64,000 bases of DNA from Eremomyces bilateralis CBS 781.70 (Eukaryota; Ascomycota; Dothideomycetes; Eremomycetales; Eremomycetaceae). Location of the stretch: assembly GCF_010015585.1 (NCBI RefSeq), contig NW_022985071.1, positions 685,979 to 749,978 on the forward strand. Direction: 5' to 3'. The first letter of the stretch is position 1; every line of letters begins with the position of its first letter. The notes under the pieces were generated by a model. That model made no database searches. It was not told where the DNA came from and was given only the letters and a program-made list of their open reading frames with translations. A program made the position numbers and the translations under genes. Positions 1-64,000 of this stretch are shown one piece after another.

Positions 1-991
1 CGCATCCAGACCGTGTCACCCTCAAGCCCTAGCGTCACCAGATAATTAATTGATAGGCATACCGGACAACAAAAAGATGGCATGTGCACGGAGTATCCGT
101 GCCCCATGACCGCCCCACAACCGGATAAGTCTCAAACATGTCCACATCCCCAGGACGTCAACCCTTTCTTCGCCTCACCATCTAACCCGCTCCAACCTTC
201 CGAGTCCGCAGCAAAGTTCTATCATGGTACACACAGCCGCTCATTCGACTGGCTTGGCCATATATTCGATGAGTTTGGACTCGGCCTTACAAGTTACCTT
301 GTCGCAAAGGGAAATGGGGAGAAATTGCCTAACGGTTCTCCAAGTCCCTGGCCGATGTCGCTAACTCAACTGATTTGGCCGACCTGACCGACCGAGACAA
401 GATCATCCCCATAAGAATTGGCGGTTGTGCCCATCGTCAACCCCTCCCTGGGCTGCTATTTCTACTCGATGCCATCCATCATCGCCTCTTTACACCACAG
501 CCCTGCAGTGGTATTGTTCTTCATCATACTCCCTGTAAGCCCCTATCACATGGGAAGGAAGTATTCGCCCAGATATGTAGATCCTGCGCCACATCAACAC
601 GCCAAGCAAACAAAACATCCGTGCTAAGTCTGCAAGGGTTCATATTGCCCAACCACGGATTGATGTTATGGAACGTGGTTTCGACTTGTTCGTGCCCTGA
701 GCATTCAAATTTCAATGTGCACTGCCACACGAACATGCTACTCGTAACTAGTTAGGATAGACATTGAATTATGCAAGCGTACGGAGTACACAATTGACGA
801 AACAGTTATGAAGGATCTGCCAAGGACTACCTAGTGAGTACCTATGGAACATCGCTCAGGGATCTGTGCTTTGACTTCGGAACCATTCTCCATTGACCGT
901 TAAGTACAGAGCTCCCCCAGGAAGTTATTGAGGATGATAGACTTCGACAACATCAAAGGACCGTGTTCCGGAAAACCTTCCAGATCTCGCG
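1..991. other. non-coding stretch, nothing recognised
   Basis: Only short overlapping open frames without family motifs are present. I see no tRNA, repeat or transposon signature. The last part is probably the upstream region of the membrane-protein gene that follows. Confidence 0.5.
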
Positions 992-2146
992 ATGGAGGGT
1001 GAATCATCAACCCACTTGGGTGCACTAACAACAGAGTTCACTCCAGCGCCGAACTGTGCGACCCAGAGCGTCGGTAGGAACAACGTCCTAGAATGGGGCC
1101 GTATCTGTACGATGACCTCCGGCTCTCAATCGCTGGAAATTTCAACGTCGTGTTACCCTCCTAGATACGGTTCCTTTTTCCAGTCTCCCGGGCTATGGGT
1201 TTTACTCTCCTGGACTGAGCTGTCCGTCCGGACAGTGACGGACACACATCCGCCTGCACAGTCACGCGACAGGAAGGCGATCAGGCACCGACCCCTAGCG
1301 CATCGGAAGATACTATATCGAGGGATATTTGGAGCCGGTTGTCAGTTGGAGAGACGGAGATTGGCTGCTGTCTAAGGTAAGCAAACTGTCGTTTAGTTTC
1401 CATTATATTCAAGTCTTTAGGGATGGGTATAGTTTCTAGCGAACCAAGACAGCACGCAAACCTACGGAGAGCTACCTTCGCCGGCTCCTCGAAGGCCATG
1501 CAATGATTGACAATCATCTAGTGGCTACAGCTGCCTCACCGACGACTCATACCGATGTACCTCGTTTATAGCTGGTGGTGAAGTCCTGTCTGGAACTTCG
1601 TATGTAGAGAGTTGCTCCGCTGTCCAGACTACCATTACCGTCCCGGCCACCTCGACTGGCCTCGCCGTTGAATACCGCGTCAATTTGGTTTTACCGGCCA
1701 GCGCAACACCCATCTCCAAACCTACCGGTATACCTAGCTCCGAGACATCAACAAGTCCAAGCGAGTCATCATCCCCACGCTCTTCTGGGGGACTCGCTAC
1801 AGGCGCTAAAATCGCGATTGGAGTTGTTATTCCGGTCGTCGTCATTGGCGTTGCGGTTATCTTGTTTATTCTCTGGCGATACCGGAAACGGACCCAGGCT
1901 GGAAAATCTGATGCCAACCCTCAACCCGGCACCCAATGGGAGAAAGCAGAATTAGAGGGGAGTTCTAGGAATATACCCGATGGCAGTGGAGCAGGGCCTG
2001 TACTCAATACTAACCACCCCGAGTTGGACGGAGGCGCAACTGGGCCCCCATCCGCAGCGGCACCCATTGCAGAACTCGACGCTTCGCCTGAACTTGGAAG
2101 GGTTGCTGAGCTACCGACGGCAGTGGTACATATTAGTAGAGGTTAA
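992..2146 (+). pseudogene. broken gene for a fungal single-pass membrane protein with a Cys-rich ectodomain
   Basis: The type is a surface protein with an ALTTEFTPAPNC-like start, a CPSG/CCLSGYSC cysteine pattern, a Ser/Thr/Pro stalk, one membrane helix (IAIGVVIPVVVIGVAVILFI) and a basic RYRKR stop-transfer followed by an acidic, proline-rich cytoplasmic tail. The ATG at 992 opens the ectodomain. A GT-AG intron at 1377-1521 joins TGC TGT CTA AG to T GGC TAC AGC TGC and restores the motif CCLSGYSC. Exon 1 has two single-base shifts: an extra G near 1190 (SPG then YGFYSPGLSCPSG in the next frame) and a second shift near 1237 before DGHTSACTVT. Both lie between well-preserved motifs, so this is either a young pseudogene or two assembly errors. 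Function is unknown; relatives are often called cell-wall or LPXTG-like proteins. Confidence 0.6.
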
Positions 2147-3245
2147 TTAAGGGTTAAAGGGGTTTCTGTGGGTTACGACGAAGGAAGCCTCAAGTCCAAA
2201 GTTGACCGCAAGGGGCCGTATCCCCATTTTCCAGGAAATGCATTCTACCATTTGGACAACTCTTGCGTGAGAAGGGGCTCGATTGGCGCGGTCTTCTTCG
2301 ATAATCTATTCTGCAAAGTATATATCTCCTAAACAGGGGATAATTTCGGTGTATTCTGGGCGCTCTCTTTGCGAGTTGGACGGCCTGCGAGTCTACTCTT
2401 CAAAGTAGGCCTTGGGATTTGATATTGCTCCGAAACCTTGCGCAAGGTGGGGATTTTCCGGGTCCGAAAATCATCTAGAGCACTTTGTAGAGCCTCTTCT
2501 GTATATTCAGGCATTTTGACATGAACACTATATACTCCTTGCATTGATTATTTTATTGATTCAAAACTACCTATAGATCTATGCTATGGATCAAAGGCGG
2601 ATCATATATACATATATAATCTCTAGGATTGGAAATGTATTTCTATGCACTAGTAAATGAGTTAAAATATACGGTCAGATGGGGGAACATCAGGATAGCT
2701 CTCCAGGATAGGCGATGTTATTTGAGATGAGCTGTACTGGTATACGAAGGAACAGAAAGAGACCCAGGATTTCTCATAAATGAATGACTGCGTTTTGGCC
2801 TCGATTGATGTTTGACATGGTGTAGTCCTGGTCCCCTGGCTTTCAAACTGTGGTAAACGGAATAAACCCGCCATAGCAACGACATGGGGGGACTCATAGC
2901 AACCATTCGACACAGAAAACGGCCGGGGATCGCATGCAAGGGCTCCCTTCAGCTTACAATAGCTCGTTCCGACAGCTAGTGGTCATTTCCGTCGTTGGAG
3001 ATTAAATTCTGCGAGTCGCTTCCAATGCCATCGCCTTCATTGACAAGGACAGCGACGCTACCCTCTCAATACCGTATCCGATCTTACAATCTGCGCCAAA
3101 AATTGCCAATTTCGAGGATGGTAGCGAGGTTCCACGCCTCCTTGCATCTCTCATATCGAGCACTAAATTTTGTCCCGATTGAAAACGAATCAAACTGCGG
3201 GAGTTTTCCTTTAACTTCTAGACAGCACGCACACGGAAATCCAAT
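2147..3245. other. AT-rich intergenic stretch around a transposase fragment
   Basis: Apart from the HTH fragment at 2329-2544 no coding pattern is seen. The interval separates the broken membrane-protein gene from the 3' end of elongin C. Confidence 0.5.
2329..2544 (-). pseudogene. solo psq-type helix-turn-helix of a pogo/Fot1-like transposase
   Basis: A frame of 71 codons contains MPEYTEEALQSALDDF, then a KVSEQYQIPRPTLKSRL recognition helix. This is the classic N-terminal HTH_psq domain of Tc1-mariner pogo/Fot1 transposases. The protein stops shortly after the HTH, and no CENP-B-like or DDE part follows in any frame nearby. The natural start is probably the internal MPEYTEE. Either it is a truncated relic or a small freestanding DNA-binding protein; I favour a relic because the surroundings are AT-rich and non-coding. 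Confidence 0.6.
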
Positions 3246-3699
3246 CTACTCACCATCCAAAAAATCCGACGCGATCAGCAAGTCCATGGCGATGTCCGCG
3301 GGGATCTCCATGTCCGGCACGTCCTTCGAGTCGGCGAACTTCTCGTTGTAATACAGGTATTCGCAGACCTTCTCCAGCACGATGCCGCTGTTGACGCGCA
3401 AATTCGTGAGCCCGACATGTTCAACGCGTTGGGTTGACCTCGAACATTGGATGGGGTGCGCGGAGACTTACGGGATGGTTTCTAGCGTGCAGCGGTTTGT
3501 TCGCGCTTCGGCGAAGTTGCCTGGGACGGTTGCGTTAGTTGTTGGGAGAAGCTGGACGGAATGGGGTGTGGTGGTGCGACCAACTTTGGGGGTCGAGCAT
3601 GCGTCGGATGGCGCCCGAGATGATGGCGGCGGAGCGGCGAATCTTGAACTCGAAGCCGTCGTAGGACACGAGGGTGACGTATTCTGTAGGTTCGGACAT
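3246..3699 (-). CDS. elc1: elongin C (Skp1/BTB-fold adaptor)
   Basis: Small BTB/POZ-fold adaptor that links cullin-type ubiquitin ligases, or elongin A, to substrate receptors in the nucleus. Three exons (3585-3699, 3472-3520, 3246-3387) give 101 aa, close to yeast Elc1. The N-terminus MSEPTEYVTLVSYDGFEFKI then RRSAAIISGAIRRML matches the first strand and helix. ETIPGIVLEKVCEYLYYN and IPADIAMDLLIASDFLDG match the BC-box-binding C-terminal half. The second intron uses the acceptor CAACAG, restoring IP-GIVLEKV. The stop TAG follows FLDGE directly. GGTGAG at this point could also be a donor for a further tiny exon, so the last one or two residues are uncertain. Confidence 0.85.
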
Positions 3700-4511
3700 G
3701 CTTGCTGCTGCGGATTTGGAGCAGGAAATTGGATTGCGATTTGCGGAGCGTTGGATTGAAAATGGCAATAAAGGAGAAAATTATGGTTTTGGGTGGTATT
3801 AGATGGAACGGGAAGCGTGAGTTGATGATGGTGGAATGTTTAAGAAGCTTCGGGAGGCAGACGCGAAGCGCGACGAGTGACACTTTGGATGGTACCTGAC
3901 GCGAACTCACGTGTTTGGCTGCATCCTTACCTACTACATATATGTATAGACTAGGAACTTCGTTGCTTGATGCTGAGCTGATTGCGAAAATTCTGGTGAA
4001 ATTCAAGAGGATTTTGGCTTTTCTGCTCCTAAGATGTTCTTCCATACAAGGAATCGTGGCTAATCTCCCGCCAGATTCACGACGCAGAGAACCGCCGCGT
4101 TGCTGGACAGCAACGTCACGTCAATCGGCATCATGACAACCCTAAACTCTCCCTGGAACACGCGACGCCACACTCGTACATCGTCAGGCGCCTGGAAGAC
4201 GCGGCGCTGTGACGAGAGACGGTCGGGGGAGGGTGTGGGGTGGGATAGGGAAGAAGGGGATGGGGGACGAGGGGGAAGGAGGGGAGAGTGGTGGTGTCGC
4301 CGTCGATTTTTTTGGCGTCGTCGCTGTTGGCGGTGCAAGGGGGGAGCGGAGCGTCAGTTTTATGCTGCTTCGAAAGCGGGTATTATAGGGTGATGGGAGG
4401 GATGGTCGTCACTGATGCATACGATAGACGCCACCGAACGAGAAGAATATTCCTACTTTACGTAGCATTGACTCGTTCCTAGCTGCGAGTACGGGCCCAT
4501 GAGGCACCCGA
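3700..4511. other. intergenic region upstream of elongin C
   Basis: Holds the elongin C promoter and a purine-rich low-complexity tract around 4220-4340 (GGGGGA/GGAGG runs). Open frames here are low-complexity and unsupported. Confidence 0.5.
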
Positions 4512-4817
4512 GTGAACTGTATAATCCCAGGATATATCGACACCCAGATGACCGTTGGTTGGTCCCACTATTCCGCCACTTCTATCGTACATGGGGTATC
4601 ATTTCTCCTCGCCCACGAGAGGCCCGTCACCAATAACCGGCACTCCCCACTTCCTAGATCTCTTCAACGACAAGGCACGGCACGCCATGGAATCCAAAAT
4701 CTCCCTCCGACGATTCGGGCAGCCAGACAAGGTGTCCGACGTCGCGGCCTTCCTGGCCCTGAACTCGTACACGAATAATTGCATCCTCAACCTAGACGGG
4801 GGGTTGAGTGTGGTGGT
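4512..4817 (+). pseudogene. C-terminal remnant of a short-chain dehydrogenase/reductase
   Basis: VNCIIPGYIDTQMT matches the strand and loop after the SDR active site (V-x-PG-x-I-x-T-x-M). About 130 bp further on, in another frame, SLRRFGQPDKVSDVAAFLALN and CILNLDGGLSVV match the classical C-terminal segment (RFG-P-E-V-A...FLAS...DGG). No Rossmann N-terminus or YxxxK motif is found upstream. The two parts are frame-shifted and truncated, so this is a decayed copy. Confidence 0.6.
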
Positions 4818-4916
4818 AAGGCGGCGGACCGGAACAGATGTGAGGGGCCTGTCTCGATGTGTGATGGTCGCATGCTGCTGTAAGGATTCCAATTGTATTC
4901 CCTGGCGAGGGATTTA

Positions 4917-6907
4917 TCAATCATCAATCACAAGCGCCCCGCTGGTATCGTCCTCGACGACAATGACCAGAGGATTAACACCATTGGTATCTGATGCTTT
5001 CTCCTTCTTCGATGTGGGAAGATCGTCGTCGCCAGGTCCCCTCTTTCGCTTGGTGCCGGTCGCTTGACCGTCCAACGTGCCATTCAGAAGGCTCTCAGAC
5101 ACTTGTTGATCGACCGCAGCAGCCGACTTTGGTTTGCGAGCAAGTTCGAATTTGTCGGGAAGGAGGACGGGTTTGGAGGCATCCGATAGCGATCTATACA
5201 TAGGTTAGAGACGAGCGGTTCAGATAGCCGAAATACTCACTTTTCCGTAACGTGCAGCACCAGATCCACACGCGGATCGTCATCCTCGTCATACACGGTG
5301 ATTTGGCTGTTGCTCGTAATGCCCAGCTCGCTGAACTTCTTGCCCAGGTTCTCCTCAAAGTCGGGATCATAAAGGGTCCCCTCTACGCTGCTCACGCTCA
5401 GCTCCTCGCCGTAACCGAGTTCCAGTCGTAGGACGTCTTCGATCAAGTGCTGCAATGTCGCTCGTCCCGGATCGATGATGACCTGCGTTTGCGCCGAGCC
5501 GCACGTCCGACAGTTCGGATTCGGGGGCCGGAGTGGCTCCGTGTTGGTCGCGCGCTCGGCATTGTGGCTCAGGAAGATGACCCGGGCTTTCGTGTACTCG
5601 GATTTGAGAACCTTGAACGCCTGCAGCACGCAGAGGCCCGCGATCATCGCGTTAGTGGTGGCGATAGCCGGGATGATGTTGCCGGCCATCTGCTTGATGT
5701 CGAACTTGGACTTTGTTTCGATGCCGAAGATCTCCGATCGGATGTTCGCGCTCGCCGAGACGAAATCCAGGGTGTCCTCGTCGTCTTTATCGAAATCGAT
5801 AATCGGAGCGGTTCCCTCGGACTTCAAGGCCATGGATCGTTTGCTGAGCCGGTCCAGGCTGTCCAGGAAGACGACGAAATTCTCCGCCAGCGACCACGTT
5901 TTTTGGGCGTCCTTGCAGGTCGAGGGGCCCAAACCTTTTGCGTCTTTCGAAGTGACCTCGAATTTCAGACTGCGTGGCCGTTTCCGCGTCTTCCATAGGT
6001 CGTCCATTGACAGTAATCGTTCGATATCTTCGCCGAAGACTTTGTCGAAGACCAACCGGCCGAATTCCGGCGTTCCCATCGATTTCCGGATCCCTTTCAG
6101 CGCCTGCGCCTCCTTCTGTAGCGTCGCGATTTCGTTGGCGTTCTCCGCATCCTCGGAGTGATCCAACTCTGGCGCGTCCTCCTCGCTCTTCCCGAAGACT
6201 TCGGTGAGCAGATAGCTTTTGGCCCACACGATGCAATGAATTGGCTGGGACGGCGTGCTTCGTATCGTGCAGACGGCGTATCCCTTGGGCGCTTCACGCT
6301 CTTGACAATCGTAGCATTCGCTGACGCCTTTTTTGATCACGCGGACGTTCCCGTTGAATCCGGCGGTGCCGCCGTCGACCAGGGGGATGTCGGCCGCCAG
6401 GCACATTTTGTTCACGTGCCGTCGCGCGTCCACGTTGTCTAGCGCGTTGAAGACGAGGGTGAAGCGTTTGAACCATTCCACGTTGAACGTCGAATCTTTG
6501 ATGTTCCCATGGTGGGCGACGAGTTTGATTTTTGGGTTGAATTTCGCGGCGGCTTCTTTCGCAACCTGAGCATTCGGACGGTTAGATATACGCTTGAGCG
6601 GCAAGACACGCGGATCACTCACCAGCGCTTTCGGCTTCTTGATGTGTTCGTGCCGAAACAGGAACTGCCGGTTCAAGTTCGACAGGTCGATCGTATCCAG
6701 ATCGACGATTTCGATTTCGCCAAACCCCGTGAGGGTGAGGTTCTTGAGCAGCTCGCATCCGATGCCACCGGCTCCGACCATCAGCACTCGAGTCTGGAAA
6801 ATAATCAGTAGGAAGACGTGGGATAGGAGCCATCCTCATCTCACCTGTTCAACCAGGTCGTGTAGGCCGTTTCCGAGCGCTTGTCGCGCGTGCTTGTCGC
6901 GTGACAT
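4917..6907 (-). CDS. uba2: SUMO-activating enzyme E1 catalytic subunit Uba2
   Basis: With Aos1 it adenylates SUMO, forms a thioester with it and passes it to Ubc9 in the nucleus. Four exons (6845-6907, 6623-6793, 5241-6565, 4917-5193) give 611 aa. Visible parts: short N-terminus MSRDKHARQALG; ATP loop GAGGIG at residues 28-33; LSNLNRQFLF; zinc cysteines in ECYDC (162, 165) with a second pair in CRTCG; and the catalytic cysteine C177 in CTIRSTPSQPIHCIVWAK. A ubiquitin-fold region near GYGEELSVSS and an NLS-like KRKRG tail follow. The last exon ends LVIVVEDDTSGALVIDD, which resembles the acidic tail of orthologues. It is divergent from the queuosine-salvage gene, with about 700 bp between them. 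Confidence 0.95.
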
Positions 6908-7618
6908 GGTGGATTGAGACTCACGGTGACTGGATGAGTGGGTACGGCATAGATAAATCGGTCGATGGAGACAGTGTGAGGGTGAATGGTAAGTCTATGG
7001 AGGATGATTGCGATACCACTGAAGGTTGAGGGATGAAGGTGAGTTCCCTATAAAGCGTAGGTGGATCTAATCCGATCTGACAAACAGGGGTGATAAGTCA
7101 TAAGAGAGAGGTTTAGTCTTTAGAGAAGGCGAGACAGGTGAAATGCAAATGCCGAAGTGTTCATAGATCAGATGTGATGCGTTGAATATTGTAATACCAC
7201 CAAGCACACGCGAGGTGTTCTACGTATTACCTGTCCATTCAGTTCTGCCTGTGAAGTCCTTCACGTCTCCTGCAGCGTCGCAGGGATGCGGAGCCGCAGC
7301 TCCCCCCTGTCACCAATCCACGATAGCGAGATTGGAGGAAACAATAAGTAAGAGAACGGAGTACAAAAAGAAGTAAAGAAGTGTTGTTTGATATTCCATC
7401 CCGTTCAAATCCTGACAACTGAATTTCTCAAAAATATACCTTAGGCTTGGAGCTAAGTAACGGCCTGCCATTCCCCAATTCAAGCCGCCAGCTGATATCC
7501 ATTATCTCAAGGAATATCAGAATACATATCGGATGCTGAGACTGGCGTATTAAGACTGAGGCTTGCAATCCATAATCATTCTATTCCCCCCATCCTCCAA
7601 ATCCCTTAAAACCCCACC
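6908..7618. promoter_or_regulatory. divergent promoter region between uba2 and the queuosine-salvage gene
   Basis: No open frame is supported. CCAAT pentamers are present at 7313-7317 and 7475-7479. The segment before 7619 is AT-rich, then pyrimidine-rich up to the start context ACCATG. Confidence 0.45.
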
Positions 7619-8932
7619 ATGTCCGACGACGCCGACCCCGAGCTCCTCGCTCTGCTCCGCCAGGCCCTCGGCATGAACGGCCCTCCCCCCCGGGACCTCA
7701 CCAACACCCGCGTCCTCGCCTCCGCCGAATTCATTTACGATAACAGCACCGACGTTGCCCTTGACATGCGCAGCACGCAGCGTGCCGCCGCGGTCCTCTG
7801 GACGCAGATGCAGTCGCGGGACTACACCTCGAAGTCCTGGGCGGCGCACGAGTTGCATCCAACGGCGAAGGATGCATCGACGCTGGACTTTGTGTTTACG
7901 ATGGATTTGCTGAACTTCTGCTTTTGGTCGGAGAAGGGGGAGGGAGAGGGGGAGGGGGAGGGATTTGCGGTGGAATGGAAGGGGAAGCGGTGGACGGGGT
8001 ATTGGAGCTTAGTGGCGGCGTTGTGGCGGGCGCTGGAGGAGGGTGAGGAGGACGCTGTTGGGTTATGACGGGTGCTGACCGATGTAGGGATCCCCATCAC
8101 GTCGCATGCTTTCTGGCATGTCGAGGAGGATTGTCCGGACGAGAAGATCGCTTACGTTTTTCGGTCCGCGACGAAGGAGGAAATGCCCCTTTTGAAGGAG
8201 CGGATCAAGTGCATGCGCGAGGCAGCTCAGGTTCTCTGCGAGGTGAGTATCCTCTCTAGCATGCAGGAATAATATTGACGGCGAGCGAAGGAGTTCGAAG
8301 GAGACCTCGTGAATTTGATCAACCGAGCCGATAAGTCTGCGGCTGCGCTGGTAAATATCCTCGCCGACCATTTCCCCTGTTTCCGTGACGAAGCGCGATT
8401 CGAAGGCCGCAACGTCCGGTTCCTCAAACGCGCGCAAATCTTCGTGGCCGACCTGTGGGCCGCGTTCGAGGGGGAAGGCTGGGGCGAGTTTCACGACATA
8501 GACAGGATCACCATGTTCGCCGGTACGTCACATGTTCATTCCGTTGACGCCCTATCCCTTATCACCACAGCTCATCTGTCGAAGACTATAGGATCCCGCA
8601 GATGCTGTACAATCTGGGCTGCCTCAGCTACAGCCCGCCCCTGGAGAGCATCGTGCGACGGCGGATCGAGATCGAGCCGGGCAGCAGCCGGGAGGTGCAA
8701 CTCAGGGGTACGTTTTCCTCGGGCCGCGCGACTCTGTGCTCATATTTAAATGCCTCCAGGCTGCTCGATTTGGTGCGTGGAGCAGATCCGGCGGGAGATC
8801 GTGCGCCACCATCCCGAGGCGACCGTCAATGCCGTCCTCATCGACTTCTTGCTGTACGATATCGCGAAGGAGCTGGAGGCGTCCGACAGTCTAGACATTC
8901 CGCATCATCGCACCCGAAGTATCTGGTATTGA
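7619..8932 (+). CDS. queuosine 5'-phosphate N-glycosylase/hydrolase (DUF2419 queuosine salvage)
   Basis: Releases queuine from queuosine nucleotides so it can be put into tRNA anticodons; orthologue of human QNG1 (C9orf64). Five exons (7619-8042, 8088-8242, 8291-8522, 8585-8707, 8760-8932) give 368 aa. Family motifs in order: SWAAHELHPTAKDASTLDFVF then LLNFCFW; GIPITSHAFWHVEEDCPDE; LLKERIKCMREAAQVL; FPCFRDEARFEG; and ITMFADYRIPQ, completed only after splicing at 8522/8585. The C-terminus is AVLIDFLLYDIAKELE. A loop coded by repeated GGGGAG units gives alternating Gly-Glu residues (near 7940-7965), which is unusual inside a catalytic protein. The gene is convergent with ORC6, with only 52 bp between the stops. 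Confidence 0.92.
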
Positions 8933-8984
8933 GACGCCTGCTCGCACCGGTTCCGTCCCTGGTGCGGCGATCGGGTCCTAATCT

Positions 8985-10200
8985 TCATCCGTTGTTGACC
9001 TTTACCTTCTCTTCTCGCTCGATTTTTGCAATGCGATCCATGATCCCTCGCTCCCACTGCCTATACTCGTGCTTTCTCTCCTCGCCGACCCAGTCGACTG
9101 CGTCATGCATGGAAAGGATGGAACCAACCGAGGGCCCTGTTGAAGTAGCACCATTGGCGGATGTAGAAAGTGTACCGTCGGTTGGTCCATCTTCGTCCGC
9201 TTGCATCAACGCATCTAGCTCGTCCACGTCCTCCGGCTCGTCGATGTTCTGATACCACTCCATGTCCAACCAACCCTCCGACTGCGCTCGACGAAGGAAC
9301 CCATCAATTTCAGCATTCATCTCTGCTTCTGACATGGTCGACGTCCCCGCCGATTGGCTAGCGACAGTGACAGCCTGAGCCCGCTTCTTAAGATACACCT
9401 TCCCTGATATCGTCTCCCCCGTGATTTTCGTGACGGCGTAGAGCAGGATCGCAATGATCAGCGCCGGGATCGCGTCGGCGCCGATGCTTTGCGATTCGCC
9501 TTCATCATCCTGGAGTCGGCGAGAGCGCCGTCGATTCGGCGTCTCTGCTCGCGACGTTGATGATAGGATGGATTCCAGACCGGCGAACACGTGCGGAGCC
9601 GCTTCGGCGAGGTGAAAGGCGCCGCAGAGCCGTCGTACCATAGGCAAGGCCCATTGTGGGATATCCTTCACCGCATCGTTGGAGGCTAACAACGAGCGTT
9701 TCCGGGGCGTCACTGACGACGATGAAACTTTTGCTTTCGAAGCGCTGTGGATCGCCAGTCGTGACCGCGTGGCTGTAGGACTACTCTCAAGTGCCTTAGG
9801 ATTCCTCGAACGCAACTCTTTCTGCGTCCCTGTAACTACTTCTTGCCCCCCCCTCACGCTCGCCAGCGCCGTTGACAAATAATTAAACACCTTTTTATAC
9901 ACCCTTGGCCCACACGGCGGCCGGGCCTCGATCTTCGGTAGGTTCAACCGCTGTTTGAGCCTACGTCATATCAATATCCGATGACCCCTGCAGACGTCCC
10001 CATTTCAATCCCACTTACTTCTCGCAGGCGAGGTGCGCGCAGGCGTAGGTGCGCGCGATTTCTTCCTCGGATTTGAGGGTGCTGGCTTTGCTTCGGGATT
10101 GGGCGAGGAGGGAATGGGCCAGGGAGACGAGGTCAGGGGGTGGGGGGCCAGTTAATGAGGGGAGTAGGCTGGTTAGAGCCTGCTCGACGGGTCGATTCAT
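8985..10200 (-). CDS. orc6: origin recognition complex subunit 6
   Basis: Part of the ORC complex that marks replication origins and loads MCM. Two exons (10019-10200, 8985-9960) give 385 aa. The N-terminus MNRPVEQALTSLLPSL, SRSKASTLKSEEEIARTYAC and LKQRLNLPKIEARPPCGPRVYKKVFNYL is the conserved TFIIB-like first cyclin fold. The middle is Ser/Arg-rich with possible S/TP phosphosites (VTPRKR). A second helical domain follows (PQWALPMVRRLCGAFHLAEAAPHVFAGLE and AIPALIIAILLYAVTKITG). The C-terminus EWYQNIDEPEDVDELD and EERKHEYRQWERGIMDRI matches fungal ORC6 ends. Confidence 0.92.
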
Positions 10201-12059
10201 TTTTCGGCGGCTAGTTGGAGGGAGGATGGAATTTTGAGATCGTGATAATACAGTTAATACTGCATTTGGTGATTCGCGTGGTTGCTAGAGATGTCGTTGA
10301 GATACGCGTGGCAGGACGCGGGTTAAGCCTGGCGCTTCGCACTTCAGGGGCAGCCCTGCACGCGTCTCCGCCAGTGAGATTGGAAATTACATTTCTTCCG
10401 GCAAGAGAGATGCATTCAACTGTCATGATTAAAGGCGAATTTCATTTCATGTTACGATTTGCACTGTTACTACCGTGCCTTTGAGACATGTCAAGGAAGA
10501 ACCTCTGGGAAATGAGAAAGTAATCATGCACACTATGTTGCTGGTCAGGTTTTTGCCGGAGTGATCGGATCGCAAATTAATTGTCCTCGGACTTTTTACT
10601 ACGTAGAGCCACCGGAACGTTTAATCAGATATTCAATTCCAGGCGCCCCTTTTATTCTCTACCGGCACTTATCAATTAGTCTTCCTCCTTCGGGGAGCTC
10701 GATAGCATATGGGGAGAAGTCGAGTGCGAGATGTCCAACTCCAAGTGGTAGGCCGATACCGTATCCATACAAGTAGTAGGTAAATACTCCGTAGTCCATC
10801 AGAAAATATTACGGCACCAGGACGGAGTACGTTACGGATTACAAACGATATCGTACCCCCGAATAGATTAATACAGACACTCTACGGCTGATGATTTGCA
10901 TTTGTAGTAACTAAAACGTAACTCTCAATCATAATATCTCCTCCTGTTACAGCGAAACCACAAAGAAGATTGGTAGTGGATTGGTGGAGATGATACTACT
11001 GGGTACTCTGTTGTACATTCATGTATGTGCCATGTGGCTTCAAGCAATGCAATATCACCGGCAGACGAGCACAAGGAACGATCGGGATCTTCTCATCCGT
11101 CAGGGGGAAAGGTGATATAGAAGGGAATGACCGGAAATTGTCCATCTGATAGTACGGACTACTAAGGCATATTTGAGGAACATTTATAATTTAAGGAATC
11201 ATTAGAACTCGGTATCGTTCCGGACGGGGTCCAGGTACCCGCCTTATTCTCAGTAGCTTCACGTTGAGACCGTGGTCCCCCCAAAAGCAGCGCACCATTG
11301 AATCAATCCCCAACCCATTGCCCCATCCGTATCTCCGTGAACCGCTGCGCTCTGCTGGTCTGTCTGCATCACCGTCGTTCGCCCTCACCTTCTCCACACC
11401 ACTGCGGCTGGCTTCCACAGCTTCACGTTCTTCACGTTCTTCACGTTCTTCACGTTCTCCCTCTCGGTTCCAGCTTCATCTGTGCTCCTTCACCAGTTCA
11501 CCTCCACCTTTATCTTCGCCTCCAATCCCACCCCCATCTCCAACTCCATCTTCAGCTGCATTGACCTACCCCTGCTCATTACTACTGCCAGGCCTGGAAC
11601 CTTATTATTACCTAGGACTGGTGGTTCTTGGTAGTTTGCAGCTCCTCAGCTCCTGCGACCCGCATTGTACTGAAGCCACTTGGTCCATTCCATCTCTCCT
11701 CCTCTCGTCCTGTACCACCATATTATTCTGTCGACATTTGACGCGTCTTGGTAGCCAGCCCTTCGGAGCATTGCGCGCGACGAGACCCACTTCTGGAAGT
11801 CCAAGCAATACCGGAAATTGAGATTCAGGCCACATCTCCCCTTGCTTTCTCCTCCCTCCTCGTATCAGCCATTCGACAACTCCGTCAATCCGCCCGGTGA
11901 CCCTGCTCCTGCAGAAACCGCCATTTCCTGTCCGCGAGCGATATTGTCCATCTATCGCGGTGAACCGTCCTTGATTAGCCTCATTATCAGTTCGCTACGA
12001 TCCGCTTTCGTCCTCTCGACCACGTCCCATTCGTCCGCAACCACCACCTCCCGCCCGCC
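10201..12059. promoter_or_regulatory. long divergent intergenic region (ORC6 / coiled-coil membrane protein)
   Basis: The left part is AT-rich with no feature recognised. From about 11280 to 12059 it is pyrimidine-rich, which fits a long 5' leader of the gene starting at 12060. Open frames in the leader (for example 11264-11821) are low-complexity Pro/Ser/Leu and lack homology motifs. A 9-bp tandem repeat lies at 11419-11457. Confidence 0.45.
11419..11457 (+). repeat. 9-bp tandem repeat, unit TTCACGTTC
   Basis: About four consecutive copies of CTTCACGTT in the pyrimidine-rich leader region. It contains ACGT cores but no convincing palindromic factor site. Probably simple replication slippage. 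Confidence 0.7.
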
Positions 12060-13346
12060 ATGGATATCGTGCAGGCCTATTACCCCTTCTTCTCCTGGAC
12101 CGCCGTGGTCGCCATCGGGATCGGTGCGTACGTCTACTACAACCCCTCCCGTCGCCCATTACAAGGCAAAAAGCGGCCATCCGATCAACGAGCACCCGGG
12201 GGCAATTCGCGGCCACTTCCAGCGATCCTGGTCGACGATGAGGAATCATCTACAAATGCGAAGAAGGCACCGAAGCCGGGGAAGAGGGCCACCCGAGCCA
12301 GCGTGACATCCGATGCGGGTCCCACGGCAGCAACCTCGTCCAAAGAAATAGCGGTGGACGCCGCCGACGCCGCGGAGGATGATGCCGAATGGGCAGCGCG
12401 ACTGGCCGATCTTCGCAAAGGAACGAAACTTGAATCGTCCGGTTCTACGTCGAAGGCGGCCCGCACCGTCAAGCAAACCACAGCCAATCGCGGGGCCGAC
12501 TTCTCCCAGAACTCGTCCACGACGGGAGCAGACGCGGACGATGACATGTCTCCGGTCATGTCTCCCAAATATGGTGCCCAGGCTAGCGGACCGAGCGGAC
12601 AGGATGTTTCCGACATGCTCGAGCCCGCCAGCATTGGCCCCTCGGTCCTCCGCGTGACCGAGAGCCCCAATCCCCAGCCGACTCGCACCAGAAAGCCGAA
12701 CACCCAATCTGCTCCGGCACAAGAGTCCAAGAAGCAGCGGCAGAACCGCAAGAAGGCCGAGGAGCGGAAGGCCATCCAAGACCAAGCGGAGAAAGAGCGC
12801 CAAGTGCTTCTCGAAAAGCAGCGACGCCAGGCCCGCGAAACTCGCGGGGAATTGGCAAAAGATGGTTCGGCGTTCATGCGCTCGGCCCCTGCGACCAACG
12901 CATGGGCCGGTCGTGCACCGAACGCGCCATCGACGGGCCCCGTGAACGGCACCCAAGCAACCTCCCTTCTCGACACGTTCGAGCCCCACCCCCCCTCTCC
13001 ATCCAGCTCGACTGACCTCGCGACCAGCGCCGCGTCCACCTCGGCGTCGGGGAAGAACTGGGAGCGCGACCTCCCGTCGGAAGAGGAGCAGATTCGGAAG
13101 ATCATGGAAGATGACGAGAGCATGTGGAACACGGTATCGAGCAAGAAGAACCGCAAGAAGGCCCCGGAATCGACCAACGGCGCCGGTGGCACGAACGGGA
13201 TCGAGAAGAGCCACGAAGCCCGCAGTGAGCCAGTAGTCGCGGCTGCGGCGGTCCCTACGACCAAACTGAATGGGGGATACGTCCCGCCGAAGATCACCCC
13301 GGGAAAGGGCCATCCTGACGACTCCGAATGGACCGTCGACGCATAG
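12060..13346 (+). CDS. membrane-anchored coiled-coil protein, function unknown
   Basis: Single exon of 428 aa starting in the context CCGCCATGG. One hydrophobic segment near the N-terminus (AYYPFFSWTAVVAIGIGAYVYY, about residues 5-28) would act as a signal anchor with the rest cytosolic. The body is Ala/Ser/Pro-rich and disordered. A highly charged helix at about residues 225-275 (KKQRQNRKKAEERKAIQDQ and following) is predicted coiled coil. The end has SEEEQIRKIMEDDESMWNTV followed by KKNRKK, then a short conserved-looking GYVPPKITPGKGHPDDSEWTVDA. I do not recognise a named family; an ER or ribosome-associated role would be speculation. The opposite strand also carries long open frames, but their composition shows they are shadows. 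Confidence 0.8.
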   Translation: MDIVQAYYPFFSWTAVVAIGIGAYVYYNPSRRPLQGKKRPSDQRAPGGNSRPLPAILVDDEESSTNAKKAPKPGKRATRASVTSDAGPTAATSSKEIAVDAADAAEDDAEWAARLADLRKGTKLESSGSTSKAARTVKQTTANRGADFSQNSSTTGADADDDMSPVMSPKYGAQASGPSGQDVSDMLEPASIGPSVLRVTESPNPQPTRTRKPNTQSAPAQESKKQRQNRKKAEERKAIQDQAEKERQVLLEKQRRQARETRGELAKDGSAFMRSAPATNAWAGRAPNAPSTGPVNGTQATSLLDTFEPHPPSPSSSTDLATSAASTSASGKNWERDLPSEEEQIRKIMEDDESMWNTVSSKKNRKKAPESTNGAGGTNGIEKSHEARSEPVVAAAAVPTTKLNGGYVPPKITPGKGHPDDSEWTVDA

Positions 13347-14630
13347 CGGAGTTTCGATCTACCATAATCTTTTGGGGAGAGACACTTGAATCCCTAAAAA
13401 AAGACCCCCACTGTGCCTAGCATGTTCGACACCTCCACCGACCATCATGGAGCGCCTCTCACCGACCAAATTCGCAACAAAGAAGCCACGGACGTGTACA
13501 CCATCGGCCGAACCACGGCTCGCGTCTAACAAGGAAGCGATCCCCCTCCCCATTTCCTTTTATTATTTAAACTCTGCGCCTGGCCAAGCGGTTGTTTTTT
13601 TCTTTCACAGTAGTATCTCCACAGCAAGGATGGTATCCCTCGCCAACAAGGTCATTCCCTGACATTTGCATCGTCCACCCGACCCGGCCACGCGCCATGA
13701 TTTTGGAGTTTCGGAGGGGGGACGGCACGCATTTCTACTTTTATTCCTATTCCGTACGGCGGAGCGGATCGTGAGGCAGATCACAGATGGCCTCGTGGCG
13801 TTTTTCAATCCGACCTGGCATGGTCGATGGGCAAAATTGCTGGATTGCTGGGTGATGGCCACTGATGGGTGGTTGGTAGCAGAGAGTGAAAAGCGATTGC
13901 CCGAAATTGCTGGATGATGTCATGGAAGGGGAGCGAGAATGTGTAGTTACCGAAGAATTCACCATCGAAGGCTTAATCGATTGCAAGATGAATCCACCGT
14001 GCTAGCCAAGTGTATGTTGCGTATCCGCCATCCGGGGCTCCAATCCTGCTATAGGGTACCACGGTCCGATGTGGTCCCGGTGCCATACTGGTAGGGGATT
14101 CGCGCTGACAATCTCAAATTTATGCTGGACAGTAAGGACACTCAAATATCAACACGATAGGTAAATCAACCGATGATAAATTTTCCTGAGAGATGTAGTA
14201 AGACGGAGGTCCGGCGGAGGTGTATGGATGCCTTAATGGTTAGCTTTGTTACGTGCCATAAATACTGTAACGGAAACAAGGTTGAATAGTATCCCGGTCT
14301 CCGCATCCACTCCCACTACGATCACCACTAAGGCCACCTTTACTCCCTCCCAACCCTCCAAGTGTCAAGTCTGGCCCATCAATGCTGTATCTCCATCCAT
14401 GATTTTTCTTTATATGTCCATTCCGCGCTCCCACTCCTCGCTGTAGCCACTGCACCACCCCTCTGCACTTCTCTCCATCACTCCACTTCCTTGCTTGTGG
14501 TCGAGTGTCGGATTGTTTTGTAGCGCACTCCGCACGGGCAGGTCAGGTCGAGACGTTTCTCTTCTGTAGTCTGTACACCACGGCCTCTACCAACCCCCCC
14601 ACACCGTTTTTCCCTCCTCCACCGTCCACC
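13347..14630. other. intergenic region with the ERV29 promoter
   Basis: No supported gene. Short frames lack motifs. The last 150 bp before 14631 are pyrimidine-rich leader sequence (CTCCACCGTCCACCATGG at the start codon). Confidence 0.45.
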
Positions 14631-15813
14631 ATGGCGCAGATTCGAGGCACCGCGGGCTACCAGCTCGGCAACCAAAACCCCTTCGGAGGCCCCGGTCGGG
14701 ACGCCGCCACGAACGATCCCAGTCCGCTGGACGCGATCCGAGAGCAGACGAGCAAGATCGAGGACATACTCGATACGTTGGCAGAACCCATCCGACCGTA
14801 CGTGAATGCCCTTCGCGAGGCGGTTGGGGGCGGTCGAACCGCTCCAGCAGCTCTGGCTCTAGAAGATGTGAGGTTCCCGAGCTGACGGTGTCTAGATATA
14901 TGCCCGCCATCGGCCGCTTCCTCATCGTGGTAACGTTTCTGGAAGATGCACTGCGGATAATAACCCAATGGAACGACCAGCTCACATATCTACGGGACTA
15001 CCGACACAGTGAGCCCTCCCCCCTTCCGCATGATTCCACCTGTCCACCCCACTAACCCGTCCTTCCTAGTCCCCGTGGGCATCACCCACATCTTCCTCAT
15101 CGTCAACGTCATTGCCATGACCGCTTCCTCCCTCCTCGTCATCGTCCGTAAGCACTCCGAATACGCCGTCTGCGGCCTCCTCGGCGTCGTCGTCACACAA
15201 GCGCTTGGCTACGGCCTCATCTTCGACCTGAACTTCTTCCTGCGCAACCTGTCCGTCGTCGGCGGCCTGTTCATGGTGCTCTCCGACTCGTGGGTGCGCA
15301 AGAAGCTCGCCGGCGCCGGGCTGCCGCAGATGGACGAGAAGGATATGAAGATGTACGTGCAGCTGGTGGGGCGGGTACTGTTGATCTTCTTGTTCGTCGG
15401 GTTCGTGTTCGCGGGCGAGTGGTCGATTTGGCGGGTCATCGTGTCGGTTCTGGGGTTCGGGGCGTGCATCATGGTCGTGGTGGGGTTCAAGGCGAAGTTC
15501 AGTGCGATCATGTTGGTGGTCATTCTGAGCATCTTTAACTTGCTGGTGAACAATTTCTGGACGGTGAGATTCCCTCGATTTAATCTGTTGGTGAAACCAT
15601 GCTGATCGATTCATCTAGCTCCATCCGCATCACCCACACAAGGACTTTGCCAAGTACGACTTCTTCCAGATCTTGTCGATTGTGTAAGTGCTCCCCCGAA
15701 GCTTTGGCTGGTGTTTTTGGGCACTACTAACGAGACATAGCGGCGGGCTGCTCCTCCTGATAAACATGGGTCCCGGAGACATCAGCATCGACAACAAGAA
15801 GAAGATCTATTAA
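14631..15813 (+). CDS. erv29: ER-derived vesicle cargo receptor Erv29/SURF4
   Basis: Multi-pass COPII cargo receptor that packs soluble secretory proteins at the ER and is retrieved from the Golgi. Five exons (14631-14797, 14896-15008, 15070-15563, 15619-15683, 15741-15813) give 303 aa. Typical elements: SKIEDILDTLAEPIRPYMPAI, RFLIVVTFLEDALRIITQW, YLRDYRHIPVGITHIFL, then several membrane helices (about 6-7 in all). The very conserved KDFAKYDFFQILSIVGGLLL and the C-terminal NKKKIY follow. KKIY at the end fits a di-lysine KKXX retrieval signal. All four introns are canonical, and the last two exon joins restore the conserved motif exactly. Confidence 0.95.
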
Positions 15814-16458
15814 ACAGAGTAAAACCCAGATATGGTTACGCCCATCCGCTGTGGTCGTCTATGAATCATGATTCCGGACGCAGGCAGTTCAGTTGCCCGT
15901 GAGGGAGCTTTCCTGAAAGTCGGGGGGGATTAGCACAGCATGTCACCGATGACTGGAGATCACATGTATTGTAAGGTAGCTTTAAAAGTCATCATTCGTC
16001 GAGTCTAGGCTAGCTCTAGTGCCTGAAATCGATATTCTTTAAACGAATGGCTCGTTGCCAGGCCTACTTCTCGTGATCCCTATGGCTGAACATTGTTTGC
16101 AACGACGGCGGCATATCGAAGATAGTGTCGTAGACCCGTGCAAAGCCGAGGACTCAATTCTACTCAAGCCCCTGACCAGCGCAGCTGAGACACGAGGGAG
16201 ATGAACGGATGCAACTACGAACAACGAAGCTATAACCCGTGAGTGGACCTGGACCCTGTAAATTAGTGGGACGATTTTCGATTTCGTCATACATCATGTG
16301 ACCTGCCAGCACTATCTCGAGTTCACGATGGTCGAAGCGATGACTTGCGAAGTTGCGATGAACACTGGTGGTGCAGCTGAAGTTTTGCTTGCAAGAGGAT
16401 TGGGTAGACAACTCTGAAGCTACGCAACCAGATCGACACGAGATTTCTCCCTTCGAAA
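15814..16458. other. intergenic region, nothing recognised
   Basis: Contains the 3' end of ERV29 and the upstream region of the GST gene. Open frames on the minus strand (16039-16790) are shadows or unsupported. Confidence 0.45.
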
Positions 16459-17493
16459 ATGGTGGCCACCGACACGGACGAACAAAAGGCGAAGAAGGTA
16501 TACCATACCAAAGCCTCAGGAAATGCGCTCGCAACGGTCCAGCAGCGCTCGGAGGCGCACGAACTGAAATTATACGGCAGCTGTTTCTGGTAAATGGTGA
16601 CGTTCCTGCACAAGTAAAGTCGGAGCGGAGACCGAGCGCTAAATGCTCCGGCAGCCCGTTCGTTCAGCGCGTGTGGATCTCCCTCGAGTTCAAGCAGGTG
16701 CCGTATCAGTACATCGAGATCGACCCATACAAGAAGCCGAAAGAGCTCGTCGATATCAATCCCCGAGGGCTGGTGCCGGCGCTGAAGCACGGCGATTGGG
16801 GGTGCTATGAGAGCACGGTTTTGATGGAATATGTCGGTATCTCCCTGGCTGTCGCTGCCGTTCTCGGTTGACGGGCGGAATAGTTGGAGGATCTTCAGGC
16901 GGGAGAGTCGCTACTCCCAGCCGATCCACGGATTCGGGCGCACAGTCGTCTCTGGTCCGACCATGTAAGCCATTGCCCTAGTTGCACCGTCCCGACCGGC
17001 TTTCCCGTCGCTGAGCGCATCAAACACAGGCGAACCGCCATATCGTGCCTACCTTCTACCGCTACCTGCAGGAGCAAGACGCCGAAAAGCAACTCGAGCA
17101 TGCCGTCGACCTGAAGAACCAAATCGCAAAACTGGTCACCGCAGCCGACCCCGCGGGGCCATTCTTCCTAGGCCCAACGCTGTCATTCGTCGACGCCCAA
17201 ATCGCCCCGTGGGTCCTCCGCCTCTCGCGCGTGTTGAAACCGTACCGGGGCTGGCCTGACCCGGAATCCGGAGGTCGTTGGGAGACGTGGGTTAAGGCGA
17301 TTGAGGCGGAACCGGCGGTCCAGGCGACTACTAGCAATGATGACCTGTATCTGGATAGTTATGAACGATATGCTGGTAAGTTTCATGGACGGTGTGCGAG
17401 CGTGCAAGAGGTGCTGACATGGCGCGAATAGAAAACCGACCAAACACTTCGCAGGTTGCAAATGCGGTTAATTCCGGGAGAGGATTGCCATGA
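16459..17493 (+). CDS. omega-class glutathione S-transferase
   Basis: Thiol transferase / dehydroascorbate-reductase-type GST, cytosolic. Five exons (16459-16589, 16655-16832, 16884-16964, 17030-17375, 17432-17493) give 265 aa. The thioredoxin-fold half has the sequence GSC-F-C-PF, where C44 is created across the first intron (TG|C) and is the omega-type catalytic cysteine. VPYQYIEIDPYKKPKELVDI, NPRGLVPAL and YESTVLMEYLEDL form the glutathione site. The C-terminal helical half includes HIVPTFYRYLQEQD and PFFLGPTLSFVDAQIAPWV. The second intron uses a weak donor, GTCGGT, but the join MEY|LEDL is required by the conserved motif. The ending ENRPNTSQVANAVNSGRGLP is fungal-specific. Confidence 0.9.
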
Positions 17494-17979
17494 GACGAGC
17501 AACTGAGCAAAAAAAAGAAATGGAAGGCTTCATATCATGATATCACCGGCCGTATGACGGTTATCGTTTGCGAGGACTGATATCCATATCCAAATTGAAT
17601 AGTAGCCGGATCAATATTTTGATACTAAGACGACGGCCTCAAATAAATAGGAAATTGGAGATAACATCACGAGTCTTCAACTCCAACATATACTCCTCTC
17701 ACCGATGTACTACTTCAACAGAACAGACAAGAGATTTGATTCATGTTAGGTCTAGTGTAACTTGTAAGTGTAGCTGTGAGTTGTCGTCTCGTCTGAAGTA
17801 AGTCGTGTCCAAGCATGGACCCACTTAAATTTCCTGTGCATCGCGCCTCATCCCAGCATCGGATTTCTCTCGAATTCTACAGCCCAAGCATCACATACCC
17901 AGACTCACCAATATTGCATTCTTCGGCCGCAGTATTGATATCGATACCCTGACCAAGGTGTTATACCGTGCTTGGGGCA
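17494..17979. other. intergenic region upstream of TIM54
   Basis: AT-rich, no motif recognised; serves as terminator of the GST gene and promoter of TIM54. Confidence 0.4.
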
Positions 17980-19511
17980 ATGGCAGAAGGGTCAACCGAC
18001 TCTTCGGCCTCGGCGAAGATGGACCCAGCGTCGTCGAAACCTCAAGCTACCGCTGCGCAAGATGCAGTTCCGAAGGCGATACCGAAACCTAGCGAAGGAA
18101 ACCCGGCGTTCCGCATGATGGGTAAGTCACACATTGATAAGCCTATCCGAAGACGAAGTGTTTCGTTGTCTAAAAGGACGTCCGGACTCATTGGTATCTA
18201 GGTTTGCCTCGTTGGAGACCACGACTCCCATCTCGCAACTGGATGATTTTCCTCTCTACTGTTTCTGCATTCACTGGAGCGTGGTGGTACGATCGACGCG
18301 AGATCAAACGCGCCCAGAAGAAATGGTGCGACGAGGTGGCCACCCTGGCTGAGCAACCGCTCCCGCCGAACCGTATGCCACGACGGATCACCGTCGTCCT
18401 CGGCACGTTCCCTGGCGACGGCTTGCTGAACATGCGGGAGCACTTCCACGACTACGTCAAGCCGGTTCTCCTCGCTTCCGGGCTGGATTGGGATGTGATC
18501 GAAGGAAGGAAAGAGGGGGAGATCCGGGCACAGGTGGCGGAGCGGATACGGGAGGCGCGGCAAAAGAACGGGGAGAAAGGCGCTTCGAGCGAGGAGCCGG
18601 TCGTGAACGCTCCGTTTGACCTGGAAGAGGCAAGGCGAGCTCAAGGGATATACATGGAAGGTTCGGAGCGGCGGGACGGACCCCTTCGTGGAGATTTGGT
18701 GATCGGGCGACATGCGTGGAAAGAATATATCCGGGGTCTGCATGAAGGATGGCTCGGTCCGCTCGATCCCCCTAAAGTGGAAGAACCGGCGAAAGATGCA
18801 GAGCCGGCAGTTGTGCACGAGGCGAACCCGGCGGTGCCAGCCTCTCCGGTTTCATCGATGGCGGAAATCATGACGAAAGATGGAGCCACGGAAGGAACCA
18901 ATGCCGAGCCGCCAAAGGAGAGCGAGGAGAAGGAAAAGAAGGAGGAGGAGAAGAAGGAGGAGGAAAAGAAGAAGAAGAAGCGCCCACAACCCGTGCCGTT
19001 TATCACTCCGTCCGAATATCCTGCGGCCGAACTCTCGCCTAATACCCCCAAAGAACTCGGTCCGTCCGCGGTGGTCACGTTCCCCCATATCATGGGATTC
19101 CTGAACAGCCCGCAACGACTCTACCGATTCTTAAACCGGCGATATCTAGCTGACGACACCGGACGCGAGGTGGCAGCGGTTGCATTTGGCCATTATCGAC
19201 CGTACGCGCGCCACGACGAGTCACACGAGCCGTCGGAACTCGCCTCCGATTCGAATTCTCCCGCAGCCATGGGATCCCTCTCAGAAGCGTCCAGCTCGGA
19301 GCAGCTCCATCTCCTCCAGGATGAGGAGAAGAATTGGCACAAATCGTATCGCAAGCGCGGACTGAAGGAAGACGAAGTGCCGCCGGCGAAGGACGAGAAG
19401 GCGTCGGATGAGGAGGTGGAGGAGAAGCCGCATGAATACACCTGGACCAATGCGATCGTATTGGACCCGCGCATCGCTGATCGGATGCGGAAGTTTGTCT
19501 ACGAGCGATAG
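17980..19511 (+). CDS. tim54: mitochondrial inner membrane import translocase subunit Tim54
   Basis: Peripheral/anchored component of the TIM22 carrier-import complex. Two exons (17980-18121, 18202-19511) give 483 aa. After a disordered N-terminus come NPAFRMMGLPRWRPRLPSRN and one membrane helix (WMIFLSTVSAFTGAWWY), then DRREIKRAQKKWC. The core has LPPNRMPRRITVVLGTFPGD and YVKPVLLASGLDWDVIEGR, both diagnostic of Tim54. A long Glu/Lys run (near 18920-18980) separates this from the C-terminal part with PHIMGFLNSPQRLYRFLNRR and ADDTGREVAAVAFG. I chose the ATG at 17980 rather than a GTG-led extension. It is convergent with BNA7. Confidence 0.93.
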
Positions 19512-19762
19512 AATAGGGGAAGGTTCATGGCATTGCGGGCGTTTTCGTGGGCACTCCCTATCGTTTCCTTGCTCACCATCGACGTTCGTGAAGGGGGCCT
19601 TGTATGTTTTGGAATTGGGTATGTAATCTAGCATGGGATCATGGAGGGAAAAATTCTGCACATATCCGTATGGGGGGCTGGGAATCACCTGTACAATACC
19701 TCCTCTCTAGTCGACCCGCTGCGGTTGGATCCGGGAAGCCAGCCCGTCCAACGGTGTCAATG

Positions 19763-20803
19763 TTAACAATCACTGTACAATTGCTTGAGAACCGCGTCTA
19801 CTGCTTGAGCTACGGCGTCGCCCTTCTGCCACATGCCGTCGTGCGATTCCGTCACTTCCAACTCCAATAATCGGTTCCTTGGAGTCACGCCAGGCGATTG
19901 CGCCGGATTCACAAGTTCAAATCCCCATCGACTCTGCAGCCACGCCCCCATCACCGATTTCTGCTCTTCCTCCACCAGCCCATCCTCCCCACTCCACACC
20001 AACACAATAACCCTCCCCCCTCCCTCCACCACCCATTCCTCCTCCCCAAACGCTCCATTCACCGGGCTCGCCGCCTCCCATGCGGCCCCATCCCCCCCAA
20101 AAGCCCCCGTCAAGAACTCGCCGTACACCGGCTGGGACGCATGATTCCGTGCCAGCAGCGGCAGATCATGCAGTCCGGAGAGCGACACCACCGCGACCGG
20201 TCTCCGCAGCCGATCCGGGAATGCGAGGCCCGCGCGGAGCAGCGGGTCGCCGACGAGCTGGAAGGCTAAGGTCCCGCCGCACGAGTGGCCGACGAGGAGG
20301 TAGTCGTGGCCGGTGGGGTTGCCCACGCCGTAACGCTGGTTGAGTTTTAGCAGCGCTTGCATCACATCGTCAACGTGCGCGGGATGCGCCACCGGGCTGC
20401 CGCCAGAGGGGTCGGGAGCGCTGAGGCGGTAGTTGAGGCTTGCGAATCCGGCGATGTGAGATGAGGCGCGGGAAAAAGACGGGTGGTTTAATAGGAGGTG
20501 GAGAGTAGGAAGGAAATCTGCTGAGCTCTGGGTCGGGTCGCGCCATGCGCCTCCGTGAATGTAGCTTTGAGGGATTAGTGGGATCATGTGGAGGGCGGAC
20601 TTGTCGACTGGATTGGATCATGGTCGGGCTTGACTTCTTACAACTCGGGAAAGGCGGATAGCGGACATGTGGGAAATCGGGACCTACATTACCCAAACTG
20701 CTCCTTGTTTATTTAACTCCCTGCTCTGGACGAGGACATCGAGGGACTGCAGAGGGTCGGGTCCGTACGATATCCTCTCCATCGGGGGATTATCGCTGCC
20801 CAT
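19763..20803 (-). CDS. bna7: kynurenine formamidase (alpha/beta hydrolase)
   Basis: Hydrolyses N-formylkynurenine to kynurenine in tryptophan breakdown and NAD synthesis. Two exons (20688-20803, 19763-20564) give 305 aa. Exon 1 carries MERISYGPDPLQSLDVLV; splicing at an internal GTAGGT donor gives VWVIYIHGGAW, so the oxyanion motif HGGAW falls at residues 42-46. The nucleophile is in VGHSCGG, the acid in WSGEDGLVEE and the histidine in ESHDGMWQ. No signal peptide. An unspliced reading would start at an internal ATG and lose the first strand. The 437-bp region upstream is shared with the divergent gene at 21241 and has an ordered CCAAT/E-box cluster. Confidence 0.93.
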
Positions 20804-21240
20804 ACAGGAACACTAGTATATACTGGAATTTGCTCTCCAATTCTCCGTGGCCAAAACCAAATATACCAGTACTCAGCGGTTAAACATGCGGGGTGTGGTT
20901 TAATACTGGAGATATAATTCAGTCCCTGAGAGGAAGGGAGGCGAATATAATTACGTGATTGGTTGAGAAATGTGAAAAGGAACAAGATCTGATTGGTCCC
21001 GATCGAAAAAGTTGAGAAATATGATTGGCTGAAAATGGATAAACGGATTACACCACGTGACCAAAATATAGATAGAATCACGTGGAGTGGCGAAGCCGCC
21101 CGTGACCCGGCCATGTCATCTCCCTGACCAGCCCTACGTTCCCTACAAATGCCCTGCCTCTCCCCCCGCAATTCATCCATCTGCACCACTCTACCCATTA
21201 CCCAAACCCCATCTCTGGAATTGGGGGTTAAAACACCATC
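20804..21240. promoter_or_regulatory. bidirectional promoter with three spaced CCAAT boxes and two CACGTG boxes
   Basis: Three TGATTGG motifs (CCAATCA on the other strand) have their ATTGG cores at 20958, 20992 and 21024, spaced 34 and 32 bp. They are followed by CACGTG palindromes at 21054-21059 and 21079-21084. CCAATCA is the site of the fungal Hap/CBC complex; CACGTG is a bHLH site. The block lies between divergent bna7 and the gene at 21241, so it may control both. Confidence 0.6.
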
Positions 21241-22626
21241 ATGGCTCCCTCCGTGGGAACCTTCCACCTCCTGGTGGCTAAAAATGCCAAATTACTCCGG
21301 TTCGTATCATCGATCCTCCCGTCCTGAGATCGTACTGACGCCCCCTCTAGGTTCGCATGGAAGCAGGCCGCCCAAGCCGTCCAAAACCACGTCCCCATCG
21401 CCCGTGCCATCGAAACCGAACTCCAACCCATCGCAACCCGCATCGCCCCGCGGACCTCCGCCCAGCGCATCGCCTGGCTCAAGCAATCGGGCGCCCGCAG
21501 CTACGCGTCCGCCGCCCGGCACGGCGCCTCGCGCTCGTTCTCCACCTCCCAGCGGCATGCGGCCGGACTCAAATACGACCGCAGCAAATACCCCACCTCC
21601 CGTATCCGCAGCGCTGTCGAGCGGTTCACGGGCCGCGCGCCGTTCGCGTCGACGATGCGGCCGAACCTCACGGGCGGGTCGCTCGGGCGGACGGCCGGAG
21701 GATACACGCTAGGCGCAGGGCGGGTCGGGGGCGCGAGGCATTTCTCACATGGCCCGGCGAGCCCGGCGGAGGTGGTGCGACATGTGTCGCAGGGGGTACG
21801 GGCGTTCATGCTTGAGGGGAAGCGGGCACAGTTCGATGGGGTGGATCCCGTAACTGGGAAGCATCGGTATAAGGAGGTGTCGGTGCTGGAGAACGACGTC
21901 TCACGCAAAATGAGCGCGTTCCAGCCATGTTCACCGGGGTCGTTCATCGACTTTCCCGTTAACCCGACCATCACTGCGCTGGCACCTCGCCACGCCTTTG
22001 AAGGCACCGGATTCACCCCCAAGTCAATGGACACCCTCAACACCGACGGGCTCCTAGACGTCTTGTCGATCGACTTCTCCCGCGCGCTGAAAGACCTCGC
22101 CATCGTCCTGACCGACCTGAAGCGCCTCGCCTCGCTCGGCGACCTCCCCATCTCTTACCACGGCACGATCGTCCGGGTGCATTTCCCGGGCTGCGATGCC
22201 GACACGGTCGAGCAGCTGTGCGACGAGTTGGGCATCCAACGCGGCATCGTCGGGCAGGATCGGGAGTTCCCCGCGTTCGCCGGGACGGAGATCGCGCTGC
22301 TCTTCCCGTTCGCGCCTAGTATCGTGTCGTCCGAGGCGGACGGCCACTCGCTGTACGAGCCGCGGAATCCGCCCGACAAGATCGACTACGACTTCGAGCT
22401 GTTTCCGCGCGTGCGGTCCGTGATGTCGGCGGAATCGGAGGATGGGAATGGACCGCTCATGATTCCGTCGAGCAATCCATGGGTTTCATCCCCGTCGGGG
22501 TATGAGAGCATTCGTACCAGCGACTTGGAGGACGGCGACGCTCGCGGCCCCCCTCGGTGCCATGATCCGCTGGAGTATCAAGGTCTCCAGGGGGTTTATC
22601 GGTTCATCGAGCAGTGCGAGGTCTAG
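21241..22626 (+). CDS. conserved fungal protein, probably mitochondrial, function unknown
   Basis: Two exons (21241-21299, 21351-22626) give 444 aa; the intron has donor GTTCGT and acceptor CTCTAG. The first about 100 residues are rich in Ala, Arg and Ser with few acids (RSYASAARHGASRSFSTSQRH). This fits a mitochondrial presequence, and RSFSTSQR looks like a processing-site region. A glycine-rich stretch (LTGGSLGRTAGGYTLGAGRVGG) follows. The folded C-terminal part contains FIDFPVNPTITALAP, LSIDFSRALKDLAIVLTDLKRL and VRVHFPGCDADTVEQLCDELG. I do not recognise a defined domain. It lacks the paired-cysteine zinc site expected of a CK2 beta subunit, so such a label would not be supported here. Confidence 0.8.
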
Positions 22627-23110
22627 CATCGCGGCACCGTTCGTTTTCCTTTCATAGTTATTGTCCTCTCAACTTAGCGGCTCCAAATTGTAAATTAAAT
22701 GACTCAAGACCATTCCATGTTTGCAGGTATCCGGCAATGTGATCCTTGTGGGCACAGAGGATGCCGGTGAAAGCCGCTCTGTGCATCTACCACCAAATCA
22801 GAGTTCAGAGTAGAAGCCCCTGCTGAGGCCATTCACGTGGCCTGTTTATGGTAGAATGAGCTGCTGTAGTCGTTAAGAGCGTGATTGTGCGTTCGTTCCC
22901 AGTTTCACGCTCGGGTATTTGAGTATTTTGCAGGTCGATCGCGAATACGACCTGGCCACTCCAATATCTGGGTTTGCCATTAGATCCGAGTCATCCTGCA
23001 ACCTGGAAACCGCGATGCCTTGAACTTATGCGGATTTTCGAGACCCGTCGCCACGCTCGGCAATTGACCGTCACGCTTCCGACCGCTCAGCGCCGATCCA
23101 TCGAGCGGAC
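22627..23110. other. convergent intergenic region, nothing recognised
   Basis: Lies between the 3' ends of the 21241 gene and the cyclophilin gene. No motif seen. Confidence 0.4.
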
Positions 23111-23737
23111 TCACGCCAGCGGATTCGCATGAACTGTAACATTCTTCACCGTCACCCGCTCCGCCGGCCTCCCCTTCCCATCAACCTTCACCTCCTCCAA
23201 CCGATCCAGCGTCTCCCCCCCATCGATCACCCGCCCAAACACCGTATTCTTGCCATCCAAATGCGGCGCCGCCGCGAAGCAGACGAAGAACTGGCTACCG
23301 TTCGTGTTGGGGCCTTTGTTCGCCATGGAGACGATCCCCCGGGCGTTGTGGCGCAGGGCCGGGCGGATCTCGTCGGCAAAGAAGCCGGAGTCGGAGGGGT
23401 CGTGGGGGGCGGCGTGGATGCTGCGGGAGGACTTGGATTTGGGGTCGGTGGCGGGGGAGCCGGTTTGTGCGATGAAGGAGGGGATGATGCGGTGGAACGG
23501 GGAGCCGTCGTAGGCGGATGAGGCGCAGAGAGCGAGGAAATTCTGGGGGAGGGTTAAGATGAGGAACTATATTCTTTCGGAGGACGGACTGACCTCCGCT
23601 GTTTTCGGGACGCTGTCGCAGAAGACCTCGATCTTGAGATCGCCGATATCGGTGTGGAACTGGGCGATGTTAGAACTCGAGACATACAGGCGTCCGCAAT
23701 GGTTTTTTTTTTTTGGAAAACGTACCGTGACAGACAT
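23111..23737 (-). CDS. cyp10: PPIL3-type cyclophilin, peptidyl-prolyl cis-trans isomerase
   Basis: Small single-domain cyclophilin of the PPIL3/Cyp10 class (169 aa), a class linked to spliceosomes. Three exons: a 12-nt first exon coding MSVT (23726-23737), 23594-23659 and 23111-23542. Joins give MSVTFHTDIGDLKIEVFC and VPKTAENFLALCA, the class signature. The active-site segment is FHRIIPSFIAQTG and GSQFFVCFAAAPHLDGKNTVFG; Arg in FHRII, Phe in QFF and His in PHLDG are present. An insertion, SPATDPKSKSSRSIHAAPHDP, replaces the usual short DP(T)GTG loop. The symbol follows the fungal cyp10 convention and is inferred from class, not proven. Confidence 0.88.
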
Positions 23738-24933
23738 GATATCTTATAATGGGGTGGCCTGCTCAAGCGGGCAAGGCGGTTGTTGAGTGTAGCTAGATTG
23801 CACCCGGCGTTTGGCAGGAGTTTCCTTGGAGGACTAGGGACTCAAGAAAGCAACCAGATTAATAGCGGTATGTATGATTGGAATGGAATTGGAATTAAAT
23901 CGGAATAAAACTAAAGGCTCGAATATTTATCAAGTTGTATTGGAGATGTGGATGTGAATATTAATTATTGATTATCTGATTATCGTGGTGGTGCTTTGAT
24001 GATAATTCACAATACGGTAATTACCCCAAGGAAATAACTGCGGGGCCCAATCGCTGGTAGTTTCACTTAGTAAGGTATAAAGGTACCCCATACGGGCCAT
24101 AATTATCATCGACTTCAGTCTTTACCTACTAAGGCCATATGTTACGATAGGAAGGACTTAGAATCTTAAATATTGTTGAGTGGGCATCATCGGATTGGAG
24201 CTTGGGGATTGGATCGGAGTTCCGACAGTCTCACTCTCTGCTGTCTCTCGTGTGTGTCATTGAGTGAGTGTCTCTCTCCCCAGCAGGCCAGCACATATCG
24301 TAATCTCGTAGGGTCGTCATACGCCGTGCCGCTACACCTCTCTAGACTCTAGCCCCATCGGCTCCTCCGCTCTCTCACCACTTCACTTCCGGTCAATCAC
24401 TACTCAATCGTTCACTAGGGGAGTACAGGTACATCTCTACTTGCTACTATTCATCTTGTCCGACCCTCCTTTCTTGCATCGGTACTTGTAGACCGCCTAT
24501 CTCGGTCGCTGTACATCCCCATCGCTCGGTCCAGGCTCTCCCATTCGGCCTCACCTCACCTATCACCTCGTTTTCCCTGGTCCTCCGGCCGTACTGCACA
24601 CCTGAAGATTCCGCAATCAGGACCCCCCTTGACAGTTGCCAGCAGCCCAGCACGAGTTCAGCCCTGCGAAATCCACACCCCCTTCGTCCCCACTTCGCAA
24701 TCCATCACACGGATTATTCACATCTCGAACGACGAACCGCTCTTGTGTTTACTGATTCCTGTATGATCACCCATCTTCTCCCCACCTACCCTTCCTTTCC
24801 GCACCATCGTTTTCGAACCCTCGTGCTGCTCTCCCTCGAATCCGCTTCGATTGGCGGCGTTTAACCTTCCCATGCCGCGGAGCGGCCGTGTCCTTCGCCC
24901 GCTGGCCACGCCGTATCGCCGGGTGTCGAGACG
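23738..24933. promoter_or_regulatory. divergent intergenic region (cyclophilin / arrestin-like)
   Basis: AT-rich near the cyclophilin start, then strongly pyrimidine-rich from about 24220 to 24900 (repeated CTCTCT/GTGTGT patches), which fits a long transcribed leader of the arrestin-like gene. No supported open frame. Confidence 0.4.
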
Positions 24934-26265
24934 ATGGCGGCGTTTGTGCGGATATCCGGTCCGCCCAATAGCAACTTCCTCGTGGGCTACCCGGGCATAT
25001 CGGCGACGCTGGTAAGTCACTCCGCCCTTTCCACTCGCGCGGTCCGGTCCGCACCGTTGCGCGCATCGCTGACCGTGTGCTCTCCTATCTAGCCGCGAAT
25101 AGAAGGAAAAGTCGAGATCCGCCCCGGCGTCGGGGTGTCCGCCCCCGTGCAGGTGTCCCTCGTCACCATCGCGCTCATGCGGAAGGAAACCATCCACCCG
25201 TCCGCCGACTCCATCACGAAAAAGCGGCTGGCGGCTCCGCGTAAGGAGATCACGGACCTGGTCGGCAAGGAGCGGTTGCTGTATCGCTGCCCCACCGGCA
25301 AGGAGTTCGAGAACGTCATGGCCATGGACCTGCCGTTCGTTATTTTTATCCCGTACGGGCGAGGGGGGGAGGAGGTCAGTCGCCGAGTACCCCCGGCGAG
25401 CCTGCAGTTGGCGAGTCGGACCGCCGAAACATATTACGAGCTCGTCGTCACGGTGCAGCAAGGGGCGCAGGACCAGAAGAAGCACACGACGCCCGTCCCT
25501 ATATTACGATACGATACACTGTCAACATTCGGCATGTACAATCGCCCCGAATCCGCGGAGCGGGTGACGGACCATCTGGTCACGTTGGGCATCTCATTAC
25601 CACGGTGGTCCTACGGCCCGCTGGATCCGATCAGCGTGTACATCAAACTGAGCCCGAACCGGGACTGGATGAACAAAGCGAAGAAGGTCACCATCCAAAA
25701 GATCACCATCGGTATCGACGAGGAGGTCGTCTACAACCACGAGGGCGACGAACCGACCATCAAAACCAAATCCATCGCCCGCACCAGCCAAGCCGTCAAC
25801 GTCAAGATGCCCGAAGCCGGCTACTTCACCAACCTCGGCCTCGTCTTCCCCGCCAAGGACCTTCGCGACAGCGACGGGATAATACCGCGCGGGAAGAAGG
25901 AATTCCCGCTGTACCCCGTCAGCGGGTTTACCACCATCGGCACGCTCTACAAGATCCAATACTTCCTCACCGTCAAAGTAAGTCAAGTCCCCCCAGTCCA
26001 CCGTTTGATCTAATATGATCAGGCCCACATGTCCTCCGCCCGCGACATCCTCCTCCGCCAACCTATCGTCGTCTGCCCCTTCGACCACACCAGCTGCAAA
26101 GAGGAGATGGAGGCCATCGAGCAGGCGGCGCGCGACGCTGCGCACGTCAGCCCCGATAACCCCATGCTCCCGGCGTCGAGCGTCATCAAGGCCAACGATT
26201 CGAACGGGCTGCAGGCGCTGGGGATGACGATGGTGGGCGGGCTGCGGAAGCCGCTGATCGAGTAG
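24934..26265 (+). CDS. arrestin-fold protein (Arrestin N and C domains)
   Basis: Three exons (24934-25011, 25093-25977, 26023-26265) give 401 aa. The N-terminus VRISGPPNSNFLVGYPGISATLPRIEGKVEIRP has the first arrestin strands. VQVSLVTIALMRKETI, DLPFVIFIP and LASRTAETYYELVVTVQQG are the later strands of the N domain. ISVYIKLSPN, KKVTIQKITIGIDEEVVYNH and the C-terminal YKIQYFLTVKAHMSSARDILLRQPIVVCPFD form the C domain. No PY motif (PPxY) for Nedd4-type ligases was noticed, unlike typical fungal ART proteins. Likely an adaptor in membrane-protein traffic or signalling; the exact partner is unknown. Confidence 0.85.
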
Positions 26266-26870
26266 GGGAGTAGACCACTGAGTCTAGGAGAAGGTACTTA
26301 GTCGCGCGGACGGATTCTTGCCAGGAGTACTGGGCTGGGACGTGCGAACGCCCACATTTCCTTGCCGATGGAACGGGATATCAGACCGGAGTTATATTGT
26401 CCTTTCCCACAGCCAGGACGACGAAGGAATTCCGGAACCACGCTTAGGAGTTTTTGAGAGCATCGCGTTGGCGTTTTTTGGAGATGGGAGGGAAGGCCAG
26501 GGGGATATGGATCTGTGGCGCGCGGCTCGTTCCGCTTTGGACAAAGCGTGGTGAATACCGGAAACGTTGGGGGGGGGACCGAGAACTCGGTTTTTTTAGG
26601 CACCGCCGATTACGGAGGCGCGTAACTGCGTGATTCAGAAATTCACGTGGAGGTACATCGCATCCGGGGGGTGGCAATGGTGGAGAGTTAGGTATTTGTG
26701 AATCTAAGGTCTCGAGATATGATGGACTGTTTTCGCTTGGTTGTTGAATCCTGAACTGTTGGGCCATTGAGGATTCCCGGAAGAGATAAAAACGGCTTCA
26801 GGTCGGTCTACGCCATGAACAACGAAGGAATTAGAGTCGATATAATTTTTCTGGGGGAGGGGAAATCCAG
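26266..26870. other. intergenic region, nothing recognised
   Basis: Between the 3' ends of the arrestin-like gene and a small minus-strand gene. No coding motifs seen. Confidence 0.4.
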
Positions 26871-27123
26871 TCACCTTGATCGAAACGCCAGCTGAAACGT
26901 GCGCGGTTGCGCGGTCCCATCATGTTCCTGCGGTTGCCCTTTCCCAAGGAGCCGAGCGATTGACGCGTCGACCATCTCTTTCAGGGCGATGTATTGCGCG
27001 CTGGACTCGCCAAAGGTCGAGGCGGCGTTGCGGAGGTTGGTGCGGAGCTGGAGGGGATTAGCTGCGTTGAGGGGGCGAGAAGGGTTGACGGACGATTTGG
27101 ATGGTGTCGTCTGGTTCGGACAT
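26871..27123 (-). CDS. small helical protein, function unknown (putative)
   Basis: Two candidate exons (27094-27123, 26871-27047) give 68 aa. Exon 1 is MSEPDDTIQI. A short 46-nt intron (GTCCGT...CTAAT...CCAG) leads to LRTNLRNAASTFGESSAQYI and ALKEMVDASIARLLGKGQ, an amphipathic helix with regular polarity. No known family recognised; small complex subunits of this size are common in fungi. The alternative is a longer frame without the intron starting near 27212, which I find less likely because its N-terminus looks non-coding. The weak donor makes the model tentative. Confidence 0.45.
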
Positions 27124-27424
27124 TGTGGGATTGAGATGGGGGGATTGGAGAGTGTAGGGTAATGTGTAACTCGGGGTTTAATCAACATAAGAGAAAGTTC
27201 CGTTGAGATCAAGTGAATTTTTGGTTTCCATCATACGTATGCAGCTTTTATGAAGTTGTACGCAAGTAATACACGTTTGATCACTACTAACTAGCTATAG
27301 ATTCCCAACTTAGATCTCATTTGCAAGGATCCGCAACTACGCCAATATCGCCGTCGCCAACGACCATGACCGTGGGGTATCACATAAAACTCCTTTCCTA
27401 CGCCCAATCCCAAGTCCTCTATCG
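27124..27424. other. short intergenic stretch
   Basis: Between the small minus-strand gene and the 3' end of SEN54. No motif seen. Confidence 0.4.
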
Positions 27425-28781
27425 CTATCTAGGTCCATTCCCTGTCGGTTTCGCGGCCCGATGCCTTCCCTTCCGGCCCCCCGACCGCTTGAACGGAGGT
27501 CCCCGTTTCCGCGGCGACCATTGGATCCCCTCGATCGCAAACCCCGCATCCGACGCCGTCAAGTAACTAACAATCCCGCAGTCGACGATCGCGAGGATGA
27601 CGTTGCGATGTCCTTTTTTGAGGCGCTGGTAGAGCGGCATGGATTCCGGCGGGGGTGCGTATGGTGTGGACGCCAGCAGCGAGGAGAGTTGCGCGAGTGA
27701 GGGTACAGTGGTTTCTCGTGCTGACATGACCGCTATCTGGTAGTCGGGAGGGGGAGGGGAGCGTTTGGAGTAGTTGCTGGAGGGCTTGTAGACGTGGAAG
27801 GTGATGCTGAGGGCGTCGGGGTCGGGCGTTTGGTCGGGGTCGAAGTACGGTGGTGTTGGAGTATCGGTGGGTTTGGTGGTGGGGTTGTGGCTGGGGATGA
27901 TCCGAAGCAGGTGGAAAATATCGTCTAGCATCTTGTTAGAAATGGTCAGACGATGAATCGGAGATGACGCACCGTATGAGCGATAGAGGCCTGGCGATAC
28001 CAACGGGCCGGCGATGCCGCGCTTCTCTAGTGATGCAGCAGCGGATCGCGACCGCCGTTCCGCGAGGAAAGAGAATAGAGAAGTGGTCCTAGCCGGTGGG
28101 CTTGTGGTCGGCCCCTCGACTTGCGCAATACCTGCTCGAATCACGATATACCCCAATCTCTTCAAATGCGCATACACCGAATACATCTCCATGGTCAACG
28201 GCCTCTCGAGTGACTGTCCCATCCCAATGAACACCGAATAAGCCGCCTGCAGGCTCATGGGAACCGTGTCCTCCTCTCCCGCGCCGTGAGCCCCCTCGTC
28301 TCCAGGAAGCAGGTCCGGGGGCCATTGAACATCGAGAGATCCGCGCTCCAGGAGATACAGCGCTTCTTCGGGCGCCAGCCATATCTGGCCGCCCGTCCAC
28401 CGCCCCATGGTCATGAAATGCCGGTCGTGCGGCTTCTCCACGAACGCGCCGCATCCCCCGTAGTCCAGGATAGCTTTGGTGCGGTTCTTCCCCCGGTGGA
28501 CTCGGGTATAGGACAAGGCGTCTTCCATGGCGGCCCGCGACGCCTCCAGCACGGATGTCTGCATCTGCGTCGCGTCTGGTTCGAAGTCTTTCTCACCCCG
28601 CTTGGGGAGCTTGTGTTGGGAGCCGGCATTGCTGGAGATGTCAGCGCTTATATACGGGAGTGGGGGGAGGAGCGCACAGGAGGTTGGCTAGAAATCGGAA
28701 GTCTTGCGCCTCCTCGGACAGATCGACCTCGACTCCAGGTTGGCCGGAGGGAGGCACGGCGTCTTCATCGATGTCGGCCAT
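27425..28781 (-). CDS. sen54: tRNA-splicing endonuclease subunit Sen54
   Basis: Structural subunit of the SEN complex that cuts introns from pre-tRNA. Two exons (28678-28781, 27425-28631) give 436 aa. The N-terminal domain has DLSEEAQDFRFLANLLNAGS, LPKRGEKDFEPDATQ, a basic helix RTKAILDYGGCGAFVEKPHD, and the diagnostic MGRWTGGQIWLAPEEALYLLERGSL. MSLQAAYSVFIG and VYAHLKRLGYIVIRAG continue the fold. The C-terminal endonuclease-like domain includes SITFHVYKP, YQIAVMSARETTVPSLAQL and VILAIVDCGIVSYLTASDAGF. It is divergent from CKB1, with 432 bp between. Confidence 0.93.
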
Positions 28782-29213
28782 GATTGGAGAAAGGGAAATT
28801 CAAACGATCGAAGGCGATTGATATCGAGATATGATATTGCTGGACATTGCTCGACATCACAGGACTTAGAAGGATCAGTCCCCAGCGCCATTGAATATCA
28901 AACTCTGAGTCAGGGAGGTGGTTTAAAGTGGGGCCTTACGACTCAAGATCAGCAGGTGGTGAGAGGCGCAACTTCCTTCCACCCCACGAGTCCAGAGCCA
29001 CAGATGAGTAGACAATTCAGTGACTTCACCGTGCAGTGTGTTCAATAGACCCGCCAGAACCGTTATTGTCCAGTTACCCTTCGCTCTAATTCATTATCCC
29101 TGTACCTTTAATTCCCTCCAGAACTTATTGATCCCTCCGGCCCTTCCCAGGGCAACCACGACCGAGCCTCAGGTGGAGGGGTACGCACATCAAATCCCCC
29201 TACGAAGGCTACC
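28782..29213. promoter_or_regulatory. divergent promoter region SEN54 / CK2 beta
   Basis: Non-coding; no specific factor site identified with confidence. Confidence 0.4.
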
Positions 29214-30098
29214 ATGGAGGACTTCAACAGTGAAACCGACAGCGACTACACCAGCTACTGGAGAGATTGGGTATGCGACGATCCACCCCATCCGAGGGCA
29301 ACAATGCTAACCGCGTCAGTTCATCTCCTCGCGGGGCAACGAGTACTTCTGCGAGATCGACGAGGACTACCTGACCGACCGCTTCAACCTCACTGGCCTT
29401 AACACCGAAGTCGAATACTATCAATATGCTTTGGATCTGGTCACCGATGTCTTCGACCTTGATTGCGACGACGACATGCGCGAGCGGATTGAGAAATCGG
29501 CACGGCAGCTCTACGGGCTCGTCCATGCCCGGTACATCGTTACCACGCGGGGTCTAGCGAAAATGGTTTGTGCTGCGCACTCCGTGAGACACCGATTTGC
29601 TTATATTCTACCTAGGTCGACAAATTCAAGAAAGGCGAGTTCGGGAAGTGCCCGCGCGTGATGTGCGATCAACACCCCCTCCTTCCCATGGGTCAGAGCG
29701 ACATTCCCAACGTCTCCTCGGTCAAGCTCTACTGCGCCAAGTGCGAAGACCTGTACAACCCCAAATCCACCCGGCACGCCGCCGTGGACGGCGCCTACTT
29801 CGGCACCTCCTTCCACAACATCCTCTTCCAAGTCTTCCCGCAGCTAGTCCCGCTGAAGTCCACGCGACGGTACGAGCCCAAGTCGTTCGGGTTCCGCGTG
29901 CATGCGTATGCGGCGCTGCAGCGGTGGCAGGACGATAAGCGGGATGAGATGCGGATACGGTTGCGGAGAGCAGGGGTGGATTCGGGGTTTGAGGAGGATG
30001 ATGATGAGGATTTTGATGAGCCGGACGAGGTGGATATGGATGCGGAGAATCTGGATAATCCCCTGAATGACCCGCGAGTGAATCGAACGACTGTCTGA
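29214..30098 (+). CDS. ckb1: casein kinase II regulatory (beta) subunit
   Basis: Regulatory dimer of protein kinase CK2. Three exons (29214-29270, 29320-29565, 29616-30098) give 261 aa. The N-terminus is MEDFNSETDSDYTSYWRDWF. The acidic loop DLDCDDDMRERIEKSARQLYGLVHARYI follows. A zinc ribbon has cysteines C113, C118, C141 and C144 (CPRVMC...CAKC), the same spacing as human CK2 beta. DLYNPKSTRHAAVDGAYFGTSFHNI is the dimer and C-terminal core. An acidic tail (EEDDDEDFDEPDEVDMD) resembles the yeast form. Splice joins GLAKM|VDKFKKGEFG and YWRDW|FISSRGNEYFC are the conserved ones. Confidence 0.97.
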
Positions 30099-30464
30099 AG
30101 AACATCAAAATGGACTCTTTTACCTTACAATTGATTCGTCTATACATACGGTTGAGTTTACCGGTCCATTGGATCCGTCATGCCAAAACCCGTAGTCTAT
30201 GTGGCGTCTAATGCATCCTGGACGATTTGATATTGGATGGATCAGTATCGATGTGGCCATGTGGGTGGGCTGTCTGGACTGGGTAGTCCGGCTGGGCAGG
30301 ACTCGCCCGCAGATGTCAGAGTGGGGCACACTGAATAGACAGTGAACCCCGCCATCTGATACTGAAGTTTCCACACCAGATTCCAACGTCCCACTGCCTT
30401 CAACTACTTCCAAATAGTTACTTATATGATTAATATCAATTGGTAAACGCCGAATTTTGCCAAC
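30099..30464. other. intergenic region upstream of TMA20
   Basis: Non-coding between CKB1 and TMA20; no motif identified. Confidence 0.4.
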
Positions 30465-31168
30465 ATGTTCAAGAAAGAGTGCGTTTTATCTGTAACATAA
30501 GAGTGTTGCGACCGTCCAGCTAACCCGCCTGTAGAATCCCTCCTGGGACCAAATCGAAGGTCAAGTCCTCCGTGCAACGCGGCATCCGAAGCAAAGCGAT
30601 CGAGACGTATCCACTGCTAGAACCTTACATGGACGAAATCATGCCGAAGAAGGAGCAGCTAGACATGATCAAACTGTACGTGCTGCGCATTTTTTCCCCG
30701 AGTCTGCCATTCGAAATCTGACACCCGCATGCAAGCCCCGACCGAGTCACTCTATACGCCCTCTCCGCATCGCCCGTCGTCCCGCTGTTCTGGCAACACA
30801 TGGACGACCCCCTCATTCCGCACCTCCGTCTCGTGCACCGCTTCCCTGATTGCTTCCACCGAATACGCATCGACCGCGGAGCGATCCGCTTCGTCCTGTC
30901 CGGCGCCGCGCTGATGACCCCCGGCGCGACCTCCCCGGGCGGCCGGCTACCGGAGGCGGACGGCAACGGCGAGGAAGACTACCGATATGGAACCGAGGAG
31001 CTGGCGCCGGGGACGGTGGTGGTGGTTGAGGCGGAAGGGAAGGAGAATGCATGTATGGTGGGGCAGTTGAAGGTGGGGACGAAGGAGATGAAGGCGACGA
31101 AGAAGGGCGCGGCGGTGGAGGCAGGGCATTATTTGGGGGATGGGCTGTGGAATTTGCATTTGGATTGA
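30465..31168 (+). CDS. tma20: translation machinery-associated protein 20 (MCT-1/MCTS1, PUA domain)
   Basis: Ribosome-recycling / re-initiation factor that acts with Tma22 on the 40S subunit. Three exons: a 14-nt first exon (30465-30478), 30535-30675 and 30736-31168, giving 195 aa. The N-terminal domain reads MFKKEIPPGTKSKVKSS, then IETYPLLEPYMDEIMPKKEQL. The PUA domain begins with HRIRIDRGAIRFVLSGAALM, then APGTVVVVEAEGKENACMVG and MKATKKGAAVEAGHYLGDGLWNL. A short loop rich in Gly/Asp/Glu (SPGGRLPEADGNGEEDY) is inserted in the PUA domain. The stop is 206 bp from the SGT2 stop, which is convergent. Confidence 0.94.
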
Positions 31169-31374
31169 AGGGGGCGCGATGTGAGGGACATGGAGGTTTC
31201 GTAAAGTGGAGGGCGCGGGATTCCACGCGTGCATATCACGGACAGGTTCTGTTGCGCGACACGGGTTGCGGCGGTCATGCATGGGTTCTCGTCGGAGTTC
31301 ATCACACGGACAATCATGATTGGCCATAGAATATTGTCTTCGACGTTCTGTACCCCGTTACCAACATATCATCA

Positions 31375-32605
31375 TTACCGTCCAGCCCCGTCCCCGGCGC
31401 CGCTTCCACCACCTTGTCCGCCCATAAAGTTGCGTGCCCTAGCCTCATGTTAGCAAGCTGGTTGTGGCCTTCAAAGGTGACTTGAACTTACATTTCCGCA
31501 ATGGACGGATCGCTCATCAGGCTCGACAGATCCGGCATGCCACCACCGCCTCCCTGCCCGCCCCCGGATCCGAACTGCTCGGCCATCTGCCGCAGTCGGG
31601 GGTTGTTCAACACGTCGTTCATCGCGTCCGGGTTGCTCATCATGTTCTGCGCCATCTGCCGCATCATGGGATTGTTCATGATGGAACTGAAATCCGGCAT
31701 CCCACCGCCGGCGCCACCACCGCCGCCACCACCCAGCATACTAGCTAGACCAGAGAGATCGGGCATCCCCCCCGAACCAGCCCCGCCCCGCGCGGACGCC
31801 CCAAGATCCACACTATCCTCCTCCCCTGCCTCCTCCTCCTCATACCTCCGCTTCGCCGTCTCAAACCCCTTCTTCATCGCCGCGCTCCCCCCGTTCCCCT
31901 CCGCCTCAATCCCCGCCCCGTACGCCTCCATACTCCCCTTCATATCCCCCAGCGCGAACCGCGCCAGCCCCAGCCGGCTCCACGCCTTGTTGTACTTCGG
32001 ATCCGCTGCCACCGCCAGCTCCGCGTCCCCCGCCGCCTCCGCGTGCCGGCCCGCGCCGCTGTACGCCGCCGCGCGGTTCGAGAGGTAGATGGGATTGGTT
32101 GGAGTGATCGCGATGGCCTGCGTGTACAGCTCGATCGCAGTGGGGTAGTCCTTCGCTGCCATGGCCGCGTTGCCCTGTCCCTTGAGCCGCTCCGCCTCGT
32201 CGTTCTTCGCGGTGGGCGTGCTGACGGGGGGGGAGGTGGGCGTGCTCGTGGCCGGGGTGGCGGGGCGCGCCTCGCTAGCCGACGATGCGCCCGTGGTGCT
32301 GGCGGTGCTCTTGCCTTTGAGCTTCTCGTAGACGCCGTAGATGCCGACGAGGGATTGGCCGCCTAGGGCGTCGGCGACGGCGGATTTGTCCGAGGCGTCG
32401 ACTTTGAAGGCTTCGGCGATGCAGTTGGAGGCGATTTCGAGGGATTCGGCATCTTCTTGGGCAACGGTGCCGTCGGTGGCGGAGGTGGAGAGGAAGTCGA
32501 GGATGGCGAGGGCGAGGCGCTTCTTGGAAGCGTTGAGAGAGGTGGCCTTTGAAAATGTTAGCATGGGGTGAACTAGCTGAGTTGCGGTTTATGTCGACCA
32601 ACCAT
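31375..32605 (-). CDS. sgt2: Sgt2-type TPR co-chaperone (small glutamine-rich TPR protein)
   Basis: Hands tail-anchored proteins to the GET pathway and binds Hsp70/Hsp90. Best model: exon 1 is the ATG alone (32603-32605), then 31492-32546 and 31375-31438, giving 373 aa starting MATSLNASKKRLALAILDFLS. Without that intron the frame would start at 32564 as MLTFSKATSLN, which departs from family N-termini. Domains: N-terminal dimer domain; three TPRs from about residue 115 (DEAERLKGQGNAAMAAKDYPTA, IYLSNRAAAYSGAGRH, KAWSRLGLARFALG); then Gly/Met/Pro-rich NPMMRQMAQNMMSNPD and NPRLRQMAEQFG repeats. The 3' exon, joined inside ATG codon AT|G, gives ARNFMGGQGGGSGAGDGAGR. Confidence 0.93.
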
Positions 32606-33223
32606 TCTCGATGTAGGTACGTATTGTCTATTTGGGATACGTGGAAGTAGTCTTTATAAAGGAGCGAAATTCCTCACTTGCATGGAATATCAGAATGCTT
32701 CTCTACTTGGGGTGTGATGTAGTGGCGTTCAGATGCCCGTGCCCTTAGATTTGACCAGCGCCCAGCGGGCAGCAATGGCTTAGGTTTGATGCCTCAGGCA
32801 ATAAGGCTTTAGATTATGAATGGTTCCCTCATCTGAGTCAGCAGTGCGAGTCTCCCAGTTGTCCAAACAGTCCAATTCTGGTGATCGTCTTCAACTGCTA
32901 CTCTGCCAAATACACTGTCACTCTCTCCTCTGCGCGACATTTCATGATGAATATTAATATCTGGTGCTTCTTTAATGCCTGGAAAATTTAAATCCCCATT
33001 CTCTCGAATGTGCCGTCTTTATACTGAGCTTGGAGCGATATGTCTGGGATACTTTTTATAATCCCTCGCTCTGTGCTGCGTCGGATTGGTAAACCAGCAG
33101 CCATTGTCATGAAGAAGTACTGTGAACTGCCAGGTCTTGTGTCTTATATCTGTATCTCCGTGTCATGTCTGCCTCAGATTGTAACGCGACTCGCTGTTTC
33201 GCTCTCGCTGCTTCTCACTGCCC
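32606..33223. other. intergenic region, nothing recognised
   Basis: Promoter side of SGT2 and 3' side of the adenylate-forming ligase; AT-rich, no motif. Confidence 0.4.
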
Positions 33224-34891
33224 CTATATCTTGCTACGGCTGACAGATGGAGTCTCCGGATCTCGTATGCCCGTCTTATTGTCAGCGAGCTGCTTCCGAA
33301 GAATCTTCGTTTGCGCGTTTCTCGGAAGCACCGTCACCTCATGAACCCCTCCCCTCAGCTTCTTATATCCGCTGACCTTACTGTCCACCAGCTGCCGAAT
33401 CTTTTGGAGGGCCTTGACTTTCTCTTCCCGTGTACGAACGTGCTCCTTGAGAACGACATAGGCAGTGGGAAGCTCGGTCAATTGCTCCTGGTCCCATACG
33501 CTACCCACAGCAGCCTCCGCAATATCCGGATGGGACGTCATGTAGGTCTCGAGTTCCGTGGGGCTGACTTGGAACCCTTTGTATTTGACCAATTCCTTGG
33601 TTCGGCCAACAACGGACAAATATCCTTCCTTGGAGAACGTGCACACGTCGCCGGTATTGTACCAGCCGTCGCCTTTGAACGCATTCCTCGTCGCTTCTTC
33701 GTTAAAGATGTATCCGGACGTTAGATTGGGTCCTCGAAGCCACATTTCACCCGGTCCGCCTGCGGGCGCATCTTTCGAGCCATTGTCGGCACGAAGCACG
33801 GCTTCTATTCCGGGGAGAAGGTTGCCAAGCTGTCCAAGCGGAACGGTTTGTCGCTGTTTCTGATATACAACAAACGGCGCCGCTTCAGTCATACCATAGA
33901 GCATGATCGTTTTCCAATTGCCTTTGCTTAGTAGCCTCTGGTATGTTGCGTCCTCCACTGGAAGGCCGCCGCAGACCAGGTAGCGCACGCTCGAGAAGTC
34001 ATACCGTTTGGTAACGTCGGAATTCGCCAATGCCAATGCCACCGTTCCCACGGCCTGGGCCGCCGTTGCTTTGTTGTCCTGGACCATCTTCCCGAACGTT
34101 TCCAGATCATATGACGGCATGATGCAGTGGAGGACACCACACCAAGGACCAAGGAAGAGGGGGATCGTCGTGTTTGCGATATGCACGAAGGGCGTATACG
34201 ACACGATTCGATCTCCAGCCGTCCAGTGGTCCGGATCGTGCTTGTGGAGCTGCAACACATTCGCCACATAGTTGAAATGCGTCAACGCCACGCCTTTCGG
34301 ATTGCCAGTCGTTCCACTAGACAAGTGGATGGATGCGAGCCGGGTTTTCGTGTCCTTATAGTGCGGCACGTCAAGCCTTCCCTCGCCCAAGAGCCCCTCG
34401 ACATCCGGATGCGTGGCGGACTTGCCGAGGACGGTGACCAGTTCCGGCACGTCGAAGTCTGCCCCTCCTTTTTCTTGAGCGAGCCGGATGGCGTCGAGAA
34501 CAGTCGGCAGCACCTGACCGTATACGAGGATGACGTGAGGTTTGGAGACGGTGAGGGCATGGGCGATCTCGGCGGCCTTCAGAGCATGGTTAATGGGACA
34601 TGCTACTCCGCCAACCCACAGAACCGCGTGGAACAGTTCAATATATTCCACGCAGTTCGGGACAATGATTGCCCAGCGGCTTTGGTCGGGGGGGTTGAAG
34701 CGTTGTTTAAATCCCGAGGCAAAGCGGCCGGCGCGATCTCGCAGTTGTCCGATGCTCAAGGTGCGGCCAGTAAGGCAGTCTCTGGATATCAAATGCGATT
34801 CGGGGAGATCATTCCGAGCAGATGTATGTAGAAGTTCTGTTAGGTTAAGGTCATTTGGTACGGAAATCGCCTCGGTGGCGTATGTTCGCAT
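33224..34891 (-). CDS. adenylate-forming acyl-CoA synthetase (4-coumarate-CoA-ligase-like), possibly peroxisomal
   Basis: Single exon of 555 aa, complete for the ANL superfamily. The P-loop SSGTTGNPKG is at 191-200, YGMTEAAP at 332-339, GWYNTGD at 409-415 and the hinge GRTKELVKYKG at 429-439. The catalytic lysine is in AQTKILRK (K529). The C-terminus is SKI, a non-canonical tripeptide compatible with PTS1, so peroxisomal import is possible. Substrate is unknown; candidates are aryl or medium-chain acids. No polyketide synthase, NRPS, transporter or regulator lies nearby, so there is no sign of a biosynthetic cluster. Confidence 0.9.
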   Translation of the reverse strand: MRTYATEAISVPNDLNLTELLHTSARNDLPESHLISRDCLTGRTLSIGQLRDRAGRFASGFKQRFNPPDQSRWAIIVPNCVEYIELFHAVLWVGGVACPINHALKAAEIAHALTVSKPHVILVYGQVLPTVLDAIRLAQEKGGADFDVPELVTVLGKSATHPDVEGLLGEGRLDVPHYKDTKTRLASIHLSSGTTGNPKGVALTHFNYVANVLQLHKHDPDHWTAGDRIVSYTPFVHIANTTIPLFLGPWCGVLHCIMPSYDLETFGKMVQDNKATAAQAVGTVALALANSDVTKRYDFSSVRYLVCGGLPVEDATYQRLLSKGNWKTIMLYGMTEAAPFVVYQKQRQTVPLGQLGNLLPGIEAVLRADNGSKDAPAGGPGEMWLRGPNLTSGYIFNEEATRNAFKGDGWYNTGDVCTFSKEGYLSVVGRTKELVKYKGFQVSPTELETYMTSHPDIAEAAVGSVWDQEQLTELPTAYVVLKEHVRTREEKVKALQKIRQLVDSKVSGYKKLRGGVHEVTVLPRNAQTKILRKQLADNKTGIRDPETPSVSRSKI

Positions 34892-35187
34892 TATGGGACA
34901 CTAGGGAGAGTTGCGGTATGTAGAGGCAAGGCACTAGGGTAGTATATCACTATTTTAAATCGATACGAATTCCGACGGGAAATCAATTGAAATATATCCT
35001 TTTATGTTTGTCTATGTAAATTAGCCTTGAGTTCCTTCGTAGTGTTTCCTGGGCGATTCTCCTCAAAGTTACCATCCGGATCCTAGTGAGGGGCTTCGAT
35101 CCGAATCCTCGGCCACCTTCACATTCCCGTCCGCCTAAGTTCAGCACCAACGGCTGTCAACGACCAGTTAGACGGCGAGTACACAAG

Positions 35188-36328
35188 ATGGCGCAGCCCT
35201 CCGTAGACGGTGCTCCGTCGAAGTACGCGATTCAAGAAGCCGCTCGGGAAGGGAAAAGTGAGCCGCTTTACCATTTACGATCCCTGCATTCAGTTGCTAA
35301 CGATGACGCCGTAGCAACCGTGGTGGAATCACTGCTTCATGTAAGGCTGCCTGGGATCCGGAATTTATATATCTAGAGAATCCCATCTGACGTTCCTTGC
35401 AAAGGCCAGCCCGAAGCTTGTAAATGCTCACGATGAAGATGACCGACTCGCTCAGCACTGGGCGGCATCGTACAATCACCTGGACATCCTCCAGCTACTG
35501 GTCCAACAAAGTGCATTTGACGTCGACGCACAGGTATGGTGCTTTCCCAAAGCTATTAATCCGTCGTCTTCGGAGTTGTTAGAATTCGAAACTAATGGAA
35601 AAATAGGATGGTTCCGGCTGGACCGCCTTGATGATGGCATCGTCGATCAAAGACGGGGAGGATGCCGTCGAGCTGCTGCTGCAGAGGGGGGCGGATGTAA
35701 CCATGACAAGTCCGATATTCCTTTCCTATCTCAAGAGACGATTGAAATTAATGGTCGGGTTCAGATAACAATGGACAGGTTAGCTGCCAACATCAGTCCC
35801 GCGGCGCCCCTAGACCAGAGTACTAACTGCGTGGAAGACCGCTCTCCACTTCACAGCCTCGAAGAACAACCTCGACATCGCCAAGCGGCTGATCGCGCAC
35901 AAGGCATCGGCGCGCACTAAAGACAAGCGCGGTCAGCTTCCGCTGCATCGCGCCGCAGCGATCGGTTCACTGCCCATGATCAAACTGCTCCTGAGCAGTC
36001 GAAGTCCCGTGAACGCAACGGATGTGGATGGGCTCACGGCACTGCACCATGGTGAGTCAAGGGAGCGTGCCCGCACTGCGACGGTCGGGCTAATCAAGAT
36101 CACAGCGATTTCTGAAGGGCATGGGGAGGCGGCGATGCAGCTGCTCAGAGAAGGGGCGGAGTCGGATAAGAGGGATTTAGGGGGACAGCTTCCCATTGAT
36201 CTAGCCCCTGATGGAAAGGTAAGAGGAATGTCGACCGCCGGCTATGAAACCAACTGACACTGAAGTAGATTCGCAACTATATCCTCCAGAGCGCCGAACG
36301 GGAAGGGATAGAGATACAGCAGACGTAA
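35188..36328 (+). CDS. nas6: ankyrin-repeat proteasome assembly chaperone Nas6 (gankyrin)
   Basis: Binds Rpt3 during assembly of the 19S regulatory particle. Eight exons (35188-35257, 35315-35340, 35405-35533, 35607-35709, 35765-35778, 35838-36051, 36106-36218, 36269-36328) give 242 aa. Exon 5 is a 14-nt microexon coding NNGQ; it is needed to make NNGQTALHFTASKNNLDIAKRL. Ankyrin repeats run nearly the whole length: LVNAHDEDDRLAQHWAASY; DGSGWTALMMASSIKDGEDA; NNGQTALHFTASK; DKRGQLPLHRAAAIGS; DVDGLTALHHAISEG; DLGGQLPIDLA. The order and the final YILQSAEREGIEI match Nas6/PSMD10. Confidence 0.92.
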
Positions 36329-36454
36329 ACCTTGCGGCACCTTTCTTGCCACACAATGTATCCAATGACTGACACGTATGCGATCAAACACGGAACCATG
36401 TCCTAGTGAAATTTGCCTTGCCAGTAAACGCACCTCCTCCAATCTCGAGCGTAT

Positions 36455-39153
36455 TCACTTTTTCATCACCGTACTCTCCGCTAGTTCCCGCAACATATTT
36501 TTCAAATCCACCACATCATTCTCCAATTCCTCCACCCGCTCGCTCTTCTCCCCATACATCTGCAGCGTCGTCTCGTACCGCCGGTCCAACCCCTGCAAAT
36601 CCGCCCCTAGCCTCGCCACCTGCTCTTCCAACCCTCGCGCCTGCTCCGCCTCCCGCATCAGCGCCACCGCCTCCTCCCGCGCCTCATCGCGTTGGGCGGC
36701 GACTCGAGCCAGCTCCTCGCGATGGACCGCCTTCTCCGCTTCCAGGCGCCGCACCGCGGCACTCATCCGCTCGACGAGCTGCACGGACGGACCCGCGCCG
36801 ACGGTGCTGACGGAGAGCATGTCGGCGATCGTGCGGCGCGGGCTGTTGGAGGTCGCCGTGTCGAGACCCTCGTCCGGGTCGATGGTGTGAATCGACGGAG
36901 GTGTTCCCGAGAAGCCGGGGGCTTTGCTGAAGCCGCCGGATGCGCCGTTGACGCCCAGTCCGAATTGCGATAGGGAGGACGGGAAGGAATCTTGTCGTTG
37001 GGGCGTACCGACCATGTCCGGGGTTAACGACGGGAGAGTCGAAGTGCGCCGGCTCGGGGGTCGGCCAGAGTCCACGGGGACGGACAGGGGGGCTAGATCG
37101 GATGAGATGGCGCGTCCGCTGCGTCGACTGTGCGGGCCGAGGAAGTCGTTTCCGGAAAATTTACGATTCAAGGAGGCGGACGGGGAATCGGCTCGAAGGA
37201 AGCTATTCTCTTGCGCTGGGCTGGACACCGTCTCCATGCGGATCTTCGAGCGCTCCTCGTCGATCCGGTGTTGCACATCCTGTTCCCATGCTTTCTTCTC
37301 CCGCTCGAATGCGTCCTTGGCCATACTCAGAGCATTTTCGGCGTCGTCCAGTTGTGATTGAAGCCGCTGGAGCGCGCTGGCAGTGTTTTCCGCGTCCATT
37401 TCGAACGATCGGACCCGCTCATGTGCAGCATCCAACTCCTCTTCCGCGCGTCGGGATTTTATGTTGGCTTCCCGGGCCCGTTTCCTGAGCTCCCCTTCGC
37501 GTCGAGCGACCTCGTCTCGCTCCTTCTCGACGGTAGATAATCTAGCGTTCAACATGTTCTCGATCCCCTGCCAGTTCTCGCGCGCCACCGAATATTGGGT
37601 TTGCAGCGTCTCGATTTGGCGGAGGAGCTTGACCTGCGAATCACCGTTCTCACTCGACGATACTTCTTCGGACTTCGTTCGGAGAAATTCCAGTTTCCCT
37701 TCCAAGTTCTGGCGGTTTTAGTGAGGCTCAGGATGTGTACGCTGGAAATTAAACTTACCAATATTTCGGCCTTCAACTCCGACTCTGCCAGCTTGGTCTT
37801 CTCCTGTTGCTGTGATAGTTGCTCCTTGATCCCCTGAATTTCCGAACGGGCCCGATCCTCAGCGAGCTTCTTCTCGATGCTTGCATTCTCCAACTGATCC
37901 GTGAGGTCGACCACCGTCCGTTTTTCAGCTTCCAGCGAGTCGGCGTGCACGCGGCTTTCCGCATCGATCGCACGGTCGTTGGCTTCCGTGAGCTGCCGTT
38001 TCAGGTCCGCTATCGTCAAGGCCGCCGCCTCTCGATCCAATCGCAGCTGATCCACATCCTTCTCCAACCTTCCAAGAACTTTCATCCGCTCGATCGCCTG
38101 CCGCTCATTTACTTCCGCCCGTCGAGCTCTTTCGGTCGCCTCTGAAGCGTTTCGCTCAGTAGCGTCGAGCCTTTTTTTCATCTCCCCTAGCCTTTTGTCC
38201 TGCACCGACGCATCGGCGCGTAATTTCTTGATGGCGGTCATGTGCTGTAACTCCTTCTTCGACAACGTCTGGCCTTCGTCCATGAGAAGAGCAATCTGTT
38301 CTTCCTTCTCAGCCAGTTTTCTGTCGAGAGAGCCTGCCTCCGCCGATTCCTTTGCGTGACGTGCTGCCTCAGCAGCGGATTTGGCGAGGTATTGTAACTT
38401 TGCTTGAAGGGCATCGATTCTTTCTAGATGTGCATGCATTTCTTCTGACCGCTGTCGTGATTCCTCCTCGTACTTTTTCCGGAGCTCTTCGACATTGTCC
38501 TCTCCGTAAGTAAGCGCATGGTCCGCTGCGCCGGCGGTAGCCTCATCCTGAGGAGGTTCCGATATTGCAGGTATCTCGAGGGAGGGCTTCGCGCTGGGTG
38601 AGTCGGTTGATAACCTAGGCAGAGGCTCTTCTGGGACGCTTGGTGCGTTCAAGGACGGATGTGCAGGCTGGATTTCCGATTCCGAAGTGTCGTGGTCTTT
38701 GCCCTTATCCACCACCTCCTGCTGCAATTCCGACAACGTTTCCGATACCCGAGACTCCAAGCTTCCACGTCCAGCATCTGTCGCGATCCCCGGGCTTTCC
38801 ACACGGGAAGGTGTTTCGGACGATAGTCGACTTCCTGGTCGTGAACCATCATTGTTCTTGGCCACAGCTTTCGCTAGTCGATCTTGTAAACGTCCATTTG
38901 CTCGGTTACGTGATGAAGATCGCTCTATAACAGTATGTTAGCATGAAGGCACCGTGATCAAGACAACATCCGCGGGCGCACCTTTCTCTTGACCAGCTGC
39001 TGTTGATTTAGCCCTCTTGACTTCTTCGTCTGTCGTCTGGTTTCTTGCCGCAGCCTTTTCATCCTCCGCAAGGATCGAATCGAGCCGTGACTCTAGCCCT
39101 GCGACAGCTCCTGAGAGCAGAGAACTCCAGCCTTTGGGCTTTTGCGATGCCAT
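36455..39153 (-). CDS. sgm1: Golgi coiled-coil protein Sgm1/TMF (TATA element modulatory factor family)
   Basis: Golgin that binds Rab6/Ypt6-type GTPases in Golgi traffic. Three exons (38982-39153, 37759-38924, 36455-37708) give 863 aa. The start MASQKPKGWSSLLSGAVAGLESRLDSIL is the conserved N-terminal motif. Residues of about 180-560 are continuous heptad coiled coil rich in Glu, Lys and Arg. A Ser/Pro-rich linker follows, with FSGNDFLGPHSRRSGR and an RRTSTLPSLTPDM segment. The end has VQLVERMSAAVRRLEAEKAVHREELARV and RYETTLQMYGEKSERVEELENDVVDLKNMLRELAE (quoted in overlapping parts: RYETTLQMYGEKSE; VEELENDVVDLKNML). This is the TMF TATA-binding/Rab6-binding signature. The 'TATA element' name is historical. 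Confidence 0.9.
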
Positions 39154-39897
39154 GCCTGCCGAGCGGTGGACGTGTAGACGAGAAGCCTTCAAATATGTGG
39201 CCGTGTGGCCTGTCGGCACAGCACAATGTCCTTGCTGTGACGTCTGCTTCAGGAAAACTTATATCGTGACTTGGAACGCATCGCAGCAATCACAGCCAGG
39301 TAAGACGTTTGGCAGACTGGAGTCGAGATGAGAATGACGAGGGATTTACTGAACGATGTGGGCTGAATTGGAACTGCTCTGGACTCCCGCGGCCCGGCAT
39401 GTACAGGGAGGACAAGAATGTTGTTACGCTTGTAGTTCCCTCCGTTAATCGTTAGACGGTGTACGTAACGTTGTACCCCTTCGATGGTGCAGTACTGGCT
39501 TGACCGGGGATTGGCCGGCCCATCACAAGTCACGAGATTTCGTGTTCTTTGACGTTTAAATTAAACTTTTAAGAGGATGAAGCCATCTAACCAAATAAGG
39601 TTTAGATCGGTGACTGCCCTAGCGAAGGAGATATAAATAACTACATAACATCTAACTAACTTCAGCAGGGCGCAGGCCCCGTTTCTTGCACTCATTATGC
39701 AGCCGTTCCTTCCTTCAACAACGGTCGAAAACAGCAAGACCGTCCATGAACAGTTAACCAACCGTTCAAAAACCGTTAGAAGACTGTTCAAGAAAAATCT
39801 TACCGTTGAAGCAAGTACCTGGCTACTTAACGGTAAAACAAACCATATCTTGCGCCCTGCTGTTAACTTAACTAACTTAACTAACTAAGTTAACTTA
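39154..39897. other. intergenic region with a candidate MITE and TTAAC-rich repeats
   Basis: The first 400 bp is the sgm1 upstream region. From 39663 it contains a small inverted-repeat element (separate entry). Around 39862-39897 lie irregular TTAAC/TAAC repeats that form the target of the pogo element. Confidence 0.5.
39663..39862. mobile_element. candidate 200-bp MITE
   Basis: CAGCAGGGCGCA at 39663-39674 is matched exactly by its reverse complement TGCGCCCTGCTG at 39851-39862. The interior has several ACCGTT/AACGGT motifs in both orientations and no open frame. No clear target duplication could be defined because both flanks are TTAAC-rich. Size and structure fit a non-autonomous DNA transposon. 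The terminal match is short, so chance is not excluded. Confidence 0.4.
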
Positions 39898-39940
39898 ACG
39901 TAATCCACCAGCGAGTCGCCCAAACCACCGAGTCGCCCAC
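39898..39940 (+). repeat. left terminal inverted repeat of the pogo element
   Basis: Starts ACGTAATCCACC and contains two copies of CGAGTCGCCCA 19 bp apart, a likely doubled transposase-binding site. It is the exact reverse complement of 41701-41743. Confidence 0.95.
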
Positions 39941-39997
39941 CTCAACCGTGGCCCACTACCGTAACCTGAATATCTCAACAACTACTGAAGCAATTTA

Positions 39998-41617
39998 TTA
40001 ATTAGGAAGTAGGCTAGGATCTACGTTTTCTGTTATAGCTAATTGAGGCATTGTACAGGTCTCAACGCGATGTCCTGGCTCGCGACAGCGTCCGCAACGT
40101 CGCTGGCGCCTTGCGGGAACGTCATTAGAAGTACCATTTTCACTGATTATATCTTGATCCCGACGTTGTACAGCTAATTCAAGCCCATCAGTAATTGAGC
40201 GCGTATTAGCGCCCTTAAGCACCTTTTTTTTGCGTTGTTTGCGCTTTGATAGCGTCTCGTTTGCCTTCCGAAGCTTTCCTATCTCGACCTCCATGATTGA
40301 AGCTCCGTGCGCGACCATTTGAACACCCTTTTCAAGGCTTGAAAAGCTTTCTAAAAGCGGTGTTGGGGAGGTATTTTGATCTCTTTGAAGGCGCTGTCGT
40401 ATGTACTCTGTTTGGGACCTTATTTCAGCGACGTTGCGTGGTGTTTGCGACTCCCATTGAGTGATCTCTGGTAATGGCGTCGGGGTCTGTAATCGGACAT
40501 CAAGCTTTGAAATAACAGCTTCTGGATCGAAAGGCACTAATCCTGCGCCTTTGAAGGCGCCCTGGATATTCTCCGTAGCAATTGCTTTTTCGAAGGCGGT
40601 CTTGAAAGCAGGTAAAAAGTCCTCTTTCGTGATGTGGTTGATGCGGCACCGGATAAAGTCCTCAATCTCCTTGCTATACGCGCGCTTTAATGGCCCAAAA
40701 CAGCCAACGTCGAGGGGTTGTAGCAAATGAGATGAATGCGAAGGCATGCAGAGAGTAATAATCTTCTGGTCCTTGCAGAAATCCTGGAATTGGATAGTGT
40801 CATGGCTGTTATGGCCATCCATAATCAGAAGCCGATAGGCGCCAGTCGTACGGTCTTCTGTGAAGCGATTAAAATGCTTTAACCACTCAAATCCATGCTC
40901 AAGGGACGTCCAGCCCTTCTCGCTAACTGATAGAACCCAATCAGGCCTATCCGCAATCGCCTCGTACCAGGTATTGTAATGTCGAGCGCTTTTGAAGATG
41001 ATGAAGGGTGGGACAATCCAACCTTGCGCGCTGGCAGCAATGATCGATGTCACCCATTCTGTATTGCCTGGCTGCAAGGTTTTTGGAGTCTGACGTCGTT
41101 CGGTACCCGTGATGACCATGCGCGTCCCGATTACGCCCATTTGAAAGCCAACTTCATCAAAGTTGTATGTATCTTCATCCAGGATACCGTATTTTGCCTT
41201 CACGTTGCGTACGAGGCGAAACCACGCGCCAATAATCTCTGGATCTTCGTTCAGGGCTCTTTTATAGTCGTACTTTCGATTAACACGTGTTTTGAGCTCT
41301 GGAACGCGTTGTACGAATCTTGAAGGCCAATTGATACCAACGTGAGCCTGACCGCGATCGCTGAGTAGCTTGTTGGCTATATCTCGCAACATATCGTAAT
41401 TGAGCTGAAATCCGCGCGCGTCGACATCGAGGCAGTAGTCGATAATCACCCTTTCTTCCATATTTGAGAGCTTTTTCGAATTCGGGACACAATCGCTTCG
41501 TGCAGTCATTCCGTTGCGGCGGTCACGTAAGGTACTCCACGGGACGTTGTAAGCTTTTGCAGCTTCTCGAATTGATTGAACTTGGTCTTGTTCGATAGTC
41601 TGGATGGCTAGGTTCAT
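39998..41617 (-). CDS. Fot1/pogo-type DDE transposase with C-terminal zinc knuckle
   Basis: Single-exon 539-aa protein. An HTH_psq-like N-terminus (SIREAAKAYNVPWSTLRDRR) is followed by a CENP-B/Tc5-type second HTH (NMEERVIIDYCLDVDARGF and WPSRFVQRVPEL). The DDE_1 catalytic core has D154 in YNFDEVGFQMG, D267 in LLIMDGHNSHD and D303 in HLLQPLDVGCFGPLKRAY. All three acids are present, with 35 residues between the last two. After a charged coiled region, a CCHC zinc knuckle (C508, C511, H516, C521; CGRCREPGHRVETC) ends the protein. No internal stop or shift, so it should be functional if expressed. Confidence 0.95.
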   Translation of the reverse strand: MNLAIQTIEQDQVQSIREAAKAYNVPWSTLRDRRNGMTARSDCVPNSKKLSNMEERVIIDYCLDVDARGFQLNYDMLRDIANKLLSDRGQAHVGINWPSRFVQRVPELKTRVNRKYDYKRALNEDPEIIGAWFRLVRNVKAKYGILDEDTYNFDEVGFQMGVIGTRMVITGTERRQTPKTLQPGNTEWVTSIIAASAQGWIVPPFIIFKSARHYNTWYEAIADRPDWVLSVSEKGWTSLEHGFEWLKHFNRFTEDRTTGAYRLLIMDGHNSHDTIQFQDFCKDQKIITLCMPSHSSHLLQPLDVGCFGPLKRAYSKEIEDFIRCRINHITKEDFLPAFKTAFEKAIATENIQGAFKGAGLVPFDPEAVISKLDVRLQTPTPLPEITQWESQTPRNVAEIRSQTEYIRQRLQRDQNTSPTPLLESFSSLEKGVQMVAHGASIMEVEIGKLRKANETLSKRKQRKKKVLKGANTRSITDGLELAVQRRDQDIISENGTSNDVPARRQRRCGRCREPGHRVETCTMPQLAITENVDPSLLPN

Positions 41618-41700
41618 TCTAGCTTCATTTGAAGGTAATTAAGGGCTCTGTTGTTGAGACATTGCGAAAAAATCGTGATGATCGCTGTTACGGAGATGAA

Positions 41701-41743
41701 GTGGGCGACTCGGTGGTTTGGGCGACTCGCTGGTGGATTACGT
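41701..41743 (+). repeat. right terminal inverted repeat of the pogo element
   Basis: Ends GGTGGATTACGT; exact inverted copy of the left repeat, followed by the TA duplication. Confidence 0.95.
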
Positions 41744-41827
41744 TAGTTAAATAGTTAACTTAACTTAGTTAATGCTAGTAATTACATCACAGCATGATGC
41801 CGTATATAAAGCCATGCCCGGAACCGA

Positions 41828-42937
41828 TTACTCCACAAGCTTGATACAAACCTTGCCAATGTGAGTCCCCGAAGACGCATACTCATAAGCGTTTACCACA
41901 TCCTCCTGCGTGAACTTAAACTCCCTCTCAACCGGTAGGCGAAGTTCTTTGCGAGCGACAAATTGAACCACCTCTTCGAGCAGCTGAGTAGAACCGACGA
42001 TGACGCCACGCACGACAGCGCCCTTAGAAAGTGCTAGACCAGCTACATCAGGCATCTCGGACTGCTTGGCTTGCGACAGAAAGCCAATAACGGAGACATT
42101 TCCACCCATCTTGACGCAATTCAGGCTCTCTGCAATGGTGCCCGAGCCATCATTCTCGAGAACATAGTCTACACCTTCGCCATTAGTGAGCCTCAAAACT
42201 TCCTTGGACCACTCCGGATGGGTTTTGTAGTTGACACCGTGATCGGCACCAAATCTGGATTTGGCCAGTTCGAGCTTCTCATCGCTGGAGGAGGTCACAA
42301 TGGTGGTCGCACCGGCAGCTTTAGCCAAAATTAAGCCAGTAATCGCAACACCTCCAGTTCCTGATTTGACGTCAGCAAAAATTGGTCGTTATTCTTCCTC
42401 TATGTCTAGTATAGATCTTGTATACCTTGGTATAAGACAGTCTGACCCGGTTTCAGAGGCAGGTTGGCCATACAGAGCGTTCCAGGCAGTCACGCCGGTG
42501 CAGACCACAGTCGACCATTCTGAAAAGTTCTGAGGCGAGTCTTTCCGGATTTTTACAGCCGATGTGGCAGGAATATTGACGTACTCGCGGAGAACCCCAT
42601 CGATTGGGCCGCCTTGGCCATGGAACTAGTCCATTTGTTGTCCATAGAGATTCGTGATATCAAAGGTACCGACGACATGATCCCCCACCGTGATTTTTTA
42701 AACCCCCTCTCCAACCCTGACGACGATTCCGGCCGCATCGGAACAAGGGATCACCCTATCCTTCACAGGGTATGGGTATTTTGACGTGGCTATCACAATG
42801 TCGCGGTAGTTCAGCGAAACACTATGAACCTTGATCAAAACCTCGTGCTTGGCTGGCTCAGATATCGACTCCTGGAACGCCTTTAGGCTGCGTACGGATT
42901 TTCTTTCGCCATCAATGCGGATCACGCTTTGTGACAT
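41828..42937 (-). pseudogene. decayed quinone oxidoreductase / zinc-less MDR alcohol dehydrogenase
   Basis: Homology runs over the full length. The GroES-like start is MSQSVIRIDG, HEVLIKVHSVSLNYRDIVIA and VIPCSDAAGIVVRVGEGV. GDHVVGTFDITN and VCTGVTAWNALYG follow, then the NADPH-binding part GTGGVAITGLILAKAAGATTIVTSSSDEKLELAK. The end is YASSGTHIGKVCIKLVE. It is broken by an in-frame TAA at 42698-42700, an in-frame TAG at 42626-42628 (where a Trp would be expected), and a one-base shift near 42470 before the LKPGQTVLYQG-like segment. The intron at 42361-42425 is still recognisable. The catalytic zinc cysteines are absent, as in this subfamily. The transposon 84 bp from its 3' end may not be the cause of decay. 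Confidence 0.8.
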
Positions 42938-43629
42938 GTTGATAAGATATAAGAATGACAATGCTGAGGCAACCTTAAGAAAGATGAGGCTGGAGAGATA
43001 CTTATAAATTTGCTCGATTTGCTCGGCTGGTTTGGGAGATGGCGGATTATATATCTAAGTTGGTGAGCCAATTGTGTCATCATACGGAGTATAAGGTAAC
43101 TAGCTAATAAATAAGTGTCACACTAAGGTCATCTGACTTCAGTGCGTGTTGAGGGCTTTGCTCGGAGATGTCCATCCAATACATCGCTCTTCTCTCTCAT
43201 ACGTGATCTTTGCTCGATTGGAGTCTTCTCCACACAAAGCATCCCATCACCCATACCTAGGGCGATTCAAATGCTGATTCGTCTAACCTGCCTTCTTAAT
43301 GAAGATTTGAAGCTTATATCCGACGTATAAAGGAGTGCAGGTAACTCCCTATGCATCTCCATGATTAGGAACGATCTCGGGTTTACCTCGGAGACGAGCT
43401 CGGTAGAAGTCCGGAACTGGGGATATTGTACGCCACCTCCGCACTCCATGTCGTGATACGTTTGCCAGTCTTATCTTTTGGCAAGTGTTTTCAGGACTGA
43501 ACGTCAACGAGGTGGTAATTATGCCTCATGTCTCCTTCACATTCAGTTGAATTTGACTTAGCATCCAGGTCACTGAGCCCATAATCGACACCCACTAGAT
43601 TGTTGTTCATCTGATCCAGGCTATTCAGG
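42938..43629. other. intergenic region, nothing recognised
   Basis: Between the decayed oxidoreductase and the Nit-type amidase; no motif. Confidence 0.4.
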
Positions 43630-44762
43630 ATGGCGATAGCTGTGAGTGTGACCTTGACGTGCACCAGAAATTCGTTCGAATCTGTCCTTTCGCATCTTGC
43701 AATGCGTCATTATTCGGACTTCTGAGTCAATGTTGTGTCAAGGCTGATACTGGCCAGGCGGTAGGGCAAATATGCTCAACGTCCAGCATGATGGATAATC
43801 TGCTCCAATGCCAGAATCTGGTTCAAAAAGCAGCTTCTGCCGGAGCAAAAGTTAGTACTGTCTTATCTTTCCGAACCATATTTTGTAAACCCGACGTCAG
43901 TTGTTGATCTCGAATGTTGAACAAGGAAGCAGGCTATCTTTTTCCCTGAGGCCAGTGATTATATCGCCTCCTCGGCTGCCGAGTCCGTATCCTTGGCCCG
44001 GTCCCTCGAGGAGAGTGACTTCGTCCAAGGCCTGCAGCGGTCCGCAAGCGAGAATAAGATCCATATCAACGTCGGAGTCCATGCCCCGGCCGAAGGGGGC
44101 ATCAGAGTCAAAAATCTGTTGTTGTGGATCGATGACAACGGGAAAATTACCGAGCAATATCAGAAACTGCATCTGTTCGATGTCGAGATAAAAGATGGGC
44201 CCGTTCTACGTGAGAGCCAGTGAGTTATCGGAGGGATTTCGGACCCGACGCTTGCTAAGCCTATTGTAGCAGCGTGGAGAAGGGTGATAGCATTCTGCCT
44301 CCATTTGACACCGTTTTGGGTAGAGTTGGCCTTGCCATTTGCTTTGATGTACGGTCTTCCATCCATATCGTCCGTTGTCATCGCTAAGTCCTGATGTTCC
44401 AGCTCCGATTTCCGGAAATCTCCGTGGCGCTGAGGCGACGGAACGCCGACATCATCACTTTCCCTTCGGCATTCACTATACCGACAGGCAAGGCCCACTG
44501 GGAAGTGCTGCTGCGAGCGCGAGCCATTGAGACGCAATCGTACGTCGTAGCAGCCGCTCAGGTTGGCCAGCACAATGAGAAGCGGGTGAGCTACGGGCAT
44601 AGTATGATTATATCTCCATGGGGTTCCGTTTTGGCCGAGTTAGGTGGTGATTGGAACGGTGGGCCCGAGTTGGCGACAGCAGAGATCGACCTGAGTTCAA
44701 TAGAGAAGATAAGAAAAGAGATGCCACTATTGAGGAGGACGGATGTATACCCGGAGATATAG
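43630..44762 (+). CDS. Nit-type carbon-nitrogen hydrolase (deaminated-glutathione amidase / omega-amidase class)
   Basis: Nitrilase-superfamily metabolite-repair amidase. Five exons (43630-43641, 43758-43850, 43933-44219, 44270-44348, 44403-44762) give 276 aa; exon 1 codes only MAIA. The catalytic triad is visible: E41 in AIFFPEASDYIA, K113 in QYQKLHLFDVE and C155 in VGLAICFDLRFPEIS. Other conserved parts are FTIPTGKAHWEVLLRARAIETQ and GHSMIISPWGSVLAEL. The length is usual for Nit1/Nit2. It cannot be assigned to Nit1 (deaminated glutathione) or Nit2 (alpha-ketoglutaramate) from sequence alone. Convergent with the UBTD-like gene, with 154 bp between the stops. Confidence 0.9.
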
Positions 44763-44916
44763 CCCGATCAATTGATTGGATCGCAGCGTGCATGTTGCGA
44801 ACGATAGTAAATATAACGAACTGTAACGAGCCCGACAACAAGAGAGCAAATGGGGTATCATTAACACCGGACACCGGGACGGTTCTCCTCACAACGCCAA
44901 ACAGAACCATGGAAAG

Positions 44917-46155
44917 TTAAACAAAAGCTTGAACCACCAGACCTTCAGACCATCCCTGTGATGGAAGGGACAGGTTATTAAGGAGCACTTTGCCCATGAG
45001 GACCACCCGAATCTTAGCGTCCCCCTCCAGCTAAAACATAGTCAGCAACGAGATAGACCAATTATGGCAGGGTCAACATACCTGGCATTTGTGCCTGATT
45101 CGACGAACCAGGACCTCGACATTGTCATCTCTCCGGATCCTACAGGTAATGTCTCTGGCTGCCGTCGCAACCCTGACCGGCACTCGAACTATATGCTCCT
45201 CTGGAACTTCTGGTTCTTCGGGAGCCTTCGCCTTGCCCTTGGCGTCCGAGTTGTGACCGTCATGAGCATGTCCGTTCCCCGCGACTGCCACCAGCGCCGC
45301 GGACATTCTGGAACCCCCCTGACCTTCCACAACTCCGAGCGGATCGGTGACGACCCACGCCGGGACGAAATAATGATTGCCACGCTCGTCCCACACGCCA
45401 CCTCTCAGCTGGGTGCGCGTGCGTCGGGGAAGCAGGCCGGCCCGCCTGGCTTCTTGGTCCGCGATGTCTTTGCCCTCGACCCACAGGCGTCCGGATGGAC
45501 AACTCAGCCCCGATGCGCGAAGGATGGCCGTCGCCGTCGCCAAGTTCGATTCGCCGCCGGAACGAATGACGTCGCATGCGCTGCGAAGGGCGCTCCAAGC
45601 GTTCACGTCCCCGCCCACCTGCGTATCGAAGAACGCCTCGCGCTCGCTCTCGAGATACCGGCGTGTGAGCGGCATCTGCACCGAGCTATGAGCAATTGAG
45701 CTGGGTCCGTCGGCACCTGTTGGTGCAGCGGCTACATAGTTTCTGGATGGTGGATTGACGTCCTTTGGAGATGGGGGACTGTCTAAACTCCAATTGTCGC
45801 CTCGGCCGCCCCGATGCCTGGAACGCCCGGAGCCGGATGGGATAGCAGCGGCTGTAGATACGCCTCCTTCGCCCGTTCCATCGCCCGTATCAGGAGCAAG
45901 CCGGGCTGTTGATGCTGTTCGAATGTCTCCAACTGAATTATTTGCGCTAAAACCCGCCCCTCTTGCATTAGATAAACTGTCTCGTGTGGACTGAGGAATG
46001 TAATTCGTCGCGTACACTTGTCCAATGGCAGAAACGTTAGTTTGAGCAGTTTGCTCGCCGTTATCTGCAGTCCGAGAGACACAGCAACCCTGCAGACGGA
46101 ACAATTAGCTGATAGGTTCCCATATACTCTCACCTCCCTCCAGCAACCATACCAT
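44917..46155 (-). CDS. UBTD-like ubiquitin-fold protein (DC-UbP type), predicted N-myristoylated
   Basis: Three exons: ATG alone (46153-46155), 45082-46089, and 44917-45030, giving 374 aa. Splicing directly after the ATG makes MGCCVSR, an N-myristoylation site with adjacent cysteines for palmitoylation, so membrane attachment depends on this splice. A long Ser/Gly/Pro-rich disordered part follows. The UBTD N-terminal helical domain reads TRRYLESEREAFFDTQVGGD, VNAWSALRSACDVI, LRASGLSCPSGRL and VWDERGNHYFVPAWVVTDP. A ubiquitin fold at the C-terminus reads IVRVPVRVATAARDITCRIR, then LEGDAKIRVVLMGKVLLNNLSL and GWSEGLVVQAFV. It lacks a diglycine end, so it is not itself conjugated. UBTD proteins of animals bind ubiquitin enzymes. 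Confidence 0.88.
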
Positions 46156-46933
46156 GACGTCGTCTTTTGCCCGTATAATTGCTTTTTATAGGGACCTTGA
46201 GGTCGGGGCCTTTGCGGTGTGTTCGATAGCGGTCAAAAGATCGAGTGGAGACGGTAGAGTCGATGACTGTGACGAAACGTGGTGCGGGAAGCCTTCTGGA
46301 TGCGACCAAATTCCCGCAGTGTGGGAGAAGAGGTTTCTAAGCAATGAAGGTCACCTCGATCTACCCGGTTCGATGCGTTGCAAGCTGACTTGGACAGCAA
46401 GATCGGAAACGAATGTCCAGCCCTTGGAGCCGATGGCTCGCCCGGATCCAAGCATGAGAGGAGTCAGGAGGGGTCCGATAGCGTCCTCATGGCAAGCTGA
46501 TTCCTTACGCTTGCGACGGGTAGAGTAGGGTATGGTAGGAGCAAAGGAAGTTATGGTATGGTGCGAATCCAAAGTCAAATGAATGTTCTGCGATCCGAGA
46601 TGGCATCAGGAAGTTGATGGATACTACGTAGTAGAATGATATCGTAGGTGGAGAGCTGGGGTGACCTAACCTGTTATGGACTAGCTTGTGGCGTTCACAG
46701 CGGGGCGTTTAGTCAGCCTCACCTAGGCATTAGGGACACGCGACATAGATAGGCAGAAGCACATGACCACTTCAACGACAACATCGAACGTCCTCTTTTG
46801 TTCGGATTCAAATTCTCCAACCAGAAGAATTCTATGTTTTTATTATAATTATAATTCTAGCATTGTGTCTAGTGCCATGTTCCGCCCATTGGGTTCTGAG
46901 AGGACGAAACGCGAATGAAAGAGGAGGGTAACG
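46156..46933. other. intergenic region, nothing recognised
   Basis: Upstream of the UBTD-like gene and of the decayed HExxH gene. AT-rich near 46820-46860; no motif. Confidence 0.4.
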
Positions 46934-47774
46934 ATGGTATTTCTGGGAGATACCTGTGCAGAAACTCTCTATCCGGAAACCCCCTTTGAGCCATTTGTCT
47001 TCCTCCAGCCATCATTTCGGGATCTTTACCTGGAAATGGATGGCCCTTGGACTTTCGTATCTCGTCATGGACGGGTTGTAGTTTGTCCAACCCCATCCAG
47101 GCTCGAGGCGGTCCATTGTTCGAGAGATCCGGTCATCATAGAGCACCACCTTGATCCTCCTTTGGCCCTTTCCATGCTTTCCATGCCTACTATTTCCGGC
47201 AATTATTGTACTTTCCGAGGTCTCGAACCAATTGATTTCTTTGTGATCTCTTCGAATCTTAAAGTCATGCTCTTAACTACGTCTTCCCCCCTCCTGAACA
47301 GCGCTATCCGGGTTAGTGTGGTGGAACATTAGAAGGGTCACTACTATGACCACGGATACGCCCAAAGATCCCGCTAATGAACATTTGGCTCAGCAAGTCG
47401 TCGGAGTTGCAGGATTTCCATCCCGCATCGCGGTTAGCCTAAAGTTGGTTGCCCCTCTACTCTTGCAAGCAGGGGATGGTCGTGCACCTGCCGTGGGGTT
47501 CCACCTTGCTCTTGCCCATGTGCACGAATTATGCCACGCGGCATGGATCATGGTGACACCAGATGATGACTATGTAGAGGCTTTCATTGGCCCGGATAAC
47601 CCAACCAGTGAGTTGGGATGGCAGTGGGAGCGTCATATCGGCATGGTACATACCCTTCAATGGCATCGATCGTAGATAGCGGACCTCCCGAGCCGCCCGC
47701 CATGGCTAGATCCGGATGAGCCAAATCTACCATCCTATTCAGACTGCGTCTATGTGCGGGACTACTTAGGATGA
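46934..47774 (+). pseudogene. decayed gene for a fungal HExxH metallopeptidase-like protein
   Basis: The recognisable part begins near 47390. FHLALAHVHELCHAAWIM has an HExxH zinc-protease motif, followed by EAFIGPDNPTSELGWQWE, where the third ligand region would lie. The frame is interrupted by an in-frame TAG at 47673-47675; homology-like sequence continues beyond it (ADLPSRPPWLDPDEPNL, YSDCVYVRDYLG) to a TGA at 47772. An upstream open stretch (46934-47300, MVFLGDTCAETLYPETPFEP) may be a former first exon but shows no clear motif. I infer a dead or dying copy; an unknown intron around the TAG cannot be excluded. Confidence 0.4.
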
Positions 47775-48067
47775 TTGAGACCATCCCCTCGTGTTGGAGA
47801 TTACTTCGACATCGTCACGTTCGAGGCGAGGAGCGTCGACACGTCCCCAATGCTTTCGTAGGATCTCGTTAGTAAAGGTGTATATAGTCTACCGCAAACA
47901 TTTAACGTCACACTGTATGGCCAAGTCACGGAGAAGCTAATTTGGGCGGCGCATACAATCACTGGTAGAGGTATATTCGAGGTTCGGCAAGAGCCCCATC
48001 CTTATACAAGAAAATTGGTGGCCACGAATAGTATATCATTTATGTTTTCTTCATTCATTGACCCCAC

Positions 48068-51000
48068 TCAGGCGTCCTTCCTTTGCTCTTCACTAGTAGG
48101 GATCCAAATACAGATACCTCGCTTATCAACCTTCACGTCAGCGTATGTCCGGTAGCACACATGAGGCACGCTCCGTGCCACCGGGGCCGTGCATTTGGCA
48201 GGAATGACCCTCAGCGTCTTGTTGAAGTACCGGTCCTGCACCCTCAGCGACGGGTAGACCCAGTCGCCCTGCACCAGCGGATAGAGCACGTATTCGACTG
48301 TGCGGCGGCTCATCGGCAACAGATTCAGGGAACGGACCTTGGGGCCGCTGAAGGCGAATTCGCTGGAGGCGTCCATGGCGATGTCGAAGGTGAGGTAGTG
48401 GAGAGAGGGATTCTCGAGCGTGTATGAGAGGTGGATTAGGAGAGCGTCAGTTGTCGTCGGAGTAAGGGTCGGCGTCGACGGGGTGGATGCCCAGGACGAC
48501 AGCCCTGCATGCGCAAGAACTCGAGGCTCACTGTTCGGAACCAGGAGACGCGGTACTCCCAACGTCGACGTGACGGATTCACTACTCGCATTGGCTCCCG
48601 ATGACCTTCTCCACGTAATCTCCAACGACACGTCGAGCGAGATGGCTCGCCGATCGTCCAGGGTGGATTTGCGAACAGTGAGGTCGAAGGACTTGCGACA
48701 CGGCTGGCGGGGCTGGAGGACTATGGCTTTCTGGTCATCGTCGGGCGTAATCGAACACACCGCTCCGGTGAGCGCAGTGGCCAGCGATAAGGATGCAGAC
48801 TCGATGGTGACCTCCGCCTCGGCGAACGACACGATGTGGGCGCCGAGCCCCCACTCCTGGGCAATGCCTTGCGCTCGACCGGCCGTGTCCGAGCCGACGG
48901 CGTCATCGCTCATATGGAAGTACGAAGGCCATGGTTCAGGATGTAGTCGAGGTGCAAACTCATAGCTTGCCTCAAACGCGCCGACGAAGATGACCCCGAC
49001 GCTGACCGTCTTCGATAGCGGGGTCTGTTGATCCGATTGCAGTTGGTAGGTGAGCTGAAGTTCTAGCGCATATTCAAACGGTGCCGATGGTGCCGTGAAC
49101 GTGATGGTTTCTCGGCTCGTCTGCCCCGCGCTGAGAGGTCCAAAGGGATGAGAGTCCGATGCATCATGACCACCGCTGGCACCAGGGGACGAGACCGATG
49201 AGCTCCAAAGGGTCTTAATCTCCTCTTCCCCTCCGGCTCGACCGATCAATTCTGCGTGGAGTGTCCCAGTTGCTTCTTCTTCCTCGTGGTTGGCGAGATC
49301 AACATGGAGCACAACGGTCTCGTCGGTGTAATACTGTTCTTCGAGGTTGGGCAAGGTCACATCAATCTTGGGGGGCTTGGGGAGAATCGTCATGTCAGGC
49401 CCAATCTCGCCGGTGACGTGCTTTCTCCTCACACCCCTGGCGCTCCGCAGCCACCAAGCTGGTCTCCGGTCCCCCGTTTCAAGCGAATTCGAAACCCTGA
49501 AGGGGATACCGCCGGGTGCAAGCCGGTATGTGATGTTCGTGACTTTCAATTCCCCCGATCTGCGAGGGATGAAGCTGCCTTGGAACACCTTCTGTTTACC
49601 TGGAGCCATGGTGAGATTAGTAGCACTGGAAATGGTGAGCGACATCGGATCAGCCGAGTCGTCGACGAGGTCAACGTTGACCAACGTTATTCTCGAGCCA
49701 TCTGTGGCATCCGAACTCTCTGGCGTATGCTGATGTGACAGTTTGATCTGCTGCAAAGGCCCTTCAAACTCCACAATAATATCTTCAAGACGCAGAGCCG
49801 ACGAAGCCTCATGTGCATCGAACTCCAGCTCCAGCTGAAATGTCAGAGTGTCGGCCACATGTCCTTGGACCGCCTCAAAAGCGAAGCGGGTGTGCAGTGG
49901 AGAAACCACCGCCTGGGCGTCGAGGTGGGCACCACCGGTCGTGGCCGGGTCTATCTCAACACCATCTAAACACCTCATGAAATCATACGTGACGTCCTCG
50001 TGCTTTTTGAGCGCCCGACTCAGTAGCTCCCACTGCGTCTCCAGAATCGTCTCGATGTCCCCAACGCGATGCGCGCATTGGTTCAGGAGGTACGTGGTTT
50101 CGTTCACCAGGTCCCACCACCGTTCGCTCCGCCAACGCATCCCCTTCCAGAGCGGCTTGAGCGTGGCCAGCGCTTGGTCGAAAGCGCCGGCGTCGAACAA
50201 CTCCTTTCCCGTTTGCAGCCGGAGATGGTCGACGAAGCGCCGCTGCTCGCGGCGGAAGAACTCACCGCTGGACTCGTTTAGAAGGTTGACGATATCCGCC
50301 GTGTGGTCATAGCCTTCGGATCCATCGGGGATGGGGAATTCGACGTGAGGTTCCGGGCAAAGGTATGTATCATATGTCGCTGCGCGATGGGCGACTTGCC
50401 CAGCGGGAGACTGGCCCGGGGGATTGCGATCCTCATCCGGAATCTCCATGGCGATCTGTTTCCGGTGCTTGGCATGCGTCGCGGCTTTGAGGAGCCAGTA
50501 TCCCGGGTGGTGCAAATGCTGCCACGGCGAGATCCGTTCGCCGACTGGGAACGCTTTCTCGACCGGCGAGAATACCGCCTGCTCTTTCGCGTCGGCGCTC
50601 TCGGATTCCGTGCCGGACGCGGTGAACCACGGCAGCTCCGCGCGCTGGATTAGCTCGGCGAGGATCTTCGCCCACCGGGACTCCCACGCCTGCCAGCCGT
50701 AGCATGCAGTCCCCTTTCCGCGCTGGTCGATGACGATCTGCGATTGTTCGCGGTACATCGCGTAGAACTGGACGGCAGACGTCGTCTGCCCGTTCCAGAG
50801 CATACATCGGAGATTGCGCAACGCGACGACGTCCGCGAGGAGGCGGACCTCGTCCCATCGCGGAGACCAGGTCGGGGTGGTCTGGAACGGGCCGTCGGCA
50901 GCGAAGAGCGCCTCGATCGCCGAGATGTAGTGCCGGCTGGCCGCGTCCATCTCCTGTCGGAATTCGGCGAAGACGCCAAGCTTGAATTCATAGCGGACGT

Positions 51001-51950
51001 TCCATCCAATGGCAGGCAGCGCCTGGGATGTCCCCAGCGTCGGTGGCAGTGTCGGTGAAGGAATGGTACCTCTGCCTTTCTTCCTCCGAGAATGCTTGGT
51101 TAAATCGCGGTAGTACTCGATGCACAGCGGTGATATGGCGGAGAGAATCGAGACCACCAGTGAGGGCCGCTCCTGGGCAGATACACCGGCCGGCACGAAG
51201 AATAGGGAACTCTTCGCATCCAACCCGGTGGCGCGGCGGATATTCGACATTCGCTCGTCCACATCGGCAGAGCCCTGGACGGATTTCCCGCCCAGAAGAA
51301 CGACCGCATACCGCGTTCGATACTCGCTTTTCGCTAGCGCCCCCTTGATCCGGTTGATCTCGCTCTTGAGCTGGTTGTCGTGCAGGCTGTTGGTGCTCGG
51401 GTTGGATTCGAAGGCGAAGCAGGATACGAACACCGCAGGGACGCTGTCCTGGTGCTTCGACGTCCACAGCGGAGTCATCAACCCGTCCGGGTATAGGGGC
51501 GAGTTCGGCGAGAGCGGGGAGATGGGCGAATGGAGCACGAGAGTATGATCGTGGGAGTCGGAAGCGCTGCCGAATGCTTCTAGTCCGGGTTGGTTGGTCG
51601 GGGGAGCGGCTTTCTTGGGAGGAAACTTAAACGTCTGCCACGTATTAGCATGCTGTAGATAGATCATTTCCATTCCTCATATATACCGGCCCAATTGCCT
51701 GTATCTTCAACGGCAATAACGCCCCCTTGGACCGCGCGTTTCTCCCATTCCAAGCAGTTGAAGTGCCATCGCAACTTAGAAACTCGTTCAGCAACTGCGC
51801 CGCCCCGTCGCCGTCAAGGGACCCGAACTGCGATCCGAGCTCGCCACGCTCTTCTTTGGCCGGCCGGGCGCCATGAGAAGGGAGCTTGATGCCGGAGAGC
51901 ACGACTAGCGGGATGTTATGCGCGGCGTAGGATTCGGGAAAGGCGTCCAT
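48068..51950 (-). CDS. trappc11: TRAPP complex subunit TRAPPC11 / gryzun (foie gras domain)
   Basis: Large subunit of TRAPP-type tethering/Rab GEF complexes in ER-Golgi traffic. Two exons (51687-51950, 48068-51634) give 1276 aa. I chose MDAFPESYAAHNIPLVVLSG as the start because this matches the family; the frame extends upstream to 52025. The intron (GTATAT...TGCTAAT...GGCAG) joins IGP|TFKFPPKKA. The foie-gras domain starts near residue 298 with GWNVRYEFKLGVFAEFRQEM and HYISAIEALF and runs through AWESRWAKILAELIQRAEL, HHPGYWLLKAA and LFDAGAFDQALATLKPLWKG. The second half is Ig-like beta-rich (gryzun) and ends VCYRTYADVKVDKRGICIWIP. No internal damage over 3.5 kb of single exon. Confidence 0.92.
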
Positions 51951-52745
51951 GGCGGGTAGCAAACGGGCTCTGCCGCCCTTCGGTGGAGTGGAGGAGGCGT
52001 CAGAAGAGAGGCACTGGCGGAGCACGTATGCAGGATGTGAGCATAGTTAATGGTCGGTCGCGGTTATGAGGCGGTTCCGTCGTAGCGGGTCTGATATCCG
52101 AAAGGTTGGCTGGAAGCTGCGGGAGTAAATTGCATCAGCTAGCAGTTGAACAGAGTATTACTAGTGGTACTGACATATCTGGCACATGGTCGGGAATTCG
52201 GGTTAATTCCGGAGGCAATACGGCACCAGCCGCTGCGATATGAATGTATGGAATTACTTAGATGCAATTACTTGGAACTCGGAGCTTGAGCAAGCAGAGG
52301 GGGAATATGTGAGCAAATAAGGAATATCTAGGCGGCGAGAAGCTGGACCCCATGGGCACAAGCCACCTCCCGCTGGGTCCTCCGTCCACTGCAACGAAAG
52401 GGATGTCACCTCAACTCAAAATATGACGATTACAGACATTGTAAAATATGCCTACTTGACGATAACTGGAGCCATATGGTGTCGCCTAGAACTCCAAAAG
52501 ACACTTTCCGTCATACAATTCAAGCGCCACAGCATCTCCGGATACGACCATGGTCGAAGTTTGAAGAAGAGAGCACGACCGCGTGGTTGGCGATACCAAC
52601 CCGGTCTCTGCTGGTATTAGGAGCCATTTATTGGAACTAATGCAATCCTTCATCTGGCTGTCCCATTATAACTATTCTTCATTGCCCTCTAGGCTCACAT
52701 ACGACCCACCCAACGAGCGAGGCATGCCGCAGTCTGACCTCCACC
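51951..52745. promoter_or_regulatory. intergenic region upstream of TRAPPC11
   Basis: Holds the TRAPPC11 promoter and the 3' flank of cet1. No supported open frame or clear factor site. Confidence 0.4.
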
Positions 52746-54453
52746 TCATTTACTCGGTGGATTCCCCGCCCGCACCAATACCCGAACGTTATCCAAAAAC
52801 CGCTTGACCAACGGCTCGAACGAGTTCTCCACCCCCTCCTGCGCCATCAACCCCTGCCGCCGCACCTCCTCCGCATCCACCTCCACCTCCAACTCATGCG
52901 TGCACGACGGATCGCGCGGATCGCCCACCTGGGTGAGGTCGATCCTTACCCCCTGATGCTCGTAAGATAACCGGTCTTTCCGGCGTGGCGGCTGGCCCCC
53001 GGGGTTCCCGTTCGCGCCCACGTGCATGGGGTCGCCACCGTCGACGAGGGTCTCGATGGGGCCGTCGTAGCGCATTTCGACGTTGACGGAGATGCGGATG
53101 TCGAAGATTTGGCCGGGGCAGAATATGTCGAGGTCGGCGATGCGGGCTTTAACAATCTTGGCGGTGACCTGGTTGGTTTTGGTGTCCCGGGTGACGCGGA
53201 TTTTGGGAGCATGTTTGCGCATGGAGATGAGGTCGCGGGCGTAGGCGGGGAGCTGGTCCAGGGCGGCGGGACGGAGGGGGTGGAAGGTGTCCACTTCGAC
53301 TGAGTGGCGGTAGTGCACGGGGATCCGTGGGGGTTGTTGGGATAGCTGCGTTTCTCGGTTCAAGAAGCGGTTCATGTCCCGATGTTGGAGCTAGATGAGG
53401 TTAGTATCTCGTACCACGCCGGTAGGGGAGATTCAATGGACATACCTTAGACATTGTGCTCTCGAATCTTGTCGAAACACCGGGGACGAGGATAGTCTCC
53501 GACTGGACCGGCAATGCTATGCGGCCCCCATCGTCCCGCGAGACCAGCGTCCCGATCTTCGCTTCGATCTCGAAGACGGCTCTCGGACCTCCCGCCGACG
53601 GGTGTCCCAGATCCGGTCCGGCAACGACCGTATCGAACAGGAAGTCGGCGATCTTGCGGTCGAACTCGTTATAGGGCTCGAAATTCGTGACGGTGGGTTC
53701 GGGGAGGCCGGGCTTCGCGTCGCGCAAGGGCGGTGGATGGCCGTTGGGGGGCGGCGCGGCGGGGGGAGCCGGGGATCGATCGACGCTGATCTTCTCGTGC
53801 TTCATGCGTGGTGTATGGGAGAGCCGGGCACGCGTTTGACGGGCGTGGATGATCTCTTCGACAATTCGCTCAACATCGGCTTTCAGGTTGTCCCAGTCGG
53901 CGCGTTGCGCCCATCGTGGAGGTTCGTGGCGGACGCGCTTGCGCTGCGATGATTCAGTTTCCAGGTTGTCGACGGTGCTAATGCTTCTCTTTCGGGAGGA
54001 GGGCTGGGGGGAGCTGGTGATGATGGAGGAGGGGTGTTCAGAATGGAGCTGTTCAGGTGGAAGGCCAGATGGCGCGCTGGAGACGCGATGGGGACCGTCC
54101 AGTGGTTGGTCTAAGGATGAGACGGGGGTGGGGTTTTGAACAGGTTCAGGGTCGGAATAGATGGTAGACGGGATGTTGAGGTTGGTGATTCGGGTCTTGG
54201 GACTGACGCTGACGCTCTGGTCTCGTGGGAAGGGGTTCGCTGTGGCGGGATGGGGCGTGTACGGTGGCTGCGGAGGGGAGAAGTTGGGGAAGGTCGGTAG
54301 CGAGGCCTGTCGAGTCGGGTACATCTGAGGAGGTAATGGACGCGAGGTGGATGATGGAGAGGAATGCGGAGTGGAGTGCAGTTGGGCGGGAATGGTGTTG
54401 GCTCGCGCTGCGGCGGCGGCGGCGTCGGTGTTGAGAATGGATCGTAGGTCCAT
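52746..54453 (-). CDS. cet1: mRNA-capping enzyme subunit beta, RNA 5'-triphosphatase
   Basis: Removes the gamma phosphate of nascent RNA polymerase II transcripts before guanylylation. Two exons (53446-54453, 52746-53390) give 550 aa. The first about 200 residues are Pro/Ser/Thr-rich and disordered, with a basic NLS-like SSQRKRVRHEPP. The catalytic tunnel-fold domain contains FLFDTVVAGPD, motif A AVFEIEAKIGTL (metal-binding glutamates), the junction TRFESTMSK|LQHRDMNRFL, motif B region PRIPVHYRHSVEVDTF, YARDLISMRKHAPKIRVTRD, FDIRISVNVEMRYDGP, and motif C CTHELEVEVD with its glutamates. This is the fungal metal-dependent type, unrelated to the animal cysteine phosphatase. Divergent from rpn2 across the transposon island. 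Confidence 0.94.
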
Positions 54454-54913
54454 GTTGATCTAAGCGATGGTGATGGTATGGGCTAGCAGGCTTGTATGGC
54501 GCATTAGGTCGGGTAAAGCAAGGCGAGGGTGGAAGAGCGAGTAGGACGAAGCGAGGGTTGGTGGAAGGTGATCTGTTGGTATTCAGCATCCATGAAGGGG
54601 CCTGAGAATTATTGTCGGATGCGGACATGCGCTGCTGACTCAGCCAGGCCTGATACAGTGAATGAGAGTTAGGAGACAGGTATCAAAAAGGATGTCCATC
54701 AAGGCGTAGTATATTGTCAGAGTGGCTGGTACATTCATTTATACAGCGAATACTCTTGAGCAGTATCCGTACCCTAGGGTTAATATTTGCTACGGAGTTG
54801 TTTGATGTTTACGCCTTGCGGAGAGTTGACGCTTGACAGTTGATAGCTAAGGATGCACGTGATCTAATCAAAATATTTATACCCTAATTAGGCAAGAAGG
54901 CAGAAACAGAAAC
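54454..54913. promoter_or_regulatory. cet1 upstream region before the transposon island
   Basis: Remaining host sequence of the former cet1-rpn2 divergent promoter; AT-rich after 54780. Ends with GAAAC at 54909-54913, which recurs right of the element at 59541-59545. Confidence 0.45.
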
Positions 54914-55154
54914 GAGCTTACAGTTCGCCCCACTCTCAGATGAACTTTCGGATGAGAGTCGCCAGCCGGCCATATGTTTTTCCGAAAGACAGAGACCATC
55001 CACTCTCAGGTGACAATGCCCACTCTCAGATGAACTTTCCTTTTCACACTACCTTGTACCAATGTTTATCAAGATGTCGTTGAGCAAGAATGTAAGTTAT
55101 TCGGAAAATGTTTAGAATATATTCCTAATTAATCCAGCCTATCTACCAATCGTA

Positions 55155-55871
55155 TTGTGCTCTGCCGTCGCGACCTTTGGGCACGGAGCCTTGGGGGCAA
55201 GATGTAGCGGGGCACGACCGATGCAGATAATGGCTGCCATTCAAAAGGAGGATCCGAACACGCCAGTCTCAACCACCGATATTCGCAGCGAGAGGAAGGC
55301 AATTAGAGAGAAGCACTTGAATAGGAGGAGTCTGAGGAGTCCGATTAAGACATCACTAGATGACGTGTCTACGTTGACCCCTGTACCTGCCCCTATATCT
55401 TCCCCTACCCTATCTCATTTATCTTCCCCTATCTCTGTTGCTGTATCTGCCAATATGTCTCGATCCCCTCTATAGCCTGCCTGGCAACCTCCGTCGTTGG
55501 AAGAGTTCTTTGCTGATATCGAGCGTCGACGGCTTCAGCCTACTCTGCATCACTGTAGTGACTTAAATACAGTGACCAAATTTTTGGCAGAGACAGGGCA
55601 GGAAAAGGACCCGATAGAACTGGTTGAAGCACGGAATATGGCTCTCGCTACAAGCGGAGTATATGCTCCATGTACTCCAACAATGGCATGGAATTATAAC
55701 TTTGGAGATATACAGGCTTTCTACGCTGAGAGATTCGCACAAGTTGATGCTCAAACTACTCCTTTTGAGTATCGGGATGTACCGAGAGAGCGCCCTAAGC
55801 GCGCTGCAGCAGAGAGGGCTTCAAATGCTTGGAAAGAACTCGGTCCGTGCAAGAGGCAGCGACGTCAGTAG
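55155..55871 (+). pseudogene. plus-strand frame in the element, interrupted by a TAG
   Basis: One reading frame of 239 codons with an in-frame TAG at 55473-55475. Before it: IMAAIQKEDPNTPVSTTDI and RSERKAIREKHLNRRSL, resembling the N-terminal region of fungal MULE transposases, followed by Thr/Pro/Ser-rich repeats. After it: SLEEFFADIERRRLQPTLHH, RNMALATSGVYAPCTPTMAW, FYAERFAQVDAQTTPFEYRD and a basic end. Codon usage and hydrophobic pattern look protein-coding on both sides of the stop. It could be a decayed accessory protein or a fusion of internally deleted transposase ends. The exact family is not certain. Confidence 0.45.
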
Positions 55872-56026
55872 AAAGAAGAGAGGCTTAATAATAGAGTAGC
55901 CAATATGAGTCATTTAAGAGGAGCAGACGGAAGCCTCCCGCCGAACACACGTTAATTATGCTCCAGCTTTTGATTTGAACCTCGTACCAAAATTGATATA
56001 ATTTATTCTATACTAAATAGTACAGG

Positions 56027-56096
56027 TAGGAAAAACCCATTTGGTGGGAAAAACCCATTTAGTGGGAAAATCTCATTTGGTGGGAAAATCTCACCT
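56027..56096 (+). repeat. tandem repeat, about 18-bp unit CATTTGGTGGGAAAAACC
   Basis: Four consecutive degenerate units (GGTGGGAAAAACCCATTT and variants with TCTCATTT) between the two genes of the element. It is framed by GTAGG on the left and CCTAC on the right, so the block is an imperfect inverted arrangement. May lie in the 3' regions of the convergent genes. Confidence 0.75.
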
Positions 56097-56142
56097 ACAT
56101 AATTGCCCTGGTTAAATACATTTCTAATACATTAGAAAAGCA

Positions 56143-59100
56143 TTACTCTAGTCCCCGACTTAGACTCTGGTTTTCTAACTCTCTTCTATCATTCTCAAGT
56201 CGCTTTTGCCGTAGTTCTTCCCTCATCAACTCAATTCTTAATTGCTTTTCCGTCTGATCTAGCTCCATATCTTGCCGTTCTTGGCTTTGGTTAAGTATGT
56301 TCTCGGAGGCCATACGGCAGAGAGCGAGTGATGTATCTCTAAAATGGTAATAGATTAGATACGTATTTCCAATAAATTCTAAATTCATTACCTCTGCGCC
56401 GATCCCCTTCGTCTTGTAGAAGAGCTGCGTGAGCTCGAAGATCTTGAAACGCGTCTTCTTTGGGGCTCTGGTGGGAGTAGCTCGGTATCTACCGAGCCAT
56501 CGTTATCATCTTCTGACTCTCGCCTCCTTGAACCTATAGAATTTCGAATACGTTAGAAATGTATTAGAATATTTCGGAAAATTTGGTTCGTACGATCTCT
56601 TCTAATAGCCTCTGCGAACCTCTCCGATAGCGACGTATTCCGCCATGAAAGCGAGATTCCATAGCCTGCCCGGCTGTTATATCTATCAACATCATACTTA
56701 TCAAGGATCTGGCTTCTATAGGGTCGTTAATATATTTCTAAAATGTTAAGAATAACTTACGAATGAATTGCTCGAAGTAGAGGGAGTTGTCGGCCAAAAG
56801 AGTTACTCTTAAAGCGTGTTTGCTCAGTAGCATTAGTGTGATTCCGAGTCCTTTCCCAGACCTCACTAGCAATCATTGAGCAATGTTTATTAAGGCCACA
56901 CGCAATTGAAGGCTGCATCTTATGCCGAGTCCACTCCTTCACACTCTCAGAGGAACTAGAGGATGCTAGACAAGTAGTAATATATTAGTAATATATTACA
57001 AATGCATTCGGTATAGATTCCATGGAGAGACGTACTGATAAGCTCATTGCAGAGCTGAAAGTAGTCCGCCTGTGATTCGCAGCGTACTAATTCCCCCATG
57101 CGTGCATGGATAGAGTTAGTATTATGGCCTGAAGTGCCTGCTGCACGATCAATGGATCGCTTGAAATGTATATAACAGAGCATGACGGTATTTCGAGCCT
57201 GCCACTCCCATGGACGATGTGAGCCATCAATTTGAGATAGATATTGGCCCCATCCTAAAACATTAATACCGCGTTTCTAATTCATTTAGAATACCTTACC
57301 TTGAAGCTGGCCTCTGTCCATATCGGTCACAATGCAGGCAAACCCAGTACCATGTAAGTGCTTCCAGCGAATTTCACGCTCGAGTTTAGAAGATAGAAGC
57401 CCAAATAGGGCTTCAAAGGCTTTCGTGTAAGCGGTAGAGCTCTGTGCATTGATGAACACTCGGGCAAATGTAAAAACTTATGAATGTATTAGTAATACAT
57501 TTATAAAAGGATTAGCGACTTGACTTACTCTTTTCGTTCTCTGGGAGGTAGGCCGCAAAGACGATCTCGTTGATGTCTTTATCTCGCACACGTTTGAAGC
57601 CCATATCAATCTCAAAGGATTCCCGATCTAGTATTATCTTTACTTGTTCTTTGAAGAAACAAGTAACCAGAAGGTTAATACCATCGAAGTAATACCCTTG
57701 GATATACTGGAGATATGTTAGTAATGCATTTGCAATGCATTGTAAAATAATTACCTGATTCGGTTTCCCCGATTGGATCTTGTACTCGTTTTCAACAGCG
57801 GCAATTGACTGGCCAAAAGGATAGGAGAGAAGCCTCTGTTTCTTTATAAGAGCACTAATCTTATCAAGATTACTGAAGCTTTGGTGGACATCAGCAAGAG
57901 ATGTTCCTTGATGCTGTGTACAAAAACGCTGCATTTCTGGATGCCGAAGGAGACCAGCTAGAGAGGTAGAGATACATTAGAAATGTATTTTAAATGTATT
58001 TATAATATGTTCTTACCAGTGGTAATGCTAGGATCACTAATCCTTTGAATGACTTTTACGATCTCATCGCAGTATTGCTGGGGCGTCTTCGTTGGTGGAG
58101 GTGGAGGATGTCGATGGGTGCCATGTGATAACCATATGAAGTAAGGTGTCTCGTCCATTTCAATTGAGAGATACACCGTAAATTGTACGGTACAAGGGAG
58201 TACAACGATATCTCCCTGTCCCTGGGGATGATCAACACCTAAACTGATTTAGAATATATTATAAACATATTAGTAATGACTTACCGCAGCGTTTGGCCCT
58301 GCTATTCATCTGTTTGAGTACAGCACATGGCTCGACGACAGTGTCATGTTCTGTAGTGTTGAAGAGGGCCTTGATTTCAGTAATTCGAGGATAAAGATAT
58401 CCTGGAATAGATCGGAAGAAATGTTGTGAGCCATATGTATGACGCTCACATCGGATGTAGAAGTTTGGGACGCCCGAGATAGTCTATTATATGTTATAAA
58501 TGTATTCGAAATATAGTAGAAATCAGTAAACCAAACTTACCACTTGTGAACTTTGGTAAACCTCTGGAATACAGTTCTCGTCTTGAATGTCTTTACAAGC
58601 AGATCCCTTGCGAAAGGCTTCTATGATAGGCAGGTAAAAGCTAATACCAGTTAACGCTATATCCACTAAATGCATTTATAATTGTATTTCAAACCTATTC
58701 GCTTGCTGGGTAAGGCTCGACTGCTGATATGCATTGCGAGAATTACGTATTTTCTCCCAGTCATCTTCTTCGAAGCACGTATGCTTCAGATCGATGATAT
58801 CCTGAGCGAGATATTGACACGCCTTGACGCCCGTACATCGTGCTGACATACGATAGCACCGTGCATTATCTAATATCTTCACCACTGAGGTATGCTTCGA
58901 CCATTTAAGGGCAGATGAGTATTGTACCTATAATAGATTAGAAATGATTTAAGAATATATCCCTAATATATTACCAAGTCTTTATGTCGCTTTCGATCCT
59001 CGGCTGGAATGCCTTGAAGGTTGACAACATAGGCAATTCCTTTTTCTGATGTTTGAGGATAATCAGGGATCGAAGGAACATAAATGATACGCTCAACCTC

Positions 59101-59317
59101 AACATTGCCATGCGATGATTTAGATATAATCCATGGTTCATCAGCAGGAAGTATATCAGACTAATACATTAGTAATGTATTTGTAATGAATTATTTAGTT
59201 GAATCTCACATTGTCCTGCTGGACATTTTCGGATATTTCAGGATAGGTTTCTAGCTCATCCTCCTCAAAAGGAGTAGACCATGGCACAGAAAAACCAATG
59301 CCAGGAAACTGGGCCAT
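56143..59317 (-). CDS. 829-aa protein of an uncharacterised fungal element family, possibly a Mutator-like transposase
   Basis: Fourteen exons (59210-59317, 58975-59160, 58695-58927, 58541-58640, 58285-58483, 58017-58238, 57755-57957, 57529-57706, 57300-57476, 57036-57254, 56761-56965, 56594-56715, 56392-56533, 56143-56338) join without a stop or shift; all 13 introns (45-70 nt) are GT-AG. Order of parts: MAQFPGIGFSVPWSTPFEED; a cysteine segment RCTGVKACQYLAQDIIDLKH-TC; GVDHPQGQGDIVVLPCTVQF; WLSHGTHRHPPPPPTKTP; LADVHQSFSNLDKISALIKK; FEIDMGFKRVRDKDINEIVF (candidate first catalytic Asp); HLHGTGFACIVTDMDRGQL (candidate second Asp); GQYLSQIDGSHRPWEWQ; CYIHFKRSIDRAA. The tail is Arg/Ser-rich (SRSSSSRSSSTRRRG) then coiled coil (LRIELMREELRQKRLENDRR). 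I recall similar unnamed proteins in many fungi but no experimental function. Confidence 0.75.
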
Positions 59318-59545
59318 AATAAATGTATTCCTAATGCATTATGCATACAATTTGGATGGATTGGTATTGGTAAGAAAATGGGGTGTTGATCTGGAAGAGT
59401 TCATCTGAGAATGAGAAGTAGTTTGGCTCGGGCGGGTCATGTGATGTGTTTCTATGGACCGTGCACTCTCAGTCTCAGATGAAATGATGAATTGATGAAA
59501 GCTCAATAGCTCATCTGAGAGTGGGCCGACCTGCAGCCTCGAAAC

Positions 59546-59562
59546 CAGGGTGGAGACTTGAG
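59546..59562 (+). repeat. left terminal repeat of the hAT element
   Basis: CAGGGTGGAGACTTGAG; inverted partner at 62298-62314 with one mismatch. Confidence 0.9.
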
Positions 59563-59763
59563 CGAGTTTGAGCGAACTCAAGTCTTACGTAATCGAGTCG
59601 CCCGACTCTACTCACACTCGTCTAAGAACCTTGGCGAGCGTGCCTGTACCGTGGTTGCGCCAACCAAATAAAGTTCCAACTTTCCTTCCTGCTTATGTAT
59701 AAACAGAGATTTCGTGGTGGTGAAGATGGTGAAGAGGATGATAATCTATATTACACTACTTAT

Positions 59764-62043
59764 CTACATAGCCTCCGTAGACGCCTGATGATAGATAATC
59801 CTCTCGAGCTCCATATCACTGATAATACCTTGATTAAACCAATTCTGTAGGCAAATCAGTCTGTTCAACGTTTTTCCCTCCATCCGTGGCCTTTCGGTAT
59901 CAAGAAGTCTCCCACAAGCTGACCAAATCCGCTCCATATCAGCGGCGGAGGAAGGAGTCGCGAAGAGGTCCAGAGCGATCTGGTATAGAGCGGGAAACCG
60001 CGTGCGATTAGCTACCCACCACGTAATAGGCGTATCAGTCTCCTCAGGGGCCTCTCGGAGATAGTAGGAGACCTCATCGGGCGTGGAGATATTACGTGGT
60101 TCAAAACGAGGCGCGAGGGCTGCCTGGAAGGCCTTGTAGACCCTTTGGCGATCACTAGGGATGGTCTCCTGCGAGGCCTCCTGTGCATTCTCTGCACCCG
60201 AATCATTATCCTGTATCTTGGATACATTCTCGCGGAGTTTGCGTAGGAGCTCGGCAGTCTTGTGGCTACTAGCTTCGGAGTCGTCCAACCACGCCTTCTT
60301 GTATTTTGGGTGGAGGAGAAGGGCGAGTCTGTACGCAGGAATATCCTCCATCTTAGACCGGTATTCCTTCGCCTTAACCAGGGCCGCTTGTATGGCCCTT
60401 ACGAGCTCCTGGAGCTCCTGATTCTGTGAAAGATCCGCGAGGAAACCCTCCAGGGCCCGGATAATCATAAGAAGCGATGGATACGCCTCCCAAAGAGCCC
60501 CTTTAGCACCATGGTCCGCATTCCCTTCCAGGATCCAGGTCGCATGCTTCATCGGTTCGTACAACTCGATAAGTTTCTCAAGGATACGCCAATCGTCGAC
60601 GGTAAGGCCCTGAAGGTGCTGATACCGCTCGCAGTACTGATCAATAGCGACACGCAGCTTGATGGCTCGCTGGACCGAATCGTACCGCGAGTTCCACCGT
60701 GTGGCGTTCTCACGTACGATTCTAAGGGGCCGATCGGTCTTAATGGACTTTTCGTTGCCCGTCATATCCTCAATAATATCAGTCTGTATCGTAAAGAACT
60801 CTTTCTCCTGTTTAGGACTCTTTTTGATATGACCAATGATAGCTTTAAGCTTGGTAATGGGCTCTATGTCGGTATTGGTAGGAAACCCAGAATCCAAATC
60901 CGTGTAGCCTTCAGCCCGCCTAGGTCGTATAGTATCAAGCCCATTGTCATTGCTGGCTTCGATATTAGACGAATGGTCCCTGGAAAGCTGTTGGCAAACT
61001 AAATTCACGATGTGGGTACTACAGCGTAAACGCCTTCCCGATAAAGTGAGATTTAGGAGCTTCCCAAGCTCTTTAACCGCGGTAGAGTTGTTTTCCGCGT
61101 TATCAGACATTAGGAACGCAATCCTTGCCTGTATCTCAAACGTTTGGATAGCCTTGGTAAGGAGCTGTGCGATATTGTCGCCGGTATGAGCACCTTCGAT
61201 CTCCTCTAGCCGTAAGAGGATATTTTGTTGACGCGGTATTCCTTCCCCGGAGATGAAATGCGCCTCGATCCCAAGGAAAGGAAGGTCGTTCGTAGAGGTC
61301 CAGATGTCATAAGACAGTGAAACATTGCTAAGACTCCGCGAGATCTTATGAGAAACGAGACGACGACATTCCTTGTATGCGAGATCAATTTTCTTGCGCA
61401 CAGACTTATGGTTGCGTACTCCCATCTCAATCTCTCCACCACTTAAAGACTCCATCAGCGCGTTGAAGCTGTTTGACGAAGCCTGACGAAAAGGCACTCC
61501 ATCAACCACTAGCCATTTCAAATAGGCTGTGTGGGCGTTGAGGAGGGTCCTCTGACGGTATCCTGTAAAATCCTCCCACGATTCTGGATGTCCTGGAGGG
61601 ATAACCTTCGATCCATGCCTGAGAAAACCGTGATCGTTTATGAGATGTCGACGGGCATTGGAAGTAGCTGATATCGAATACATCTTGATATCGTTGATCG
61701 ATTTCGCTTGAAACCAGCATTTACGACAGACCCAGTACGGTATCTCTTCCTCTGTATCGCCCATTTTCCGTACTGTAAACCCCCAGTACCATATGGAGCT
61801 TGTCCGGTGTTTCTTCCGCATTGCTTGACGCGTTGGAGGAACGTCAACCGCATATAGACCGTATTTGTCGAGCTGAGGTCGCAGGGGGACAAACTCTAGC
61901 AGTCGGTCTGTTTCCGTGGTATATGGGGTCTCAGACGACGAGGTCGAGGAGTACGAGTCTGTATACGATGCCATATTGATGTTTTCCATGATCGGAATCT
62001 CGTTTTCTTGAAATCTCACGGACTTTTGGTGAAACCGGACCAA
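59764..62043 (-). CDS. hAT-family transposase
   Basis: Single exon, 759 aa, unbroken. A BED-type zinc finger has C106 and C109 (WVCRKCWF) and H133 and H138 (RRHLINDHG). The RNase-H-like catalytic core begins at LSYDIWTSTNDLPFLGIEAH (first Asp), continues with IAFLMSDNAENNSTAVKELG (second Asp) and RRLRCSTHIVNLVCQQLS (the CxxH motif). It is interrupted by the usual all-alpha insertion (TRWNSRYDSVQRAIKLRVAI, YEPMKHATWILEGN). The C-terminal dimerisation domain is ITWWVANRTRFPALYQIALD and FATPSSAADMERIWSACGRL, then RLICLQNWFNQGI. All family landmarks are present, so it may be active. Confidence 0.95.
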   Translation of the reverse strand: MVRFHQKSVRFQENEIPIMENINMASYTDSYSSTSSSETPYTTETDRLLEFVPLRPQLDKYGLYAVDVPPTRQAMRKKHRTSSIWYWGFTVRKMGDTEEEIPYWVCRKCWFQAKSINDIKMYSISATSNARRHLINDHGFLRHGSKVIPPGHPESWEDFTGYRQRTLLNAHTAYLKWLVVDGVPFRQASSNSFNALMESLSGGEIEMGVRNHKSVRKKIDLAYKECRRLVSHKISRSLSNVSLSYDIWTSTNDLPFLGIEAHFISGEGIPRQQNILLRLEEIEGAHTGDNIAQLLTKAIQTFEIQARIAFLMSDNAENNSTAVKELGKLLNLTLSGRRLRCSTHIVNLVCQQLSRDHSSNIEASNDNGLDTIRPRRAEGYTDLDSGFPTNTDIEPITKLKAIIGHIKKSPKQEKEFFTIQTDIIEDMTGNEKSIKTDRPLRIVRENATRWNSRYDSVQRAIKLRVAIDQYCERYQHLQGLTVDDWRILEKLIELYEPMKHATWILEGNADHGAKGALWEAYPSLLMIIRALEGFLADLSQNQELQELVRAIQAALVKAKEYRSKMEDIPAYRLALLLHPKYKKAWLDDSEASSHKTAELLRKLRENVSKIQDNDSGAENAQEASQETIPSDRQRVYKAFQAALAPRFEPRNISTPDEVSYYLREAPEETDTPITWWVANRTRFPALYQIALDLFATPSSAADMERIWSACGRLLDTERPRMEGKTLNRLICLQNWFNQGIISDMELERIIYHQASTEAM

Positions 62044-62297
62044 GACACAGACTTGAATTTCGGTTTTGAGCTACTGTACATTTGTAACATGAGCAATGAA
62101 CATCGAATTTCGACATGAAGCCGTCATTGCTATGTAATTCATATGGTTTTATAGCCATAACGAGCAAATCTGGGGTCCAAGTCCAGCAAGATTGGTAGAC
62201 TAGTATGGAAGAGGATTAGCGGGAGACTCGCTACGAATCTTGAGCGAGCATCGAGCGAGTCCTTGGCGAGCGAGTGCAAATGAAGCGAGTGGCTCGA

Positions 62298-62314
62298 CTC
62301 AAGTCTCCAGCCTG
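62298..62314 (+). repeat. right terminal repeat of the hAT element
   Basis: CTCAAGTCTCCAGCCTG, inverted partner of 59546-59562; followed by the duplicated CTCGAAAC. Confidence 0.9.
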
Positions 62315-62322
62315 CTCGAAAC

Positions 62323-62881
62323 AGTATGATATGCAAATCACATGATATTTTAGTGTGCACGTGATTGATCTGATGATTGCACAATTGGTGCCTCAGTCCA
62401 CAAGGCATCCACCGGCGAAGTCGCCAGAACAACGCAACAGCTTCTGCCTCTTGGGGTTCTCTGCATTCTGAGCCTCTGAGCTGTTCCTTTGACATTCACT
62501 TTATCAAATACCTGTCCCGGTATCTAATCCATTTAGTCAACTCATCTTCCAATCCCTCCTTTCGATCCTCTTCCATCATCCGTGCTTGCCGCATTCCTTT
62601 CAACCCATCATCCCAACTCCGCTTGTGCTTCTCCTTCCTCCCTTTCGCCTTGGCTGCTAGCTAAACGCGCTCATCCGTCACCCATCCGCGTCAGACGTTT
62701 GCCTCCCCCGATCCCCAACTCCGAATACCTCTGCTCCTGCTGCATCCAGCTCCGTCGACATCCAGATCCGTCCGCCATCTGCGCCCGATCTTTCGAAAGT
62801 CCACGGACTCGTTTCCGACCGTTGTCTCGACTCCCGAACACCCCATCCATATTCCCCCTTCGAGGTGGTTGCGTTGCCGGC
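62323..62881. promoter_or_regulatory. rpn2 promoter and leader
   Basis: Host sequence between the hAT element and the rpn2 start. Pyrimidine-rich from about 62530 to 62870. I did not find an exact proteasome-type GGTGGCAAA element in it. Confidence 0.45.
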
Positions 62882-64000
62882 ATGGTTGGTCTCACATCGG
62901 CCGCTGGCCTCGTGGGCTTTCTATCAGAACACGATCCGACGTTGCGAAGTTTCGCCCTTCACAAGCTGAATGAGGATATTGATTTGTTATGGCCCGAAGT
63001 CTCCGGCTCCCTCGCTCAAATGTACGTCACCCTTGTTGATGCCTTTCATCGCGCTTGGCCCGTCGTTCACCTGACGGCTGTGAACTTCTATCATCAACAG
63101 AGATGTGATGTGGGCGTCCCCTAGCTAACCATGAACAGTGAGGCGCTTTACGAAGATGAATCCTTTCCAGATCGTGAACTCGCCGCCCTGGTGGCCGCCA
63201 AGGTCTACTACCAGCTACAAGAATACGACGAGAGCATGGTGTTCGCCCTAGGTGCCGGAAAACTATTCAGCATCGATCAGCCGGGAGAGTTTGAAGACAC
63301 GATTATTGGTATGTTCTTGGTTCGCCGTTGGTGAGGCGTTGTTGCCGTTCTGGCTGGACCGCTAACCGTTCAACAGCAAAGTGCGTGGATACGTATATCG
63401 CGCTGTCTGCTATGCACAATCCTCCCGCACCAGCGAGCAGTGCAAATTCCGCGCCGCCCGTTTTGTCAACCGTGTTCTCCAACGCGACCAACGGTGCCGC
63501 GAACACGTCCGCCAGCCTCGCCTCCCCGACCACGCCGTTCTCGCAATCAATCCTCCCGTCAAAGTCGCTCCTATCACGTCAAGATTCATCATCGTTGGAA
63601 TCGTCCTTGATGGTGGGCAACGGGGGCATTGTCGGTGCTCACCCGGCGCCGTTGGCCCTCCAGCGGAACGTTCAGAAGAATCTGCAGGCCGTCATTCGGA
63701 GACTTTTCGAGAGCTGCTACGAGATCGGCGAGTACCATCACGTGGTTGGCATCGCCGTCGAAGCCCGCAATCTTGAGGTTTTGCGGGAAGCCATCCTCCG
63801 TGCGAGCCGAGAAGAGAGAAAACAGAGCAAAAAGGCCGCGAGTCCCACTCCAGGCAAGAGCGAGGAACTGATGGAGTATGTGTTGGACATCTGCATGAAC
63901 ATCGTCCAGGAGCGAGGATTACGGAACGAGGTAGGCTCACATCACGCCACTGGACCGCAGGGCGCTAACGTTGAATAGATCCTCCACCTGATCCTCGACC
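62882..64000 (+). CDS. rpn2: 26S proteasome regulatory subunit Rpn2 (N-terminal part, runs off the window)
   Basis: Largest scaffold of the 19S base. Four exons visible (62882-63021, 63139-63308, 63377-63930, 63979 onward, cut by the window end). The N-terminus MVGLTSAAGLVGFLSEHDPT and LRSFALHKLNEDIDLLWPEV is diagnostic. LPQ-free repeats of helices continue: SFPDRELAALVAAKVYYQLQEYDESMVFAL; GAGKLFSIDQPGEFEDTIIAK-CVDTYIA. A Ser/Asn/Ala-rich loop follows (FSNATNGAANTSASLASPT), as in fungal orthologues. VIRRLFESCYEIGEYHHVVGIAVEARNLE and EYVLDICMNIV follow before the last exon begins ILHLILD. Introns are all canonical and phase-consistent. The nearest transposon end is 567 bp upstream. Confidence 0.95.

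Follow-up and report, generated by a model that had tools for sequence, protein, structure and literature searches.

Transposase-gene introns are usually regarded as neutral filler. En/Spm-type transposons carry subterminal arrays with many copies of an element-specific short word, which is bound by an element protein, and MULE transposases show the motif order D - D - CxxH - TNxxE, with target site duplications of 8-11 bp. In two studies, introners and symmetrical stwintrons are described as introns that resemble each other, and inverted repeats are described in Hypoxylaceae introns (PMC9860276, PMC8469720). Here we describe a DNA transposon in a 64,000-nt stretch of the Eremomyces bilateralis CBS 781.70 genome (the window), the transposase introns of which are arrays of a dyad-symmetric core of about 8 bp, spaced exactly 11 bp. 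We propose, with a probability of roughly 0.4, that the arrays are putative DNA docking sites for a dimeric element-encoded protein, accumulated in the introns with cores matched to the lineage.

The transposase gene (56143-59317, minus strand; 14 exons) was modelled by GT-AG enumeration and spliced alignment. The longest product of the enumeration was one 829-codon frame with 13 introns, with Met at 59317, the last codon ending at 56146 and the stop at 56143-56145, and the next best splice choices gave 827 and 824 codons. An earlier sequence-only reading had reached the same frame. Spliced alignment of the closest paralogue, C14, recovered all 13 predicted introns, whose sites were placed from the open frame and conserved positions, at the same residue and phase. 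A partial 472-aa model of the gene (P0001) is already in databases, under a UniRef name beginning 'MULE transposa'.

In its predicted fold the product most resembles ISCth4, a transposase of the IS256 family, and the model has a DDE triad, set in an RNase H-like core, with the last acid beyond a helical insertion, in keeping with the transposase likeness noted earlier from its Asp-bearing motifs. The Mutator-like kinship suggested at that time stands as far as the motif order (D451, D528, CxxH, TNxxE, as in MULEs) and the compatible element ends, which begin with GAG, but a Pfam MULE match is lacking: the curated profile PF10551 matched neither the 829-aa model nor any of its relatives, whereas it scored the FAR1-type MULE of the same genome at 2.2e-23, and Pfam as a whole gave nothing above cut-off for the full model and relatives. 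A PDB sequence search with a 3-row profile returned chance-level rows only. The N-terminal Cys/His region ends in HxHP, and when profiles were compared with the FAR1-type MULE, just the HxH end of the finger aligned, and weakly (P 0.06). Foldseek with P0001 listed hAT (Hermes) first (E 1.5e-3), a likeness that lies in the DDE on an RNase H fold, and the hAT dimerisation domain PF05699 gave no row for the family. Short derivatives and a carried foreign gene fragment are further likenesses to IS256/MULE elements; the 5-bp flank, noted earlier as at odds with Mutator-like elements, the 13 introns of phased arrays and the mere three proteins outside the species set this element apart. Since neither a Pfam MULE match nor an 8-11 bp target duplication was seen, the element is a MULE-like, IS256-fold DNA transposon family member and not a proven MULE, so that the earlier interpretation is upheld in part. 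Its mobile-element setting is confirmed: the genome carries four paralogues, all diverged, along with short derivatives formed by deletion, which makes this a mobile family. Homologues have a patchy distribution, confined to Eremomyces and three members of the Xylariomycetidae (Pseudomassariella vexata, Daldinia loculata and Jackrogersella minutella, two of the three being Hypoxylaceae).

Inverted-repeat comparison placed the terminal repeats at 54913-54946 (plus strand) and 59508-59541 (minus strand), imperfect arms of 34 nt each with 82% complementarity, much as the roughly 33 bp first estimated; without the outermost base of each arm, the repeats run from 54914 to 54946 and from 59508 to 59540. 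They are common to long and short copies of the family; around C14 and C43, no terminal inverted repeats were found, only chance-level 18-of-24 pairs. GAAAC is indeed present on both sides (54909-54913 and 59541-59545) as a possible 5-bp target duplication, but the termini of four further family members (C9, C5, C27 and C44) carry nothing equivalent, so it may be chance. Those four ends show no clear target duplication, and the copies may be old.

The window element contains 47 cores (AATRYATT, one mismatch allowed), with 32 falling within the introns (685 nt in total) and 7 within the exons (2490 nt). At least one lies in each of the 13 minus-strand introns: intron 1 (59161-59209; residue 36, phase 0, 3 cores), 2 (58928-58974; residue 98, phase 0, 3 cores), 3 (58641-58694; residue 176, phase 2, 2 cores), 4 (58484-58540; residue 209, phase 0, 2 cores), 5 (58239-58284; residue 276, phase 1, 2 cores), 6 (57958-58016; residue 350, phase 1, 4 cores), 7 (57707-57754; residue 417, phase 0, 2 cores), 8 (57477-57528; residue 477, phase 1, 2 cores), 9 (57255-57299; residue 536, phase 1, 3 cores), 10 (56966-57035; residue 609, phase 1, 3 cores), 11 (56716-56760; residue 677, phase 2, 1 core), 12 (56534-56593; residue 718, phase 1, 2 cores) and 13 (56339-56391; residue 765, phase 2, 3 cores). 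Cores were spaced 11 bp 18 times, 12 bp once, and 8-10 or 13-16 bp never; a spacing of 11 occurred 0 times in 54 kb of host sequence from the window. Two-unit 11-bp arrays also precede the ATG in the leaders of the window gene (59322-59340, minus strand) and C14, outside the modelled introns, and three cores 11 bp apart span the stop-codon region (56115-56144, minus strand). The latter is either 3' region or part of a possible 14th intron (56146-56108) at the stop codon, the sequence of which is a further 11-bp array.

Against shuffles keeping dinucleotides only, the 51 pooled introns of five paralogues gave z=19.0 at lag 11 and z=9.5 at lag 22, while all remaining lags between 2 and 25 stayed at or below z 1.4 (lag 10, z 0.1). 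Each gene contributed (z=8.2 in the window gene; 9.7, 7.7, 8.1 and 6.8 in the other paralogues). Dropping nine doubtful introns left 42 strictly placed ones, with z 16.8 and 8.7 at the two lags, and leaving out the window gene as well (29 introns) gave 14.3 and 8.4. The doubtful placements were C43/417, placed by eye with the frame one base off there; C43/36, C44/209 and C44/536, from one query each; C43/718, C43/765 and C56/209, whose donors differ between queries; C56/176, with a GC donor and one query; and C44/677, whose donor and acceptor come from different alignments and were chosen after the motif was seen. In C44, noisy alignments proposed 17 and 22 introns, of which 6 were kept, and the spliced aligner gives a small bonus to introns with CTAA or CTGA. 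Lag 11 was not raised in the exons of three family genes (z -0.2, -0.3 and 1.3) or in 31 host intron candidates (z 0.2). These candidates were picked by consensus and are unannotated; 11 lie in the window and 20 come from 15 loci elsewhere, FAR1-MULE copies among them, and they are less AT-rich than the element introns (GC 0.48 vs 0.25-0.37). The pattern is thus common to the distant relatives of the element in this genome and unseen in the host introns examined. In 1.5-kb pieces the element reaches z 3.5 and 2.8 and does not exceed the highest host value (3.9 among 36 pieces, whose mean is 0.88). When a sliding scan covered the whole window with a less strict cut-off, peaks numbered 24 at lag 11, 34 at lag 12 and 22 at lag 15, and an isolated peak therefore carries little weight; at the paralogue loci lag 11 dominates, with 13, 7, 11 and 14 peaks. 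An 11-bp spacing is close to one unit per turn of the double helix.

The cores differ between lineages (AATRYATT, AACRYGTT and GCATATGC, the last used by C44), and each of the five genes yields a fitted unit with dyad symmetry (p 0.0005-0.009 per gene; Fisher 2e-10), as expected for dimer sites on DNA. RNA hairpins were rejected as the source of this symmetry, since folding of the 51 introns is no more stable than that of shuffled sequences (mean z -0.24 +- 0.14). Exact palindromic 8-mers are modestly raised (41 vs 21.7 +- 4.9, z 4.0; host z 2.0), with no rise for palindromic 10-mers when one mismatch is allowed (z 1.3). Across 26.6 Mb, window-type triple arrays (at most 3 mismatches) were located six times, of which five fall in this element and one in a short derivative, with 0 matches to a control pattern; ideal triples built on the C44 or C43 unit, with 3 mismatches, also gave 0 matches. 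Period and symmetry persist in the window gene and C14 although synonymous sites between them are saturated (pS 0.84). Lineage specificity is graded, the window gene and C14 having nearly one core and C43 and C56 another. Leave-one-out assignment was correct for 30 of 51 introns (k=5; null mean 10.8, maximum 20), and same-position introns of the window gene and C14 (z 3.56 +- 0.75, n=13) are as alike as introns within a gene (3.4).

Many copies of a short, element-specific word liken the element to the En/Spm type, with binding putative here; En/Spm-type arrays adjoin the ends, whereas these lie in the introns, leader and 3' region at exact 11-bp spacing. Like introners, the introns of this element resemble each other, but introners, in the same two studies, spread to new positions in many genes (PMC9860276, PMC8469720), whereas here the positions are old and common to paralogues, and only the 11-bp unit is held in common. 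Spread of nearly identical introns to new sites across many genes was not seen: 13 of 13 positions are common with C14, and window-type triples occur only in the element and one derivative. Under our docking proposal, the element would produce a dimeric protein that binds the cores side by side on one helix face, so that the arrays would act at the DNA level. The binder, encoded, we guess, by the element itself, could be the transposase, via its N-terminal Cys/His region, or the product of a second gene. Room for such sites in a compact element would exist only in the introns, leader and 3' region, and the introns may have become docking arrays because exons cannot carry such sites. The arrays might mark the element as its own, nucleate protein along it and/or damp transcription. 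As the preferred site of the protein shifted in each lineage, the arrays of that lineage would follow, which would yield lineage-specific cores at conserved intron positions. More tentatively, the transposon lineage would have made its own introns a coded docking surface, a set of DNA address labels in place of RNA spacers, with the core rewritten along with the protein. If the arrays are binding sites, the 13 introns would have been kept as free space for cis-acting DNA, and lag-11 autocorrelation of introns would provide a sequence test for relatives that profile searches miss. Neither introns with 11-bp arrays nor concerted introns within one transposase gene appeared among the literature matches listed, in a search that covered a minority of subscription journals.

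Branch-point words of the CTAAY type occur in the units, so part of the pattern may be due to splicing. At the RNA level, units of about 11 nt read as CTAATACATT, CTAACACGTT and the like would be stacked branch-point units, the spare sites making splicing robust in any host, and the arrays are indeed concentrated in introns. Branch words need no reverse-complement symmetry, however, yet five of five units are symmetric; two leaders also carry arrays beyond any modelled intron, the words vary among lineages that reside in a single nucleus, and the 31 host intron candidates lack the pattern, all of which makes this reading unlikely. We are similarly doubtful of neutral homogenisation, in which slippage and template switching during post-excision gap repair would copy repeats between introns in either orientation. 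Introns are more alike within genes (mean z 3.03, n=264) than at the same position between genes (1.51, n=79), and orientation-blind copying would give a symmetric consensus too, but the exons of the same genes bear no trace and the spacing is exactly 11 in five lineages despite diverged units.

A role in chromatin, with AT-rich words at each helical turn placing or excluding nucleosomes over the element, would suit one unit per turn and the AA and TT steps, which are in phase in the arrays; it is nevertheless very unlikely, given that lag 10 is not raised (z 0.1), that the C44 core is GCATATGC and that a generic chromatin signal need not vary by lineage. Recent arrival of the five genes from several donor fungi, every donor having an intron style of its own, would fit the patchy distribution, but at least three donors would be needed, each with an 11-bp intron habit, and the FAR1 element at L034 has a single intron, of ordinary type; we regard this history as highly improbable. 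That the arrays are bait, decoy or by-product of RIP-type homology sensing is barely plausible. In one study, Neurospora RIP reads homology in units 11-12 bp apart, similar to the spacing here, although 10 bp was most effective in one assay of later work within that source (PMC4858203). The differences between C56 and C18 are RIP-like (17 of 21 at CpA/TpG), but palindromic arrays could not be created by C-to-T change, and mutual homology would be a liability for the element.

The candidate second gene is represented in the window by a stub (55074 to about 55206, plus strand) comprising an ATG, an intron of the 11-bp type (55092-55137) and the start of exon 2, and similar stretches occur in short derivatives. 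Six-frame comparison of this gene was noisy and gave no firm homologue among the matches listed. In the second-gene region of C44, lag 9 (z 4.9) accompanies lag 11 (z 6.5), and the three strictly placed introns of C44 likewise show lag 9 (z 2.9, against 4.0 at lag 11). Rfam gave no match at gathering score over 54900-59560. Next to the stub lies a piece of a FAR1-type MULE gene that carries an internal deletion (about 55209-55948, plus strand), a type common in this genome and unrelated to the host element, and a neighbouring ORF (59767-62070) matches the hAT dimerisation domain PF05699 at 6.4e-17.

The window belongs to contig C5 in the 26.6-Mb genome of Eremomyces bilateralis CBS 781.70, a Dothideomycete. 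By enumerating GT-AG introns, we recovered the 829-codon, 13-intron frame claimed in the sequence-only reading, a transposase gene on the minus strand (59317-56143) with introns of 45-70 nt each. A protein search of the genome revealed paralogues on contigs C14, C43, C56 and C44, whose names we use for the gene copies. C14, 56% identical to the window gene, is open over 833 codons and matches it in the residue and phase of all 13 introns; in C43, the aligner recovered 12 of 13 introns within two residues of the window-gene places, and the thirteenth was placed by eye. The C56 and C44 genes contain stops, and their intron positions are common to the family wherever alignable, those of C44 being partly approximate. 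In C14 (locus L029), despite the open frame, the third catalytic acid is replaced by Q (TNAVQQ); in the Jackrogersella homologue, G occupies the position of the first D.

In an inverted-repeat search, the introns paired with one another because their bases match at a lag of 11 nt, as autocorrelation against shuffles revealed. In the window gene, 50% of bases matched at lag 11 versus 32% expected (z 8.2), and the four paralogues gave z values of 9.7, 7.7, 8.1 and 6.8. For the pooled introns of all five genes (n = 51), z was 19.0 at lag 11 and 9.5 at lag 22, while all other lags from 2 to 25 remained at or below 1.4, some falling below expectation (lag 3: -3.6). The signal persisted in 42 introns after removal of the nine with analyst-chosen borders (z 16.8 and 8.7 at lags 11 and 22), and in 29 when the window gene was also left out (14.3 and 8.4). 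It was absent from the exons of three family genes and from 31 host intron candidates, which are less AT-rich than the family introns; in 1.5-kb pieces, the element signal did not exceed the best host pieces. The 11-bp signal is a property of the introns. Two more 11-bp arrays, with different words, lie directly 3' of the C14 gene (L029:1620-1697 and 1787-1854).

The fitted period-11 units, AATATATTACT (window), GAATATATTAT (C14), TAACATGTTCT (C43), AAACATATTCT (C56) and AGCATATGCTA (C44), are differing words on one common frame. All five are dyad-symmetric (p 0.0005-0.009 each; combined 2e-10), with only a modest rise in exact palindromes. The window element contains 47 AATRYATT cores (at most one mismatch), 32 in introns (685 nt) and seven in exons (2490 nt), with two in the leader directly upstream of the start codon and three more at the stop codon. 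Adjacent cores are spaced by 11 bp 18 times, by 12 bp once and never by 8-10 or 13-16 bp; no cores spaced 11 bp occur in 54 kb of host sequence. The window gene and its arrays are secure as sequence facts, with predicted splice sites.

AATRYATT reaches 10.2 per kb in the window element and 13.9 in C14, is intermediate in C43 and C56 (6.2 and 4.6) and lies at the shuffled level in C44. AACRYGTT marks C43 and C56 (10.2 and 8.0 per kb; others 0.9-2.2), and GCATATGC is common in C44 only (8.5 versus 0-0.4). Leave-one-out assignment (k = 5) returned 30 of 51 introns to the correct gene (null mean 10.8, maximum 20). Intron likeness was 3.03 within genes versus 1.51 at the same position across paralogues, consistent with lineage-wide rewriting, at the deeper splits only, since same-position introns of the close pair window/C14 are just as alike as those within a gene (3.56). 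Recent arrival of the genes from several donors is a rival account of these lineage differences. A second, minus-strand gene with several GCATATGC-array introns probably occupies the downstream half of the C44 element (L032:6140-8380), where lag 9 is raised as well.

We propose, with several rivals, that the arrays function as binding sites. A role in splicing is suggested by the CTAAY words in the units. Three observations favour DNA instead: the units are symmetric under reverse complementation, the introns do not fold as RNA more than shuffled sequence (mean z -0.24 ± 0.14), and in two genes the leader holds a phased pair of cores that no modelled intron covers. Symmetry could also arise by neutral copying among introns if orientation is ignored. 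Sites spaced 11 bp lie on almost the same face of the helix, a spacing that would suit a row of dimers along it. A chromatin function is a further rival. Since the core word varies among lineages within one nucleus, we infer that a putative element-encoded protein is a better candidate than a host factor for binding the arrays. Exons could not drift to core words, and thus introns, leader and 3' region would be the available room.

A link to RIP is another rival, and RIP-like change is visible within the family: between C56 and its partial copy on C18, 98-99% identical (L030:1305-4346 versus L033:1-1228), 20 of 21 aligned differences are transitions, and 17 lie at CpA or TpG with C56 as the changed side. 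The array spacing is also reminiscent of the 11-12 bp spacing of homology sensing in Neurospora, as described in PMC4858203. However, there is no evident route from homology sensing to palindromic arrays. Nothing resembling these arrays appeared among the literature matches listed.

The inverted repeats of about 33 bp claimed for the window element were found as 34-nt imperfect repeats, with GAAAC on either side as described; no other target duplication was discernible at five copies examined. Inverted repeats of 128 nt with 91% complementarity bound the C44 element, and their tips, GGGCTTACAGTTC, are similar to those of the window element, GAGCTTACAGTTC; terminal repeats were sought and not found for C14 and C43. 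Short derivatives on C5, C27, C1 and C4 share ends or inner parts with the family, and C9 contains another element with window-type ends; together with the paralogues, these copies bear out the earlier view of a mobile element. The element at L060:278-4061 has ends that match those of the window element. In the short derivatives L040:6745-7319 and L042:2794-3522, a second terminal-repeat copy lies ~60 bp inside one end, and the right ends of the window and C9 elements are similar to this inner copy. An insertion of ~1.8 kb, bearing inverted repeats of 88 nt, lies in C56 (L030).

To the left of the window element lies an ORF with an mRNA-capping-enzyme domain, and ~220 bp past the element's right end lies a 768-aa hAT transposase ORF (59767-62070; hAT dimerisation domain, 6.4e-17). 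Within the element's ends, on the plus strand, are a second-gene stub (55074 to ~55206) and an internally deleted FAR1-type MULE piece (55209-55948), the latter with ~25 genomic matches of at least 250 bp outside the element. On contig C6, both halves of this piece sit ~1.4 kb apart within a longer gene, whose exon 1 matches Pfam MULE (2.2e-23). Members of the FAR1-type family also occur at L034:2356-4820 and other loci.
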